DNA of 64,000 nt, taken from assembly GCA_016744995.1 (NCBI GenBank), contig JADGDG010000004.1, positions 1 to 64,000 on the forward strand, read 5' to 3'. Below are positions 1 through 64,000 of the stretch, in pieces. Position 1 is the stretch's first letter, and every line of letters starts with the position of its first letter. A program made the translations under genes and the position numbers. Source of the DNA: Gammaproteobacteria bacterium. Its GTDB lineage: Bacteria; Pseudomonadota; Gammaproteobacteria; GRL18. The notes beneath the pieces are model-generated. The model was not told the DNA's origin and did not search any database. It was given only the letters and a program-made list of their open reading frames with translations.

Positions 1-520
1 TCTCTAAAGTGCAAGCCCTGACTACTTTTTGCTTTTTTTATCGGTAGAAGTGGCTCACTCAAAGACAATGGGATTCAAGGATTGTCTGGAACGGGCTGAG
101 GGGACAGGAGTATGGTTAGAGATGATAAAGGAGGGGCATTGAGACCCATACACTGTGATGGAAATACTTTATGGGTATTCTAAAAGCTTCTATTTTTTTG
201 TTGGGCCTGAAGCACAATTAAAGACACTTTGCCAAAATCAAAAAAAGCATTGGGTTCGAGGGATCAATGCTTGTCGGAAATTGTTCAAAAGCAATCATCC
301 CATTCCCATCACCACTTAAAACCAATAATGTTTTAGAGTTTAGTCTACCTTGCAAAGCCTTGCAGACTTTCCCCTGTCTGACAGTCCAGATTTTATCCCT
401 ACCTGAACACATTGACACCTCTATTTCCTAATTTGTCCTTATTTTTTAGATAATCTCATTGCCAGCTAACTTTTTTGAAGTGAACTGAATTTTTTAGTGA
501 TTTTCAATTTCTCATTTTGT
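1..520. other. No recognisable gene
   Basis: I see no convincing gene here. A 66-codon reverse-strand frame (218-418) has no recognisable motif and no clear ribosome binding site. A forward frame that ends at about 146 (reading ...WLEMIKEGH, stop) could be the tail of a lost gene, but I cannot place it. The stretch ends at 521-530 with the bases GGGTGGCCTG, the right end of a dispersed repeat found elsewhere in the window. Confidence 0.4.
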
Positions 521-528
521 GGGTGGCC

Positions 529-666
529 TGTTTTATATTTGGTAAAAGCTATTGGCATAGCTCAAAAACAGAGGGGATCAATAAGGGTATCACTGATCAA
601 TTTCTAAGGGATTTAGGACTCATTTCTTTAAAACAGAAATGGATTGCTATTCATTATCCGCATTAA
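529..666 (+). pseudogene. 3' remnant of a group II intron reverse transcriptase/maturase gene
   Basis: The forward frame ending at TAA 664-666 has no start and reads GKSYWHSSKTEGINKG, then FLRDLGLISLKQKW and IAIHYPH. This is the usual C-terminal end of the maturase domain of group II intron-encoded proteins (LtrA type), where a GLISL...W...HYP ending is typical. Only about 45 codons remain. The 5' side stops at the GGGTGGCCTG end of a dispersed repeat, which looks like the deletion breakpoint. The intron RNA 3' end follows directly, as expected for an intron whose ORF lies in domain IV. Assignment is from memory of the family, not from a search. Confidence 0.7.
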
Positions 667-739
667 TGAACCGCACCTTGCGGATCCGCATGAGGGGTGG
701 TGTGGGGGCTGAGGGAGAGAAACCCTTGGCTACCCGATT
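667..739 (+). mobile_element. Group II intron 3' end (domains V and VI remnant)
   Basis: Directly after the maturase stop lies a strongly paired segment. It begins GAACCGC and closes with GGGTGGTG, with TTGCGG/CCGCA in the middle, which is the shape of the about 34-nt domain V of bacterial class C group II introns. A second hairpin follows (GGGGGCTGAGGG...CCCTTGGC) ending in CTACCCGATT, consistent with domain VI and the intron 3' end. The intron lies opposite to the neighbouring hsdS gene, and its 3' end directly meets the hsdS stop codon (TAA in AGCTAA). Group IIC-attC introns are known to insert into the bottom strand of attC sites. The junction sequence TAGCTG is what an attC of the type GTTAGCTG would leave. 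The assignment to class C is inference. Confidence 0.6.
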
Positions 740-2140
740 TAGCTGTTTTTGATTGCATTTCCAATGATCTTATCAATTGAATTACATTCTTTTTTAATCT
801 CTTCTTTTATTTTTTCTTGGGCATCTAATTCCATTTTTATCTCATCAACTATTCGCTCTTGTTCTTCTAATAAAACATCTAAAAGTGGAAACTCTTGTAT
901 TTGGCTTGGGAATATATTGGTATTGTTACCAAGTCCTTTTTTATTAATTTCAACAAGGTATTGAAAATAATTAGTTCTGAAATAATAATAAGCAAATAAA
1001 CAATTATAATCTTTAAGTCTGATTCTCATTGTGAAGTCAGCAAATATGCCTTGCAATTCTTCATCATCAATAATTGCTACCTTGCCAATTGTTCCCTCAC
1101 CAGAACGAGCTAAAAGAATATCGTCATTTTGTACTATTTTATTTTGATTATCGGTTGCAAACTTATCTGTAACCAGACGGGAATTGTCCTTTTCAAACTT
1201 CCAGTTTTTAATGGTTGCCATTGAAAGATAATAATATTCTCCATTATCATCATCGTATTGTGCAGGAGATATGCCTTTACCTAATACAATTGGCTCTAAT
1301 ATGAAGTCTTTAATTTTTTTACTGGTTTTACTTTTGAGTTCATCAAGGACAAATTGCCCCGCTTGACGGTGAAATTTAACGCTATTGCGTAAATCTTTGT
1401 TGTTACCAAAATTTGAAATATCAAGATCAAAAACTTTTATCGTTTTTAATGTTTCAAACTGTTCAAGACTAAAATTAAACTCTCTGGCAAAAACTCGATT
1501 GATAACCTCTTGAGGTTCTTTAATTTTAACTTTTAACTCTTTAATATTTTGTTCGATTGGTTCTATTTGAGAAGATATTTCATCTTGTATTGATTTTTCA
1601 ATATCATGTATTTTAATTCTTCCCAATTCATCTTTTGACAAATACTTTGATGTGAACAATATCTCAAAAATTGGTCTAAGATGGAGGTTAAAATACCAAA
1701 GTAAGAATTTTTTATTTACTTTGGTATCATCAAAATCCAAATGGAATACATTTTGATTTAAAAATATATTCCGATCTGTTAGAAATGACAATCCTACTGT
1801 CATAGCATTAGAAATAATCAAACTATTATTTTTAGCTTGATAAAGAGTTTTTAGTTCCTCGATTGCCAAATCTGTTATCTTACTTTTACAGATATTTTTT
1901 AACTGGAACAAATCAGTATCAACATCCTGCATTGTTAAAAAATCATTATCTCCATTCCAATAATCTTCATTGAACTTTGAGGGGGTTCTACCTGATTTTA
2001 TATCCGTTATAGTATTCTGATTTTTTAGAAGTCTTTTTATTCCTTATTCCTTGCCCATATAGAACAGAATAGTCTTTTAATCCAATTTTCGGTTCTATTG
2101 ATAATTCATGAAATTTAATATCAAAATGCCTTAATCCCAT
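739..2140 (-). pseudogene. Type I/IIB restriction specificity subunit (HsdS-like), frameshifted
   Basis: Two overlapping frames make up one specificity gene. The first starts at ATG 2140, overlapping the stop of the upstream methylase gene, and ends after 50 codons at TAG 1988. The second runs to 739 and contains KSGRTPSKFNEDYWNG then DNDFLTMQDV, the standard start of an HsdS target-recognition domain (GxTPS...YW.G...W/FLT..D). A second copy of such a domain begins near residue 200 of the downstream frame (GKGISPAQYDDDNGEYYYLS). Coiled helices separate the two domains and close the protein (EEQERIVDEIK...). The frames differ by one base, near an A6 run at about 2015-2025. Either the gene is broken, or the run slips, or the assembly has an error. 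It would direct the fused nuclease-methylase encoded upstream. Confidence 0.75.
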
Positions 2141-4512
2141 TTCACACACCTCAAGAAATCTAAAGCAGTTTCTTTTACGCCATCATTAACGATAACTTCA
2201 CCATTGGCATTTAAACGATAAAGCTCATTAGGCATTGGCTTTTCACCTCTTTTAGTTCGTTTGTAGCCTACATGGTCAACTTCTGCCATAAATATTGAGT
2301 AGTTTAATTCTTTGGCAACTTCACCGAATACCCACCAAATATTTACAAAGCCAAAAATGTCTTTAGTGTCTTTATCAAATTTGCACAGCTCGACTATTTC
2401 AGATTGATATTTATCTACCAGTTCTTTTAAGGATAACTGATCGTCATCTTTTTCAAGATAACCTTTCAATAATCGAACAATGTTATTTTTTCGTTTTTCT
2501 TTTGTTTCTTTGGAAATTACCCACTTTTTAGAAATATCTTTTTCTTTAATAAAATGCTCAATTTCTTTCTCACACCGAGTTTTTAACAAACTCCATTCAT
2601 TAGAGTATTTACTCCATAGATCATTCCATCGTTCTACTTCATCTGTTGTTTTCTTTTGAGCAAAAAGTAGGCTTGTTTTGGTTGATGTATAGGGTTCAAA
2701 AGTAACTTGCGGTAGTGAAACCACCGCTTTTACTTTGAAATATTTATAAACAAACAAACGAATATATTTGTTTTCGGTAGTGTCAAATACACTTTCAGGT
2801 AAAACAGCGGCAAAACGTCCATTCGGTTTTAGCAGTTGATACCATCTTTCTATAAATAAATTTTCTGAATTCTTTTTATCCCCAAAGACAAACTCTTTTT
2901 TTACATTCTTTTTAGTTTCGTTATCTAGATCTACGCTAAACGGAGGATTGGTGATAATGACATCGAATTGTTTATTAACCTCTTTATCTGCATACAGGTT
3001 ATCAGGCTCATATTGTTTGAGAAAGTTTGGAGCGGTTTCTTTGTCATAGAGCTTAAATGGTAATAAACCATCTTTTACAAAAATATTACTTGATCCGTCA
3101 CCGTGTAAAATCATATTGACTTTGGTGGCTGTGCCAAGATTAAAATTTATTTCACTGCCATAAATATAATCTTTAGCCCATTTGTTTTCTCTGTGATCGG
3201 GCAGAAACCATTGATCAAATTTATCCTCAATATCTCGGGTATCATCTAACTGATCCTTAAACCGATATTTTAGGTTTTTGGTGATAAATTTCATGTATTC
3301 AATTAAAAAAGTACCACTTCCTGCACTGGGATCAATAAGATAGGGAATCTCTAAATCATTATTCACACGGTCTAATGCTAATTTATCAAGTTGTAAGCCC
3401 CATAATAGGAATCGGACCACATTGATATGGGTAAAAAATTGCCCTTTGCTTTGTTTAAAACCTTCTCGAATGATACCCTCGAAAAAATCCCCTAAAATAT
3501 CCTTACCATCAAAACTGTTTTTCCCATCAACAAACGAATATTTCTCTAATTCTTGGACGGTATATTTTAGTTTTTCTAAGGAGAATTTGTTTTCATCTAT
3601 GACATAGGACTTTTTAAGCTTGTTTTCATCAATAATATTGAGGCGTTGCTTTAATGCCCTACGATAAAGGCTATTGATGCGGTCAAATAGTGCGTCCTTG
3701 GTTTCAAACTCTTCATCGCCTTTTTTTGCATAAGCAAAAATCTGGAAGTCATATTTTTCATTTTTCTTTTTTTCGCTTTCATCTTGAATTTTTGCCAAAA
3801 TCAAGTTTGTAAGGGATGAAAAAACCTCATTATCATCTGTACCGCCACCGTCCCACAAAACGTTATGTAGATTTTTTCTAAGGCTTTCTAATTGTTCATG
3901 GCTAAAGTTAGTCTCTAAATCCTTTTTACCACCTTTTATAAAGGGCTCTTTTTGTGCCTTCCCATATCTGGTTGGTAGTTCGTCCGCAAAGTTTCTTTCT
4001 TCTTTCCATGAATCAAAAGAGGTATATTTTTCATAATTAATGATGATACATTTATCTTTGATTTCATCATTAACAATATCGAATGAATAGAGAACAAGAT
4101 ATTTAACACCTATCCCTTGTCCTTTTTCTTGTGAGGCAAGATTAAACAGTTGTTTTTCTATAACTTCATCTTTGTCTTTTTCGTAGTCTTCTGGGCTTTT
4201 AAGTTCCATATAGAGAAAGGCATTGCCTTTCGCATCCCTGACAACAACATCAATTCTTGGCTTGTTTACCTTTGGCCTACCGATGTCATATTCTTTTTCA
4301 ATTTCGATATTTTCAGGTTTATAGCCAAGGATATTGACTAATTTTGTAAGAATATAAGCTCGGACAACCTCTTCATCACCTGTGATTTTCTTTATTTCAC
4401 GGGTTTGCTTGATTTCTTTCGTATAACTGATGGTTGATTTGTCAAAATCAAATTTTTCCACAGCTTTAATTTTCTGCTGATTCAAATATTTTTTTATTAC
4501 AGTTTTATCCAT
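2131..4512 (-). CDS. Fused restriction nuclease / N6-adenine DNA methyltransferase (type I-like or BcgI-like)
   Basis: This 793-residue protein joins a restriction-type nuclease domain to a methylase in one chain. The N-terminal part has the HsdR_N fold signature: RID with Asp88, then ELK with Glu103 and Lys105 (PD-(D/E)xK), then QLFNLA. A helical stretch and GQFFTH follow. The N6-adenine methylase has motif I DPSAGSGTF (394-402) and motif IV NPPF (522-525). No separate HsdR helicase gene is present. This matches the architecture of type IIB/IIG enzymes such as BcgI, where an RM subunit works with a separate specificity subunit. The ATG follows an AGGAAG ribosome site, and the coding region begins about 45 bases after an attC core site, so the RM pair may itself be an integron cassette. 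The gene is more AT-rich than its neighbours, which suggests transfer. Confidence 0.85.
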   Translation of the reverse strand: MDKTVIKKYLNQQKIKAVEKFDFDKSTISYTKEIKQTREIKKITGDEEVVRAYILTKLVNILGYKPENIEIEKEYDIGRPKVNKPRIDVVVRDAKGNAFLYMELKSPEDYEKDKDEVIEKQLFNLASQEKGQGIGVKYLVLYSFDIVNDEIKDKCIIINYEKYTSFDSWKEERNFADELPTRYGKAQKEPFIKGGKKDLETNFSHEQLESLRKNLHNVLWDGGGTDDNEVFSSLTNLILAKIQDESEKKKNEKYDFQIFAYAKKGDEEFETKDALFDRINSLYRRALKQRLNIIDENKLKKSYVIDENKFSLEKLKYTVQELEKYSFVDGKNSFDGKDILGDFFEGIIREGFKQSKGQFFTHINVVRFLLWGLQLDKLALDRVNNDLEIPYLIDPSAGSGTFLIEYMKFITKNLKYRFKDQLDDTRDIEDKFDQWFLPDHRENKWAKDYIYGSEINFNLGTATKVNMILHGDGSSNIFVKDGLLPFKLYDKETAPNFLKQYEPDNLYADKEVNKQFDVIITNPPFSVDLDNETKKNVKKEFVFGDKKNSENLFIERWYQLLKPNGRFAAVLPESVFDTTENKYIRLFVYKYFKVKAVVSLPQVTFEPYTSTKTSLLFAQKKTTDEVERWNDLWSKYSNEWSLLKTRCEKEIEHFIKEKDISKKWVISKETKEKRKNNIVRLLKGYLEKDDDQLSLKELVDKYQSEIVELCKFDKDTKDIFGFVNIWWVFGEVAKELNYSIFMAEVDHVGYKRTKRGEKPMPNELYRLNANGEVIVNDGVKETALDFLRCVKWD

Positions 4513-4554
4513 TTCTTCCTACTTTTTTGGTGTTGCCACCGTATTTAATTTTGA

Positions 4555-4637
4555 CAGCTAACGCTTCGCTTCATGGGCGCCGTTTCTGGCCGCGCAAGCG
4601 GACGGGGACGGTGTCCCATGGAAGCGTTTGTTAGCCG
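4555..4637 (-). other. attC recombination site (integron cassette)
   Basis: This 83-base imperfect palindrome lies at the 3' end of the HNH gene. Read on the reverse strand, it opens GGCTAACAAACGCTTCCATG and closes CATGAAGCGAAGCGTTAGCT, with inverted GCTAAC/GTTAGC core boxes. The gene's stop codon (TAA) is inside the first core box, a common layout in integron cassettes. The restriction gene begins directly after the distal core. Confidence 0.75.
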
Positions 4638-5308
4638 TTTTCATCTTCGTTGACCATAAATTTTAAGAGTTCGCTGTGTGCTGCAGCAATTAAACCAACG
4701 CATTTTTGCAAGCGAGCTTTAGGGTCAGAGCTGGAAGTTCTAGATCTCGAAGTACGGCCATCAAGCGCGCTAATTGAGCTTGAGATAACAGCGTTGGCGG
4801 CACCCATTGCGACGTAGGCATCAATCACGCTGCTTTTCAGATCCTCCTTTAAAATGGATATCGCTCCCTCGTCGATGGCCCTACTAAACTGAATATTACT
4901 GAAAAGGCATCCACCTTCTCGAAAATCTTGTATTGATGCTACTCTTTGATTGAATTCAAGTTCGTCTATCAAAGACTGCAAAGGGCCAACATCTCTGTGA
5001 TAAGCTTGAGGCGAGCTCAACAATGTTTCGGGACGTTCCTCACAAAGCTTCAACCAAGTCTCTTTATGCCCCTTCAATTCATTCGGTGTAAACTTGCGTC
5101 CTCTTGGATGTTTTACATTGTAGCTATGTATTTCCGCGTGACAGTCAAAACAGACGGGGATTGCGTTGTCTATGTCATCGGTACCACCATCTTCCTTGGG
5201 TTGGATGTGATCTGTCTCAATTTTCACTCCACAAAACCTGTAGCAAATACAGCATCGACGGCGACATTTAATGAGAAGCTGTGCTACTTCGGTCCGAGAG
5301 AATGACAT
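4631..5308 (-). CDS. HNH endonuclease-domain protein in an integron cassette
   Basis: This 225-residue protein has an N-terminal HNH nuclease domain (about residues 10-65). It shows CCIC (first zinc pair), TDHIQP with the catalytic His, an Asn in DNAIPVC, and CFDCHAEIH (second zinc pair and final His). The C-terminal 120 residues are not recognised; they include a Ser/Ala-rich stretch. The domain suggests DNA cleavage, perhaps defence, but no target can be read from sequence. The ATG is preceded by AAAGGA at about 5320. The gene is bounded upstream by a GTTAGCC core (5332-5338, read in reverse) and downstream by a full attC, so it is a one-gene integron cassette. It probably relies on a promoter in the upstream integrase/attI region. 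Confidence 0.8.
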   Translation of the reverse strand: MSFSRTEVAQLLIKCRRRCCICYRFCGVKIETDHIQPKEDGGTDDIDNAIPVCFDCHAEIHSYNVKHPRGRKFTPNELKGHKETWLKLCEERPETLLSSPQAYHRDVGPLQSLIDELEFNQRVASIQDFREGGCLFSNIQFSRAIDEGAISILKEDLKSSVIDAYVAMGAANAVISSSISALDGRTSRSRTSSSDPKARLQKCVGLIAAAHSELLKFMVNEDENG

Positions 5309-5767
5309 TTTCGGAGATCCTTTCTTCGGGCGGCTAACAGTTGATATGACCAGACTGCAGGTTAGGCCCTATATTCTCGTTTATTACGGCTGACGGCATA
5401 AAAATTTCGCCCGTCAGCGGCCTTATCTTTTCCGTAAGGTTAAATTTTATTGACTTATCTTTTTACCAGTATTATCTGTTTACTGCAACTAATTTCTCTA
5501 ATAACTTGATCTTCTTGGCAATTTTTTCTGTTTGATTAATTTTGACTCTTTATTTTTTCCTTTTTTGTCTTTAATAATGAAAAAAGAAACCCGCATGGCG
5601 TATTTTTCCTTTTCGTCCGTCATCCATTGAATACCTTAAATTGTCTATTTAGATTGATTAAAATCATTAATTTTATGAATCATTTTCAAATAATCTTTTT
5701 GATTATTGTTACATTAATCATTTTATGGCAAAATAGTTAAAATGTTTCATACAAGGAAGACATTATA
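5309..5767. promoter_or_regulatory. Possible attI and divergent promoter region of a decayed integron
   Basis: This gap lies between the reverse-strand HNH cassette and the forward-strand integrase-like pseudogene, which is where attI and the cassette promoter sit in an integron. Core-like boxes are GTTAGCC (reverse, 5332-5338) and GTTAGGC (forward, 5361-5367). An inverted repeat GCTGACGG/CCGTCAGC lies at about 5389-5423. The remaining AT-rich sequence could hold promoters, but none is certain. attI sites are poorly conserved, so the exact site is a guess. Confidence 0.4.
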
Positions 5768-6332
5768 ATGACTGACAAGGATGATATTGCTGTTGCAAAT
5801 TTTTGGGATAAATTTATTTTTATCTTACACTCAAAGAAGATATTACCCCCAATTGATCGCTGATATGTTATTCGTATTGAGGAATACATTGCTTTTTTTA
5901 AACAAAATCACCCAGCAAAACGGTTACGACAACATAACTTCAAAAGATATTGATGAATTTATTGCCTATGTTACACATAAAGATCATTTTGATTCTCTAA
6001 AATTTTATCAATTAATACATGCATTACAGCTCTTATTTACACGTCATCTTTATTTAGAATGGTCACTTAAATATGATTGGGACTATTTAAAAGCTTCTCA
6101 TCAAGAATCACCTTCATGTCATTCTGAGTTAATGCGGCAACCCCAGCAAACCCATTCAAGAAAATTTCCGCAAGTGAATAGGTCATCAGCGCTAGAACAA
6201 AATCGATCACTTTTTAAAAAATTAACCGCAGTTATCCGTCAGATGAATTACGGGGCATTGTGGATACCCATAACTTACCCTTTTGCTCAAATAATGGGTG
6301 GCCTGGATTACCATAAAAAAATCGCAGCCTAG
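5768..6332 (+). pseudogene. Integron-integrase-like tyrosine recombinase, N-terminal part only
   Basis: The frame from ATG 5768 reads MTDKDDIAVANFWDKF and IDR, then TGA (5861) exactly where this family has the Trp of RWYV. It continues YVIRIEEYIAFF. A one-base shift near 5940 moves to the frame that reads KDIDEFIAYV, FYQLIHALQLLF, KYDWDYLKASH and LFKKLTAVIRQMNYG. This is the N-terminal extension and first helix of long integron-type tyrosine recombinases, in which the sequence would continue as NYS.RTE.AY. The chain instead breaks off at NYG, where a dispersed palindromic repeat begins (6262). The catalytic domain with its R-H-R-Y residues is absent, so the gene is dead. Its orientation away from the HNH cassette is the normal integron arrangement. 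Confidence 0.7.
6262..6312. repeat. Dispersed palindromic repeat A, copy 1
   Basis: The sequence runs from TGGATACCCATAACTTA through TTTTGCTCAAATAATGGGTG to GCCTGGATTA. ACCCAT and ATGGGT pair across a loop of about 22 bases. Further copies or parts lie at 23161-23214, 26475-26560, 24089-24110 and 521-530. Here it cuts off the integrase pseudogene. Confidence 0.75.
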
Positions 6333-6343
6333 CAATGATATAT

Positions 6344-7879
6344 TTACTGAGGATTAAAAGCCTGCCTCATCACATGATAAATATAATTCTGCTCATAAGT
6401 ACCCGTGAGTAAATGGGCCCATGGGCCAGCAGCATATACGGCTACGTCTTCACCACTATGGGTTGCTGAGCTGAGTGGGATCAGACTTTCATGGATATGC
6501 CCACGTGCCTCGGTATCAATATGAGTGACATTCGTACGACGTGGTTTGATTTTACAGGCTGGAGGCTGACAGTCCGCAGGCTGATCAGGCAAGGCTTTAC
6601 CCCCATTGGTATAGTTCAAGGTGGTATAAGGTAAGCCATCTTTTGCCAAGGCAAATTCAGACCATGGCCCACCTTGAGCTGGGCGGTTAGGTTTCACTTT
6701 ACCTAAAATCGGATTACCACGAGTGGGGTAGCCCGCCATAGTGAAAACATGGCTATGATCGGCGGTGACAATCACCAGAGTATCATTTAAATCCACTTTG
6801 CTTAGTGCGATTTTCACTGCATCATCCAAAGCAATGGTGTCATGTAATGCCAGGTACGGATTGGAAGCATGATGCGCATGATCAATACGAGCGGCTTCAA
6901 CCATTAAAAAGAAGCCTTTTTCATTTTTCTGCAAGATATCAATGGCCTTATCAGTCATGGCCGCCAAGCTAGGTTCACCCGCACCATCTAAGGCTTGGTC
7001 CACGTCATAACGCATATGGCCGGGTTCAAATAAACCTAATAAATGTGCTGTGGTTTTCGGATCGATGGCTTCAAACTGTTGCGCATTCCATACGTATTGA
7101 CCATCTACATATTTTTGCTGCCATTCTGTGACCAGGTTTCGTTTATCTTCACGTAAACCGACTGCAACCGCAGGATACTCGGGATCAGCCATTTCCATGG
7201 GTAAGAAGTTACGACGACCACCGCCAATCATGACTTCCATACCATCACCATGATTAAAGTTAACCATTTGGCTGGCAATATCTTCACAGCCTTTTTTACG
7301 CTCAACTGGTGGGATTTTACTATCTGCTTCCCAGCCTCGCTCCGGGCTGTGTGCATAAGTTGCTGCAGGGGTTGCGTGGGTAATACGTGCCGTGCTGATA
7401 ATGCCCGTGGCATAGCCCTTATCTTCCATTTGTTCAAGCAAGGTAGCGATTTCAGTATCCTTACTACTGGCACAATCTGAGCGCGTGGCCGTTTGATCAA
7501 CAGAAATAAAACCCGCATTGGTTTTGATACCCGTCATCATTGCGGTCATGGTACCGGCAGAGTCTGGTACTTGTTGGTTAACATTATAAGTTTTCGATAA
7601 ACCGGTATAAGGCAACTGCTCAAATACGAGTTTGTTTTCTTCACCCGGCTTGCCTGCTAATTGGCCTTGTAGAATACGAGCTGAAGTAATGGTGGAAATA
7701 CTCATTCCATCGCCAATAAATAAAATCACATTTTTAGCTTTTTGCGTATTGGCTGTTTTCGCCATTGCTGCTTTTAATGTTTCCTGCCCATCAGAAAACC
7801 ATTGTTTAGCAGACTCAGCGTGGGCAGTGCTGAAAGTGAGCATGGCGGTTAATGAAAAGGCTAAAGTGATGATCTTCAT
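6344..7879 (-). CDS. phoA: Alkaline phosphatase (PhoA family), periplasmic
   Basis: This 511-residue enzyme releases phosphate from phosphomonoesters in the periplasm. A signal peptide ends at about residue 21 (TAHA). Metal and catalytic motifs are visible: IGDG (Asp57), the nucleophile Ser107 in PDSAGTM, GHI, VTADHSH and RIDHAHH. The length fits the family. It lies after the TonB/phytate operon on the same strand, separated by 160 bases that contain a hairpin repeat, so it probably has its own promoter. With the phytase it would supply phosphate under starvation. I saw no clear Pho box directly upstream of this gene. Confidence 0.93.
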   Translation of the reverse strand: MKIITLAFSLTAMLTFSTAHAESAKQWFSDGQETLKAAMAKTANTQKAKNVILFIGDGMSISTITSARILQGQLAGKPGEENKLVFEQLPYTGLSKTYNVNQQVPDSAGTMTAMMTGIKTNAGFISVDQTATRSDCASSKDTEIATLLEQMEDKGYATGIISTARITHATPAATYAHSPERGWEADSKIPPVERKKGCEDIASQMVNFNHGDGMEVMIGGGRRNFLPMEMADPEYPAVAVGLREDKRNLVTEWQQKYVDGQYVWNAQQFEAIDPKTTAHLLGLFEPGHMRYDVDQALDGAGEPSLAAMTDKAIDILQKNEKGFFLMVEAARIDHAHHASNPYLALHDTIALDDAVKIALSKVDLNDTLVIVTADHSHVFTMAGYPTRGNPILGKVKPNRPAQGGPWSEFALAKDGLPYTTLNYTNGGKALPDQPADCQPPACKIKPRRTNVTHIDTEARGHIHESLIPLSSATHSGEDVAVYAAGPWAHLLTGTYEQNYIYHVMRQAFNPQ

Positions 7880-7968
7880 AATAGGTAAACCTGATATTTA
7901 AATTGCAATAATATTATCACTGTTTTAGCGCAATAGAAAAAATGTGATTTTTCTTTTGCTACATTTTT

Positions 7969-8046
7969 AACGACTTGCACTCGTTAAAAATGGCAGCACA
8001 TCCCTGTGCTGCACGTGTCCATCAATTAATGGGTGGACACTAATTA
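7969..8046. repeat. Dispersed hairpin repeat B, copy 1
   Basis: This element of about 78 bases begins AACGACTTGCACTCG and contains the perfect hairpin GCAGCACA-TCCC-TGTGCTGC, then TGTCCA...TGGACA. A closely similar copy lies at 16652-16733. Both sit just after the 3' ends of genes, and here the element overlaps the tonB stop. It may act as a transcription terminator or be a miniature mobile element. Confidence 0.7.
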
Positions 8047-8846
8047 ATACGATATTCAAATGTGTTTCTGACATTTGGTACTGCCACCGCAACACCATTT
8101 ATTAAACGAGGGGCATAACGAAAGGTTCTAGCCGCTTCAAGTGACGGTTTCACAAAGCCAGGATGACATTGACCAATGACTTTAGGGTTGTCTACTCGGC
8201 CAAGCTTGTTAACCGTATATTGAACCGTACAGTCTCCTTCGATACCTTTACGTATAGCTTTACGCGGATAACCTGGCGCTTGTTTATCAATAGGGTGATA
8301 TTGGCTGATATCAAAAGCTTTTTCAGTCCTGGCCGGGCTTGTTGCTTGTACTGCTTGTTGCCGACTAGCTGTGGCAGCAGCTGGAATGGGCCTGCCAGGC
8401 TCAGTCTTAACTGCTGGCTTTACTGGAGCTGCCTGAACCGTTTGTTGAACCAGTTCAGGCTCTTTTTTAACTTTTGCTTTGGGCTTTAGCTCAGGTTTTT
8501 GTTTTGGCTCTACTTTGGTTTTAGGTTTTTCAATTCGCTTAAACGCAAAGTCTTTCTTTTCTATTGTTTTGTTTTGTTTGATTGCTTTAACGGGTGCAGC
8601 CTCTTTAACTTGTGGGGCGGGTAAAGCAGGTTTTGTAACAACTGGTTTTGGCAGCTGAAACATATGGATCTGAATGCTTTTGGTCTCGGCTGATTCAGGC
8701 ATAGACGACGTCCATGAAAACAGCAGAAAGACAACGATGGCAATATGTAACAAGGTGGCGCCGGCAAGGGAAAAGTGTTTTCCTTGATTAATATTCTGCC
8801 AAAGCAATTGCAAAGGATAACATTGATAGCTTGCAGTATTATTCAT
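8040..8846 (-). CDS. tonB: TonB energy transducer protein
   Basis: This 268-residue protein links inner-membrane proton energy to outer-membrane receptors. It has an N-terminal membrane anchor (about residues 27-47), a long Pro/Lys/Glu-rich periplasmic spacer (about 70-175), and a C-terminal TonB domain (about 185-268) with YPRKAIRKGIEGDCTV and FRYAP. It overlaps the upstream exbD by 8 bases, so the two are translated together. As the last gene of the receptor-phytase-exbB-exbD-tonB operon, it probably serves that receptor in particular. The stop falls inside a hairpin repeat that may terminate the transcript. Confidence 0.9.
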   Translation of the reverse strand: MNNTASYQCYPLQLLWQNINQGKHFSLAGATLLHIAIVVFLLFSWTSSMPESAETKSIQIHMFQLPKPVVTKPALPAPQVKEAAPVKAIKQNKTIEKKDFAFKRIEKPKTKVEPKQKPELKPKAKVKKEPELVQQTVQAAPVKPAVKTEPGRPIPAAATASRQQAVQATSPARTEKAFDISQYHPIDKQAPGYPRKAIRKGIEGDCTVQYTVNKLGRVDNPKVIGQCHPGFVKPSLEAARTFRYAPRLINGVAVAVPNVRNTFEYRIN

Positions 8847-9288
8847 CAGGTATTTCCGTAATCAAACCAATATCTTTGATTCCAGTTTGCTGTAAAGAGG
8901 CGATGGCTCGAACTACAGAGGCATAGTCTGTTGCTTTATCACCGCGGATAAAGAATTGAATTCCTGCCGTTTTCTGTTTTATTTGGCTGATTTTGCTGGT
9001 CATGTCGGCTAGCGTAACGGCCTGATCAGAGCGGCTTTGAATATCTACTTCAGGGCCAACATTCCAATAGTAATTACCATCACTGACAACGGATAAAGTC
9101 AATATTGTTTGCTGTGTATCGGTAGGCAATGCTTCAGCAGCCACGTCAGGCAGTTCCAGTTTAACACCTTGTACTAATAAAGGTGCTGTCACCATAAAAA
9201 TGACTAACAACACTAACATAACATCTATATAAGGGACGACATTCATCTCGGCTTTTAATGAATGGTGATGAGCAGGTTTTTTGATCAT
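8839..9288 (-). CDS. exbD: ExbD/TolR-family proton channel subunit
   Basis: This small inner-membrane protein (about 149 residues) carries the channel Asp in NVVPYIDVMLVLLVIFMV, the single membrane helix of the ExbD/TolR family. A periplasmic domain follows. I chose ATG 9288 because it lies one base after the stop of the preceding gene and removes an unusual 18-residue leader. The EMNVVPYIDVM motif is closer to TolR than to classic ExbD, but the partner downstream is a TonB, not a TolA. The Asp should move protons together with the upstream ExbB/TolQ protein. Confidence 0.88.
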   Translation of the reverse strand: MIKKPAHHHSLKAEMNVVPYIDVMLVLLVIFMVTAPLLVQGVKLELPDVAAEALPTDTQQTILTLSVVSDGNYYWNVGPEVDIQSRSDQAVTLADMTSKISQIKQKTAGIQFFIRGDKATDYASVVRAIASLQQTGIKDIGLITEIPDE

Positions 9289-9289
9289 T

Positions 9290-9976
9290 TCATTTACCCT
9301 GGGCCGCTGTTTGAATTGCCATGATCCGCTTGAGTCTGCCAACTAGTTCATTACCGAAATGGTAATAACTTGAGGACAGGCTATTGGCTCTTGCACTTAG
9401 ACGGTTATAAGCCACAACGGCTGGGATGGCAGCAAACAGACCAATGGCTGTCGCAATTAATGCTTCAGCAATACCCGGTGCTACGGTATTCAATGTCGCT
9501 TGTTCAACTTGGGATAAACCGATAAATGAGTTCATAATACCCCAAACCGTCCCTAATAATCCGATATAGGGACTGACTGAACCGATAATCGCTAAATAAG
9601 ATAAGCCTTTTTCCATTTCAGATTCATGCTCTCCAATATTAATCAGAACTGCTCGCTCAACACTGTCAATTACAGCTTCATCTGAAGCTGTCTGATGGTC
9701 ATTAAATGCGGTGAAACCAGAGTGGAAAATAATCGGTAAGCCTGGATTGATCACATTATATTGTGTCGTCAGACTGGCCAGATTATCTGCCTGACGAAAC
9801 TCATGGCGAAAACGCTTACTATGTTTTTCCATTTTTCTGATCACATGGTTACGCCACAATATTAAAAACCAGCTGGTTAAAGAGGCTAAAAACAAGATCA
9901 ACATAATGCCTTGTACAAATAGACTGGCCTCACTGACCAGCCCCCATATTGTCATTTCTTCTAGTGAATGTTGCAT
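9290..9976 (-). CDS. exbB: ExbB/TolQ-family proton channel subunit
   Basis: This 228-residue three-helix inner-membrane protein forms the scaffold of the TonB motor. Helix 1 is at about residues 15-38. The paired helices 2 and 3 carry GSVSPYIGLLGTVWGIMNSF and APGIAEALIATAIGLFAAIP. These motifs and the AYNRL ending are those of TolQ more than of ExbB. Because the operon encodes a TonB and a TonB-dependent receptor rather than TolA, TolB or Pal, I name it by role. It lies 12 bases after the phytase gene. The stop (TGA) is one base from the exbD start. Confidence 0.88.
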   Translation of the reverse strand: MQHSLEEMTIWGLVSEASLFVQGIMLILFLASLTSWFLILWRNHVIRKMEKHSKRFRHEFRQADNLASLTTQYNVINPGLPIIFHSGFTAFNDHQTASDEAVIDSVERAVLINIGEHESEMEKGLSYLAIIGSVSPYIGLLGTVWGIMNSFIGLSQVEQATLNTVAPGIAEALIATAIGLFAAIPAVVAYNRLSARANSLSSSYYHFGNELVGRLKRIMAIQTAAQGK

Positions 9977-9988
9977 AGGATTCTCATG

Positions 9989-11914
9989 TTAGTTGTTTAG
10001 GTCAAGCGCAGCAGCAATATCTGCCCAGGGAATATATTTATAGTTCTGATTGGTTTCAGGAAAGCGGTTACGACCGTCCTGTACGACCAGCATGCCTTGC
10101 TGCATTTCGCCACCAAGATCATGAGAGGTGACGGTTAAACCATCGGTTTCAGATGCACCATCAATGCCTTTAGCGACATTTAAACCCACTTGAAATGAGC
10201 CGATATAGCTGTATGGCGGCTGAGTCTCAAACAACACATAGCGATTATTACCTTGGCTGGAAACAACAAGATAAGAAGATGTTCCATTGTTATAAATGCT
10301 CATGCCTTCAATATCTGCAGTGAGTTTATCCCCTGCTTTTGCCACTAGACTTAGCTCAGCTTTAGCATCTACATCTGCATCAACACGCCACACGGCCGCA
10401 CCCTCTTCACCAATAAATAAGCTGTGGTTTTGCTCATCCGCAACACAGCCTTCAGGCTGACTGGCTACTGAAAACTGACGACGTAATGTGCCTGCTAATT
10501 GAGATCCGTTCGCTGTGATTTCATATTGTAAAAAGCGCCCGTCTTTATCATTAGCAATGGCATAAAAACGGTTTTTGGCATCTTTATACATACATAAACC
10601 ATAGATATCGTTAGCTTCTGTTTTTATTTCACCTGCTTCAGTAACAAAACCAGAGCCTGGATCAATGGTAAATAAATGCAAGCTGTTATGATCACGGTTT
10701 GAAGCGATTGCCAGATCTACCAGTTGATTCGCTAAACTAAAACCAGAGCGAACATCCACATTATTTAAGCGACCCACAGCGAGGTATTGTTGCTGCTGGC
10801 CTTGCAGATCATAAACCGCTAACCCTGCTTTTTTATCTGTTCCAAGGACTAAGCTGCGCTGAGGGTCTTGGGCATTAATCCAGATAGCAGGATCATCCGC
10901 TGCATCACCCATACTGGGAACAGGCGTGGTTTCAACAGTGGCTTGAACAATGGCAGTTGGCTGCGTGTGTTGCTTTGTTGAACCCTGCCAGTCAAGAGAA
11001 TATAAAGTGACGCCATCATCATGAATAATGGCTATATCTAAACTATCGTTATTGACTCGAACACTTAAGTTTTCAGCATCTGACAGGCTGGATATATCAA
11101 ACTGCTGTGTTAAAGACCAAGCACCTTGCTGTTCAAATAGTTGAATTGTGCCGTGCTCAGGATCACTCACAAACAGCGAGTGATCGACTATCGCCATGCC
11201 AGCAGCAGACTGATAAATTTCACCGAACGGTTGAAGCATCGCTACCGCTTGTCGGTTTAAGTCGGCTTCTGGACTGGCAGGGTAAGCCCAAATACCAACC
11301 TGTTCTTCATTAATGAACATTAAGGCTTGTTCATCATTGACCTGACAGTATTCACTGGCAGGTGGCATACTCATATCTCGCACTAAAGCAGGCTTTTTCA
11401 AGAGTGTTTGATTATCCGCAACTAGCCATTGCTGTCCACGACCTTCTTCACCGACTAAAAAAGCAAAAATATTATCGGCAGGATCTTGATATAAACAAAC
11501 ACCTTCAACCTTAAATGAAGTCTTCGCCAGGTAGATCGGTGCCTGCCAGCCCGTTGGACTATGGTATTGGCTGAGCATCACTTGTTGGCGTTGTTGATCT
11601 TCAGCGATGACCACCAAGCCCTCTTTTGTGAGTCGGTAATCTATCTGACCAAATTGACCGCTTAACTGAGCTAGAGAGTTACCTTGTTTATCTTCAATAT
11701 TCAAACCCGTTTTTGCATAGCTGATCAGCCTGTCTGCATCAGCAACAGGAGATTGAAGTGGGAGCAGTTGTATCGATTCTATGGCGTTATTATCCAAACT
11801 GAGGTGCTGTTGAAAAATCATCTCAGCCTGTTCATCACAGGCTGAGAGAGTCAAGGTAAATGCAACTAGAAACGCAGTTTTAAGAGTGTATTTATTCACG
11901 TTGTACCAGTTCAT
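9989..11914 (-). CDS. Beta-propeller phytase (3-phytase family) lipoprotein
   Basis: This 641-residue protein cleaves phosphate from phytate (inositol hexakisphosphate). The lipobox LSAC places lipidated Cys26 after a short signal peptide, so it should be anchored in a membrane facing the periplasm or outside. The C-terminal half (about 330-640) is the catalytic propeller, with GDAADDPAIWI, LGTDKKAGLAVYDLQG, GRLNNVDVR, NDIYGLC, QPEGCVADE and IEGMSIY. These are calcium- and phosphate-binding stretches of the family. The N-terminal half looks like a second, more diverged propeller, a known dual-domain form. It lies 3 bases after the receptor gene, so receptor and phytase are co-expressed. The receptor may import the released inositol phosphates or phytate. 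Confidence 0.9.
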   Translation of the reverse strand: MNWYNVNKYTLKTAFLVAFTLTLSACDEQAEMIFQQHLSLDNNAIESIQLLPLQSPVADADRLISYAKTGLNIEDKQGNSLAQLSGQFGQIDYRLTKEGLVVIAEDQQRQQVMLSQYHSPTGWQAPIYLAKTSFKVEGVCLYQDPADNIFAFLVGEEGRGQQWLVADNQTLLKKPALVRDMSMPPASEYCQVNDEQALMFINEEQVGIWAYPASPEADLNRQAVAMLQPFGEIYQSAAGMAIVDHSLFVSDPEHGTIQLFEQQGAWSLTQQFDISSLSDAENLSVRVNNDSLDIAIIHDDGVTLYSLDWQGSTKQHTQPTAIVQATVETTPVPSMGDAADDPAIWINAQDPQRSLVLGTDKKAGLAVYDLQGQQQQYLAVGRLNNVDVRSGFSLANQLVDLAIASNRDHNSLHLFTIDPGSGFVTEAGEIKTEANDIYGLCMYKDAKNRFYAIANDKDGRFLQYEITANGSQLAGTLRRQFSVASQPEGCVADEQNHSLFIGEEGAAVWRVDADVDAKAELSLVAKAGDKLTADIEGMSIYNNGTSSYLVVSSQGNNRYVLFETQPPYSYIGSFQVGLNVAKGIDGASETDGLTVTSHDLGGEMQQGMLVVQDGRNRFPETNQNYKYIPWADIAAALDLNN

Positions 11915-11917
11915 TGA

Positions 11918-14365
11918 TTAAAAGTTAGTCAAAGTAAGGCTTAACTTAAAGCTTGGGCCATACTCTTCATATTGTGCGTTATACTCTTTGCTACCTTGGT
12001 AACGGTAGAAGACTTCATCTGTAATGTTTTTCGCTTCAAATGTCAGATGCAGATTTTTAGCCAGGAAGTAACTCATATTAAAGTCAACAAAGGTTTGATC
12101 ATCTACATAGATATCTTGTCGTTTATCTTCAATATCTGACACTTGAGATAAATACTCAGATTTATAGTTTGCTGATAAACGCATACTAAAAGTATCATTT
12201 TCCCAGCCAAGCATCACATTGCCTACACGGTCTGATTGACCGGGTAGTTCAATATTACGACTGTTCCCTTTGCCACTGATTTCAGCATCAGAACTACTGA
12301 GTGTCACGTTAGCCCCAACAATCAAGCCATTCCATGGGGAAGGTAATGAGCTGAGCTTTTGCGTATAAGCTAACTCAATTCCATACACTTCTGCTTCATC
12401 ACCATTAGCATAGGTCAGGGCTTCATCAAAACCTGTCCAAATACCGGTGCCCGCCAAATCGGTGTTGTAAACAAAGTTTTCAATATCTTTATAGAAGACA
12501 AAGGCTGAAATGGCACCATCTTTACCAATGTAATGCTCAATACCCAGGTCATAATTGTTAGACTCAAGTGGATCAAGATTGGGGTTACCAAACTCAGCAT
12601 CACTGCCATCAATTATAATACCCGGAGCCAGGGCTTCGAATGTTGGGCGAACAACAGACTGGGTATAAGCTGAGCGAATTTGCGTGTTATCTGATACATA
12701 ATAACGAACATGTAAACCTGGTAACCAATTACCGTAATCATTACTTTCGTTTACTGCACTGTATTCATCGGAATCCGCATCATACCGGGTACCATCCGTA
12801 TCAAAATCAGTATGCTCATAACGCAGGCCGGTAATGATCGTCCATTTATCCAAATCAACCGTATTCATTAAATACGCTGCATTAATATCTTCTTGCATCT
12901 CATAATCACCGATACGAGATTCATCTTCTTTCATTGTCGCTGTTTGGGTAGAGGCCCATTGTCTAATGGCTGAGGAACTGATTGAAGGTCCAAAACTGCT
13001 TAAGCCATAATCAACATTACCGGAACTGAAGTCAACAAGCGTTAAACCACTTGCGCCAGCATCATATTCCCAGACATCGACCTCATTGTCTTTAACACGT
13101 CTTGAAATCTTGCCGCCAAATTTAAATTCAGCATCATAGTCATTCCATGTATAGGCTTTAGCTAAATCCAGTTTGATATTTTTTTCGGTATCGGTGGTTT
13201 TTTCTTTGCTTAATTCAAGCTCATCAAATTCATAGCTTGATGCATCAGCAAAATTACCTGCTGCAATCACACCAGGTATTTTGGTACCAGAGTACGAGTT
13301 TGAAGTATTGTCATTCACAAACGAAGAAGAGAAATAGTCTGGATTTTCTTCATCAGAGCGTGCATAGCCAGCTTGTGCATTGATGGTCCAGTTACCCAAT
13401 GTTTTCTCACCGCCTAAAACAAAGGAGCTGATGGTCTGTGTTTCTTCTCTATCTTTTAAATCACGTTCTGTTTCATTAGCATCCAGGTCTATTTTGGCAC
13501 GCTGACGCAGTTCAGCATCTCTAAACTCACTGTATTGAGTACGTAAGAAATAGCTTGAATAGTTATTGCTCCTGTAGTCGAAATTTAAGCCTAAGCCCGT
13601 ACGCTCACGTATAATTTCATAATCACGCATTTCAAATTTTTCTAACACTACAGGGGAGCTATCAAAGTCCCAATTCCCTTCTGCTTCAACATTATCTGAG
13701 CCAAACTCACGTTCTTGCCAGCTCACAGCTGCTGCAATGCCAAGTTGACCATTGGCTAAATCAAATACATCACTGATAGCGCCTGAGGCTTTTGGACTGG
13801 TTTTATCAATATTCGTATCATGGCTGCCTTCAATAGTGGTGGTGTAGAACAGGCCATCATGATCAAAGCCGGATAAGGTTTGAACATTTACCGTGCCACC
13901 CAAAGAGTTGGCATCCATATCAGGGGTTAAGGTTTTCACAACAGATAAAGACTGCACCAGCTCACTTGGTAAAACGTCTAAAGCGACGGCACGGGTACCC
14001 GCTTCAGGAGAAGGAACCAAGGTACCGTTAATGGTGACAGCATTTAACTCAGGTGCCAGACCGCGAACCGTAACAAAGCGACCTTCACCCTGGTCATTTT
14101 CAACTGAAACACCTGGCAAACGTTGTAGGGCTTCTGCTGCATTATCATCTGGCAACTGACCAATATCATCTGCGTGGATAACACTTTCAATACTGTTTGA
14201 GTTACGTTGCTGATCTAAGGCTTTACTGATTTGTGCCGCTTGTCCCACGACGCGAACAGTTTCTAAATTGATTTCTTCCTCTGCTAAAGCGGCTTGACTA
14301 AAGCTGGCAATAGCCAGTACAAAAATATTGCGTTTGAATCTCAGGGGTTGAGCATTTTGTGACAT
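11918..14365 (-). CDS. TonB-dependent outer-membrane receptor
   Basis: The receptor is about 815 residues long. After a signal peptide ending near ALAEE there is a TonB-box region (ETVRVVG) and a plug domain with IGQLPDDNAAEALQRLPGV and FVTVRGL. A 22-strand barrel follows, ending in an aromatic residue (LTLTNF). I prefer ATG 14365 over 14392 because it leaves a normal signal peptide. The barrel contains the usual LRYEHTDFD and receptor C-terminal motifs. The substrate is not shown by the sequence. Its place at the head of an operon with a phytase, next to alkaline phosphatase, suggests phytate or another organic phosphate. Upstream 14416-14437 holds CTGTC-like repeats that might be a weak Pho box. 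Confidence 0.9.
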   Translation of the reverse strand: MSQNAQPLRFKRNIFVLAIASFSQAALAEEEINLETVRVVGQAAQISKALDQQRNSNSIESVIHADDIGQLPDDNAAEALQRLPGVSVENDQGEGRFVTVRGLAPELNAVTINGTLVPSPEAGTRAVALDVLPSELVQSLSVVKTLTPDMDANSLGGTVNVQTLSGFDHDGLFYTTTIEGSHDTNIDKTSPKASGAISDVFDLANGQLGIAAAVSWQEREFGSDNVEAEGNWDFDSSPVVLEKFEMRDYEIIRERTGLGLNFDYRSNNYSSYFLRTQYSEFRDAELRQRAKIDLDANETERDLKDREETQTISSFVLGGEKTLGNWTINAQAGYARSDEENPDYFSSSFVNDNTSNSYSGTKIPGVIAAGNFADASSYEFDELELSKEKTTDTEKNIKLDLAKAYTWNDYDAEFKFGGKISRRVKDNEVDVWEYDAGASGLTLVDFSSGNVDYGLSSFGPSISSSAIRQWASTQTATMKEDESRIGDYEMQEDINAAYLMNTVDLDKWTIITGLRYEHTDFDTDGTRYDADSDEYSAVNESNDYGNWLPGLHVRYYVSDNTQIRSAYTQSVVRPTFEALAPGIIIDGSDAEFGNPNLDPLESNNYDLGIEHYIGKDGAISAFVFYKDIENFVYNTDLAGTGIWTGFDEALTYANGDEAEVYGIELAYTQKLSSLPSPWNGLIVGANVTLSSSDAEISGKGNSRNIELPGQSDRVGNVMLGWENDTFSMRLSANYKSEYLSQVSDIEDKRQDIYVDDQTFVDFNMSYFLAKNLHLTFEAKNITDEVFYRYQGSKEYNAQYEEYGPSFKLSLTLTNF

Positions 14366-14607
14366 CGGTTTGTCCTTACTTAGTAAATTCAATGTGCACA
14401 GTGTAGAAAGTAAATATGACAGCTTTATTACAGACAGATTTATAGTTCATTTAAAATCAATAACTTACATTTGTTTTTCTATATAGGTGAGCTATAGTGA
14501 CTGTTGTTAATAGAGTATTTGAGTAAGCAAAACAACATAACAAGCCTTATTGGTGAGCAAAAGCTGAAAAAAATGTACTTTTTTGTGAGCTGATTTGACT
14601 GCACTAG

Positions 14608-14625
14608 CTGTCATATTGTTGTCAT
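14608..14625 (+). promoter_or_regulatory. Pho-box-like repeat (possible PhoB site)
   Basis: CTGTCAT, four bases, then TTGTCAT: two 7-base repeats 11 bases apart, as in the PhoB consensus. It lies 50 bases upstream of the GGDEF gene and in the divergent region shared with the receptor-phytase operon. It fits control by phosphate starvation, but binding is inferred. Confidence 0.6.
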
Positions 14626-14674
14626 TTTTATGCTTTATTGTGCGGGTATAACACAATAAATATGAGAGTAGTTA

Positions 14675-15592
14675 ATGTATAACACACTGACAAAAAAGGT
14701 TTTTTTTCATAGTGCTTATTTGTATGGACTCGCCATCGCTATTGCTGCCGGTATCTTTTTTAGCTATTTAATGGGTGAAGTGAAAGAGTGGCATCAGCTC
14801 AATTTGCTGGATGTTTTTTCTGAAGGTGCCATGACGGTTTTAGCCAGTTTCTGGTTGTTACTGGTGTTAAGAAGTCGTCCCGGTGGTCGCGTGACACAAC
14901 TGTTGGCCATAGGGTTGAGCTGCATTATTTTTTCCTGGTCAATGGACCTAACCGATGAGTTCATTAGACTACCGGATAGTGTTGTTTGGCATACCTGGTT
15001 AGAAAGTCTTCCTATTCCATTTGCTTTAACAGCATTGAGCATTGGTATTTATCATTGGCATAAAGAAGAGTTGGCTATCAGTGCCCAAATGGTCAAACGT
15101 GAGCGTGATTTTCGTGAATATCGTTTGTTTGACAAGCTAATTCCTATTGGCGGTGCAGTATATTTACGTAAACAGCTGGGTATTTTGATCAAAGAGTCAC
15201 AAAAAAATCAAAAGCCGCTTGCCCTGATAGCGGTGGACTTAGACAACTTTAACTATATCAACAGAAAATACGGTATAGCAGAAGGCGACAATATTCTGCG
15301 CGCCTTGTGCCAATTATTATTACTCAATTTGCGTGAGCAGGATGTGTTGTGCCGATTGGCGGGAGATCGCTTTGTGGTGTTATTGCCTGACACTCATCAA
15401 GGCGTTGCCGAAAGTTTGGCTGAAGAGTTAAAAGCAGCAGTGAATAGTTTCGCTTATAAAGATCGACATTCAACAGAGCGAGTTTTTCTAAGTGCCAGCA
15501 CGGCCGTTACACTGGCGGGCACAGAGGATTCAGATTCTGTCTTTAAACGGCTGAATATCGGTGTATTAGTAGCGAAGCAGGAACTGGTTTAA
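14675..15592 (+). CDS. Membrane-anchored GGDEF-domain protein with degenerate active site
   Basis: The protein has 305 residues. The N-terminal half has about four membrane helices (roughly 15-35, 50-68, 75-92, 110-128). The C-terminal half is a GGDEF domain with LALIAVDLDNFNYINRKYG and RLAGDRFVVLLPDT. The signature GG(D/E)EF is replaced by AGDRF, so diguanylate cyclase activity is doubtful; it could be a sensor or c-di-GMP/GTP-binding relic. The stop is directly followed by the GTG start of an AraC-type gene, so the two form an operon. The pair diverges from the phytase operon and has a Pho-box-like site upstream, suggesting it regulates phosphorus scavenging. Confidence 0.85.
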   Translation: MYNTLTKKVFFHSAYLYGLAIAIAAGIFFSYLMGEVKEWHQLNLLDVFSEGAMTVLASFWLLLVLRSRPGGRVTQLLAIGLSCIIFSWSMDLTDEFIRLPDSVVWHTWLESLPIPFALTALSIGIYHWHKEELAISAQMVKRERDFREYRLFDKLIPIGGAVYLRKQLGILIKESQKNQKPLALIAVDLDNFNYINRKYGIAEGDNILRALCQLLLLNLREQDVLCRLAGDRFVVLLPDTHQGVAESLAEELKAAVNSFAYKDRHSTERVFLSASTAVTLAGTEDSDSVFKRLNIGVLVAKQELV

Positions 15593-16639
15593 GTGAAAAA
15601 CACCGTACAAAAAAATTCAGTCTATGAGGCTGATACCGAGTTTATCCCGGCACATTATCAACCAGCATTGCTAGTGGATCTAGCCTTATCACGAGGTGTA
15701 GATAGTCGAGATTTATTGCGCGGTGTACGCTTAAACCTGGAGCAGATTAAGTCAGCGCAAAAAGTGATCAGCGCAGAGCAATTTTTGACTTTAATTCAAA
15801 ATACCCAGAAGCTGTTAAAAGCTGATGACACCAGTTTTTTATATGGTCAGATGCTCTTGCCGGGATTGTTTGGTGCTTGTAGCCAAGCATTTCAACAAAT
15901 GTCTAATTGTCGTCAGGTGATAGATCATTTATGTGATTATCAGGCTATTTTATCGCCCTTACTAAGTTCACGTCGTTTTGAAAATGAAGACTATGTCTTT
16001 ATTTACTGGCAGGATTGCACAGGGGCGAATACAGAACAGTTAAAATTTTTGATTGAATCACAAATGACGGCTTTAGTATCGATGAGCGATTGGCTGACGG
16101 GCGAGAAGTTACCCTGGCAATATCACTTTAGTTACGCCCAGCCAGACTATATCGAACAGTACTGGGTGAACTTTGGTGAGGAGATTAGTTTTAATCGGCA
16201 AATGAGTATGTTGCTCATTGCTAAAGCCCATATTGAGCGAAATTGGTCAAATGAAACGATGGTAGGCGGTGAAGCTGTATTAAATGCAAGTCGTATGCAG
16301 TTGAGTCAGTTAGGTGTCAGGACAAGTTTTCTCGATCAGGTGTATGATTATTTGATACAGAATATTCGCCAGCAGATTAACCTGGATAGACTGTCAGAAG
16401 CATTTCTACTAAGCCCGGCCACAATGAAACGTAAGTTGAAAAAGCATAATACGAGCTTTCAACAGCAGTTGGATTTAGCAAGAAGAAATACGGCAATTTA
16501 CTTATTTCACGTTGAAGGTTACAGCTATCCGCAGATTGCAGACTATTTACAATTTAATGATATGAATAACTTTCGTCGCTCCTTTAAGCGCTGGACAGGC
16601 TTTTCTCCATCGACACTGTTTAACGAACTATCTGTCTAA
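15593..16639 (+). CDS. AraC-family transcriptional regulator
   Basis: This 348-residue regulator has an N-terminal ligand-sensing domain of the arabinose-binding-like type (about 20-200) and a C-terminal pair of helix-turn-helix motifs (about 255-345). The latter shows LSEAFLLSPATMKRKLKKH and YPQIADYLQFNDMNNFRRSF then FKRWTGFSPS, the AraC signature. It starts with GTG immediately after the GGDEF stop, so translation is probably coupled. The likely targets are the divergent receptor-phytase operon or the alkaline phosphatase. The ligand is unknown. Confidence 0.88.
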   Translation: MKNTVQKNSVYEADTEFIPAHYQPALLVDLALSRGVDSRDLLRGVRLNLEQIKSAQKVISAEQFLTLIQNTQKLLKADDTSFLYGQMLLPGLFGACSQAFQQMSNCRQVIDHLCDYQAILSPLLSSRRFENEDYVFIYWQDCTGANTEQLKFLIESQMTALVSMSDWLTGEKLPWQYHFSYAQPDYIEQYWVNFGEEISFNRQMSMLLIAKAHIERNWSNETMVGGEAVLNASRMQLSQLGVRTSFLDQVYDYLIQNIRQQINLDRLSEAFLLSPATMKRKLKKHNTSFQQQLDLARRNTAIYLFHVEGYSYPQIADYLQFNDMNNFRRSFKRWTGFSPSTLFNELSV

Positions 16640-16651
16640 TTAGTTTCTATT

Positions 16652-16733
16652 TTCAACGACTTGCAGTCGCCAAAAATGGCAGCACATCCCTGTGTTGCAC
16701 GTGTCCATCAATAAAGGGATGAACACTAACTGA
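16652..16733. repeat. Dispersed hairpin repeat B, copy 2
   Basis: This copy nearly matches 7969-8046: AACGACTTGCAGTCG, then GCAGCACATCCCTGTGTTGC, then GTGTCCATCAATAAAG. It sits just after the AraC gene stop and may end the GGDEF-araC transcript. A third, shorter related palindrome (GTGTCCATCAATAAATTGATGG) occurs at about 23020. Confidence 0.7.
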
Positions 16734-16989
16734 TAGAAACTCAGCTTATTCAAGATAGTTTCCTTCTCGAAACATAATTTCTGCTCTATTAAGTCCTATT
16801 GCCTCTACTTTGATCCTTGTTTCATCTTTATCAGGTTTAAACCTGGAAAAATCAGTAGAACCTACTGCAAACATCCAATTCTATCTCGTTGACTATCCAT
16901 TAACTTGCCTCTTACATAAAAATAACTTACTATATTATCGTATAGTTTTTAATATACGATCGTATTTTATTATTTTCAAGGAGAGAATC

Positions 16990-18010
16990 ATGATAATACT
17001 TGTAACAGGTGCAACCGGGTTCGTTGGCAGTCACTGCCTGGAATCTCTTAATGAGCTTTCAAACGTGGAAATTATTGCCGCCTGCCGTGAATAAGAAACG
17101 CTTACCGCCCCATTTCAGGCATAGTTCCAGAGTTGGAGATTTGCTGGATACACATTACCAGGAAACCCTATTGGACGATATTGATGTCGTTATTCATGCT
17201 GCTGCATGGACATCTCTATGGGGTAACAAAAACAAGTCAAAAAAATATTTTCTCGATCCAAGCCTTAAATTATTAGAAAACGCAAAACGCAAGGGAATAA
17301 AGCGTTTTGTATTTATAAGTACATTGGCCAGTGCTTCTCCTGACCATTCAGAAAACCCAATGAGTCATGGAATGAAACGCTCCTATTGGCCACACCTTTC
17401 AAATGTAATAACAATTGAAGAGACACTACGAAATCTATCTGATAATAAATTTACCGGGGTTAATCTTCGCCTTGGTTTATTTGTTGGTTCACGATATGCC
17501 CTGGGTCTATTACCTATACTCGTACCGAGACTTAAAACTCATCTGGTTCCCTGGGTTTCAGGTGGTAAGACAAGTTTGCCTCTTATTGATGGGAGAGATA
17601 TAGGCAACTGTGCAAGTCTGGCGGCAACAGTATCTGACCTGTCTGACTATGAAAGTTTTAATGTCTTGGGTCCTGAGGTGCCAAAAACCCGGGAAGTTAT
17701 TTCATATTTACATGAAAAATATCATATACCTCTACCACATTTCAGTGTTCCTTTTTCTATTGCATTCGTATTTGCCGGTTTTATGGAATTACTTGACAAG
17801 CTTGTATCCTGGGAGCCCTTAGTAACCAGAAGCATCATACATTTATTAAGAGAAACCAGTGCAAACAATAATTATTCAAAAGAGCGACTGGGATATAAAC
17901 CCGAGCATCATTGGCAATCTGCGATTGATAATCAAATGAATGAAATGCTAAAACAGCAAACAAAACCAATGAGTATGGCTATTCCATTACATAGAGGTAA
18001 TAGTAAATGA
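16990..18010 (+). pseudogene. NAD-dependent epimerase/dehydratase (extended SDR), frameshifted
   Basis: The start at 16990 follows AAGGAGAG and reads MIILVTGATGFVGSH, the Rossmann nucleotide-binding motif (TGATGFVG). This frame stops at TAA about 17094. The rest of the protein continues in another frame to 18010: DDIDVVIHAAAWTSLWG, RFVFISTLASASP, then VNLRLGLFVG and LPLIDGRDIGNCASLA, typical of 3-beta-HSD/NDP-sugar epimerase relatives. The shift is near 17085-17095, and the usual YxxxK region is altered (MKRSYWPHLS). Without its start the C-terminal frame lacks the cofactor site, so the gene is probably inactive. It overlaps the next, also broken, redoxin gene by 4 bases, indicating a former operon. 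Confidence 0.8.
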
Positions 18011-18448
18011 AACACCTTCGTCTAAAAAAAGGGCAAAAAGTACCAGAGTTTAAAGTTAAAGGTTTACAGGGTGTCGATATTAATCTTAATACTCAAGAAA
18101 AAAACCTTCTTTTACTCAGTTTTTTTCGCTATGCATCTTGCCCTTTGTAGAATTTACGAATCAAAGAACTGATAAAGCTTTCCGTGTCGAATCATCATGG
18201 GGCGGCATTTTTTAGCCTGGACAGTTGGAATAAAAAAAATTATACATGCTGTTTTTGCCAATAAGTTTATCACTGGTGCGATTGAAGGCGAACTTCAACG
18301 AATACCTGCTGATTTTTTAATTGCTCTGGATGGTATAATAATAGAATCTTACTACGGTAAAGATATTGGTGACCATTTACCCATAAATCAACTCCTAAAT
18401 ACGGCTAGAAGTTATTCAGCCAGAAACAGAAAATACAGTGATGATTAG
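18007..18448 (+). pseudogene. Peroxiredoxin/AhpC-TSA-like gene, broken
   Basis: The frame from ATG 18007 reads MKHLRLKKGQKVPEFKVKGL then LLSFFRYASCPL, followed by TAG at the place where the family usually has a second Cys (CPLC.LRI). NLRIKEL continues after the stop. About 50 codons later, in another frame, FANKFITGAIEGELQRIPAD and GIIIESYYGKDIGDHLP form the expected C-terminal end. The middle is too short for an intact thioredoxin fold, so a deletion as well as a stop is likely. It lies between the broken epimerase and an intact TetR gene. Confidence 0.7.
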
Positions 18449-19016
18449 CAAAGGACAAAAAACCAGAAATACAATAATAAATGCCGCCGATAATTTATTT
18501 TATCAATTAGGTTATGATATAACTTCTTACCAGGAAGTGGCTCAGGCAAGCCACCTTAAAAAAGCAAATATTCAATATCACTTTAGCTCTAAGACAGACT
18601 TGCTCACTGCGGTCATTGAGCATCGCATAGAACAAATCAGAGCTTTACTTGAAAAGTGGTCATTTGAATGTGATACTCCCTATAATTGTCTCAATCAGTT
18701 TGTCTCAATGATTGAGAACAATGCGGATGACCTCGCTCGATATGGCTGCCCAATGGGTACATTAAGTGATGAATTGGGTAAATCCGCTCTTGAATCACAA
18801 GCAGAAGCACGACAAATGTTTGACCTTTTCCTACGTTGGTTAGAGGCAAGGTTTCGAGCAATATTTCCGCCAAAACAAGCGAAAGACTATGCACAACAGC
18901 TAATGGCCATGGCTCAGGGTGCCAGTGTCCTCTCACATATCTATAATGATCCTGAAATCATAAAAAACCACGCTAAAATGATGCGAAAATGGTTAAAAAC
19001 AATATGCAAAATATAA
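18441..19016 (+). CDS. TetR/AcrR-family transcriptional regulator
   Basis: This 191-residue protein has an N-terminal TetR helix-turn-helix (about 7-55): TRNTIINAADNLFYQLGYD, then HLKKANIQYHFSSKTDLL. An all-helical ligand/dimer domain follows. ATG 18441 directly follows the GTG at 18438; either could start, but ATG is more usual. The start overlaps the end of the broken peroxiredoxin. Its former targets are probably the epimerase and peroxiredoxin genes just upstream. It is the only intact gene of that cluster. Confidence 0.85.
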   Translation: MISKGQKTRNTIINAADNLFYQLGYDITSYQEVAQASHLKKANIQYHFSSKTDLLTAVIEHRIEQIRALLEKWSFECDTPYNCLNQFVSMIENNADDLARYGCPMGTLSDELGKSALESQAEARQMFDLFLRWLEARFRAIFPPKQAKDYAQQLMAMAQGASVLSHIYNDPEIIKNHAKMMRKWLKTICKI

Positions 19017-19251
19017 GGTGATTGACCTTAATTGCCTAGAAATGACTGAAAAAGAAATAATGGATATTGCGACTCCAATAATCCTGGAATAATTCAAATT
19101 TGCCAGTTCGTATATTATATCGATGGGCATGGTGCATTTTTCTGCGAATTCATCCACTAGAAATTCAGATTGATTAATCAATTTTACTATACCGCCCTGC
19201 AACCCTATCTTTTTCTCAAAAAGATGTGTACCTAATAAAAAAAGCAAAAAC
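19017..19251. other. Short gap with a possible gene fragment
   Basis: A forward 16-codon frame at 19042-19092 (MTEKEIMDIATPIILE) looks like the start of a small protein that is cut short, perhaps a relic of the SDR/TetR cluster. A reverse frame of 89 codons also spans 18993-19262 but overlaps the TetR gene and has no recognisable domain. I support neither as a working gene. Confidence 0.3.
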
Positions 19252-20376
19252 CTATTGCTCAATACTATTCAAACGTCGCCGATAATTTTCTCTTAATTCA
19301 GTTTGATTTGCTCGGTATTTAGCATTTTGGGCTTTTCTTTCAGTGGCTAAATTATCAGAAGCTTTTTTAAACTCAGCGACTCTTTGAGCGGTGCTCATGC
19401 TGGAGTTCCCCAGACTTTGGTTAAATTTTTCTAATATTTTCTCACTTCGAACTTGTCTCTCAGCTTCATGTGCTTCATGCTCTATCCTTAATATTTCTAG
19501 AGCTTTATTATAATCCGCTCTTATTTCTTCTTTTTGTGCCTGATACTCAGTCTGTTTTTTTTCCCTGGCTTCCTTCAAAACTTTAGATTTTTCCGAAAAT
19601 TTCTTGCTCATGTTAGCGTAATAGGCGTCAGTTTCGGAAGCGTCCTGTTCAGTTTTAAGTTTTAGCAACAATGCCTTACTGTCAAGGAGCGAGCTCGCAG
19701 CAGCTCTGACGCCTGACTCCGGATCTGTCTTAGCACGCTCCCTCAACGCCGCCACAATGTCTCCCTTCATCCGGGATGCCAGAGCAGCGGACAGGCCAAT
19801 ATTCATGAGAGAGCGTAAGTGGTCTTTGTCGTGTATGTGTCCGTTTTCCCTCCACTCCCATATACTCGATTCTTTCAAGCCCCAGCCTTTGGCCGTGGCG
19901 GCACTAATTGCTTTTCGGGCATCTGCATCGAGATGCGCAAGCATGATATCTGGAGGGCCTACTACGTAAACATCCTGGTCGAAGCTAGCATCGCCGGTGA
20001 TGACTCGTTCCTGTTCGGACCATGTTTCGGTGATGGACTGCCGCCAACTTGAAGCCTCAATTCGTCCTGGAGGGGAATAAGGCACAGACAGCATTAAGAG
20101 CGTACGAACCGTGTTATCGCTACTACTGCCGTGGGTTCCCTCATAAGTGGTCTTAATAGTAACTCTAACGTCATTTATATACCCTTGTGCAACATGGAGA
20201 GATTTACCGTTGCTCTTGAATGTTAGACCCAGCTCTTCCGCAAGGGTGCCAATGGCCGCTCCAGACTCCTGGCGATCCCACGATATGAACTTACTAACGA
20301 GCACCCATGCAACTATTAATAAGGCTATGCCAGAAATACCTCCAAAGGCTTTTAGTACTGTTTTTTTTTGATTCAT
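19252..20376 (-). CDS. Membrane-anchored coiled-coil protein of unknown function
   Basis: The protein has about 374 residues. I chose ATG 20376 because GGAG lies seven bases upstream of it. One membrane helix is near the N-terminus (about 10-30). A globular part of unknown fold follows to about residue 180. A HEAT-like helical stretch (DPESGVRAAASSLLDSK) comes next, then a long charged coiled coil (about 240-370) rich in Lys, Glu and Ala with KKQTEYQAQKEEIRADY and KAQNAKYRANQTELRENYRR. It is more GC-rich than its neighbours, suggesting separate origin. It lies on the same strand as the cassette-like genes upstream, but no attC-type palindrome was evident at its end. Function unknown. Confidence 0.7.
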   Translation of the reverse strand: MNQKKTVLKAFGGISGIALLIVAWVLVSKFISWDRQESGAAIGTLAEELGLTFKSNGKSLHVAQGYINDVRVTIKTTYEGTHGSSSDNTVRTLLMLSVPYSPPGRIEASSWRQSITETWSEQERVITGDASFDQDVYVVGPPDIMLAHLDADARKAISAATAKGWGLKESSIWEWRENGHIHDKDHLRSLMNIGLSAALASRMKGDIVAALRERAKTDPESGVRAAASSLLDSKALLLKLKTEQDASETDAYYANMSKKFSEKSKVLKEAREKKQTEYQAQKEEIRADYNKALEILRIEHEAHEAERQVRSEKILEKFNQSLGNSSMSTAQRVAEFKKASDNLATERKAQNAKYRANQTELRENYRRRLNSIEQ

Positions 20377-20708
20377 CCACAGACTCCACACAATAAAAAA
20401 TGAGAGATAAGAGAGGATTGGTAATCAAACACCATTTCTGGAATGCATCCATCTCTACCAGGCTTCAAAAAAAGTATAATAGCAATTAAGCATCCAAGCA
20501 AACTATGTTAGCTGCTTTAATATGCATTTCAAACCCGGCTATTTAAAAAACAAATAAAGAATTAAGAGCTAGAACAGCCATACAAACATTATGGTAACGT
20601 TATTATCAGTATAGCCTGTCCTTACGGATAACAACCCATAACTCAGGGTTCCGGCGGGGAGCTATCCCTTTACGGACAGAGGACTTTCAGATCCAGTTTC
20701 GTACCGAT
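20377..20708. other. Intergenic gap with a CTGTCC/GGACAG palindrome
   Basis: The 332-base stretch contains an imperfect inverted repeat at about 20617-20684 (CCTGTCCTTACGG and CCGTAAAGGGAT...CTGTCC when read on the two strands), plus GTTATCC/GTTATGG motifs. It may be a degraded attC after the 193-residue protein gene, but the core boxes do not fit well. No gene seen. Confidence 0.35.
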
Positions 20709-21290
20709 TTATTTCGGCGCACTGGGTGGCTTGTTAGTTTTTGTCAGGCGCTTGCCATACATCAATTCATATAACTCCTGTATAAATTTCAAAAATTCAT
20801 TTGAATCTTCAGGTGAGTTTAAAAGAGATGTTAGAAATATTTGATGTATTTTAGTGTATTTACGAGCGTGTTTATTGGAGTTTGTTATATTCTTTAAATA
20901 AAGCAATACATTTTCATGACTGAGTTGCGCATAATAAGCGTTGAACATTTTCCCAAGTACTTCCCTGTTACGGACATGAGCTTTTTTTAGCAGGTAAGAT
21001 TCTGATAAATCATCATGTTTATTCGTATTTTCCATCCGGTATAGTAAAAAACTATTGTATATTTGAGTATCGAAGTTTCCTGTCAAGGCCACGATTCTCA
21101 TTGTGTCAGATATTCTTTGGCTTTTTTCTCCTGCAGAATACGCTATATCCCTGGCTAACATTATTTTATAACCATCCAGGTATGATTCAATTCTTACTGA
21201 AGTGCTTTGGCCTGCTTCTGTGCTACCAACAAATACAATAGTAAAAAATATCGCAAGAAACAGATTAATTCTCTTCACTGTAATATCCAC
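20709..21290 (-). CDS. Exported protein of unknown function
   Basis: The protein has 193 residues with a clear signal peptide (about 1-26, RINLFLAIFFTIVFVGSTEA). The mature part is mainly helical and Lys/Tyr-rich, with SYLLKKAHVRNREVLGK and HENVLLYLKNITNSNKH. No domain is recognised. It should be periplasmic. A palindromic attC-like site ends 13 bases upstream of its start, so it looks like the next cassette in a reverse-strand array. A GTG four codons later is an alternative start. Confidence 0.7.
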   Translation of the reverse strand: MDITVKRINLFLAIFFTIVFVGSTEAGQSTSVRIESYLDGYKIMLARDIAYSAGEKSQRISDTMRIVALTGNFDTQIYNSFLLYRMENTNKHDDLSESYLLKKAHVRNREVLGKMFNAYYAQLSHENVLLYLKNITNSNKHARKYTKIHQIFLTSLLNSPEDSNEFLKFIQELYELMYGKRLTKTNKPPSAPK

Positions 21291-21302
21291 CTTTTAATTA
21301 CA

Positions 21303-21360
21303 TCCTAACATCCGGTTCAAGTGCCGGTTTACGGAGTCAGATTGCAGCAACTTGTTAGCA
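21303..21360 (-). other. attC-like site between two cassette genes
   Basis: Read on the reverse strand, it opens TGCTAACAAG and closes GGATGTTAGGATG, with inverted CTAACA/TGTTAG boxes 58 bases apart. The stop codon of the upstream gene (21355) is inside the first box, as at the HNH cassette. The inner arms pair only weakly. Confidence 0.55.
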
Positions 21361-21828
21361 TCTGCTGCGGACTTTCTTGATTTCATTAATTATTAAATCT
21401 CTATTCTTAGCCAACTTTACCCATTTGGGTAGGCGACTGATCTGACTTTTGTTACTCCAGCCTCCCTCATCTCGAACTTCTCTACTTCTTAGCTGTGCAG
21501 AAATAAAACTCTCCAGGAAATCAAGATGCTTATCATTATAAGCATACAAAATCCCTTGGCTTGTTTCTATTGTGTAAAACAATGGCTGATGAAAAAACCA
21601 ATCTTTATCAGCATGCATCATAATTCCATTTTCAGGTTGTTTTTGATCGAAATAACCGCAATTTGAACACACAAGTTTGCGCTCTACCTTATGAAGATTA
21701 CCCGATATCCATGGAACAGAGGGAACCACTTTAGCTTTAGAAGTACATTTTGGACAAACGACTAAAAACTCATCAGCAAAGTCATATCTGGAGCTAAAAT
21801 CATCTACAAATTCAGAACGAGAAGTCAT
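21355..21828 (-). CDS. Zinc-ribbon protein of a type common in integron cassettes
   Basis: The protein has 157 residues with an N-terminal zinc ribbon: CPKCTSKAKV (about residues 25-28) and CSNCGYF (54-57) form a four-Cys site of the TFIIB-like sort. The remainder (DWFFHQPLFYTIET, AYNDKHLDFLESFISAQLR) is not assigned. I recall similar proteins in cassette arrays of marine gammaproteobacteria, but function is unknown. The gene is bounded by attC-like sites on both sides, and its stop lies within the downstream core box. This is the best-preserved cassette of the second cluster. Confidence 0.75.
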   Translation of the reverse strand: MTSRSEFVDDFSSRYDFADEFLVVCPKCTSKAKVVPSVPWISGNLHKVERKLVCSNCGYFDQKQPENGIMMHADKDWFFHQPLFYTIETSQGILYAYNDKHLDFLESFISAQLRSREVRDEGGWSNKSQISRLPKWVKLAKNRDLIINEIKKVRSRC

Positions 21829-21841
21829 TGTTTTTTCCAGG

Positions 21842-21897
21842 TGCTAACGTTAGCATAATCCGCACGAGGTGCGAAATTGATGATTATTTTGTTGTAT
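21842..21897 (-). other. attC-like site upstream of the zinc-ribbon gene
   Basis: On the reverse strand it opens ATACAACAAAATAATC and closes CGTGCGGATTATGCTAACGT then GTTAGCAC. The arms ATAATC/GATTAT and CGCAC/GTGCG pair, with unpaired bases between, as in attC hairpins. It is about 56 bases long. Confidence 0.55.
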
Positions 21898-22003
21898 TAC
21901 TATCCGGGACTTATGGAAAATCTGCCAGCCCGGAAATTTTCTCTGATATACCAAAGTAAAAGAGCTGCTTATATAAACTCTCATGTAACTTTTCAGTCAG
22001 TTT

Positions 22004-22681
22004 CTATGTTTTCCCTACCTTTGTAATGCCTGCCTTTCTCAGAAACAACTCCAGTAATATTATAATAATTCCAACAAGGCTGATAATCAATAGCCCACGG
22101 ATCATTCTAATCCAGATACTATGATGGTAACAGGCAACAGTTTCTAATCCAAAAACTTCCTCATTATTAATAAATAATCGATAGGCATTACATTTCCATT
22201 CTGGAATACAGGATATCCAGGCTTTTACTTTTGTTCCCTTTTTAAGCCTGTTAGAAATCTGATCCAGCCTTGACGCACCAACATTGTAAGCAGAGATTTT
22301 AAAGCTTTTTGCTCCTGACTCTAATTCAACCCGTAAAAAAGTCTCACTTTTATTACCAGGCTTTATTAGTTTATGACTAATAACAATACCGTTGTTAAGC
22401 AATAAATCTGACTGTTCAGGTATTTCTTTTACAAAACTTAAACCAAACCAGCTTAAATGTACAATGATCAGAAGAATACTTCAAAAAAGCAGAATAAAAT
22501 AACCACAGGCGTTTTTTTGTAGCAAAAAGGAATAGCGCCAGTTAAATCGCAACCCAAGATATAGGACTAAAGCGCCTGATAATAAAAACCACCTGTTTAA
22601 ACTAATAAAAGTTGATAAAACCAGCAAGCCGCTTAATGTAAATAAAACACCTGCAATGCTATACGTTTTTGAATCAGGCAT
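22004..22681 (-). pseudogene. Membrane protein gene interrupted by an in-frame TGA
   Basis: A single frame of 226 codons begins at ATG 22681 and ends at 22004, with one TGA at 22481-22483. The N-terminal part (66 residues) has two membrane helices (KTYSIAGVLFTLSGLLVLS and WFLLSGALVLYLGL). After the TGA the frame continues SILLIIVHLSWFGLSF (a further helix), a soluble domain (SHKLIKPGNKSETFLRVELE, KVKAWISCIPEWKCNAY) and a final helix (GLLIISLVGIIIILLELFL). A GTTAGCA core lies just before the ATG, so this too was probably a cassette. The layout resembles DUF3592-like membrane proteins, but I am not sure. A single point mutation explains the break. Confidence 0.65.
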
Positions 22682-22715
22682 TTGCTAACAAAATCTCTCA
22701 ATTTATTTTTATTGC

Positions 22716-22922
22716 TTAATTCGGCTGGGATTTTGATAATCTGGAATTAATAAATACCTGTAAACTTCCGACTGTAGAGAAAAGTTCACCATCCACTTTA
22801 TCATCTTCCAGCTCGATCCCATAGCGTTCTTCCATCTCGGTAATAACGCCCATTAGCACCATATAATCAAATTCAGCAATTTTACTCAATATATTAGAAC
22901 TCTTATCAAATAACTATGCCCT
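22716..22922 (-). pseudogene. Remnant of an acyl carrier protein (exosortase-associated type)
   Basis: A reverse frame without a start reads LFDKSSNILSKIAEFDYMVL then GVITEMEERYGIELEDDKVD and GELFSTVGSLQVFI. This is the acyl carrier protein fold from helix II onward. The wording (DSMAV.GVIT.LEE.FG...DDDEIDG..F.TVGSL) is that of carrier proteins found with exosortase/PEP-CTERM loci. The Ser that would carry phosphopantetheine is Tyr here (DYM for DSM), and the N-terminus is missing, so it is non-functional. Assignment is by eye. Confidence 0.6.
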
Positions 22923-23239
22923 TTCACCTGGGAGCTTGTCCGAGAATGGACACCGTAGCGAGTGAAAGTTATTTTCAGACATTATTTTCTATCATTTGAT
23001 GCAAATAGTCACCCTGTTTAGTGTCCATCAATAAATTGATGGAAAACAGGACAAAAAGAGATTTTCCGCACCAGGATTTCTATTATCGCCCTTCCTGGCT
23101 GCAGAACATCATTTAAAAGGGGATGATTGCAGGTGATTGCGGAAGGTGATCGGAAGGTGATTGCGGACACCCATAACTTAATCCTTTTGCTCAAATAATG
23201 GGTGGCCTGAATTACTTGTTATATTTTACCAATCTAATC
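22923..23239. other. Gap filled with palindromes and repeat copies
   Basis: It holds two nested inverted repeats. The first is CTTTCAC...GTGAAAG at about 22920-22972. The second is CCTGTTT...AAACAGG enclosing CCATCAAT/ATTGATGG at about 23012-23050, related to repeat B. Then come reiterated GGTGATTGCGGA units (23123-23167) leading into repeat A. No gene is seen. Confidence 0.5.
23161..23214. repeat. Dispersed palindromic repeat A, copy 2
   Basis: TTGCGGACACCCATAACTTA, TCCTTTTGCTCAAATAATGG and GTGGCCTGAATTA; the CACCCAT/ATGGGTG arms pair. It lies just after the 3' end of the Sel1-repeat gene and is preceded by tandem TGATTGCGGA units. Confidence 0.75.
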
Positions 23240-23710
23240 TTACTGTTTTAATCTTTGTAGGACTTCAGATGCATCTTCAACATTGTCTTCGACTGCTTCT
23301 GAAATCATTTCAAAAGCTCTCCCAATATCATTAGGATAACCATTAGAACCATAATATAGGTTAATTCCAACTGATAATTTGGCGGGCCCAAAATTAAGAC
23401 CTATTGCTCTATCTAAGTAACGCTTGCCTGCCTCAACGTTTAATTCAACCATGTCACCAATAAAATATAGTGACGACAATCGATACATTGCCCCTGCCAC
23501 ATTTCCTTCTGCTGCTTTTACAAGTGAATCCACATATCTCTTATTAATATCATCATCTGATTCATTCCATTCAGCTAAACTAAATTTGGAATAATAATAA
23601 TGTGCATAAGGATCACCTATATCTAAATATGGCTTTATGTATTCGTAAAGCTTATTCATTGAACCTTCACGATAAATTTTGTCAGCCATTTCAATTGCTT
23701 TTTTATCCAC
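23240..23710 (-). CDS. Sel1-repeat (TPR-like) protein
   Basis: This 156-residue protein is built of Sel1-like helical repeats, seen as GNVAGAMYRLSSLYFIGD, AGKRYLDRAIGLNFGPAKLS and GRAFEMISEAVEDNVEDAS, spaced about 36 residues. No signal peptide is seen, so it is cytosolic. Sel1 proteins mediate protein-protein contacts. Some small ones serve as immunity proteins next to toxins, and a decayed possible toxin-like tail lies just upstream (23761-24086). That link is speculative. The stop is followed by repeat A. Confidence 0.75.
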   Translation of the reverse strand: MDKKAIEMADKIYREGSMNKLYEYIKPYLDIGDPYAHYYYSKFSLAEWNESDDDINKRYVDSLVKAAEGNVAGAMYRLSSLYFIGDMVELNVEAGKRYLDRAIGLNFGPAKLSVGINLYYGSNGYPNDIGRAFEMISEAVEDNVEDASEVLQRLKQ

Positions 23711-23760
23711 AGTATTTTTCCAATATATTTTATAAAGTCATAGAGTCTACAATCTGTAAA

Positions 23761-24086
23761 TTATGGAAATCTAAGGTTACCATCGTTATCAATACATCGC
23801 CATTGAGCATGATGTGTATCAATTGCGCCAATAGTTCTATTTGCCATTCGAATAGCGTTTCTTTTTGCCGTTTGAAAATCTCTACTCAGCCCCCAACCCC
23901 AACCAAACCTAGGTGGAAGTTCAGCAGATCGATTTAAATCCTGAATTCTTGCAATACAGGAAGTTCAACGCTTTTTTCTTGGAGGTCGAGGGACAGAAAT
24001 GTTACCTGAATCTTCTCTATTTCTTAAGTCTTCCACTTGAGTTTCAAGAACATCTTCAATCCTGGCAACAGAATTAGAATTTTCAC
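23761..24086 (-). pseudogene. Tail of an unidentified protein, with in-frame TGA
   Basis: One reverse frame without a start reads VARIEDVLETQVEDLRN, then PRPPRKKR, then TGA (23965-23967). It resumes as ELPPRFGWGWGLSRDFQTA, KRNAIRMANRTIGAIDTHHA, QWRCIDNDGNLRFP and a stop at 23761. The upstream end is cut at repeat A (24089). The short C-terminal domain resembles the tails of large secreted or polymorphic-toxin proteins in size and position, but I cannot name it. Confidence 0.35.
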
Positions 24087-24088
24087 GG

Positions 24089-24110
24089 CAAATAATGGGT
24101 GGCCTGAATT
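24089..24110. repeat. Dispersed palindromic repeat A, partial copy
   Basis: Only the right half is present (CAAATAATGGGTGGCCTGAA). It lies exactly between the cut 5' end of the 23761-24086 frame and an attC site. Confidence 0.65.
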
Positions 24111-24125
24111 GCACCCCTCCTAAAC

Positions 24126-24226
24126 AGATAACGCCTCAAACACTGGATTGATGAAGTTGGCAGCTTTTTTTGCGCAAGCAAAAATGGTGACAGCTTTACC
24201 AATTCAGCGTGCTTTGACTTGTTAAC
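24126..24226 (-). other. attC site after the 148-residue protein gene
   Basis: On the reverse strand it opens GTTAACAAGTCAAAGCACGC and closes CCAGTGTTTGAGGCGTTATC. The outer arms TAAC...TCAAAGCAC and GTGTTTGA...GTTA pair with one unpaired base, the hallmark of attC, and the length is about 100 bases. The stop of the upstream gene (24222) is inside the first box. Confidence 0.7.
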
Positions 24227-24668
24227 TGTGGCCTAGCAGACGCTCCAATTTAATATGGTATTCACTGTCACTACAATTGGTAGTGCCGCTACCCCACTTA
24301 TCATATAGATCATTAATTTCTTCATTTGGGGATTCTAATACTCCCCACTCATCATTTAGAAAATACCTAACGAGCACTTTCGATGCTTGCTGTACAGTAA
24401 GTCCACCATTAGCGAACAGGTTACAGACAACATCAAAGATAAATTCAGGTGAGCAATCGTAGTCTAAATCAAAGATATTACGCCTGAAATACTCCTTTAT
24501 TTCGTATACCGACTTTGACTCCCTAATAGACAACTCTAACAACTCATATTCGAGATTGTTTTCACCCAAGATATAGTTGTCCACTTCTGAAATAAAATCA
24601 GATTTATCTATAGCTTCTGCTTCCCATGCGATCCAACTTTTAGCAATTTCTTTAGGTATCTGCTTCAT
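24222..24668 (-). CDS. Small acidic cassette protein of unknown function
   Basis: The 148-residue soluble protein is acidic and helical, with YILGENNLEYELLELSIRES, FDVVCNLFANGGLTVQQASK and LVRYFLNDEWGVLESPNEEI. I see no signal peptide, membrane helix or metal motif. It resembles small DUF2247-like proteins in composition, but that is weak. attC-like sites lie on both sides, so it is a complete one-gene integron cassette on the reverse strand. There is no evident promoter of its own. Confidence 0.7.
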   Translation of the reverse strand: MKQIPKEIAKSWIAWEAEAIDKSDFISEVDNYILGENNLEYELLELSIRESKSVYEIKEYFRRNIFDLDYDCSPEFIFDVVCNLFANGGLTVQQASKVLVRYFLNDEWGVLESPNEEINDLYDKWGSGTTNCSDSEYHIKLERLLGHS

Positions 24669-24681
24669 GGGTAACTCGGAC

Positions 24682-24740
24682 AGTTAACAGCTTAGCGTTT
24701 ATATGATGTGCGAAGCATGGCATATAAACGTCTGTTGTGC
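24682..24740 (-). other. attC-like site upstream of the 148-residue protein gene
   Basis: On the reverse strand it opens GCACAACAGACGTTTATATG and closes CATATAAACGCTAAGCTGTT then AACT. The ACGTTTATATG/CATATAAACG stem is nearly perfect, and AAC/GTT core boxes flank it. It is 59 bases long. The gene that should precede it is gone; the insertion sequence region begins about 400 bases away. Confidence 0.6.
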
Positions 24741-25155
24741 GAAACCGCGGGCTTCACACTCGGTTTATCTTATTGTAACTCTTTATGGATTTTGTTTTTT
24801 CAAACTCAAGGCTCGCCATTCACTATTTGAGTGTAGCCGTTGATTATACCCAATCAACTTCAAAATACAGTTTTAAGCAAGCCCTAAAAGCAATTTTTCT
24901 GCCTTATAAAAATGGCCTAATAGAAGGCTATTAAATCATTTTCATGCCTTGAACAATCACTTTTATGACTCACTTAAATTCTGCATTTAGAAGTATCATG
25001 GGTATATAAGGTGGGTTCTTTACATTCTCTGAGATCATTTCCTTATAAACCTGAGTGACTTTGACTCTATTATGCCTCTTTTCCTTGTTTTGGACAATAC
25101 CAGCCTCTCAATGCCAAGGCATTGATTAAAAAAGCATTAAAATAATCGACTTCTT
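24741..25155. other. No gene seen
   Basis: This 415-base AT-rich stretch lies between the last attC-like site and the insertion sequence. No frame with recognisable coding content was found; short weak hairpins only. Confidence 0.5.
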
Positions 25156-26460
25156 AGGGCTGTGGAAATAATAAAATTTCCAATTTAAAGATAGCATATT
25201 AGGCTGAATTTTTTTAAAATTAACTTATCGAAATCACAGAAGAATGTAATGTAGAAGAGCAAGAATTATGGAAAAATACCGCTAACGCCTTAAATGGCCC
25301 TAATCGTCGTAAATTTATGGCTGGTATTGTTAAATTATTAGGTAGAGGTGGACAAAGTTTCGCCGAGCAAGTGTTGGGCTGGTGTCGCCCAACAATAAGA
25401 AAGGGACTTAAAGAATTAGCCAGTGGTACAGATGTTATTGACCGCTTTACAGATAGGGGTCGTAAACCAATAGAGGCTAAATTACCACTCATACGAGACC
25501 ATATACGTCTGATTGTAGAGCCATTAGGTCAAACGGATCCGACCTTCAGGAGCACCAGAACGTATATTCCACTGACAGCGTCTTCTGTTCGGAAAAAGTT
25601 AATCACTGATTTCAATTACCACTCAGATGAGTTGCCGACTGCACGGACTATTTCAAGTAAATTAAAGGCATTAAACTACAGGCCACAAAAAGTAGCTAAG
25701 TGTCGTCCACTTAAAAAAATTCCTGAAACAGATGCCATATTTGAACGTCTGCATCAGATTAATAAGAGATCCGTTTTAGAAAATGGCGTGCTTAGAATTT
25801 CAATTGATTCCAAGGCTACGGTTAATGTTGGCTTGTTTTCAAGGGGTGGGAAAAGTCGACAGATAAATAAAGCTTATGATCATGATTTTGAACCCAATGA
25901 AAAATTAACGCCCTTTGGCTTGTTGTTGCCAGAGACAGGTGAAAGCTTTCTTTGGTTTTCCAGTAGTAAGGTGACGGCAGATTTTATGGCGGACAGATTA
26001 GAAGAAATTTGGTCAAAACTGAACACTAAATATACCATTAATAAACTGCTTATAAATGCTGACAACGGGCCTGAATGTAGCGGTATCAGGAAACAGTGGC
26101 TTAAACGTTTAGTTGAGTTTAGCCAGAATAAAGGAATTGAAATTCAACTGGCCTATTATCCTCCTTATCACAGCAAGTATAATCCTGTTGAGCGTTTGTG
26201 GGGTGTATTAGAAAACCATTGGCGCGGTGAATTGCTTGAAACGGTACAAAAAACATTGGGACTGGCACGAAGCATGACATTCAAATCAATAAAGCCTTCA
26301 GTTAAATTGGTTAAGAAAATTTATAAAAGTGGCGTCACTCTCACAAAACAAGAGCTGGAAAAAGTAGAAAAAAATATTACACGGGAAGAGGGTCTGGAAA
26401 AATGGTTTTTTACTATTAAAGTTTAGCTGAAAATGGAAACTTTATTTTTTCCAAGGCCCT
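25156..26460 (+). mobile_element. ISAzo13-family insertion sequence
   Basis: The 1305-base element is bounded by imperfect inverted repeats of 26 bases: left AGGGCTGTGGAAATAATAAA (25156 on), right, read in reverse, AGGGCCTTGGAAAAAATAAA (26460 backwards). By eye 22 of 26 positions agree. One long transposase frame lies inside. No clear target duplication was identified. Repeat A copy 3 starts 15 bases beyond the right end. Confidence 0.75.
25317..26426 (+). CDS. ISAzo13-family transposase, normal start lacking
   Basis: The 369-residue transposase has an N-terminal helix-turn-helix (GGQSFAEQVLGWCRPTIRKG) and a DDE nuclease core. Visible acidic motifs are ISIDSKATVNVG, LLINADNGPECSG and YPPYHSKYNPVERLWG. 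These are the signature of the ISAzo13 (Rhodopirellula-type DDE) group. The same frame stays open upstream to 25224 (IEITEECNVEEQELWKN, LNGPNRRKF) and clearly encodes family sequence, but contains no ATG, GTG or TTG before the TAA at 25221. The true start may have been lost, so ATG 25317, which has no ribosome site, may not yield a working enzyme. Confidence 0.85.
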   Translation: MAGIVKLLGRGGQSFAEQVLGWCRPTIRKGLKELASGTDVIDRFTDRGRKPIEAKLPLIRDHIRLIVEPLGQTDPTFRSTRTYIPLTASSVRKKLITDFNYHSDELPTARTISSKLKALNYRPQKVAKCRPLKKIPETDAIFERLHQINKRSVLENGVLRISIDSKATVNVGLFSRGGKSRQINKAYDHDFEPNEKLTPFGLLLPETGESFLWFSSSKVTADFMADRLEEIWSKLNTKYTINKLLINADNGPECSGIRKQWLKRLVEFSQNKGIEIQLAYYPPYHSKYNPVERLWGVLENHWRGELLETVQKTLGLARSMTFKSIKPSVKLVKKIYKSGVTLTKQELEKVEKNITREEGLEKWFFTIKV

Positions 26461-26474
26461 TAAATCAATTCTGT

Positions 26475-26560
26475 GGGATGATTGCGGATGGGATGATTGC
26501 GGACACCCATAACTTATCCTTTTGCTCAAATAATGGGAAATAATGGGTGGCCTGAATTAC
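26475..26560. repeat. Dispersed palindromic repeat A, copy 3
   Basis: Two GGGATGATTGCGGA units lead into CACCCATAACTTATCC, then CTCAAATAATGGGAAATAAT, GGGTGGCCTGAATTA. This copy has a 9-base duplication (AATGGGAAA) in the right arm. Confidence 0.75.
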
Positions 26561-26673
26561 TGCGATTTTCTGAAATTGCAGGACTCATTGGTGGTGCTAA
26601 GCCACACCCTGACATTAGCATCGTTGCTACTATTACAATTGTTTTCGTTATATTTCTCATTGTGTTTCCTTAG
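26560..26673 (+). pseudogene. 3' end of a small membrane protein, cut at repeat A
   Basis: A forward frame of 37 codons without a start begins exactly where repeat A ends. It reads LRFSEIAGLIGGAKPHPD, then ISIVATITIVFVIFLIVFP, stop (26671). The tail is a hydrophobic helix. The stop is followed by GGCTAACAAG, the opening of an attC-type core, so it may be the end of a cassette inserted in the opposite direction to the others. No right half of the attC was seen. Confidence 0.4.
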
Positions 26674-27386
26674 TGGCTAACAAGTAATTGAGTAGTTTTC
26701 GTTTAATCATCCCATACTTTTAATTGTTGCTCAAGAATTTAATTTTCAGCTTGTAGTTCCTTTCTGGATAACACACAACTGAGAGTAATAAAAAGTTTAT
26801 GGAAGAAGCTCATGAAGAAATTTGTTGATAAATAGCTGCTTTTTGATTAAGTATTAAACTTTTCAAACCAGGCTTTAATGGCAGGTTGGGGACGTTCTCG
26901 ACTCCGTGCAAAGAATTATGACAATTTGAAAGCAATTAGTTTAGCATCAGGATTCAACACCAGAAATTGCCGATAAACACCCAAACGGCCACATTAGAGG
27001 CTGTTAATGTATCGGCTTTGGGACGGAAGCGACTTGGCATGTAAAATATTGACAGTATAAAATTTACTGTTTGTACCTGAATATTTGCTCCCTATAATTT
27101 CTGCTTTTCACTCAATCAAAAATACATAAGGGATTGCTAAATTATGGCTTAAGGCCATGACTGATATATTAAGTGTTTGCTAATACCGACTGATATTTAG
27201 TATGAATTTTTATTATCCGGAATGAGGCATTAACAAATGCTCAGCATGCAACTTTATTGCCTACCTACAGCAAAAAAAAAGCAAAATTCTCGTCACTGTA
27301 TCTTGCTGAGTTAGGGTGCTCTTGCTTTTTCTCTGCTTTTGGACAACACCAGAGAGGACAACTGAGGTAGAAGAGTGTGCGCGAGA
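26674..27386. other. No intact gene
   Basis: The stretch is degraded. A reverse frame at about 26860-26990 (FFARSRERPQPAIKAWFEKF, with stops around it) looks like a transposase scrap. An 80-codon reverse frame at 27265-27507 overlaps the large palindrome and has odd composition; I do not support it. Confidence 0.4.
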
Positions 27387-27481
27387 CTGGTTCGTCTAAC
27401 TGGGGTGTCAGAAAACATGGACGTTTTCTGTCAAGCGACCCATGGACGGGCTTGCAGCGTCCCCAGTTAGACGAACCAGTG
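27387..27481. repeat. Long compound inverted repeat
   Basis: Perfect 20-base arms, ACTGGTTCGTCTAACTGGGG and its complement CCCCAGTTAGACGAACCAGT, enclose about 55 bases. Inside is a second perfect hairpin, CAGAAAAC-atggac-GTTTTCTG, followed by GCGACCCATGGACGGGCTTG. This would fold into a two-tier structure. It may be a miniature transposable element or a structured RNA. Confidence 0.75.
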
Positions 27482-27541
27482 TCGAGTGCAATCGGCAGAC
27501 TCAGCATTTAGCCCGAATGCCCCCCTTCTTTTAATTCCAGC

Positions 27542-27910
27542 TTAGTAGATCATAAAGCCATCATAAGTCTGATCCCATTTAAATACAGGTACACTTTTAT
27601 TTCCAGAACCCGTTGGGTTTGATTCCAGATAACGATTAACCAGTCCTGTATTACTCATATTTTTCTCAGCAGAAAAGTCAGCTTGATCGACATATTCTTC
27701 AAATTCATAACTCCAGGTTGAATGTGAGCTGTAATCGTCATGCAGGCTGAAAACTCCAGATGTTTCAGATGCTTTTAAGCTATTATCGAGGTTAAAGATA
27801 TCGGCTGATTCTGGATGGATTATATCCATGAGTTCATCTGATTGTACAGTTGCAGACATTGTCATAGTCAACAAGATTGACGAGGCTAAAAGGCTTTTTA
27901 AAATAGTCAT
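27542..27910 (-). CDS. Small exported protein of unknown function
   Basis: The 122-residue protein has a signal peptide (about 1-24, SLLASSILLTMTMSATVQS) and a short acidic mature part rich in Ser, Asp and Tyr (YSSHSTWSYEFEEYVDQADF). It has no Cys and no known domain. It is probably periplasmic or secreted. It is read away from the esterase-like gene at 28164, with about 250 AT-rich bases between. Unknown role. Confidence 0.65.
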   Translation of the reverse strand: MTILKSLLASSILLTMTMSATVQSDELMDIIHPESADIFNLDNSLKASETSGVFSLHDDYSSHSTWSYEFEEYVDQADFSAEKNMSNTGLVNRYLESNPTGSGNKSVPVFKWDQTYDGFMIY

Positions 27911-28163
27911 GATATATTCTCCAGTATTTAGATTTAATGTTTATTTCAAGTGTTAAATTTAGTTTAAATAAAATTTGTCTGAAAAACTGTTCGTATTGAT
28001 ACGTGTCTGGTTGCGGATAGTACTTATTGAGGAAATTTAAAAAATTGAACCCTCAGAAATCCTTATCATATTGATGAGTAAGCTTCTGAATGGATTGATT
28101 TATATCAGTTTTAGGGCTATATAAAAGATATGATGTAGAAATTACTTTGCGCAGGTCATTTAT

Positions 28164-29546
28164 ATGACAACTCTTATTAAAAAAAGTATTAAAAAAAGTA
28201 TTAAATTAAAAAATATCCCACGGCTTTATTTGTTTTTCTTATTGTTATTTTTTCCAGTTATTCTCTATCCCTATGATGTCGCATTTGAATATTCATTATT
28301 ATCAAAATCAGTTGTTCCATTAGCTGATCTTAATGACTTACAGCCAATAATGGGGCTGATTGCTAACAAACCTTACGTGTTGATTGGTGATTCGACCCAT
28401 GGCACAAATGAGTTTTATCAACAGCGTGTCAATTTGAGTAAAAGACTTATTCAGGAAAGGAATTTTAGATTAATTGTTCTGGAAGGGGATTTACCTAATA
28501 TTCACCTCATTAACCAGTATGTTCAATCTTTAATTCCACTTACAGCAATGCAGGTTTTAAATGTATTTAATCCTCAGGGTGCCTGGCTGTGGAATAATTA
28601 TGTGACACTGAATTTTATTCGCTGGTTAAAAAAATATAATGCAGAATTGCCTGAAGGTGAACAGAAAGTCACTCTGCATGGTATTGATATTTATAGTTTT
28701 GATCGATCCAGAATGGCTGTTATAGATTATTTACAATGGCTTTCACCGCTGGCATCTCAGCAGGCAAGACAGCGTTATAATTGCTTCTCCCGTTTTAATA
28801 ACAACTTACACAATTATGGAAAAACTATTGCGGGAAATATTGGCCTGAGTTGTGAGTCTGCTGTACTTGAACAATTTCGGGATTTCTCTCTTTGCCGCTT
28901 TCCATGTCCTGAAAGCAATCCTGAGATTAATCATGCTGAGTTCTTTTATGCTCAGGAAAATGCCAGGATTGTTAAAAATACAGAAAAAAGTTTTCGTATT
29001 CAATATTTGACCGGTCGTGACTCAGACTCATGGAATATGCGTGATTGGCATATGATGGAATCATTTCTGGCAGTATTTGATTCCCTAGATAAGCCAAAAA
29101 CAATTGTCTGGGCGCATAATTCTCATCTTGGTGATGCCCGAGCAACACAAATGAGAGAAAACGGCATGTTGAATCTGGGGCAGCTAATGCGGCAGAAATT
29201 CAGACAGGATGTTTTTTCAATTGGTTTGTTGACGTATAAGGGAGTAGTTGTTGCAGCAGATGACTGGAATAGCCCAGTTGAAATTAAAAGATTGTTAATA
29301 GCCCATCCTGATAGTAATGAAGCTTTATTGCATTCATTAGGTCTGCCATCTTTTATGCTTGATCTTCATCAACTACCTGAAGTTGTAAATATGATGAATA
29401 GAAAACGTCTACAGCGTCATGTGGGCATAGTCTATCGACCTTATGATGAAATGGATTCTCATTACACCTACACCCATCTGGCAGATCAATTTGATGCAGT
29501 TATTTTTACTGATACGACCACAGCTCTAAAATTATTAATTAATTAA
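28164..29546 (+). CDS. Erythromycin esterase-like protein, membrane-anchored or exported
   Basis: The 460-residue protein has an N-terminal hydrophobic segment (about 20-35, PRLYLFFLLLFFPVIL), then an erythromycin-esterase family domain. Conserved features are IGDSTHGTNEFYQQR (His79 and Glu83), LIVLEGDLPNIH (Glu108), LHGIDIYSF and IVWAHNSHLGD. These give the His/Glu active site of the family. Most members are not proven macrolide esterases and may act on other esters or succinylated compounds. A poly-Lys run (IKKSIKKSIK) precedes the membrane segment, consistent with an inside-positive anchor. It is followed by a DUF1289 gene 55 bases later on the same strand. Confidence 0.8.
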   Translation: MTTLIKKSIKKSIKLKNIPRLYLFFLLLFFPVILYPYDVAFEYSLLSKSVVPLADLNDLQPIMGLIANKPYVLIGDSTHGTNEFYQQRVNLSKRLIQERNFRLIVLEGDLPNIHLINQYVQSLIPLTAMQVLNVFNPQGAWLWNNYVTLNFIRWLKKYNAELPEGEQKVTLHGIDIYSFDRSRMAVIDYLQWLSPLASQQARQRYNCFSRFNNNLHNYGKTIAGNIGLSCESAVLEQFRDFSLCRFPCPESNPEINHAEFFYAQENARIVKNTEKSFRIQYLTGRDSDSWNMRDWHMMESFLAVFDSLDKPKTIVWAHNSHLGDARATQMRENGMLNLGQLMRQKFRQDVFSIGLLTYKGVVVAADDWNSPVEIKRLLIAHPDSNEALLHSLGLPSFMLDLHQLPEVVNMMNRKRLQRHVGIVYRPYDEMDSHYTYTHLADQFDAVIFTDTTTALKLLIN

Positions 29547-29601
29547 TCGACAGACTTGAAACAGGAAGATGCTTTGCAAATATTTCAAAAGAACCCATTT
29601 T

Positions 29602-29841
29602 ATGATTAATACAAATCCAAAAAATATTTATCTCAATTTGAATACAGATAATATTTCCATTCCGGGCAAAAAGGTAGATAAGTGTTCTCCTTGTGTTCGA
29701 AATTGCTGCCTGGATGAAAATGATATCTGTATTGGCTGCTTTCGAAGTATGCAAGAAATCATGCAATGGGCGAATCTTGGTGAGGAACAAAAAAAGCAAA
29801 TTCTGAATAAAGTTGAATTACGGAAAAAGCAGATTAAATGA
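29602..29841 (+). CDS. DUF1289-family small cysteine protein
   Basis: The protein has about 79 residues. The DUF1289 motif is CSPCVRNCCLDENDICIGC followed by FRSMQEIMQWANLGEEQKK. The Cys pattern suggests metal or iron-sulfur binding. I take ATG 29602 as the start; ATG 29569, in frame, would add 11 residues that are unlike the family. Members are small cytosolic proteins of unknown function. It may be co-transcribed with the esterase-like gene. Confidence 0.8.
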   Translation: MINTNPKNIYLNLNTDNISIPGKKVDKCSPCVRNCCLDENDICIGCFRSMQEIMQWANLGEEQKKQILNKVELRKKQIK

Positions 29842-30343
29842 TATTACTTCACTATTTATATCACTATTTATATCAATATTTCTGTCAGTATAAGGTTTAT
29901 TGATAGCACAGAACTATTAATCATAAGACCTATTTGTTAAAGAATTTCGTCATAAAAAAAGACTAATCCCATTTTCACTTCCCTATAACTTGATATTGAT
30001 CAATAAAGGCTCAATTAATTTAATTCTGGCATGCTGGCTCAGGCTCCATTATATGTACAAACTATTCAAATTGAACAAAATAAACCAGTAAGTGAACAGA
30101 TTATGAACAAGGTGATCAATCTATTATAAAAAATAGGGGAATATTTTCTGATATTTTAATCATATATGTTCTATCTTTTTGAAAAATATATAAAAAATAC
30201 AATAGGTATACTTCTTGCAAAACTTGCTTAAGTCAAAAATGATATTTAACATTAATAAACAGTTTTATTATTAAGCGTTAATGTATCGTTTTTGGATAAC
30301 AACTTTAATTGTATTCATAATAATGATTAAGTGGAGGAAACCT
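29842..30343. promoter_or_regulatory. AT-rich upstream region of the iodate-reductase-like cluster
   Basis: About 500 bases without a gene precede the peroxidase gene. The region is very AT-rich with several TATAAT-like strings (for example near 30170-30200), so a promoter here is likely. I cannot fix a -35/-10 pair or a regulator site. GGAGG at about 30333-30337 is a strong ribosome site for the ATG at 30344. Confidence 0.4.
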
Positions 30344-31465
30344 ATGGGTATCCGAGCAACAAAAAAACGACTACTCGTTTCGGTTGCAATGGGTCTGGGG
30401 TTAGCACTGACTGTCAATGCACAAGCAGCGTCTAAATATCCCGATATCGGCCCACTGCCGTCTGTAAAAATTAACAAGGCGAAAGCGGAACTGGGCAAAC
30501 GCCTGTTCTTTGATCCTCGTCTCTCTGGTGATGCTGCAATCTCTTGTGCACATTGTCACAACCCTGAGAAAGGTTATGCTGACGGCATGGCTTTATCTGA
30601 TGGTTATCCTGGCAATAAGCATTTCAGAAACAGTCCGACTGTTATCAATGCTGTTCACCAGAACCGCTGGATGTGGGATGGCCGTCTTGGCACCAACCTG
30701 AATGATGTAACTCGTGGCATGCTCACTGAAGATTACATTATGAATATGGATATGCGTATTATGCAGGAACGAGCCAAGCAGGATCCTGTTTACGTCAAAA
30801 TGTTTAAAGATGCTGGCTATGGTGAACCGTCAAATGGTTCTATTCGTAAAGCCATTCCTGAATATCTGAAAACATTAACTTCTAAAAATGTTCCATTTGA
30901 TAAAGGCACAATGTCAGCTTCTGCAAAACGTGGTAAATCCGTTTTTAAAGGCAAAGCAGGCTGTATCCAATGTCATAACGGTGCAAATTTCACTGATGGC
31001 AAGGCATACAATACCGGTGTTCCAGAAAACTGGGATGTCTTTATGGATACTGACCGTCACCAGGCATTCCTTGCCTACAACCAGTTCATGGGTGTTGAAA
31101 ACTACAATAACCTGAAACGTGATACTGGTGCTCATGTACATAAGCATGAGGCTGATGGTTCTGATATAGGTACATTCCTAACACCTTCTTTACGTGAACT
31201 CACTCATACTGCACCTTATATGCATAACGGTATGATTAAGTCTCTGGAAGATGTGGTTGCTTTCTATAATAATGGCGGCGGTCAGGATTCAAACAAAGAC
31301 AGTCGTATGACGAAATTAGGTCTGAGTGGCTCTGAGCAGAAAGATCTGATTGAATTTCTGAAATCATTATCAGGTGATCAGTTGACTGGCGATAAATATG
31401 TCTGGTCAGAAGACTATCCTGCAGAATATGAAGCGATTGAAAACTGGCGTGAAGTCAAAAACTAG
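30344..31465 (+). CDS. idrP1: Di-heme cytochrome c peroxidase-like protein of the iodate reductase cluster
   Basis: The 373-residue exported protein has a signal peptide ending near AQAA (about 29). Two heme sites are CAHCH (about 68-72) and CIQCH (about 207-211). The MauG/cytochrome c peroxidase family features RLFFDPRLSGDAAISC and TAPYMHNGMIKSLEDVVAFY are present. ATG 30344 was chosen over 30281 because it follows GTGGAGG and gives a clean signal peptide. Two such peroxidases next to an AioA-like enzyme and a Rieske protein are the known mark of idr loci, where they are thought to remove hydrogen peroxide formed with reduced iodine species. Numbering as P1 is by order here only. Confidence 0.85.
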   Translation: MGIRATKKRLLVSVAMGLGLALTVNAQAASKYPDIGPLPSVKINKAKAELGKRLFFDPRLSGDAAISCAHCHNPEKGYADGMALSDGYPGNKHFRNSPTVINAVHQNRWMWDGRLGTNLNDVTRGMLTEDYIMNMDMRIMQERAKQDPVYVKMFKDAGYGEPSNGSIRKAIPEYLKTLTSKNVPFDKGTMSASAKRGKSVFKGKAGCIQCHNGANFTDGKAYNTGVPENWDVFMDTDRHQAFLAYNQFMGVENYNNLKRDTGAHVHKHEADGSDIGTFLTPSLRELTHTAPYMHNGMIKSLEDVVAFYNNGGGQDSNKDSRMTKLGLSGSEQKDLIEFLKSLSGDQLTGDKYVWSEDYPAEYEAIENWREVKN

Positions 31466-31484
31466 CGTCTGGGAGACTAATTGT

Positions 31485-32744
31485 ATGAACACATTGATTA
31501 AAACAAGCGCTAAATATGTGGCTGGTGCACTTGCTGCTGCAGTGTCACTGTCGATGCTTTCAGGTTGTGAAAGTGCTAGTGCAAAAAATGAAGGATTCAA
31601 AGGTACTCTGAATGCAGTTTCTCAAACTGCTGTTGCTGCCAATGCTTCTTCTACAGGTTTTGCGCCTTTGGCTGCCATTCCTGCTAAGCCACCCATTCCG
31701 GCTGATAACAAGCAAAGTGATGCAAAAGTTGAGTTGGGTAAATTATTATTCTTTGATCCAAGACTCGGTGGTGATGCCTCTATTTCTTGTGCCAGTTGTC
31801 ATGATCCCTCACAAGGTTGGGCATGGGCTGAAGATTTTTCACGTGGCTATCCTGGTACAGTGCACTGGCGTAATAGTCAGTCTATTATGAATTCTGGTTA
31901 TTATCCGGGTTCCTTCTGGGCAAATTCAGTCACTTCATTAGAAGCTCAGGCTCCGTCTGCTGCAAAAGGTGGTGTTGCGGGTAATGGTGAAAATGACATC
32001 ATGGAAGCTCGTTTAGCTTTAATACCTGAATATCGCCAGCGCTTCAACGAAGTTTTTGGTGATGATTATCCAAGGATCAAAAATGCATGGCGAGCAATTG
32101 CTTCATTTGAACGTACTATTAACCAGACAAATACACCGATTGATAAGTATTTAAATGGTGATAAAAGTGCACTCAGTGAAGAACAAATTCGCGGTAAAGC
32201 ATTATTTGAAGGTAAAGCCGGTTGTATCCAGTGCCATAATGGTTCTTTAGCATCGGATATGGAAATGTACAACATCGGCGTCCCACCTGCACAACGCTGG
32301 GAAGAAGATGGTCTGGCTCAGATTACTTTCCGTTTCGAACTGTATGCAAAGGGTTCAAACGAAGAACTTTATCGTACAGCAAAAGCTGATCCAGGTGCTT
32401 ATTTCCGCGGTAAGAACAAGTGGGATTTAGGTAAGTTCCGTACACCTTCATTACGCTACACTATGTATACTGCACCTTATATGCACAATGGCGCATTCTA
32501 TACATTGGAAGAAGTGGTTGATTTTTACAACAAAGGCGGCTTTGACGAAGACAACCGTACTACGGGTTGGCCAAAGACAAAGTCTGAGTTGATTAAACCT
32601 CTTGGCTTAAGTGATGACGAAAAAGCGGATCTGGTTGCATTTATTGAGTCGTTCTCTGGTGATGAAATCCTGATGGATAAGCCTGAACTTCCAGAGTATG
32701 CACCTATGTTTACTTTAAAAGAACTTAAGGAGGCAAAAAAATGA
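31485..32744 (+). CDS. idrP2: Di-heme cytochrome c peroxidase-like lipoprotein of the iodate reductase cluster
   Basis: The 419-residue protein has a lipobox LSGC (Cys28), so it is a lipoprotein, unlike its upstream partner. Heme sites are CASCH (about 102-106) and CIQCH (about 247-251). FFDPRLGGDASISC and TAPYMHNGAFYTLEEVVDFY are family motifs. ATG 31485, 20 bases after the first peroxidase gene, gives the lipobox; the upstream in-frame start does not. Its stop overlaps the Rieske gene start by four bases (ATGA), so translation is coupled. A role in the same electron or peroxide chain is inferred. Confidence 0.85.
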   Translation: MNTLIKTSAKYVAGALAAAVSLSMLSGCESASAKNEGFKGTLNAVSQTAVAANASSTGFAPLAAIPAKPPIPADNKQSDAKVELGKLLFFDPRLGGDASISCASCHDPSQGWAWAEDFSRGYPGTVHWRNSQSIMNSGYYPGSFWANSVTSLEAQAPSAAKGGVAGNGENDIMEARLALIPEYRQRFNEVFGDDYPRIKNAWRAIASFERTINQTNTPIDKYLNGDKSALSEEQIRGKALFEGKAGCIQCHNGSLASDMEMYNIGVPPAQRWEEDGLAQITFRFELYAKGSNEELYRTAKADPGAYFRGKNKWDLGKFRTPSLRYTMYTAPYMHNGAFYTLEEVVDFYNKGGFDEDNRTTGWPKTKSELIKPLGLSDDEKADLVAFIESFSGDEILMDKPELPEYAPMFTLKELKEAKK

Positions 32745-33343
32745 GTGAATCTATTGTAAGTAAAGAGCAAACAACTGACAAAGATGAGTCAGCAGAAGCG
32801 CATGGCAAATGTATGCTCAATCGCCGTAAGTTCTTAATGTACAGCGGTAGTACAGCTGCAGCAGCAAGCACAGTTTCAATCACTTTGTTTGCCGGTACTG
32901 CTCAGGCTGAAACGCGTAAGGCTAGTGTACAGGGTTACCCTCGTAAGCTGGTAGCCAGATTGAGTGAACTGAAAGATCATCAACCGGTTAATTTCAACTA
33001 TCCGGATGACGGTAAAAACTCTCAGGCCATGATTGTTAAAATGGGCGATGTACAAGCGGGTGGCGGTGTTGGTGCCAAACGTGATGTAGTTGCTTTCAGT
33101 TATATGTGTACTCACCAGGGTGGTCCATTGCAGAACACTTATAAGCATGTGGGTGATCAAAGAGTGATGGGTCAATGCCCTTTACACTTGTCAACATATG
33201 ATTTAAGACGCCATGGGATCATCGTATCCGGTCAGGCTTATCAGAGTCTGCCTCAGGTTCTGCTTGAAGTAGAAGGTGATAATGTTTACGCCGTTGGTAT
33301 CATGGGACTGTTATTTGGTCGTCAAGATAACTTGAGCGCATAG
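32741..33343 (+). CDS. idrB: Tat-exported Rieske subunit (IdrB-like)
   Basis: The 200-residue small subunit has a twin-arginine signal, LNRRKFLMYSGS (Arg28-Arg29), with cleavage near AQA (56). The Rieske [2Fe-2S] site is MCTHQGGPL (Cys123, His125) and QCPLHLSTYD (Cys146, His149). It matches the AioB/IdrB family, in which the subunit rides through the Tat system with the folded large subunit. The large subunit follows 9 bases later, as usual for heterodimers of this class, and itself lacks a signal peptide. The second Cys of the disulfide seen in bc1 Rieske proteins is absent. Confidence 0.9.
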   Translation: MSESIVSKEQTTDKDESAEAHGKCMLNRRKFLMYSGSTAAAASTVSITLFAGTAQAETRKASVQGYPRKLVARLSELKDHQPVNFNYPDDGKNSQAMIVKMGDVQAGGGVGAKRDVVAFSYMCTHQGGPLQNTYKHVGDQRVMGQCPLHLSTYDLRRHGIIVSGQAYQSLPQVLLEVEGDNVYAVGIMGLLFGRQDNLSA

Positions 33344-33352
33344 GAGAAAGTA

Positions 33353-36049
33353 ATGACTATAGACTATTATCAATCAAAAGATCATGCGCCACTGCCACCT
33401 AAAAATGCAGATGTCATGACTACTGCCTGCGACTATTGTATTGTTGCATGTGGTTATAAGGTTTACCGTTGGCCTGCAGATGCCAAAGACGGTGGAATGA
33501 AAGCTGCTGAAAATGCTTTTGGCATTGATTTCCCATCCAATATGCTGCAAGAGTGGGTTGCACCGACTCAGCATAATACCTGTACTTATAAGGGTAAAAA
33601 GCATAATGTGGTTATTGTTCCTGACAAAGATACTAACTTTGTTAATACCAATGGTGACTCATCCATCCGTGGTGGTTTGTTAGCGCAGAAATGTTATAAC
33701 AAGGATACTAAGACCAAGGATCGTTTAAAGACACCTCTGGTTCGTGTCAATGGTGTTTTAACACCTATGTCATGGGATGATGCCATAGAAATTGCTGCCG
33801 AAGTGGGTGATCATGTGCTTAAGAAGCATGGTGAAGCTGCTTATGCTGTTAAGACATATTCCTATCAGTATATTGAGAATACGTATGCAATTACTAAATA
33901 TGCTTTACGCCATATCAATACGCCAAACTTTACCTTCCATGATACGCCAGCTGATGTGACATCAACTCCGGGCTTCCGTGATGCAGGCTTTGATAACTTT
34001 GGTCCAAGTTATGATGACTGGGGTTCAGCTGAAACTCTAATGATTTGTGGTACTGACCCGTATGAAACCAAGACGGTTCTGTTCACTCAGCATATCATGC
34101 CTGGTATCGCTAATGGTATGAAAGTAATTTGCTTGAATCCTAGAGAAACAGCGGGTATTGCTTATATCAGGAAGATGGGTGGTTTACATCTGGATGTATT
34201 CCCTGGTTCTGATAATCTGGTTCTTGGTGCCATTGCACGAGTTATTATGCAAAATGGCTGGGAAGATTCAGACTGGATCAAGAAATGGGTAAATAATAAG
34301 TGGGAATCCAGTTCAGGTTTCGGTCAGGGTACTCGTAACACACCCTGGCAGTGGCGTACAACCTGGGGTAAATTCCAGACTAAAGGCTATGAAGACTACA
34401 AGAAATGGAACCTTAAGCAGAAAGAATATGATCCGAAATCTGCTGCTGAGAAAGCCGGCATCGATGTTAAGAAAATCTATCAGGCTGCTGAATGGTTAGC
34501 GAAGCCGGTTAATGGCAAGCGTCCTAAGACTTCAATTGGTATTGAGAAAGGTTTCTACTGGTCAAACAATACAGGCAACACTAATGCGATTAGTTCTTTA
34601 GCAACTATTTGTGGTGCTGGTGGTCGTCCAGGTCAGATTGTCGGTCGTTTTGGTGGTCACCAGCGTGGTGGTCAGAAAGGTGGTGGTTATCCTCGTAATA
34701 AGTCTGCTCAGAAAGTGCCTGGACGTCGTCGTCAGGCATTGGATACAGATAGATGGATGTATTCAGGGCACACTCGCTTCGCCCATGTTATTGGTACCAC
34801 CTGGATTCAGTCTATGACAGGGTCACAGGGTCTGGCTGCTAAGTTTGAAGAATTAGTGGTTAAGAATCCTAATCAGGTTAAGTCAAATAACAAAGCAGAA
34901 ATCATTGCAACATTGAAGAAACGTGCTGATTCTGGTGGTATGGTTGTTATCAATCAGGACATCTATCTGCGTGACCCAATTGGCGCTAAGTTTGCTGATG
35001 TTGTTTTCCCTGCTGCAACATGGGGTGAAGTTGATTTTATGCGTGCTAACGGTGAACGTCGTCTGCGCTTGTATCAGGCATTCAACGATGCACCGGGTGA
35101 AGCGAAACCAGATTGGGAAATCATTTCTCTGCTGGCTCGTAAAATGGGCTTTGATGGTTTTGACTGGAAAACTTCAAATGAAGTGGCAGAAGAAGCATCA
35201 CGCTTTAGCCGTAAGGGACGTAAAGCATTCCACATGGTTAAAGTTGCGGCACATATTGAAGGCAAAACTCTGCATCAGAAAATGCGTGAGATGGGTACTG
35301 ATGGTATCCAGGGTCCTACTATGTACAACTACAAAACTGGTATGTTGTATGGTACCAAGCGTCTTCATGATACCACCGTTGGTGAAAAGCAATTTACAGC
35401 CATGGGACTCTCAAATGGCCCTGTGAAAGAAAATCGCTATGGCAAGAAGATGACTCACTTTAACTCTCAAACGGGTAAGGTTAACATTCAGAAACATCCA
35501 TGGAGCCTGTTTGGCGATCTGTGGGAATGGCTATCACCTAAGAAAGATGAGTTGTGGGTCAGCAATGGCCGCGTGAATGAAGTCTGGCAGTCCGGCTTTG
35601 ATGATGTTGAGCGTCGTGAATACATTATGCAGCGCTGGCCTGGAAACTGGGTTGAACTTCACCCGGATGATGCTAAGAAGCGTGGTATTGAGTCAGGTGA
35701 TGTGGTTATGATGTATTCTGATCGTGTGCCGGTATTCAAAGATACCATTCTGGGTGTACATGGTAAGGACTTCCAGTTCTCTGAACTAATGAAGAACGGC
35801 CATATCAAACTTGATAAAGCATCTATCTCGGCAGTTGTTATTGTGACACCGACTACTAAGAAGGGTGCTATGTATGGCAACTTCCTTGATATGAAACAGC
35901 CTACTAACTCATTAACAATTCGTGTTCCTGATAATATTTCAGGTAACTACAATTACAAAATGGGTGTGGCTAAAATCAAGAAGATCGGTGAGTCTGAGTT
36001 CAAGAAAGACTTCCGTGGTATGTCCTTCGCGCCACGTAATATTACTTAA
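33353..36049 (+). CDS. idrA: AioA-like molybdopterin oxidoreductase, probable iodate reductase catalytic subunit
   Basis: The 898-residue DMSO-reductase-family enzyme has an iron-sulfur site CDYCIVACGYKVY (Cys26, Cys29, Cys33). Ser sits where other family members have the fourth Cys (DSSIRGG, about 103-104), the [3Fe-4S] arrangement of AioA. Further matches are GTDPYETKT, ICLNPRETAGIAYIRKMGG, GIEKGFYWSNNTGN, GGHQRGG and ANGERRLRLYQAF, and near the end VNEVWQSGFDD. By eye the arsenite-contact Glu of AioA (in a YNSECHATRE stretch) is not kept here (DVTSTPGFRD), while the Arg and His of RFGGH are. Together with two peroxidases this supports iodate reduction to iodide rather than arsenite oxidation. 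AGGAG lies before ATG 33353. Confidence 0.8.
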   Translation: MTIDYYQSKDHAPLPPKNADVMTTACDYCIVACGYKVYRWPADAKDGGMKAAENAFGIDFPSNMLQEWVAPTQHNTCTYKGKKHNVVIVPDKDTNFVNTNGDSSIRGGLLAQKCYNKDTKTKDRLKTPLVRVNGVLTPMSWDDAIEIAAEVGDHVLKKHGEAAYAVKTYSYQYIENTYAITKYALRHINTPNFTFHDTPADVTSTPGFRDAGFDNFGPSYDDWGSAETLMICGTDPYETKTVLFTQHIMPGIANGMKVICLNPRETAGIAYIRKMGGLHLDVFPGSDNLVLGAIARVIMQNGWEDSDWIKKWVNNKWESSSGFGQGTRNTPWQWRTTWGKFQTKGYEDYKKWNLKQKEYDPKSAAEKAGIDVKKIYQAAEWLAKPVNGKRPKTSIGIEKGFYWSNNTGNTNAISSLATICGAGGRPGQIVGRFGGHQRGGQKGGGYPRNKSAQKVPGRRRQALDTDRWMYSGHTRFAHVIGTTWIQSMTGSQGLAAKFEELVVKNPNQVKSNNKAEIIATLKKRADSGGMVVINQDIYLRDPIGAKFADVVFPAATWGEVDFMRANGERRLRLYQAFNDAPGEAKPDWEIISLLARKMGFDGFDWKTSNEVAEEASRFSRKGRKAFHMVKVAAHIEGKTLHQKMREMGTDGIQGPTMYNYKTGMLYGTKRLHDTTVGEKQFTAMGLSNGPVKENRYGKKMTHFNSQTGKVNIQKHPWSLFGDLWEWLSPKKDELWVSNGRVNEVWQSGFDDVERREYIMQRWPGNWVELHPDDAKKRGIESGDVVMMYSDRVPVFKDTILGVHGKDFQFSELMKNGHIKLDKASISAVVIVTPTTKKGAMYGNFLDMKQPTNSLTIRVPDNISGNYNYKMGVAKIKKIGESEFKKDFRGMSFAPRNIT

Positions 36050-36146
36050 CGCTAACGTTCTCTTAGTTGTGATATGTATTCTTAGCTAAGAGAGCAGGAC
36101 TGAGTTCAGCTGTTTTCGAACTCAGCATGCATTTAAGTTGTTACAT

Positions 36147-36196
36147 AAAGCCTGATTGTTTCTTTTCATCAGAAAAGCAGACAGTCAGGCTTTTTT
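36147..36196 (+). terminator. Rho-independent terminator after idrA
   Basis: AAAGCCTGA and TCAGGCTTT pair around an A/T-rich loop and end in a T run (36191-36196), about 100 bases after the idrA stop. Confidence 0.85.
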
Positions 36197-36635
36197 ATGT
36201 GCTTAATATTATTGCCCAATTGCTATTAACCTTGTAAATATGTCAGTTTTTTTTACAAAATTGATTTATTGGTTTGATTGTTGATTAGTTAATTAATTAA
36301 AACATCTCTGTTTCTACTAATTATTCATTTTTTTGTAGGAATTATTAACCTGAATTTTATTATTGTATGACGAAGATTTAAATTTGTGTCAGTTTATTTT
36401 ACAATAAGAGTTAAAAGCCACTTTATGCTGTATAATTTTTGTTATTAACTTACTAATAACAAAAAGGTAATAATGAAAAGGCATATTAATTGCTTAATTT
36501 ACTTATTCTAACGGCTATATTTAGTTGCTAGATTTAAAACTGATCGCCTTATGGTGGGATCATCTTAAAGCTGTCTTGTGCTGCTCAGTATAAAGACAAT
36601 TACATTAATATTTTATTTTTAAATGGAACTCAATT
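36197..36635. other. AT-rich gap, no gene
   Basis: The stretch is strongly AT-rich, with many TTAATTAA-like strings and no coding frame that I support. It probably holds the promoter of the matrixin gene. Confidence 0.5.
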
Positions 36636-37352
36636 ATGAAACATCTAATGATTATTTTACTATTTATACTGCCGGGCATTTCCAGTGCTTATGTTCTAGG
36701 TCCAACCAGCCCGGGTAAATGGGGCAGCCCTGTTATGGGTACTGGTGCTACTATTAGCTATAGCTTTATGCCTACGGGTCCGGCATGTGATAATGGTGCT
36801 TGCTCTTCACTTGGTGATTTTATGCCAGCGGGATATGCCGCAGAAATTGAACGTGCTTTTGATGCATGGGCAGCCGTTGCAAACCTGACCTTTGTAGAAG
36901 TCGCTGATGGTGGTGAGGATTGGAATACCCCTGGAACCTCAGGTGATATTCGTTTTGGTGGTGAACTTTTTGATGGTTCTGGTGGTACTTTGGCCCATGG
37001 TTTTTTCCCACCAGTAAATGGCAATACGGCTGCAGGTGATATTCACTTTGATTTTGATGATAACTGGGAAATCGGTATGGATGGTTCAGGTGATGGTTTC
37101 TTTGACATCTTTACTGTGGCATTACACGAAATCGGCCATGCTTTAGGCCTGGGACATGTAAATGGTGTATTAGCTGTGATGAATCCTTTTTATGCTGAAT
37201 TAGGCGCATTACAGGCTGATGACATTGCTGGTATGCAGTTTCTTTATGGTCGTGCTGATCCCCAACCACCTCAGGTACCTGCTCCAGCGACCCTGTTGCT
37301 TTTCCTTGCTGGAATGGTAGGCTTCAAATTTGCTCAATCTAAAAAGGCTTAA
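36636..37352 (+). CDS. Matrixin-type metalloprotease with PEP-CTERM-like tail
   Basis: The 238-residue zinc protease has a signal peptide (1-18, ending ISSA). The zinc site is HEIGHALGLGH (164-174), with the Met-turn at VMNPF (Met182). A substrate-domain motif DIRFGGELF and GDIHFDFDDNW lie before it. The C-terminus has PAPATLLLFLAGMVGF and a basic end (QSKKA), the PEP-CTERM/exosortase sorting layout. It would be exported and processed at the cell surface by an exosortase encoded elsewhere. The next gene starts 24 bases later on the same strand. Confidence 0.85.
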   Translation: MKHLMIILLFILPGISSAYVLGPTSPGKWGSPVMGTGATISYSFMPTGPACDNGACSSLGDFMPAGYAAEIERAFDAWAAVANLTFVEVADGGEDWNTPGTSGDIRFGGELFDGSGGTLAHGFFPPVNGNTAAGDIHFDFDDNWEIGMDGSGDGFFDIFTVALHEIGHALGLGHVNGVLAVMNPFYAELGALQADDIAGMQFLYGRADPQPPQVPAPATLLLFLAGMVGFKFAQSKKA

Positions 37353-37375
37353 TTTAGAGACTAATTTAGAGACTA

Positions 37376-37816
37376 ATGTACGGTAAACTTTTTATCAGGC
37401 TATTTGCTTTTATTATTGTTTTTTCTCTTACAGGAAGTGCGATGTCTTATTGGGCAGCAGAAAAAACGGAAGATAGCTTAGTTAAGGGATCAGATGTAAT
37501 TGTCTATGCACAATATCTGGGTGAATCGATAATAAAAATAGCTGATAAAAAGTTTCAAATGAATCTTGGTATTTTAAGTCAAACTCAGGTGCTTAAGGGA
37601 AACCTTCCTTCAGCACTTGTTTTTATTAAGCGCTATAATCCTGATGCACCATTGAGCAGTGACATGCTGTTCTTTAAGCCGGGACAATCGGGTTTATGGT
37701 TTTTAAAAAAAATTCCTGATTCAACCGGGCTCTACCAAATTACACATCCCAGCCAATATAAAAATATTTCAAATGATAGTCATGAGTTAAAACTCTGGCA
37801 AGAAAAACTGAAATAA
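37376..37816 (+). CDS. Exported protein of unknown function next to matrixin
   Basis: The 146-residue protein has a signal peptide or anchor (about 1-25, LFAFIIVFSLTGSAMS). The mature part has an alternating strand pattern, with DVIVYAQYLGESIIKIAD and GLWFLKKIPDSTGLYQITH, that suggests a small beta fold. No Cys occurs in the mature part. It lies close behind the matrixin gene, so it may be a partner, inhibitor or processing factor. That is inference from position only. Confidence 0.65.
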   Translation: MYGKLFIRLFAFIIVFSLTGSAMSYWAAEKTEDSLVKGSDVIVYAQYLGESIIKIADKKFQMNLGILSQTQVLKGNLPSALVFIKRYNPDAPLSSDMLFFKPGQSGLWFLKKIPDSTGLYQITHPSQYKNISNDSHELKLWQEKLK

Positions 37817-37965
37817 TTCATCTTATTGCCTTTCAGACAAAAGTAAGGCATTTTAAATCACTCCATTTTGTGACATAAGTCCTTCTGGGTGTTATTCTTC
37901 CTGCCAACGCAATTAATACAATATCAACACCGTACTAACACAGTACTAATCAAAGGATAATTCTC

Positions 37966-39348
37966 TTGAATCAGACTGATTTCTCTTGTCTTAAGCTACA
38001 GCACGCTTTGCTTGAAAACCTCAAGACTCTTGGTTATCAATCGATGACACCTGTTCAGGAACAAAGCCTGCCGTATATCTTGCAGGCTAAAGATGTCATC
38101 GCTCAGGCACAGACGGGCTCAGGGAAAACTGCGGCTTTTGGTCTGGGGGTGTTAGAAAAACTTAATGTCAAACGTTTTTGCATTCAGTCGTTAATACTTT
38201 GCCCGACTCGTGAGTTGGCGGATCAAGTAGCTAAAGAGATAAGAAAATTAGGACGTTCTATTCATAATATTAAAGTGCTTACCCTTTGTGGCGGCATGCC
38301 TTTTGGCCCGCAGGTGGGTTCCTTAGAACATGGTGCTCATATTATTGTCGGGACACCGGGGCGGATTGAGGATCATCTGGGCAAAGGCACACTGAAACTG
38401 GATGATGTGAATTTATTGGTTCTTGATGAAGCTGACCGGATGCTGGAAATGGGCTTCCAGTCGCAACTGGATAGCATCATTGATCGGATATCGACGGACA
38501 GGCAAACTTTGATGTTCAGTGCAACATTTCCTGAACAGATTAAATTGGTGGCCAGACGTATTATGAAACAGCCTGTTACCATACAGGTTGAATCCCGTCA
38601 TGATGATAGTACGATCCAGCAGCATTTATTTCAGGCGAAGGACACTGCACATCGTTTGACCGTATTGCGTTTATTGCTGCAGCATTACCAGCCTGAATCA
38701 GCTGTGGTTTTCTGTAATACAAAAATTGAAACGCAGGAAGTAGCTGATAAACTCAGTGATTATGGTTTTAGTGCTATGGCCCTGCATGGTGATCTGGAAC
38801 AAAGAGATCGAGATCAAACTCTGGTTCGTTTTATTAATAAAAGTATTTCAATTCTGGTTGCTACAGATGTTGCAGCTCGGGGACTGGATATTGAATCTCT
38901 TGATGCAGTGATAAACTACCAGATTGCACGTGAAATAGAAGTGCATGTCCATCGTATTGGACGCACAGGGCGGGCGGGTAATAAGGGAATTGCCCTGACT
39001 ATTATTACCGATAAAGAAAAATATAAACTGGCTAAATTGGAAGATTATTTGAATCAAAGTATAAAACCTGAGTCATTGCCTCCGGTCAATTTGCTTGATA
39101 AGCCAGCGTATCAACCTTCTATGGTGACATTGCAAATTGATGGCGGTAAAAAACAAAAGCTGAGACCCGGTGATATCCTAGGGGCTTTAACTGGAAAAAA
39201 TGGCATAACCGGGAAGCAGGTCGGTAAAATACAGTTATTTCCGAATAAGGCTTATGTTGCTGTAAGCCGGGATGTCGCCCAATATGCACTGAGCAAGCTG
39301 AGTGAGGGTCAATTAAAAGGGCGCAGCTTTCGTGCCAGATTAATCTGA
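37966..39348 (+). CDS. dbpA: ATP-dependent RNA helicase DbpA
   Basis: The 460-residue DEAD-box helicase acts in large ribosomal subunit assembly. The motifs are AQTGSGKT (48-55), PTRELA, DEAD (154-157), SAT (185-187), DVAARGLD and HRIGRTGRAG. The C-terminal RNA-binding domain (MVTLQIDGGKKQKLRPGDI, FPNKAYVAVSRD) is the DbpA type that recognises 23S rRNA hairpin 92. The start is TTG at 37966, with AAAGGA nine bases upstream. The stop is TGA (39346-39348). Confidence 0.93.
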   Translation: MNQTDFSCLKLQHALLENLKTLGYQSMTPVQEQSLPYILQAKDVIAQAQTGSGKTAAFGLGVLEKLNVKRFCIQSLILCPTRELADQVAKEIRKLGRSIHNIKVLTLCGGMPFGPQVGSLEHGAHIIVGTPGRIEDHLGKGTLKLDDVNLLVLDEADRMLEMGFQSQLDSIIDRISTDRQTLMFSATFPEQIKLVARRIMKQPVTIQVESRHDDSTIQQHLFQAKDTAHRLTVLRLLLQHYQPESAVVFCNTKIETQEVADKLSDYGFSAMALHGDLEQRDRDQTLVRFINKSISILVATDVAARGLDIESLDAVINYQIAREIEVHVHRIGRTGRAGNKGIALTIITDKEKYKLAKLEDYLNQSIKPESLPPVNLLDKPAYQPSMVTLQIDGGKKQKLRPGDILGALTGKNGITGKQVGKIQLFPNKAYVAVSRDVAQYALSKLSEGQLKGRSFRARLI

Positions 39349-39419
39349 AAGAAATTGTTAGAATATAATATGTGTGAACAATTATCGATCACCGATAAAC
39401 AGACAAGGAAAAAGTGACA

Positions 39420-41588
39420 ATGATTCTACTTAAGTTTTACAGCAATCTCAGCCCATTTAAACGGGTGATTCTGGCATTAACTCTGGGTATTTCCGCAGGC
39501 TTATTTTTTGGTGAGTGGATGGGTAATCTGGAAATTATCGGTAATGCTTATATTCGATTACTGCAAATGACGGTATTGCCTTATGTCCTGGTTTCTATTA
39601 TTGGTGGTTTGGGGCGTCTTGATGCTCATATGGCAGGGCGGATAGGCATGAAAGCAGTCAGGATCATCCTGGTTCTCTGGCTGGCTGTGATGCTGACACT
39701 GATATTATTGCCTTTTGCATATCCTAATTGGGAAACTGCAGGTTTTTTCAGCAGTAGTTTAGTGGCAGATCCTGCGGTATTTAACTTTGTTGATTTGTAC
39801 ATTCCCTCTAATATATTTTCGTCATTATCTAATACCATTGTTCCTGCTGTGGTTTTGTTTTCTTTGTTAATGGGGGTATCACTGATATCAGTGAAAGACA
39901 AAGACACGTTTATAAATTTAACAATGAGTGTTGGTGATACCTTGATGGGAGTGGCTTCATTTGTTGCAAAGCTGGCACCATTGGGTATTTTTGCCATTTC
40001 TTCTGCAGCTGCGGGAACCCTTGATCCTGAAGAACTTGGGCGTTTACAAGTTTTTTTATGGGTTTATCTGATAGCTGCTGGATTATTAGCTTTTATCCTT
40101 TTACCTCTGATTATTCATTGGGCAACCCCTTTTTCATACCGTGAGATATTATCTGTTTCCGGTGAGGCAGTTATTACTGCTCTTGCAACGGGCACGGTTC
40201 TGGTGGTTTTACCAATGATCATTGAGCGCACCAAAGAAATGCTGGAAAAGCATGATATGGATTGTGAAGAAACCCGTTCAACTGTGGATGTGCTGGTGCC
40301 TACGGCCTATAGTTTTCCAAGCACAGGTACCTTATTGGGACTTGGATTTATTTTATTTTCTTCCTGGTATGTCGGTTCACCATTAACTTTTGAGCAATAC
40401 CCATCTTATATTGTTATGGGGGCCTTAACCGCCTTTGGCAGTATGGCAGTTGCTATTCCATTTTTGCTGGATTTCTTTGGTCTGCCTGCCGATCAGTTTC
40501 AGTTATATCTTCTGGGCAGTGTAGTCACTGCGCGATTTGCGACAGCTTTGGCTGCTCTGCATGGCTTTGTTGTAACATTGTTAGTGGCTTCTGCTGTGGT
40601 CAGGCGGCTAAAATGGCATCGTATGTTTCAGGCTATAGGGCTGCATCTGGGCGTCACTGCCGGAGTGATGATTGCAACGGGGCTGGCATTAACTTATCTT
40701 ATTCCTTATGAATATGAGGGAACACAAAATTTTGAATCGATGCGCCTTATCGGCACTCCAGCGCCTATAAAACAAGTCAGTAAACCAGAAGCACTGAGTG
40801 CAGAAAAACTCGCACAACCTCGCCTTGATATCATTCGTGAGCGTGGGACCATTCGTGTGGGTTACTTCTCAAATGCATTACCTTATTCATTTCGTAATAA
40901 CAAAGGGGCTTTAGTAGGCTATGATATGGAAATTATTAATGAGTTGGCTGCTGATCTGGATTTAAAAATTGAATTTACGCATATCAAGCGACGAGGTCTA
41001 GAAAATAAACTCTTGTCAGATGGGCGGGTTGATATTGTGGTTGGAGGCAATGCCATCACTCCTAAAGTAGCGCTGGAACTGGCTTTTACAAAGCCCTATA
41101 CTCATCATACTGCAGGTCTTGTAGTTCTGGATCGCTTCAGAGATGATTTTGCCTCAACTGAGGCTATTAATGAAATGGAGGAGCTGATAATTGCTGTGCC
41201 GGGCAACGATTATTATAGCCGGATTGCAAAAAAACATTTCCCCAATGCCAAGCAGGTTTCGGTTGCTAATGCCCGTGAGTATTTTAAAGGCATGCATAAA
41301 GAGGCAAATGCTTTTATCTTTTCAACTGAGGCTGCCTCTGCATGGGGGCTTCTGTATCCTGAATATACCGTTCTTGTTCCTAAAGGATTGAAATTTAAAG
41401 CTCCGGTAGCATTTGAATTACCTAAGGGAGAGCTGGCTTTTGTTGAATATATGAATATCTGGTTACTGCTCAAAAAAGATAATGGTTTTCTTGAATCAGT
41501 CTATGACTACTGGATACTAGGAAAAGATCCCCAGCCAAAAGAACCACGCTGGTCTGTGGTGCGTAATGTCTTTGGCTGGGATATTTAG
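39420..41588 (+). CDS. Dicarboxylate/amino-acid:cation symporter fused to a solute-binding domain
   Basis: The protein has about 722 residues in two parts. Residues 1 to about 430 are a multi-span symporter of the SDF (DAACS/GltP) type, with LQMTVLPYVLVSIIGGL, KLAPLGIFAISSAAAG and PTAYSFPSTGTLLGL. From about 455 to 700 it is a family 3 periplasmic solute-binding (amino-acid type) domain: RGTIRVGYFSNALPYSFRN, LVGYDMEIINELAADL, VDIVVGGNAITPKVALELAF. The connection follows the last membrane helix (LGLALTYLIPYEYEG), so the binding domain lies outside. ATG 39420 fits AAGGA ten bases upstream. The substrate is unknown; a tethered receptor could raise affinity or sense the ligand. Confidence 0.85.
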   Translation: MILLKFYSNLSPFKRVILALTLGISAGLFFGEWMGNLEIIGNAYIRLLQMTVLPYVLVSIIGGLGRLDAHMAGRIGMKAVRIILVLWLAVMLTLILLPFAYPNWETAGFFSSSLVADPAVFNFVDLYIPSNIFSSLSNTIVPAVVLFSLLMGVSLISVKDKDTFINLTMSVGDTLMGVASFVAKLAPLGIFAISSAAAGTLDPEELGRLQVFLWVYLIAAGLLAFILLPLIIHWATPFSYREILSVSGEAVITALATGTVLVVLPMIIERTKEMLEKHDMDCEETRSTVDVLVPTAYSFPSTGTLLGLGFILFSSWYVGSPLTFEQYPSYIVMGALTAFGSMAVAIPFLLDFFGLPADQFQLYLLGSVVTARFATALAALHGFVVTLLVASAVVRRLKWHRMFQAIGLHLGVTAGVMIATGLALTYLIPYEYEGTQNFESMRLIGTPAPIKQVSKPEALSAEKLAQPRLDIIRERGTIRVGYFSNALPYSFRNNKGALVGYDMEIINELAADLDLKIEFTHIKRRGLENKLLSDGRVDIVVGGNAITPKVALELAFTKPYTHHTAGLVVLDRFRDDFASTEAINEMEELIIAVPGNDYYSRIAKKHFPNAKQVSVANAREYFKGMHKEANAFIFSTEAASAWGLLYPEYTVLVPKGLKFKAPVAFELPKGELAFVEYMNIWLLLKKDNGFLESVYDYWILGKDPQPKEPRWSVVRNVFGWDI

Positions 41589-41634
41589 GACAGGTTTAAG
41601 TGCAAGGGAGGTCACAGCTTCACAAGGTCTTTCC

Positions 41635-42453
41635 CTAAGCCTGTGTGTCCTTTATGTGTTGTGTCACCGTTTCATTATAAACTTCCTGCATTGAAGCTAA
41701 GATAATCGGATCGGCTTCGCCTGTGAGTTCATTCATAAAGACTTTTTTGAATTCAGTTGCCAGAACCAGAACATTGTCATATAAACTATGGCAGTGGCCT
41801 GCTAAAAAGCCTTTACCATAAAAAATATCATTTTCAGCTGCGGTGATTTCTACGCCTTCAACTTTCATCTGTTTAAGTATTTCAAGCCAGGAATCAATGA
41901 TTGGCCGCCAGTGGTCACTTTTAACCGATGTGGTGCCAACATTAAGCACTGGTAAATCAGTACGTTCATGACGTCGGTAATTGTATGAATGGTTGTCATA
42001 AACAATGCATTGACCAAAGTCTTCTGCCAGTACTTCAACTATTGCAGATACAATACGATAAAATTGAGCATGCTTTGCTTTGCTGAGGTTAATGGCTTCC
42101 TGACTTAAAGGCTTCTTCCAGATCTCTTTCCCCCATGCTGTTTCATAAACACATTCATCAGTGTTTCGGTTTAAATCATATTCATAGCGTGAGTCATTAG
42201 CAATGAGTGTGATAGCTTGCTGCTCAATAAAACTGCCAGTGTATGGATCTTCTTCATAATACCGTTCTGCCTGAGACAGCAAACAGTTGTCAGCGAGTTC
42301 AGGGCGTAAATTACCACCATTATGAATGGCAGCACATAAAGCTGGCTCATAGTTTTCAATCTTCAGGGTAAAACCACCACCATCAATTGTTGCGGTAAAT
42401 GTTTCTCGTTGATTGATTTTATTGATAATGGCTGCTTCGGATAGGGTGGTCAT
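41635..42453 (-). CDS. N-formylglutamate amidohydrolase-like protein
   Basis: The protein has about 272 residues of the N-formylglutamate amidohydrolase family, which release formate or amide from formylglutamate (histidine breakdown) or act on related N-acyl substrates. Motifs seen are AAIHNGGNLRPELA, ANDSRYEYDLNR, YDNHSYNYRRHE and GHCHSLYDNVLV. ATG 42453, preceded by GGAG, is preferred over 42465. No histidine-degradation genes surround it, so the substrate is open. The gene is convergent with the symporter fusion upstream. Confidence 0.8.
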   Translation of the reverse strand: MTTLSEAAIINKINQRETFTATIDGGGFTLKIENYEPALCAAIHNGGNLRPELADNCLLSQAERYYEEDPYTGSFIEQQAITLIANDSRYEYDLNRNTDECVYETAWGKEIWKKPLSQEAINLSKAKHAQFYRIVSAIVEVLAEDFGQCIVYDNHSYNYRRHERTDLPVLNVGTTSVKSDHWRPIIDSWLEILKQMKVEGVEITAAENDIFYGKGFLAGHCHSLYDNVLVLATEFKKVFMNELTGEADPIILASMQEVYNETVTQHIKDTQA

Positions 42454-42603
42454 GTATTTCTCCATATTGATTTGAACTGCACAACAAAGAATAACAAAAG
42501 TTGATTCATTGGTAAAATGAGATTATATTAAAATGCATATATAGATAAACTATTAGACAAACTATGTCTGCTTTCAATTTCCTGAATTCATAAAAGAGTA
42601 ACA

Positions 42604-43722
42604 ATGTCCAACTCAAAACGAATAGCCTCTATTGACTGGATGCGAGGCTTTGTGATGATACTTATGGTATTGGATCATGTTGCCATGGTTTACAATGCAG
42701 ACCATCTGAGCACCGATTCAGCAGCAAAATATATGACTGGTACGGCTTTGCCGGCCTTTGAATTTTTTAGTCGCTGGATCACCCATTTATGTGCTCCGGT
42801 TTTTGTTTTTCTGGCAGGTACGGCTTTAGCTATCAGTGTTGAGCGTAAAGTTGCCAGAGGGATCAATAGCTGGCAGATTGATAAAGATATTTTAATTCGG
42901 GGGGCTTTTATTGCTCTGCTGGATCCGACAATAATTTCATTCTTTTCAGGAAAATTAACTATACAGGTTTTGTATGCGATTGGTGTTGCTATGATGTGCA
43001 TGGCATTTTTCAGACGCCTTTCCAGTACCCTTTTAATTATTGTTGCGCTGTCCTGGATTGCTTTTGGTGAATTGCTGGTTACCCTGAATTGGCCGCCAGT
43101 GGAGGGTAGTGGTTCAATTATTCAGGCATTACTTTATTCTACCTACTCTTCAGCCAATGTTTCGATTGTGTATCCATTACTTCCCTGGCTGGCGATGATG
43201 ATTTTAGGCTGGGTTTTTGGCCGATATCTGCTGGACTATCGGGAAGGGAAGGCAAATATTACTCCCGTACAATTATTGCTTGGTCTGGGATTTTCAGCGT
43301 TGCTTGCTTTTATTATTATCCGTTACCTGAATGGTTACGGTAATATGCTGTTATACCGTGATGATAATAGCTGGCAGCAATGGTTACATGTGAGTAAATA
43401 CCCACCTTCTGCATCGTTTACATTTCTTGAACTGGGTGTCATGTCCATTATTCTCGGCTTTATGATTTATATTGAACCGATTATTGGAGTGAGGCAAAAT
43501 GGGGTGCTGTTGGTTTTTGGTCAAACATCAATGATGTTTTATCTGGTTCACAGACTCATTCTCACTGGTTCAGGGACTTATGGCGGGTTGCGTGATATAA
43601 CTGATTTAAATATGTCATATCTTATCACTTTAGTTTTTTTGATTTTACTTTATCCCTTTTGCCTCTGGTACCGGGGATTTAAGTCCAGACACAAAGATTC
43701 TGTCTGGCTGAAATACTTATAA
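42604..43722 (+). CDS. Multi-span membrane protein, heparan-glucosaminide acetyltransferase-like
   Basis: The 372-residue inner-membrane protein has about ten helices. RIASIDWMRGFVMILMVLDH and APVFVFLAGTALAISVE are the catalytic-region motifs of the HGSNAT/DUF1624 acyltransferase-like family; the His after LD is kept. It may transfer acyl groups to an envelope sugar, but this is inference. A T-rich bidirectional terminator separates it from minE. Confidence 0.8.
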   Translation: MSNSKRIASIDWMRGFVMILMVLDHVAMVYNADHLSTDSAAKYMTGTALPAFEFFSRWITHLCAPVFVFLAGTALAISVERKVARGINSWQIDKDILIRGAFIALLDPTIISFFSGKLTIQVLYAIGVAMMCMAFFRRLSSTLLIIVALSWIAFGELLVTLNWPPVEGSGSIIQALLYSTYSSANVSIVYPLLPWLAMMILGWVFGRYLLDYREGKANITPVQLLLGLGFSALLAFIIIRYLNGYGNMLLYRDDNSWQQWLHVSKYPPSASFTFLELGVMSIILGFMIYIEPIIGVRQNGVLLVFGQTSMMFYLVHRLILTGSGTYGGLRDITDLNMSYLITLVFLILLYPFCLWYRGFKSRHKDSVWLKYL

Positions 43723-43772
43723 GAAAAAATTGTTAATGCTGCATTTTGTTGCTTCATATCATAAGACAGAGG

Positions 43773-43822
43773 AAAACCACAAAAGGGAAATGACTGGATA
43801 GGTCGTCTTTGTGGTTTTTTTA
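43773..43822. terminator. Bidirectional terminator
   Basis: AAAACCACAAA and TTTGTGGTTTT pair, with A and T runs on the outer sides, between convergent genes (the acyltransferase-like gene and minE). Confidence 0.85.
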
Positions 43823-43868
43823 ATTAAAAGTTGCCCCTATAATACCCTGTACCTATAAATAGTTATGC

Positions 43869-44141
43869 TTATTTTAGCAGTTTACTATGTTCCGGCAGGG
43901 CAACATTTAATTCAAGAATCGGGCATTGTTTATCATTGGTATCTAATTGAACCTGAATCTGATCTGGATTAATATCTACATACTTACTAATTACTTTTAG
44001 AATTTCTTCTTTGAGCTTAGGCAGATAGTCTGCTTCAGTACCAGCTCCGCTCCTCTGGTGGGCAACGATGATCTGCAGACGATCTTTAGCCAGAGAGGCT
44101 GTTTTTTTCTTTTCTTTACGAAAGAAACTAAGAATACCCAT
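43869..44141 (-). CDS. minE: Cell division topological specificity factor MinE
   Basis: The 90-residue protein displaces MinD from the membrane and drives Min oscillation. LSFFRKEKKKTASLAKDRLQ and IIVAHQRSG (membrane and MinD-binding part), then YLPKLKEEILKVISKYV (dimer domain), fit the family. It lies two bases after minD, so the two are translated together. It is the last gene of minCDE. Confidence 0.93.
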   Translation of the reverse strand: MGILSFFRKEKKKTASLAKDRLQIIVAHQRSGAGTEADYLPKLKEEILKVISKYVDINPDQIQVQLDTNDKQCPILELNVALPEHSKLLK

Positions 44142-44143
44142 GA

Positions 44144-44953
44144 TTACCCTCCGAATACGCGGGAGAAAAAGCCTTTTTTCTCCGGAGTTAGAAAACGATG
44201 TTCCACATCTTTACCCAGGAAGCGTTCAACCAGATCGTCATAGGCCTGGCCTGCGATACTGTCGGTATCTAAAATAACAGGTGCTCCGGTATTTGATGCC
44301 TGTAGTACAGATTCTGATTCTGGAATTGCCCCCAGCAGTGGAATGGCCAGAATATCAATAATATCATCCACGCTTAGCATCTCACCATCTTCAACTCGTG
44401 TGGGAGAATAGCGGGTAATGATAAGATGAGGTTTAACCGGAGATTGGCCTTCAATGACACGCTTGGTTTTGCTGTCCAGAATACCTAATATCCGATCAGA
44501 ATCCCGTACTGAAGAAACCTCTGGATTGCTGACGATCAGTGCTTCATCGGCAAAATAAAGAGCCATCAGAGCACCTGATTCGATACCGGCAGGGGAGTCA
44601 CAAATAATGTATTCAAAAGTCTTTGATAGCTCTTTAAGAATTTTTTCTACTCCCTCCAGTGTCAGAGCGTCTTTATCTCTGGTCTGAGAGGCTGGTAATA
44701 TAAATAAATTATCTGTTCGTTTGTCTTTGATGAGTGCCTGATTTAAATTTGACTCATCATTAATGACATTAATAAAATCAAAAACCACACGGCGTTCACA
44801 GCCCATGATTAAATCCAGGTTTCTAAGGCCAATATCAAAATCAATAATGACAGTTTTGTGTCCCTTTTGTGCCAGACCGGTGCCAAATGCTGCGCTGGTT
44901 GTGGTTTTACCCACGCCTCCTTTTCCGGATGTCACTACAATTATTTTTGTCAT
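44144..44953 (-). CDS. minD: Septum site-determining ATPase MinD
   Basis: The 269-residue ParA/MinD ATPase has a deviant Walker A, GKGGVGKTT (10-18), and the MinD motifs DFDIGLRNLDLIMGCERRVV and DSPAGIESGA. The C-terminal amphipathic helix KKGFFSRVFGG is the membrane anchor. With MinC it blocks division away from mid-cell. It is the middle gene of minCDE. Confidence 0.96.
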   Translation of the reverse strand: MTKIIVVTSGKGGVGKTTTSAAFGTGLAQKGHKTVIIDFDIGLRNLDLIMGCERRVVFDFINVINDESNLNQALIKDKRTDNLFILPASQTRDKDALTLEGVEKILKELSKTFEYIICDSPAGIESGALMALYFADEALIVSNPEVSSVRDSDRILGILDSKTKRVIEGQSPVKPHLIITRYSPTRVEDGEMLSVDDIIDILAIPLLGAIPESESVLQASNTGAPVILDTDSIAGQAYDDLVERFLGKDVEHRFLTPEKKGFFSRVFGG

Positions 44954-45012
44954 TGGTTCATTTGTTCCTGTAAATGTTTGAAAATATTAATTTTTATTAA
45001 GCATGAAATAGA

Positions 45013-45990
45013 TTAAATTAATTCCATCTGTAATTTTTCGTTTTCCATGTAAACCTGCACTGATGCACCAATTTTATCTTCTACAATGTCATCACTCAAT
45101 AGGTAAATTCCTGCAATGGAGATTAATTCTGCCTGTAAACTATGGCAAAAAATTGATGCATGTTGATTTCCCTGTACGCCTGCCAGGGCTCTGCCTCTTA
45201 AAGTGCCGTAAACATGGATGTTGCCATCGGCCAGTATTTCTGCGCCGGTACTGACTGAACCAATAACCACAAGATCTCCACCAGGCGCATATATCTGCTG
45301 CCCTGAGCGAATGGTTTGTTTGACAATTTTTGCTGCTCTATTGCTTAAGTCACTGGATGCAGATTTAGGTGATGACGTGGTTTCAGTTGCTGTATTAGCA
45401 GGTTTATTGTCTACCTTAGTTGAGGGCTCTTTATTTGTTAAGGGCTTCTCGCTGGTTGAAGACTCTTTATTGGTTAAGGACTCTTTATTAGCTGAAGGCT
45501 CTTTATTGGTTAAAGACTCCTCACTGGTTGAAGGCTCCTTACTTGTTGAGGACTCCTCACTGGTTGAAGACTCCTTACTTGTTGAGGACTCCTCACTGGT
45601 TGAAGACTCTATAGCACCATTTTTAGATTCAGATGCAATTTTTTGTTCATTAATTTCTGGCGCTTTCTTTCGAGGTGTTTTGGCCTCAGCCAGAATGGCC
45701 ATTCCAGCAGCTTCCAGCTGGGTGTGTATGGATTTTTTAGCACCTTTGACACCAACAGGAATGATTGATAAGGATAATAGCAGTTCCCGGAGCTTAAAAA
45801 AGTCTAATTGCTGTTTGTCTTTGGGTAATTCATGAAGATCAATGACTAATGGTGTGTGATTAAAAAAACCAGGTGCCATTTTAATACGTTCTTTTAACTG
45901 TTCTTCTAATAAGGATAAGTTATCTTCAAAAAGTTGCAAAACAGTTAAAGTAAACAAACTTCCTTTTAATTCAAAGCAGGGTTTATCCAT
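45013..45990 (-). CDS. minC: Septum site-determining protein MinC with an expanded Ser/Glu-rich linker
   Basis: The 325-residue division inhibitor acts on FtsZ; relatives are usually about 230 residues. The N-terminal domain (1-100) includes PLVIDLHELP and LREL. The C-terminal beta-helix domain (about 222-325) has IRSGQQIYAPGGDLVVIGSV, GAEILADGNIHVYGTLRGRA and SIAGIYLLSDDI. Between them, about residues 128-192 are a tandem repeat of six-residue units such as EESSTS and KEPSTS, encoded by an 18-base repeat. The domains look normal, so the linker was lengthened in frame. The same DNA core repeat occurs in tgt. Confidence 0.93.
   Translation of the reverse strand: MDKPCFELKGSLFTLTVLQLFEDNLSLLEEQLKERIKMAPGFFNHTPLVIDLHELPKDKQQLDFFKLRELLLSLSIIPVGVKGAKKSIHTQLEAAGMAILAEAKTPRKKAPEINEQKIASESKNGAIESSTSEESSTSKESSTSEESSTSKEPSTSEESLTNKEPSANKESLTNKESSTSEKPLTNKEPSTKVDNKPANTATETTSSPKSASSDLSNRAAKIVKQTIRSGQQIYAPGGDLVVIGSVSTGAEILADGNIHVYGTLRGRALAGVQGNQHASIFCHSLQAELISIAGIYLLSDDIVEDKIGASVQVYMENEKLQMELI
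45409..45612. repeat. 18-base tandem repeat inside minC
   Basis: Read on the forward strand, about eleven units of the form ACTKGTTGARGACTCCTY are seen, best kept at 45516-45612. It is translated from the reverse strand as ESSTSE/K-type units. The core GTTGARGACTC is shared with the repeat in tgt. Confidence 0.85.
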
Positions 45991-46134
45991 AGAACCTCAT
46001 ATATGTGTACGCTAAAATATCAGAAAAGAAAATACATCAAATTTTTACAATAGTATAACAAAAAGTGTTTTATAACTAAAAAATTAAATTGAAGTTGTCA
46101 AAAAGTGTCTACTCTGTTGCAAATGTTGTGGTAA

Positions 46135-46905
46135 CTAGCCACGGCAAAAGACCCAATCAGTGTCAGTGGATAAGTCAGGACTATAGGAATAGCCTGCTTC
46201 AGTAAAATTTTTTATTTGTTCGGCTTTTTCCATATTGTTTTTCAGGATATAAGCACTCATCATACCACGTGCTTTTTTTGCATAAATGCCAATAATTTTA
46301 TAACTGCCATCGTCTCTTTTTTCTTTAAAGATGGGGGTTATTATTTGTCCTTTAATGTCTTTATGTTTGACCGATTTATAATACTCGTTAGAGGCTAAAT
46401 TAATTAATGTCTGGCTGCCAATGTCTTTGAGTTGTTTGTTTAATAGTTCAGTGATCTGACTTCCCCAGAATTCATAGAGATTTTTACCCCGACTATTCTC
46501 CAGACGGGTACCCATTTCCAGACGGTAGGGCTGCATCAGATCCAGTGGTCGCAGCAGGCCGTATAATCCGGATAAAATTCGTAAGTGAGCCTGGGTGAAA
46601 TTTAAGTCATCATCAGAAAAGCTTTCGATATTCATCCCGGCATAAACATCACCCTTAAACGTTAAAATAGCTTGTTTTGCATTTTGAGGTTTAAAGGGCA
46701 AATGCCAGTCCTGGTAACGATCAAAATTTAATTGTGCCAGATTAGTGCTGAGATGCATTAGCTTTTCTAATTGCTTTGCTGAATAATTTCTCAGAGTATT
46801 AATTAATTCACTGGAATCAGAAAGGCAATCCGGGATGGTGAAATCATCAGTTTGCGGTAAACTGTCAAAATCCAGTTTTTTAGCAGGTGAAATAACAATA
46901 AGCAT
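46135..46905 (-). CDS. yaaA: Peroxide stress protein YaaA
   Basis: The 256-residue YaaA/UPF0246 protein limits intracellular iron damage during peroxide stress in E. coli and may bind DNA. Typical motifs are LIVISPAKKLDFDS at the start, LTFKGDVYAGM, HLRILSGLYGLLRPLD and NLASNEYYKSVK. The length matches the family. It stands alone between ppc and minC. Confidence 0.93.
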   Translation of the reverse strand: MLIVISPAKKLDFDSLPQTDDFTIPDCLSDSSELINTLRNYSAKQLEKLMHLSTNLAQLNFDRYQDWHLPFKPQNAKQAILTFKGDVYAGMNIESFSDDDLNFTQAHLRILSGLYGLLRPLDLMQPYRLEMGTRLENSRGKNLYEFWGSQITELLNKQLKDIGSQTLINLASNEYYKSVKHKDIKGQIITPIFKEKRDDGSYKIIGIYAKKARGMMSAYILKNNMEKAEQIKNFTEAGYSYSPDLSTDTDWVFCRG

Positions 46906-46957
46906 AAACTAATTCCTTAACTATTTTTTATTTTGCTGAAGGCTCTTTAATAGTATT

Positions 46958-49750
46958 TTAACCGGTATTTCTCATACCGCCAGCAATGGCATTAATTGAG
47001 CGTAAAAGAGGGCTCAACCAGAGATCTTGCTCTTCATTGGTCAGCTCTTTATTACGGTGACGCTTTAATAGTGTCAGTTGGACATGAACCAGTGAATCCA
47101 GATAAGGCTGACGGCGGCGTAAAGACAGGTTTAAAGCTGGGTTATGTTCTAATAAATCTTCGATTTGAGCGACACTAAAAATACTTTCAACGGTGAGATC
47201 ATATTCATTTTTAATAAGAGGATAAATACTGTCCCGGGTGTTTGTATCAAGGCAAAGTTCAGAATATTCTTTTGCGATGTCCATATCGGCTTTATAAAGT
47301 GCCATTTGAGTATTATCAAGCAGGGTGCTGAAGTAAGGCCAGTTTTGATACATATTTTGCAGGCGCTGGAGGTTTTTAGCATCCTGCTTAATATACTGGC
47401 TCAAAGCTGAACCAATACCATACCATGCAGGCAAGGTATGGCGTGATTGTGCCCAGCCAAAAACCCAGCCAATAGCACGGACAGAGTTCTTTGAACGATC
47501 CCCGGTTTTTCGATGGGAAGGTCGTGAGCCGATATTCATCATACCGATTTCGCTTACCGGTGTGGCTTCATAAAAATAGTCTAAAAATCCAGGAGTGTTA
47601 TCAGTTAGTGTCCGATATTGGTGCTCGCCAATTTGAGTCAGCGCAATCATGGTCTCCAGATAATCCGGGTTATCATCTCGTTCAGACTTAATTAAACAGC
47701 TGCTGGATTTCATTAATCCACTGATGCCCATAACCAGTTCAAATATGGCTGTTTCACTATTGCTGTATTTATTAGACAGTACTTCACCCTGTTCAGTAAA
47801 TTTAATCTGACCATGGACGGAGCCAAAAGGCTGGGCCAGAATGGCTTCATGAGTCGGGCCGCCGCCGCGGCCAATGGTGCCGCCACGACCATGAAACAGA
47901 CGAATATCAATTTGTTTCTCTTTGGCCAGTTCAGTAATTCGCCTTTGAGCACCATAAAGATTCCAGCTGGAAGCCAGAATACCGCCATCTTTGCAAGAGT
48001 CAGAATAACCCAGCATGACTTCCTGCAGGTTGCCGGCTGATTTGAGGTACTTGTTGTAAATTTTATTGTCAAACAATGCAGACATGACGGGTTCAATATG
48101 CTCTAAATCTTCCACTGTTTCAAATAAAGGCGAAACCGTAATATAACAATATGGTTTACCTTCGTTATCTTTTCCCAAAAGACCCGTTAACTTAGATAAA
48201 AACATGACTTCCATAACATGACTGGCCGAATGAGTCATGGAAATAACATACTGGTTAAATAGTTTTGGGCTGATTTCTCGGCGTAGACGGAGCACAACAT
48301 CAAAAACCTGAATGATATTTAAAGTTGCTTCAGTGAGATTGCCCTGATTAATATGCAGCACTTCATCCTGATCAATTAGTTTTGACAGGAGAGTGATCCT
48401 CTCATCTTCATTTAACTCATTATAATCAGAAGTCAGATCCATACATTGCAGTAATTCAGCTACTGCTTCAGTATGCAGGGTTGATTCCTGACGAACATCC
48501 AGGTGTTCCAGAAAAAAACCAAAGGTTTCAGCAAGACGAATTAAATCCTGTAATGATCCATAGGCCAGCTCACAGTCATTGTGTGAACAAAGAGAATCAT
48601 GGATCAGCTTTAGATCATGATAAAAATCATCTTCATTATTATATCCACGATAATTTGACAGTGGTTGGCTGCCTTTAATTTTTGCCTGAACCTGTTCCAT
48701 GCGGTATGACAGTTTATATTTAATGATAAAAAGTTTTCGGCGATAAGGCTCAGTAAAAAAAAGATTGGGGCGCTGTTCAAATAAGTGTCTATATGTTCTG
48801 TTATCAGCCTCTAATGATGCCATAAAGTCTGAAGTAGGGGTGCAAAAAGCAATTGAATGGGTTAGCTTATGTGACAGTTTATCAACATCATTGATGTAAC
48901 GTTTCAGGATCTCCCTGCTTTGGTAGTGAGCTGTTTTTTCTGTGATCTGAGCGGTGACAAAAGGGTTGCCGTCACGATCACCACCAATCCAGGAACCAAA
49001 GTGTAAAAAAGCTGGAATTTTAAAATCTTCTGCTTTATCCGGGTAGACTTGTTGGATCGCTGTTTCCAGGTATTGGTAAATTACTGGAACTGCATCAAAA
49101 AGAGATTCACGGAAGTAGTACAAACCATTCTTAACTTCATCAATAACCCCGGGTTTGTCATCCCGGACTTCATCAGTTTTCCAGAGAACCTGTATCTCAT
49201 TGTTTAATTCTTTGGTCAGGTTTTCTTTTTGACGTTGGCCCAGGCGTGGATCATCAAGGTTTTTGATGGCAATAAAAATGCGGCTTAAACATTCTAATAT
49301 GGTCCGGCGTTTGGCCTCAGTCGGGTGTGCAGTAAATACTGGCATATAAGAGAGATTATTTAATAGTTCCTGAAATTGCTCTGCGGAAACATTCTGTTCC
49401 TGAAATTCGTTTAATGTTCGGCTGAAGGAGCCGTCCCATAGTATTTCTTCATTATTTGCCTGACGACGACGTTCTTTGTGCTGATGAGTTTCTTCGACCA
49501 CACTGACCAGATTGAAGTAGGTGCTGAAGGCACGAATAACCTGTTCTAATGTTTGTGAGTCAAGTTGTTCAATGAGTTGCATTAACTGCTGACGTTTATC
49601 TTCATTATGCTCTTTCCTTAATTCAATATGGCCTGTTCTGAGTTCTTCAACCACATCAAAAACAGTATCATGAGACTGTTTTTTCAGGATTTCTCCTAAA
49701 GCAGAGCCAATTAATTTTACTTTTGAGCGAAGCTCTTTGTCACCGTGCAT
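46958..49750 (-). CDS. ppc: Phosphoenolpyruvate carboxylase
   Basis: The 930-residue enzyme adds bicarbonate to phosphoenolpyruvate to form oxaloacetate. The catalytic motifs are PVFTAHPTEAKRRT (His about 140), GSWIGGDRDGNPFV, ML(G)YSDSCKDGG, FHGRGGTIGRGGGP and RAIGWVFGWAQSR. It ends in the family's C-terminal RNTG. The full length is present. No partner genes adjoin it. Promoter signals in the 336 bases upstream are not clear. Confidence 0.97.
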   Translation of the reverse strand: MHGDKELRSKVKLIGSALGEILKKQSHDTVFDVVEELRTGHIELRKEHNEDKRQQLMQLIEQLDSQTLEQVIRAFSTYFNLVSVVEETHQHKERRRQANNEEILWDGSFSRTLNEFQEQNVSAEQFQELLNNLSYMPVFTAHPTEAKRRTILECLSRIFIAIKNLDDPRLGQRQKENLTKELNNEIQVLWKTDEVRDDKPGVIDEVKNGLYYFRESLFDAVPVIYQYLETAIQQVYPDKAEDFKIPAFLHFGSWIGGDRDGNPFVTAQITEKTAHYQSREILKRYINDVDKLSHKLTHSIAFCTPTSDFMASLEADNRTYRHLFEQRPNLFFTEPYRRKLFIIKYKLSYRMEQVQAKIKGSQPLSNYRGYNNEDDFYHDLKLIHDSLCSHNDCELAYGSLQDLIRLAETFGFFLEHLDVRQESTLHTEAVAELLQCMDLTSDYNELNEDERITLLSKLIDQDEVLHINQGNLTEATLNIIQVFDVVLRLRREISPKLFNQYVISMTHSASHVMEVMFLSKLTGLLGKDNEGKPYCYITVSPLFETVEDLEHIEPVMSALFDNKIYNKYLKSAGNLQEVMLGYSDSCKDGGILASSWNLYGAQRRITELAKEKQIDIRLFHGRGGTIGRGGGPTHEAILAQPFGSVHGQIKFTEQGEVLSNKYSNSETAIFELVMGISGLMKSSSCLIKSERDDNPDYLETMIALTQIGEHQYRTLTDNTPGFLDYFYEATPVSEIGMMNIGSRPSHRKTGDRSKNSVRAIGWVFGWAQSRHTLPAWYGIGSALSQYIKQDAKNLQRLQNMYQNWPYFSTLLDNTQMALYKADMDIAKEYSELCLDTNTRDSIYPLIKNEYDLTVESIFSVAQIEDLLEHNPALNLSLRRRQPYLDSLVHVQLTLLKRHRNKELTNEEQDLWLSPLLRSINAIAGGMRNTG

Positions 49751-50086
49751 AAATGTAGCCTTTAAACTTTATCTTTGAAATTAGGGAAAATGCTGTCAGA
49801 GGATTGATATAAAATGAGTAGTTACTAAAATGAATGAATTAAACTGTATTTAAATCTATACTTAAATCATGAATGAAGTTGTATCAGGTTCCATATCATA
49901 ATCCTGAATTACTGACCATTATACTCTACTTTTGCTGAATTAGGCATCCTCTTTCTCTGTGAGCAAAAAATTTATCTTATAAGGATTTGTAATAATGACT
50001 GGAGCGAGTTACAGGAAATTATGGGGCAGGGGTTTACATAAGTTCAGGGGTGGCGAGTAATGTTCACCCCTGTTATTGTGTGCTGA
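49751..50086. other. Intergenic gap with probable ppc promoter
   Basis: 336 bases with no coding frame. It probably contains the reverse-strand ppc promoter and the end of the 50087-51046 transcript. No confident motif. Confidence 0.45.
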
Positions 50087-51046
50087 TTAGATACCGAAAC
50101 CATCTATTTCTGTTTGTTGTTGAGTATCACCGCCGGAAACTTTAGTAAAGGCTTTATTATAAGCCGTTGGGGTAGAAAATAACTTACCAAAACCATGTGG
50201 GCCGAACATTTTTAAGTCGTAAAAGTAAGCAGCAATTCTAAAACGGGCATGTAATGCGATAATACGATTATCGTCAACCATTATTTCATAAGGTAAATAA
50301 GCAGTTCTCTTCAGCTTAAGGTAATCAATAATTGCCATCGTTTTTTGTGTATTCAGCGCTTCTTCCCCAGATTCTTTTTCATTCATTGAAACACCAAATA
50401 TTACTTGCTGTTTGCCGGGAATTTTAATCTCATAGACTTTAGTAATGCCGCTGTCTCTTTTATTAAAGCCCTCAATTAACGCGGCTAATGCATTAACATG
50501 TGTGTCATACTCAGGTAATTCATAAAAAGAATTGAAACCTTCCAAACCAAAACTGTATTTATAGCGTTTTAGTTTTCTTGCACTTAAGCCATCACCGCCA
50601 AAAAATTTTTCAAAACCAAATGCCTGAGTCATTTGATCTAAAATAGGTTGCAGGTCAACATTTCTCATACGGTAAACATGCTGCATATAAACCGGGTTGG
50701 TAAATGAAATTTGCACTTGATTGTTTACTTTAGTCAAACTGATCCGTTGAGGGGCAGCAAAGCCTCCATATTTTGTTTCAGCGGCCAGTGATTTTAATTC
50801 ATCGCTGGTGATCACATAAATATAGGCGTCATCATAAGGTGAATACTCTGCAATAATGGAAAAAGGGGATTGTCTGATCAGCTTGTCCATTTTGGATTTT
50901 GCTTCATCCATACTCATATTGTTTTGTTCGGCGAGTACAAATGGTTTAAAGGTTTCTTTATCTGCTGCCTGGGCTGATAAGGTGATTAAGCATAAAAAAA
51001 AGAATAGTATGTGTACAGAATGTGAAATGTTTCGCGAAAAAAACAT
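50087..51046 (-). CDS. Exported protein of unknown function
   Basis: The 319-residue protein has a signal peptide (about 1-27, ILFFFLCLITLSAQA). The mature part shows an alternating fold with SIIAEYSPYDDAYIYVI, YMQHVYRMRNVDLQPILDQM and IKIPGKQQVIFGVSMNE. FGFEKFFGGDGLSARKLKRY is a distinctive stretch. It has a DUF302-like feel in places but I do not assign it. It should be periplasmic. It stands alone with large gaps on both sides. Confidence 0.65.
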   Translation of the reverse strand: MFFSRNISHSVHILFFFLCLITLSAQAADKETFKPFVLAEQNNMSMDEAKSKMDKLIRQSPFSIIAEYSPYDDAYIYVITSDELKSLAAETKYGGFAAPQRISLTKVNNQVQISFTNPVYMQHVYRMRNVDLQPILDQMTQAFGFEKFFGGDGLSARKLKRYKYSFGLEGFNSFYELPEYDTHVNALAALIEGFNKRDSGITKVYEIKIPGKQQVIFGVSMNEKESGEEALNTQKTMAIIDYLKLKRTAYLPYEIMVDDNRIIALHARFRIAAYFYDLKMFGPHGFGKLFSTPTAYNKAFTKVSGGDTQQQTEIDGFGI

Positions 51047-51467
51047 AAAATGAACTCCAGGCCTACTTAAAATATCGGTTTTATTATTATTTTTAGTGAT
51101 TTTACGGCGTCAATACGTCTGTGACCTGTGAGCTTTTATGTAAAAAGGTTTCACAAAAATACTAAGACTGTAATAACATAAATGTTTTAGAGAAAAATCT
51201 ATATAAGCTTTTGAATATACTGAGGGTTATAGAAGCATCCCCCAATTAAATCCATTTGTTATTTATGCACACTACTTATTATTTAGACTTATAATCTACC
51301 TTATGTTTCAGGATATGCAAGGCTTATTTCGTTCTTTTTTAGAAAAAATGAGCATTTTGTACTATAAATTGTAAAATACTACTAAGTTGTCTGGTTTTTG
51401 ACTCCTGAAAGGTAACAAGCACCAGTATTTTGATAAATGATATGTCATAAATTATTATAGGAAATCA
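51047..51467. other. AT-rich gap, no gene
   Basis: 421 bases between divergently oriented genes. No coding frame or repeat was recognised. It should hold two promoters. Confidence 0.45.
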
Positions 51468-52007
51468 ATGGAGAATTTGCCCAAGCAACACCAGTTTTTA
51501 GAAAAGCTAATTGATTCCCAAATTAAAGGACATCTTAATGAGGAACAGGAAAAAAGCCTCTACAGGACAATTAATTCATTTCTAAAGGAGCCGGATGCGA
51601 CTGATTATACTTTGGAATCTATTGCTGTTCGAATAGTTAAAATGGGGGTTGATTATGAGGCTTATGTTTCAGCTTTAATCTTCAGGGCACTTCCTGATGA
51701 ATTCACCAAAAAAGAATTGGTTGAACTGGAAGAAGATCTTTATCACTATATTGAAAAAGAACTCTATGGCAAGGGAATTGATAAATGTATCACTTTGCAG
51801 CTGATTGAACAAATTAGTAAACAGAACCCCGGACTAAGCAATAAGATGGCAGAAAAAAAAGCCATGGGAAATTGGGGATGGTTACTGCCGCATGCAATGA
51901 CCCAGTTAGTCATTGATAGAATTATAGAATCAATTGAGAATGCCAAAGTTGAAGCAAACCGGGGTAAAAAGAAAGGTCGCAAGATTCGAATAAAAAAAAT
52001 GGACTAG
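51468..52007 (+). CDS. Soluble protein of unknown function
   Basis: The 179-residue protein has no signal peptide. It is helical and charged, with EEQEKSLYRTINSFLKEP, KKELVELEEDLYHYIEKELY and a strongly basic tail (NRGKKKGRKIRIKKMD) that could touch nucleic acid or membranes. The centre has NWGWLLPHAMTQLVIDRI. I recognise no domain. TATAGGAAATCA lies before the ATG (weak ribosome site). Confidence 0.6.
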   Translation: MENLPKQHQFLEKLIDSQIKGHLNEEQEKSLYRTINSFLKEPDATDYTLESIAVRIVKMGVDYEAYVSALIFRALPDEFTKKELVELEEDLYHYIEKELYGKGIDKCITLQLIEQISKQNPGLSNKMAEKKAMGNWGWLLPHAMTQLVIDRIIESIENAKVEANRGKKKGRKIRIKKMD

Positions 52008-52087
52008 TATCTCTGCTGTTAGTCCGAGAGAAACGTTCCTGGTTTAACAGATTTAGATATAGACGAATTTTAGATGTGAGATTTTAT

Positions 52088-52468
52088 ATGAACAAGAAAA
52101 ATCTTAAGGTACAGACATTATTTATTTATGTTCTTTCTGCACTGATACTTTTTCTCAGCCTGTCTTTCAGTTATGTCATTAAGGATTGGCAATGGTTTTC
52201 AAGATCAGGTGCGCTGATCGTCATTTTAGGGATTTACCTCACCTCCAGCCAGATTATTGAAAACAGCCATCGCCTGGGACAGAATAGAAATGTTCAAAAT
52301 GATGGCAATTTTCAAAGAGACTGGGCCAGTGACAGACAAAAAAAAATTCTTCTCCATGATAAAAGTCATGAAGAAGAAACCTGGGTCATGGGAAAATGCG
52401 GCTTTAATTTGTTAATAATCGGCACTTTAATCTGGGGATTTGGTGATTTGATTTCGTATATCCTCTAA
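52088..52468 (+). CDS. Three-helix membrane protein of unknown function
   Basis: The protein has about 126 residues, with helices at about 12-30, 37-52 and 103-122. Between the second and third is a charged cytosolic or periplasmic loop (LGQNRNVQNDGNFQRDW, KILLHDKSHEEETW). ATG 52088 is preferred over 52076. It lies 80 bases after the preceding gene on the same strand. Unknown role. Confidence 0.6.
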   Translation: MNKKNLKVQTLFIYVLSALILFLSLSFSYVIKDWQWFSRSGALIVILGIYLTSSQIIENSHRLGQNRNVQNDGNFQRDWASDRQKKILLHDKSHEEETWVMGKCGFNLLIIGTLIWGFGDLISYIL

Positions 52469-52648
52469 ATCTTGTCAGATTAGTCTGATTTTGATTTGTT
52501 CTTTAGCAAATAATCACCGTTCTCTTTAACAAAAGAAGGCACGTTTGATATAATCAAAAAAATTTAAACACGCTGAATAGTTACAAAAAAATTACCAATT
52601 GCTTCATTCCTTTAACTTACAATAAATTGAAAATTTAATAGGACTGCT

Positions 52649-53476
52649 ATGATAAGAAAATGTCTTTTTCCTGCTGCAGGTTATGGCACGCGCTTCCTGC
52701 CGGCAACAAAATCCATGCCCAAAGAAATGTTGCCAGTGGTCAATAAGCCACTTATTCAATATGGTGTTGAAGAAGCTATGGAAGCTGGTTTGACTAATAT
52801 GGCTATTGTTACAGGACGTGGTAAAAGATCCATGGAGGATCATTTTGATGTCAGTTATGAACTTGAGCATCAAATTGAAGGCAGTGATAAAGAACAGTAT
52901 CTGGAAGGTATCAGAACTATTATGGATAGCTGTAGTTTTTCCTATACTCGTCAAATTGAAATGAAAGGCTTAGGGCATGCCATTTTAACCGGGGAGCCTT
53001 TGATTGGTGATGAAGCTTTTGCTGTGATTCTTGCTGATGATCTTTGTCTCGCTGATGAGGCTGGAAATGGGGTTCTGGCGCAAATGGTAAAACTCTATAA
53101 GCAATTCAGGTGCAGCATTGTTGCTGTTGAAGAAGTACCCATGGAAGACGTGCATAAATATGGAGTAATCAAAGGTGAGATGATTCGCGATGACATTTTT
53201 CAAATCACTAATATGGTAGAAAAACCAGCCACTGAAGATGCGCCCAGCAACTTAGCTATTATAGGTCGTTATATATTAACCCCTGATATCTTTGATATTT
53301 TAAAAGAAACGACGCCAGGTGTAGGTGGTGAAATACAAATAACTGATGCTTTACTGAAACAAGCCAAAGAAGGCTGTGTTCTGGCTTACAAATTTAAAGG
53401 CAAGCGATTTGATTGTGGTAGTATCGGTGGTTTTATTGATGCCACCAATTATTGCTATAAAAAGTTTTACAAATAA
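52649..53476 (+). CDS. galU: UTP-glucose-1-phosphate uridylyltransferase
   Basis: The 275-residue enzyme makes UDP-glucose from UTP and glucose-1-phosphate for envelope sugars. The nucleotide site is FPAAGYGTRFLPATKSMPKE, with VNKPLIQYGVEEA, LADDLC and MVEKP following, and GKRFDCGSIGGFI near the end. ATG is preceded by AATAGGACTGCT. It is a single-gene unit ending at a strong palindrome. Confidence 0.96.
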   Translation: MIRKCLFPAAGYGTRFLPATKSMPKEMLPVVNKPLIQYGVEEAMEAGLTNMAIVTGRGKRSMEDHFDVSYELEHQIEGSDKEQYLEGIRTIMDSCSFSYTRQIEMKGLGHAILTGEPLIGDEAFAVILADDLCLADEAGNGVLAQMVKLYKQFRCSIVAVEEVPMEDVHKYGVIKGEMIRDDIFQITNMVEKPATEDAPSNLAIIGRYILTPDIFDILKETTPGVGGEIQITDALLKQAKEGCVLAYKFKGKRFDCGSIGGFIDATNYCYKKFYK

Positions 53477-53491
53477 CAGAACAGCTATATA

Positions 53492-53534
53492 AATGTTGAA
53501 TTTTTAATTTTTTCTTAATTAAAAATTCAACATT
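53492..53534 (+). terminator. Perfect hairpin after galU
   Basis: AATGTTGAATTTTTAATT pairs perfectly with AATTAAAAATTCAACATT. It is A/T-rich and has no clear T run after it, so termination is likely but not certain. Confidence 0.65.
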
Positions 53535-53618
53535 CCAAAAGCCTCCTCAAAAGTGTGTCATATCACACATCTACTCCGGGGTAGATGATCCTCCGCCAAA
53601 ATAGATTAGAATTTACTA

Positions 53619-54092
53619 ATGGATAAAAAGACTCTCTTAAAGTTAGTTTTTTCTGGTTTTTTAGTGCTTGCCTTGATTTTTGCAGGGTATTACAAAATAG
53701 AATTAGCTAGAAAAAGCACAATTATCGCGCAAATTGAGCCAGATAACTCGTGTGACCTCCAGGTTATGGCTTGTACTCTGGCTATTCCCGGCGGTGGTGA
53801 GGTCACACTCAATATCCAGCCAAGGCCTATTCCTCTGGTGCAGAAATTTAATATCGATGTGCAGCTTAATCATATGGAGGCAGAAGCCGTTTCCATTGAT
53901 TTTAAGGGAACAACCATGAATATGGGCCCAAATAATGTCAAACTGCAGGCCCAGACAGCCGTCCACTATAGCGGGCAGGGGATGCTTCCTGTTTGTATAC
54001 GTAATAGCATGGAATGGCAGGCTGATGTTTATATTCAGACCCATGAGGGAATTTATATTGCGCCCTTTATTTTTGTCACCAGTAAGCATTAA
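53619..54092 (+). CDS. Membrane-anchored protein in a copper-delivery operon
   Basis: The 157-residue protein has one N-terminal membrane helix (about 7-25). A periplasmic beta-rich domain follows with CDLQVMACTLAIPGGGEVTL, KFNIDVQLNHMEAEA, GTTMNMGPNNVKLQ and LPVCIRNSMEW. Three Cys and paired Met residues could bind copper. The stop is ten bases from the SCO gene, so it is co-transcribed with SCO and PCuAC and probably assists copper delivery to cytochrome oxidase. I do not recognise the family. Confidence 0.7.
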   Translation: MDKKTLLKLVFSGFLVLALIFAGYYKIELARKSTIIAQIEPDNSCDLQVMACTLAIPGGGEVTLNIQPRPIPLVQKFNIDVQLNHMEAEAVSIDFKGTTMNMGPNNVKLQAQTAVHYSGQGMLPVCIRNSMEWQADVYIQTHEGIYIAPFIFVTSKH

Positions 54093-54101
54093 TGGATCCC
54101 A

Positions 54102-54725
54102 ATGAATAAATTTTTATCCTTATTAATATTTTTCCTGATAGCGGCTTGCCTTTATGTATTTTTTATCTGGCAGCCTGAAAGTGGGAGCAATAATAAACAA
54201 ATGGATAATCTGGCTGAAATTTCTCAGCCAGAGGGTGGAGAATTTACACTGCAGGCATTATCAGGTCCTGTTTCTTTGAATGATTTTCAAGGCAAGGTTG
54301 TGCTGGTTTATTTTGGTTATACGATGTGCCCGGATATTTGCCCGACTAATCTGGCGATGATGTCCAATGCCTTTATGCAGATGGATGAAAAAGAATTAAG
54401 CCAGGTTCAGGGGATCTTTATCAGTGTTGACCCGCAAAGAGATACAGTGCAAAAACTATCAGAATATACTCAATATTTCCATCCATCTATTCTCGGAATG
54501 ACCGACACTGCTGAAGTGATAAGAGAAGTTGCCGACCGTTATGGCGTTGCTTATCGTAAAGCAGTACAGGAGTCAGCGGCAAATTATGCCGTTGATCATT
54601 CATCAGAAACCTATGTCATCGATCCCCAGGGCCACCTGGTTGAGCGATTAGAACATGCGACTCCCGCGGAAGGTATCCTGAAAGCAATACGAAAATATTC
54701 TATTCGCGGACAGTCTTCTGAGTAA
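54102..54725 (+). CDS. SCO1/SenC-type copper chaperone
   Basis: The 207-residue thioredoxin-fold protein is anchored by an N-terminal helix (about 5-23). The copper site is CPDIC (Cys76, Cys80) plus His166 in VDHSSETYVIDP. FISVDPQRDTVQKL is also conserved. It helps fill the CuA site of cytochrome c oxidase, and may have thiol reductase activity. It is placed between an unknown membrane-anchored protein and a PCuAC-type chaperone. Confidence 0.93.
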   Translation: MNKFLSLLIFFLIAACLYVFFIWQPESGSNNKQMDNLAEISQPEGGEFTLQALSGPVSLNDFQGKVVLVYFGYTMCPDICPTNLAMMSNAFMQMDEKELSQVQGIFISVDPQRDTVQKLSEYTQYFHPSILGMTDTAEVIREVADRYGVAYRKAVQESAANYAVDHSSETYVIDPQGHLVERLEHATPAEGILKAIRKYSIRGQSSE

Positions 54726-54762
54726 TAAGCAATCTTTCTAAATCAATAATTAAGAGGTTTTT

Positions 54763-55236
54763 ATGAAATCAATAGTCTCTCATTTTTTTGTTCTGCTCAA
54801 CCTTTCTTTTGCAATGAGCCTGCTTCTGCTAATAAATACGGCTATGGCTGAAAATGGTATTTCAATTGTAGATCCCTATGTCAGAGCCGTTCCACCAGGA
54901 CAAACAGTGAGTGCTGCTTTTTTGCAGATTGAAAATAGCACAGATAAAGTACGCTTTATTGTTAATGCTGCCAGTCCAGTCTCCAGGGTTGTTGAGCTGC
55001 ATTCACATGTTCATGAAGATGGCATGATGAAAATGCGTAAAGTGGAAGCTATTGAAATTCCGGCAAAGGGTAAAACAGTTTTAAAGCCAGGTGGATTGCA
55101 TATCATGCTGATTGATTTGCATGACAAGCTGGAAATTGATCAAAAAGTAGCCATTACCCTTGAATTTAAAGATGGCAGCCAGCAGAGCATTGAAGCACCT
55201 GTGCGGAAAATCATAATGCCGGGAATGATGAAATAA
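54763..55236 (+). CDS. PCuAC-type periplasmic copper chaperone
   Basis: The 157-residue protein has a signal peptide (about 1-29, ending TAMA). The Cu(I) site has the family spacing His80 (VVELHSHV), Met in EDGMMKM (88-91), and His113-x-Met115 (GGLHIML). VDPYVRAVPPGQTVSAAFL is the family opening. It hands copper to SCO or directly to CuA. It is the last gene of the three-gene operon, followed by a hairpin at 55252-55281. Confidence 0.93.
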   Translation: MKSIVSHFFVLLNLSFAMSLLLLINTAMAENGISIVDPYVRAVPPGQTVSAAFLQIENSTDKVRFIVNAASPVSRVVELHSHVHEDGMMKMRKVEAIEIPAKGKTVLKPGGLHIMLIDLHDKLEIDQKVAITLEFKDGSQQSIEAPVRKIIMPGMMK

Positions 55237-55251
55237 AAGAAATAAAAGACT

Positions 55252-55281
55252 GTCGTAAGTCCGTAGTTAGTGACTTACGAC
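55252..55281. terminator. Hairpin after the copper operon
   Basis: GTCGTAAGTC and GACTTACGAC pair around a 10-base loop, 16 bases after the PCuAC stop. It lies between convergent genes. Confidence 0.7.
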
Positions 55282-55286
55282 CTTCC

Positions 55287-55442
55287 TTAATCTCTCCTGA
55301 TATTTTTTGCCGCATCATAGAACACATTATCTTCTCGTTCCTCGTAGGCCTGGTTTTTCTGTTTTCTTTGATGATAAAGTTTAAAGCCTAAAAAGATCAA
55401 TGTGCCAATAATTATGGCTAAATATAAATAAAGACTCTTCAT
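55287..55442 (-). CDS. Small single-span membrane protein
   Basis: A 51-residue frame runs from ATG 55442 to TAA 55287. It reads MKSLYLYLAIIIGTLIFLGF (membrane helix), then KLYHQRKQKNQAYEERED and NVFYDAAKNIRRD. Basic residues follow the helix, so the tail should be cytosolic. It starts 6 bases after the CBS-domain gene stop, so they form an operon. The GAGTGA ahead of the ATG is a plausible ribosome site. Function unknown. Confidence 0.65.
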   Translation of the reverse strand: MKSLYLYLAIIIGTLIFLGFKLYHQRKQKNQAYEEREDNVFYDAAKNIRRD

Positions 55443-55448
55443 TTTAGA

Positions 55449-55880
55449 TCACTCAAAGTCATCGCTATGATCCATTTGTTCGATTAGATTAATGGCAATA
55501 CCGACAAAATCATAATCAGTGATGATCCCTACCAGTTGATTGTTTTCCATGACAGGCAAGCAGCCATACTTATGTTTCTGTAACTTAAGCCCGGCACTTC
55601 TTAGCGGCTCATTGGGACGAGCATAGGAAATTTTTTGGGACATGATTTGTTCTAATGATATTTGACTATCATCAACTGTATGGTGCTCGCCGCTTAATTC
55701 TGAATCCTGGGCTCTAAGAATATCGCGTTGAGTAATTATGCCGATAGGGTATTGATTATCATCAACAACAGGAATATGGCGAATATCTTCTTTATTCATA
55801 AGTTTTCTGGCAGCAGAAACACTATCAGAAGCCTTCATTGTGAGCACATTCACAGACATCACTTCATTTACGGTGATCAT
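55449..55880 (-). CDS. CBS-domain pair protein
   Basis: The 143-residue protein consists of two CBS domains: MSVNVLTMKASDSVSAARKL then IRHIPVVDDNQYPIGIITQR (first) and ISYARPNEPLRSAGLKLQ then GCLPVMENNQLVGIITDYDF (second). Such stand-alone pairs bind adenosyl nucleotides and sense energy state. It is followed by a small membrane protein gene, which might be its partner. Confidence 0.9.
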   Translation of the reverse strand: MITVNEVMSVNVLTMKASDSVSAARKLMNKEDIRHIPVVDDNQYPIGIITQRDILRAQDSELSGEHHTVDDSQISLEQIMSQKISYARPNEPLRSAGLKLQKHKYGCLPVMENNQLVGIITDYDFVGIAINLIEQMDHSDDFE

Positions 55881-56069
55881 AATAATTTCCTTGTTCTATC
55901 GATTGAATTATCATTATATAGGGATAAGAGCTAAATGAAAATAATCATAAGAAAGAAGTAAAAAGTTCATATTACGTATAAGCCGTAGTTTTTTTCTATA
56001 ATGAAATGGCTGGAGAGCATCACTTAGAGTAAGCAAAAAATCTAAACATGCTGGTATAGTTACAAAAAT

Positions 56070-56099
56070 AAAAAAGGGGAGCATGTGCTCCCCTTTTTT
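56070..56099. terminator. Strong bidirectional terminator
   Basis: AAAAAAGGGGAGCA and TGCTCCCCTTTTTT form a perfect stem with flanking A and T runs, between the CBS gene region and the small membrane protein gene. Confidence 0.9.
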
Positions 56100-56118
56100 A
56101 TTTTTAAATTTTTCAGGT

Positions 56119-56301
56119 CTAATCTTTATCTTTTTTCTGTGCTTTGAATGGTGACTCTTCAAATGATACAAAAATCAATATCACCGGGAGAAACATAACG
56201 ACGAACAGAAATAAAAAAGAATAAAAGCTGCCATTACCCAATAAGGTGATTAGGGCTGATATTGCAGTATCTAATATTATGCTTTTAGTGGTCAGATTCA
56301 T
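56119..56301 (-). CDS. Small membrane protein next to tRNA-Leu
   Basis: A 60-residue frame from ATG 56301: MNLTTKSIILDTAISALITL, a helical hairpin or single long helix (FYSFLFLFVVMFLPVILIFV), and a charged end (SFEESPFKAQKKDKD). A longer in-frame start would run through the tRNA gene and is not credible. It lies 15 bases after the tRNA and just before a strong terminator, so it could share the tRNA transcript. Function unknown; it may be chance coding. Confidence 0.5.
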   Translation of the reverse strand: MNLTTKSIILDTAISALITLLGNGSFYSFLFLFVVMFLPVILIFVSFEESPFKAQKKDKD

Positions 56302-56316
56302 ATATTGACTTGTGTA

Positions 56317-56403
56317 TGGTACCGATGGGCGGACTCGAACCGCCACGCTATTGCTAGCGGGGGATTTTGAATCCCCTATGTCTACCAATTCCATCACATC
56401 GGC
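56317..56403 (-). tRNA. tRNA-Leu (anticodon CAA)
   Basis: 87 bases read on the reverse strand, from GCCGATG to CATCGGT-A-CCA with CCA encoded. The anticodon arm is GGGGA-TTCAAAA-TCCCC, giving CAA (decodes UUG). A long variable arm (CCGCTAGCAATAGCGT), D-loop TTGGTAGA and T-loop GGTTCGAGTCC identify a class II leucine tRNA. Confidence 0.95.
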
Positions 56404-56531
56404 ATTAAATGGAAGCACCATTATAGGGAATTTTATGAATCTGACAAGTTTTATTGCCATTTTTCCAGGATTCCTTTCCATAGTATCAGCATTGCTGTAC
56501 TGAGCGCCTATCTTTGTTAAAATACTCCGCT

Positions 56532-58956
<2,425 letters not shown>

Positions 58957-59115
58957 GTTGTTAAGTTTGTTTCTTGGTAAGCTAGTATGCAAAAACATAT
59001 AAACATATAAACATAAGCCACTATACCCCTTGAATTTATGGCATAATATCGCCACATAATCTTGATGATAGTTAAGTAGCAATATATAATTTTTTAAAGT
59101 AATTGAGGATATAAC

Positions 59116-59457
59116 ATGAGTTTTTTTATAGAAGATGCCCTGGCTGAAGGCGGTAATGCTGCCTCTGCAGCACCTGATGTGATTTCACAGCTAATGGTTT
59201 TTGGCGGAATTTTTCTGATTTTCTATTTATTATTTATCCGTCCTCAGAACAAAAAAATAAAAGAGCACAAAGAGATGGTCGATGCTCTGGCAAAGGGCGA
59301 TGAAGTTGTCACAAATGGTGGTGTTTTAGGAAAAGTAGTCGGCATTCATGACAGTTTTGTCTCTATTGAAGTCTCACAAGATGTTAAGTTAAATGTACAA
59401 CGTTCTGCTATTGGTGCAATTCAGCCTAAAGGCACGATTAAATCGATTAAAAACTAG
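59116..59457 (+). CDS. yajC: Sec translocon accessory subunit YajC
   Basis: The 113-residue protein has a single membrane helix (about 28-45, LMVFGGIFLIFYLLFI) followed by RPQNKKIKEHKEMVDALAKG and DEVVTNGGVLGKVV, the YajC signature. It joins SecD and SecF in the ancillary Sec complex. ATG lies after GAGGATATAAC. Confidence 0.95.
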   Translation: MSFFIEDALAEGGNAASAAPDVISQLMVFGGIFLIFYLLFIRPQNKKIKEHKEMVDALAKGDEVVTNGGVLGKVVGIHDSFVSIEVSQDVKLNVQRSAIGAIQPKGTIKSIKN

Positions 59458-59546
59458 TTCATCTTTTTGGTGATAGCTTTCGGGAAGCATTGATTAATGT
59501 TTCCTGTTATTCAGCTTAAAGAAACTCCCAATTAAAAAGAAAAAAT

Positions 59547-61466
59547 ATGCTAAATCATTATCCATTTTGGAAATATCTTCTCATCGCCCTGATTATATTT
59601 CTGGGCGCATTTTATGCCTTACCTAATATTTATGGCGAAGATCCTGCATTACAAGTTGCCGCTTCGGCACGAGGTGTTGAAGTTGACGAGAACACTCTGA
59701 GTCGGGTTGCTAAAACCTTCGAACGTGAAGGCATACACTATCGTAATGCCAAGTTTTTGAGCACTGGTTTACTGTTTCGTTTCAATACCAAAGAGGATCA
59801 GGAAAAAGCCAAAACAGTTGCTGAAAAAGAATTAGGTGATGATTATGCCGTGGCATTGAATCTGGCGACAGCAACTCCTCAGTGGTTATTGGATATGAAT
59901 GCTCAACCCATGTATCTGGGGCTTGATCTGCGTGGCGGAGTGTATTTTTTGATGCAGGTTGATATGGAAGCTGCCGTGATTAAGTCAGTGAATACCTATG
60001 TCAGTGATTCACGTTCATTACTGCGTAAAGGCAAGGTTCGCTATCTTGGTAGTAAACGAGTTGCTAATGATATTAGCATTCGTTTTAAAACAGAAGCATT
60101 ACGTGAACAGGGTCTGGCGATCCTGGAGCGCGATATGCGTGATATCAGCTTTGATGAAAAAGATGAAGGACAATCTTTTTTCCTACGGGGCCGCCTGAGT
60201 GAGGCAAAACTTAAAGAGTTGAAGCTATTTGCACTGAAACAAAATGTTACGACCCTGAGAAAGCGTATTGATGAAAAGTTTCATGGTCTGGTTGAGCCTA
60301 TTATTCAACAGCAGGGTGAAGATCGTATTGTTATTCAACTGCCGGGTATTCAGGATACTGCTGGTGCGAAGGATATTCTGGGGGCAACCGCAACACTGGA
60401 ATACCGTGCCGTGGATGAAGAGCATACAGTTGAGCAGGCTTTAAATGGCCGGGTACCAGCAGGTTCAAAAATTTATTATACCCGCGAACGTCATGAAGGC
60501 AGTCGTGTTATAGCATCCGTACCAGTCTTATTGAAAAAACAGGTTATTACCACTGGTGAACATGTCACCAATGCTCAGGCAGGAATTGATCCGGATACCG
60601 GCGGTGCTAAAGTAAATGTGTCACTGGATGGTTATGGCGGTAAACGCATGGGTGCTTTTACTAAGGAAAGTATTGGCAAACGTATGGCTGTTGTTTATCT
60701 GGAAACCAAACAGGAAACAATGCGAGATGACAAAGGCAATGTGCTCAAAGATGAAAATGGCAAAACAAAATTTAAACGCCATACCACAGAAGAAGTTATC
60801 AGTAATGCTGTTATCCGTGGTCATTTCTCCAATCGCTTTGAGACCACTGGTCTGGACAGTGTTCAGGAAGCCAATGACTTGTCACTGCTGTTAAGAGCGG
60901 GGGCACTTGCAGCGCCGGTTTACATTATTGAAGAACGTACTATTGGTCCGAGCCTGGGACAGGATAACATTGATAAAGGTTTTAGATCAGTTATTATCGG
61001 CTTTATTGCAGTGCTGTTTTTTATGGCATTCTGGTATCGTAAATTCGGCATGGTGGCAAATCTGGCTTTGGGTTTGAACCTTATCATCATTGTGGCTGTT
61101 TTATCTATTTTACAGGCGACTCTGACTTTGCCGGGAATAGCTGGTATTGTTCTGACTGTGGGAATGGCCGTTGATGCCAATGTATTGGTTTTTGAGCGTA
61201 TTCGTGAAGAATTACGCAATGGCAACTCACCTCAGAACAGTATTCATTCTGGTTATGAAAAAGCCCTGATGACCATTGCTGATGCGAATATAACCACACT
61301 GATTGCGGCATTTGTTCTTTTTGTTGTCGGCACCGGACCGATTAAAGGTTTTGCTGTGACATTGTCCATTGGTATTGTCACTTCAATGTTTACTGCCATC
61401 ATGGTCACTCGTGCAGTAATTAACTTATCTTATGGCGGCAAACGTATTAAAGAGTTGTCCATCTAG
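59547..61466 (+). CDS. secD: Protein translocase subunit SecD
   Basis: The 639-residue inner-membrane protein uses the proton gradient to help exported proteins move out. MYLGLDLRGGVYFLMQVD is the SecD D1 motif, followed by the large periplasmic domain (DRIVIQLPGIQD). Five or six C-terminal helices contain GMAVDANVLVFERIREEL (D6 motif) and TTLIAAFVLF. It lies 90 bases after yajC and 60 before secF. Confidence 0.96.
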   Translation: MLNHYPFWKYLLIALIIFLGAFYALPNIYGEDPALQVAASARGVEVDENTLSRVAKTFEREGIHYRNAKFLSTGLLFRFNTKEDQEKAKTVAEKELGDDYAVALNLATATPQWLLDMNAQPMYLGLDLRGGVYFLMQVDMEAAVIKSVNTYVSDSRSLLRKGKVRYLGSKRVANDISIRFKTEALREQGLAILERDMRDISFDEKDEGQSFFLRGRLSEAKLKELKLFALKQNVTTLRKRIDEKFHGLVEPIIQQQGEDRIVIQLPGIQDTAGAKDILGATATLEYRAVDEEHTVEQALNGRVPAGSKIYYTRERHEGSRVIASVPVLLKKQVITTGEHVTNAQAGIDPDTGGAKVNVSLDGYGGKRMGAFTKESIGKRMAVVYLETKQETMRDDKGNVLKDENGKTKFKRHTTEEVISNAVIRGHFSNRFETTGLDSVQEANDLSLLLRAGALAAPVYIIEERTIGPSLGQDNIDKGFRSVIIGFIAVLFFMAFWYRKFGMVANLALGLNLIIIVAVLSILQATLTLPGIAGIVLTVGMAVDANVLVFERIREELRNGNSPQNSIHSGYEKALMTIADANITTLIAAFVLFVVGTGPIKGFAVTLSIGIVTSMFTAIMVTRAVINLSYGGKRIKELSI

Positions 61467-61527
61467 ATACCTGTTTGGAAATGGCTGATTAATAGTTAAA
61501 TTAAAAAAGAATTAATAGATAAAAATT

Positions 61528-62469
61528 ATGCAGATATTCACAAATACACATATTAAGTTCATGGCTCAACGCAAAATTGCAATGATGATTTCATTGGTCC
61601 TGATTATCATTGCATTAGCTTCACTGGCTTTTCGTGGTTTACAGCTGGGACTTGATTTTACGGGCGGCACTTTACTGGAAGTTGCTTATCCAACCCAGAT
61701 AGATTTGTCACCTATCCGAGATAAACTGCATAGTAATGGCTTTGATGATGCCATTGTGCAGCATTTTGGCACCCCTCAGGAGGTACTTATCCGTGTTGCA
61801 CCCAGAGAAGGCATATCCAATGCTGATATTTCAACCGAACTTTTTGAATTATTAAGAGCAGAAAACTCAACTGTTGAAAATCGTCGAGTTGAGTTTGTCG
61901 GGCCTCAAGTGGGTGAAGAATTGACCGAAACAGGCGGTATTGCCATGTTAGCCGCTCTGATTTGTATTTTGATTTATGTCGCACTTCGCTTTGAGTACCG
62001 CTTTGCTCTGGGTTCAGTTGCTGCACTGGCACATGATGTTATTCTGGTTTTAGGAATGTTTGCACTGTTTGGGATTGAGTTTGATCTGACCGTACTGGCG
62101 GCAATTCTTGCAGTGATTGGTTATTCGCTTAATGATACGATTGTGGTTTTTGACCGTATTCGGGAAAATTTTCGTAAGATCCGTAAAGGCGATGCTGTTA
62201 CAGTGATTGATGCATCATTAAATCAGACGTTATCACGAACATTAATTACCTCATTTACTACAATACTGGTTTTATTTTCGTTGTTTATCTTTGGTGGTGA
62301 GCTCATTCATGGTTTTGCAACAGCATTGTTAGCCGGTGTTATGGTTGGTACCTATTCATCTGTCTATGTTGCAAGTTCAGTGTTGGTCTCAATGGGGATC
62401 AGTAAAGAAGATTTAGCCCCGGTTAAAAGCGAAGGCGGGCAGGAAGAAGAAGTTTACGAAGAGGTATAA
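61528..62469 (+). CDS. secF: Protein translocase subunit SecF
   Basis: The 313-residue partner of SecD has six helices. The motifs are GLDFTGGTLLEV, VGPQVGEELTE, ALRFEYRFALGSVAALAHDV and YSLNDTIVVFDRIREN. It ends in an acidic tail (GGQEEEVYEEV). It is the last gene of the yajC-secDF run and is followed by two hairpins. Confidence 0.96.
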   Translation: MQIFTNTHIKFMAQRKIAMMISLVLIIIALASLAFRGLQLGLDFTGGTLLEVAYPTQIDLSPIRDKLHSNGFDDAIVQHFGTPQEVLIRVAPREGISNADISTELFELLRAENSTVENRRVEFVGPQVGEELTETGGIAMLAALICILIYVALRFEYRFALGSVAALAHDVILVLGMFALFGIEFDLTVLAAILAVIGYSLNDTIVVFDRIRENFRKIRKGDAVTVIDASLNQTLSRTLITSFTTILVLFSLFIFGGELIHGFATALLAGVMVGTYSSVYVASSVLVSMGISKEDLAPVKSEGGQEEEVYEEV

Positions 62470-62470
62470 C

Positions 62471-62527
62471 AGAGGCTGGAAGTCAGTAGCCTCTAGTCAA
62501 AAAAGCAAAAGCAATTTTGCTTTTTTG
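62471..62527. terminator. Double hairpin after secF
   Basis: AGAGGCT/AGCCTCT at 62471-62494, then AAAAAAGCAAAA...TTTTGCTTTTTT at 62498-62527 with A and T runs. It lies between the convergent secF and suhB genes. Confidence 0.85.
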
Positions 62528-62581
62528 AACTCTTGATTTTGACAATAGACTACAGACATACGACTCTGGACGAAGTCTGCT

Positions 62582-63382
62582 CTACCTGACTAATTCAGGG
62601 CTGAGGTGTGGTTTGATGGTCTGTAGTATTTCTTTAAAGACCTTTGGTGTTCCTGCCACAACATTACCCGTTTCAAGGAAATCCTCACCGCCTGAGAAGT
62701 CACTGACCAGTCCGCCCGCTTCCGTGATTAATAATGCACCTGCTGCCATATCCCAGTCATTTAAAGCAATTTCCCAGAAGCCGTCAAGACGTCCTGCTGC
62801 GACATAAGCCAGATCAAGAGCGGCGGAGCCGGGACGTCTGATGCCTGCAGTCATGGGAAACAAGGCTTTAAAGGTTGCCAGATAAGGATCCAGATGCTGC
62901 TGATCTTTAAATGGGAACCCCGTACCTAATAATGCGCCCTCAAGACCTTTCTGTTTGCTGACCCGGATGCGGCGATCATTCAGCATGGCGCCTTCACCAC
63001 GACTGGCAGTAAAAAGTTCCTGGTTGACTGGGTTAAAGACAACAGCCTGAGACAGGCGGCCATTTTGTTTAAAGGCGATAGATACTGCGAATTGTGGGAA
63101 GCCATGAAGAAAATTGGTGGTGCCGTCTAAAGGGTCAATAATCCATTGAAACTTTTCATCACCACCAAGCAAGCCATTTTCTTCTGCTTTTATTGAATGT
63201 TCGGGATAGGCTTTTTTAATGATCTCGATGATGGCCATTTCGGCCTGACGATCCACGTCGCTGACAAAATCATTTGCAGCTTTGGTGGTAATTTTTAAAT
63301 TATCAACTTTATCTATGGAGCGGTAAATAACTGTGCCAGCTGCGCGAGCTGCGCGAACTGCAATATTGAGCATAGGATGCAT
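62582..63382 (-). CDS. suhB: Inositol-1-monophosphatase family protein SuhB
   Basis: The 266-residue metal-dependent phosphatase also assists rRNA transcription antitermination in E. coli. Motifs are KAEENG, WIIDPLDGTTNFLHGFP (metal site) and NDWDMAAGALLITEAGG. MHPMLNIAVRAARAAGTVI is the usual opening. Reverse-strand, convergent with secF. Confidence 0.94.
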   Translation of the reverse strand: MHPMLNIAVRAARAAGTVIYRSIDKVDNLKITTKAANDFVSDVDRQAEMAIIEIIKKAYPEHSIKAEENGLLGGDEKFQWIIDPLDGTTNFLHGFPQFAVSIAFKQNGRLSQAVVFNPVNQELFTASRGEGAMLNDRRIRVSKQKGLEGALLGTGFPFKDQQHLDPYLATFKALFPMTAGIRRPGSAALDLAYVAAGRLDGFWEIALNDWDMAAGALLITEAGGLVSDFSGGEDFLETGNVVAGTPKVFKEILQTIKPHLSPELVR

Positions 63383-63559
63383 TTGGAATTCCCCATAAAA
63401 ATGCTGATGCCTGTTTTAGTTAGAGTAAAGAACTAAGCTTAAAACTGAAGGCGGCAAAATAAAAAGTTAAAGAGCATATAAGCGGCATATTATAACATCA
63501 ACCGATACTAAACTTCACTTTCTGTTGCTAAATTTATTAAATAACTATAGAAAAAATTG
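63383..63559. other. No gene seen
   Basis: Upstream region of suhB; AT-rich, probably promoter. Nothing else recognised. Confidence 0.4.
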
Positions 63560-63846
63560 ATGCTGAAATTATTCCAGAAAACTCAGACTTCCTCAGTTAT
63601 TATTATAATTTGAATGAAAAAGTAGATATTGAGTTTAGTTAATATTATACAGGACAAACCACTAGTCGTTCGCGAATGCATCGGGTTGATTTAAGACTGG
63701 GATATCGTCCGATAAAATACATTGAACTCAGTCTGGCGGACACTACTGTGTTTGATTCAAAATACTCTGAAAAAAATGCACAAATAACCCGAGTGAAGAC
63801 AAATATTGAGCACGCATTTATTGGAAAAATCAGTTATAAAGATTAA
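63560..63846 (+). pseudogene. C-terminal remnant of a TonB-dependent receptor
   Basis: A frame without a start reads EIIPENSDFLSYYY, NEKVDIEFS, a TAA, then YYTGQTTSRSRMHRVDLRLG, YRPIKYIELSLADTTVFDSK and RVKTNIEHAFIGKISYKD, stop 63844-63846. The order (one barrel strand, then RVDLRLGYRP...IELSL, then an end resembling VER..YGK.TW.F) is that of the last strands of TonB-dependent receptors. Only the last 90 codons remain, interrupted by the in-frame TAA. It is dead. Confidence 0.55.
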
Positions 63847-64000
63847 TTAATCATGATGACTCTTCACCCATTTAGTCCTGATTTCATGCTAAAATTATCA
63901 TTAATTGCTGCTTCTCATAAGTCTTAATGCTTTCCACTATGCTCGTTTTGCCGTAATTCATCAAAAGCACAAAAATTTATAGTAAACTCTTGTTCAAATT
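63847..64000. other. No gene seen
   Basis: Short AT-rich end of the window without a recognisable feature. Confidence 0.4.

Follow-up and report, generated by a model that had tools for sequence, protein, structure and literature searches.

A probable sedentary chromosomal integron with a dead integrase gene and one retained cassette in a gammaproteobacterial genome

Positions 4555–6332 of the window (the whole 64,000-nt stretch of DNA analyzed here, which makes up the opening 64 kb of contig C23 in a 5.18-Mb genome of 65 contigs, 95.8% complete) very probably hold a sedentary chromosomal integron whose integrase is dead and which has retained one captured cassette. Integrons are gene-capture devices of bacteria, and dead ones are common. 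The locus is ordinary in kind, one more well-documented case of what would be integrase death after cassette capture, for which intact congeners serve as a baseline. Its interest lies in two further features, the association of integron remains with a dispersed palindromic repeat, and the tandem core-binding domains that its integrase subfamily probably has.

Cassette, attC and attI

The gene cassette spans 776 bp (4562–5337, minus strand; G^TTAGCC ... G^TTAGCT), with the end of attI homology at its 5′ edge and an attC at its 3′ edge. It contains an intact ORF of 225 aa (4631–5308, minus strand), bordered upstream by GTTAGCC at 5338–5332 of the minus strand, whose stop codon falls inside the R″ of the attC, as is usual for tightly packed integron cassettes. 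The product is HNH endonuclease-like; its HNH domain (PF01844) scores 37.6 bits against a Pfam cut-off of 21.4, which places it among predicted HNH endonucleases. Its closest plasmid relative matches at 43% over residues 1–129. It may be a defense nuclease, as hinted by a weak type IV restriction match and by a neighboring restriction–modification pair.

The attC (4556–4636, minus strand; R″ GGCTAAC at 4636–4630, R′ GTTAGCT at 4562–4556) is an imperfect palindrome, GGCTAACAAACGC...GCGTTAGCT, that forms the downstream border of the HNH ORF. It shows pairing of both the R″/R′ and the L″/L′ arms, extrahelical bases, a variable center, the GTTRRRY core, and end motifs common to other attC sites of the genus. 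A more stable fold is expected on the bottom strand of an attC; here the bottom strand (window plus) reaches a z-score of −5.05, compared to −4.04 for the other strand, and each beats 200 of 200 shuffles. We trained a covariance model (R1) on eight other attC sites, one further along the window (24126–24227), two elsewhere in the genome and five in congeners, leaving out the site at 4556–4636. R1 was built on trimmed arms, because MAFFT misaligned the arms when applied to whole attC sites, and one spacer base was removed in two of the training sites. The attC arms covary, with both sides changed in 11 of 17 pairs and the observed score reached by none of 500 shuffles. A preliminary description of this DNA had proposed an attC at 4555–4637, and R1, although not trained on it, recovers this site at 29.5 bits (E = 5.8e-5), compared to a best background score of 16.4 bits in 79 unrelated loci that total 1.3 Mb. 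An enlarged model (R2), whose training set includes the site, gives it 43.1 bits; the best score of R2 in the same 79 unrelated loci is 22.5 bits. We had dropped a regex-and-fold attC scan in favor of the covariance model, its background in shuffled sequence having equaled the signal. A search of the window with Rfam produced no match at gathering thresholds.

The same description had placed attI in the gap between the cassette and the diverging gene, and here too the sequence bears it out. The 430-bp interval (5338–5767, minus strand), comprising attI and the intI–attI intergenic region, aligns up to the cassette edge with its counterparts in the congeneric integrons L010 and L012; identity to L010 is 72% over 336 bp. 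The alignment includes a nearly invariant block around TATGCCGTCAGCC and, within the conserved attI block, a hairpin at 5389–5418 (GCTGACGGCAT..CCCGTCAGC). The last bases common to the window, L010 and L012 are ACTGTTA, beyond which the alignment enters different cassettes; homology to other attI regions thus ends at the GTTAGCC of 5338–5332 (minus strand). The junction AACTGTT also terminates the corresponding region at two other intI remnants of the same genome, on contigs C14 and C9. We therefore assign an attI here, as a site beside intI that is homologous among related integrons and receives the first cassette at its G^TT.

Because the attI and attC boundaries are exact, we infer that the HNH cassette was captured at attI by an intact IntI. 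In the most likely course, this enzyme would have folded the circular cassette's attC on its bottom strand and joined the cassette at the attI G^TT, leaving it in first position. The cassette could instead have been inserted in trans by a foreign integrase after the death of intI, a possibility that we consider unlikely. It would fit the well-preserved attC and intact cassette ORF beside a heavily decayed intI, the presence of intact IntI in congeners, and the attC end motifs shared within the genus. However, no intact IntI was found in the genome: a TIGR02249 search yields none at E ≤ 1e-40, whereas IntI is present in 11 of the 15 congeners (an intact intI might lie unassembled, because the genome is 95.8% complete). 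Moreover, selection may act on cassette genes but not on intI, which could by itself leave an intact cassette beside a decayed integrase gene. After capture by the once intact IntI and the subsequent loss of this enzyme, the HNH gene remains open but would no longer be movable from within, and its attC could serve an IntI acting in trans.

On the far side of the attC, 43 bp beyond it, lies the restriction–modification pair (739–4512, minus strand), consisting of a 793-aa protein with HSDR_N_2 and N6 methylase and a 397-aa specificity subunit, which we take to be arranged like BcgI-type systems. We treat it as a neighbor, not assigned as a cassette. A search with R2 found no second attC from this pair to the start of the contig, which coincides with window base 1; one attC flanks attI here, and the far end, beyond window base 1, is off the contig. 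Also at the contig start, a protein similar to the 339-aa product of L006 (208–1227) has its C-terminal end at 155–319 (plus strand); by eye it resembles REP-type transposases, and it has no Pfam match. The neighboring alkaline phosphatase gene was used in searching for an empty site; its nearest relative (L070, 72%) has different neighbors and so yields no empty site.

The broken integrase gene and its relatives

The intI pseudogene (5768–6254, plus strand) retains the N-terminal extension and the beginning of the IntI core. The preliminary description gave the right extent for the feature as a whole (4555–6332), but its intI start at 5781 must be moved to the ATG at 5768. Codon 32 of this frame is TGA (5861–5863), which had been thought to replace a family Trp, and it does sit at the Trp of the RWYV motif, a nearly invariant column of the family. 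A second lesion, a frameshift, lies near 5938. The catalytic half had further been described as lost at a repeat. In agreement, homology to the L010 IntI ends at L010 residue 162 (window 6254), and a palindromic repeat (GGATACCCATAAC..AAATAATGGGTGGCCTG; 6260–6308, plus strand) begins at 6260; this repeat DNA stands where the whole catalytic part, ∼300 C-terminal residues, is missing. With the stop codon, the frameshift and the catalytic loss, the locus does not have the intact intI beside attI of a complete functional integron.

Identification of the remnant rests on its relatives, because NCBIfam and PHROGs contain no model that the remnant matches by itself; it matches Pfam SAM_4 only below the cut-off, and the region that would be recognized by the IntI model TIGR02249 is deleted. 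It is 75% identical to the congeneric intI of L010 and 53% to that of L012. The search for an intact copy among relatives that had been suggested was successful with L012, whose gene encodes 461 aa. Residues 149–461 of L012 score 454.6 bits with TIGR02249 (cut-off 265), which a second relative also passes with 364.7 bits, and residues 154–461 align with Vibrio IntI4 (PDB 2a3v), the best PDB match, which is without the 150-residue N-terminal extension. In one congener (L029), a long intI truncated where its contig stops diverges from a cassette array with three attC sites, which is the ancestral layout in the same divergent geometry as in the window. The closest congeneric intI (L010, position 2308) is itself frameshifted near its C-terminus, and integrase decay is therefore recurrent in the genus.

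It is most improbable that the broken gene encoded a tyrosine recombinase of a phage, ICE or transposon, unconnected with integrons, next to which the cassette lies by chance. Although the remnant is without the IntI-specific patch and its Pfam match is the generic SAM_4, relatives with the same extension have a full IntI core, the sequence upstream of it shows homology to genuine intI–attI regions as far as the cassette boundary, and the extension has no match in phage or plasmid records. A match to a phage integrase family, the result that the preliminary description had named as counting against it, was thus looked for in the remnant and in its extension and not found, and the relatives proved to be integron integrases. 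As for a live intI, in which the TGA would code for Trp and the breaks would be artifacts of the assembly, the exact position of the TGA at the conserved Trp and the 65-contig assembly would suit it, but we can give it hardly any credence in view of the additional frameshift, the replacement of ∼300 C-terminal residues by repeat DNA, and the breakage of the three other intI genes of the genome. For a dead integrase, the later decay of intI would have included deletion of the catalytic part to a junction in the dispersed palindromic repeat, with the TGA and the frameshift present as well.

Other integron remains and the palindromic repeat

We found four dead intI genes in this genome and no full-length intI. 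In addition to the window gene, dead long-N intI genes are present on C14 (L034, 1435–1683), C9 (L035, 9190–9700) and C56 (L049, 3388–3640), the last adjoining an attC. The upstream regions of the C14 and C9 remnants are 92% identical. By identity, the window remnant groups with L010 and L012, the C14 and C9 remnants with L028 and L013, and the C56 remnant with L028 and L030, which means that no fewer than two integron lineages, and probably three, have died in this genome. Two tyrosine recombinases on C56 (TIGR02249 scores of 115 and 108 bits) were rejected as IntI for want of the IntI patch; judging by their arrangement, we take them to be short partners of IS91-type transposases.

At E ≤ 0.01, R2 retrieves at least 21 attC sites in the genome, and sites in at least 13 of the 16 genomes of the genus. 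A second attC in the window (24126–24227, minus strand), a training member for both R1 and R2, lies 20 kb away, adjoins a repeat copy and is separate from the integron described here. Together with a series of small minus-strand ORFs at 20700–24800, most of which lack a Pfam match, it has the look of additional cassettes that have no integrase. The near-complete genome of one congener (G013:C1) has ∼19 attC sites, mostly scattered single sites far apart on the chromosome, and two IntI genes above the TIGR02249 cut-off.

The repeat that adjoins the window intI (6260–6306) matches further copies in the window at 23163–23216 and 26494–26561, and another repeat site lies at 24090–24113. Its 13-base core, AATGGGTGGCCTG, has eight copies in the genome, compared to 0–1 in each of the 15 congeners; as a control, the reversed core has no occurrence in the genome. 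For four of the eight copies, an attC or intI remnant is no more than 200 bp away, and such surroundings account for 0.25% of the genome's length (binomial tail 3e-9); the core was picked after its sighting at the window intI, and with that copy set aside the count is three of seven. The dead intI at C56:3388–3640 also stops 39 bp short of a repeat copy. Enrichment at integron remnants suggests a route of integrase loss. A preference of the repeat for integrons is likewise a suggestion, because dispensable DNA may simply gather both repeats and dead integrons. As a separate observation, one repeat copy in the window is found just downstream of an ISAzo13-type transposase gene (25317–26426, plus strand; PF07592, 222 bits).

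Pseudogenes of intI ("pseudo-integrons") are treated in passages of Nemergut et al. 2008 (PMC2426708), according to which nearly one third of intI genes are dead and over 20% of the lineages that bear integrons have more than one intI. Like the pseudo-integrons of those passages, the intI described here has been inactivated by stop codon, frameshift and deletion; unlike them, as they are presented there, it is one of four dead intI genes in a genome where none was found alive, and two of the four end in or beside one lineage-specific repeat. Cassettes in CALINs (attC clusters without integrase) are movable in trans (PMC9668308). The locus is similar in that an attC-bounded cassette has been left without integrase; however, it retains attI and an intI remnant and has a single attC, whereas a CALIN comprises at least two without intI.

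The N-terminal extension of long IntIs

An N-terminal extension had been recognized in the broken gene and ascribed to integron-type recombinases; it is indeed integron-type, but marks one IntI subfamily instead of integron integrases in general. This long-IntI subfamily, with an extra DNA-binding-like domain, has been little studied. In the 13 proteins that we compared, the extension is about 120–140 residues long with the motifs FWDxYI, RWYV, DWQFxQ and HxxxAR. The window gene belongs with these long-N IntIs, being homologous across the entire extension, with motifs partly diverged in its branch. The extension occurs in 27 of the 274 sampled genomes of the class (∼10%), this one included; a search of viral contigs for an intact long IntI found none.

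A profile of the extension is collinear with these proteins' own core-binding domain (hhalign probability 88%, E = 3e-6), and 9 of the 13 members weakly match Pfam Phage_int_SAM_4. These comparisons lead us, with moderate confidence, to the view that two core-binding domains stand in tandem in long IntIs, the extension probably being a diverged second one, and this evidence is a directly testable by-product of our analysis. The first of the two domains perhaps provides an extra grip on attI or attC. A broader proposal combines both features of interest, such that long IntIs would be a distinct IntI class with tandem core-binding domains, and the repeat, in this lineage, would have had a preference for integrons, eliminating integrases and stranding ∼21 attC sites; we offer it tentatively, and would sooner expect it to fail than to hold.

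Nemergut et al. 2008 (PMC2426708) include a Clade 15 of IntI, called deltaproteobacterial (its members being mostly Deltaproteobacteria), that in the passages concerned is ∼120 aa longer through "gene fusion". The extra part is similar in size to the extension reported here, which we also find in 7 of 79 genomes of the phylum sampled around a Desulfobacterales locus. Those passages do not give the position or nature of the Clade 15 extra part; in the proteins described here it is N-terminal and resembles a second core-binding domain.
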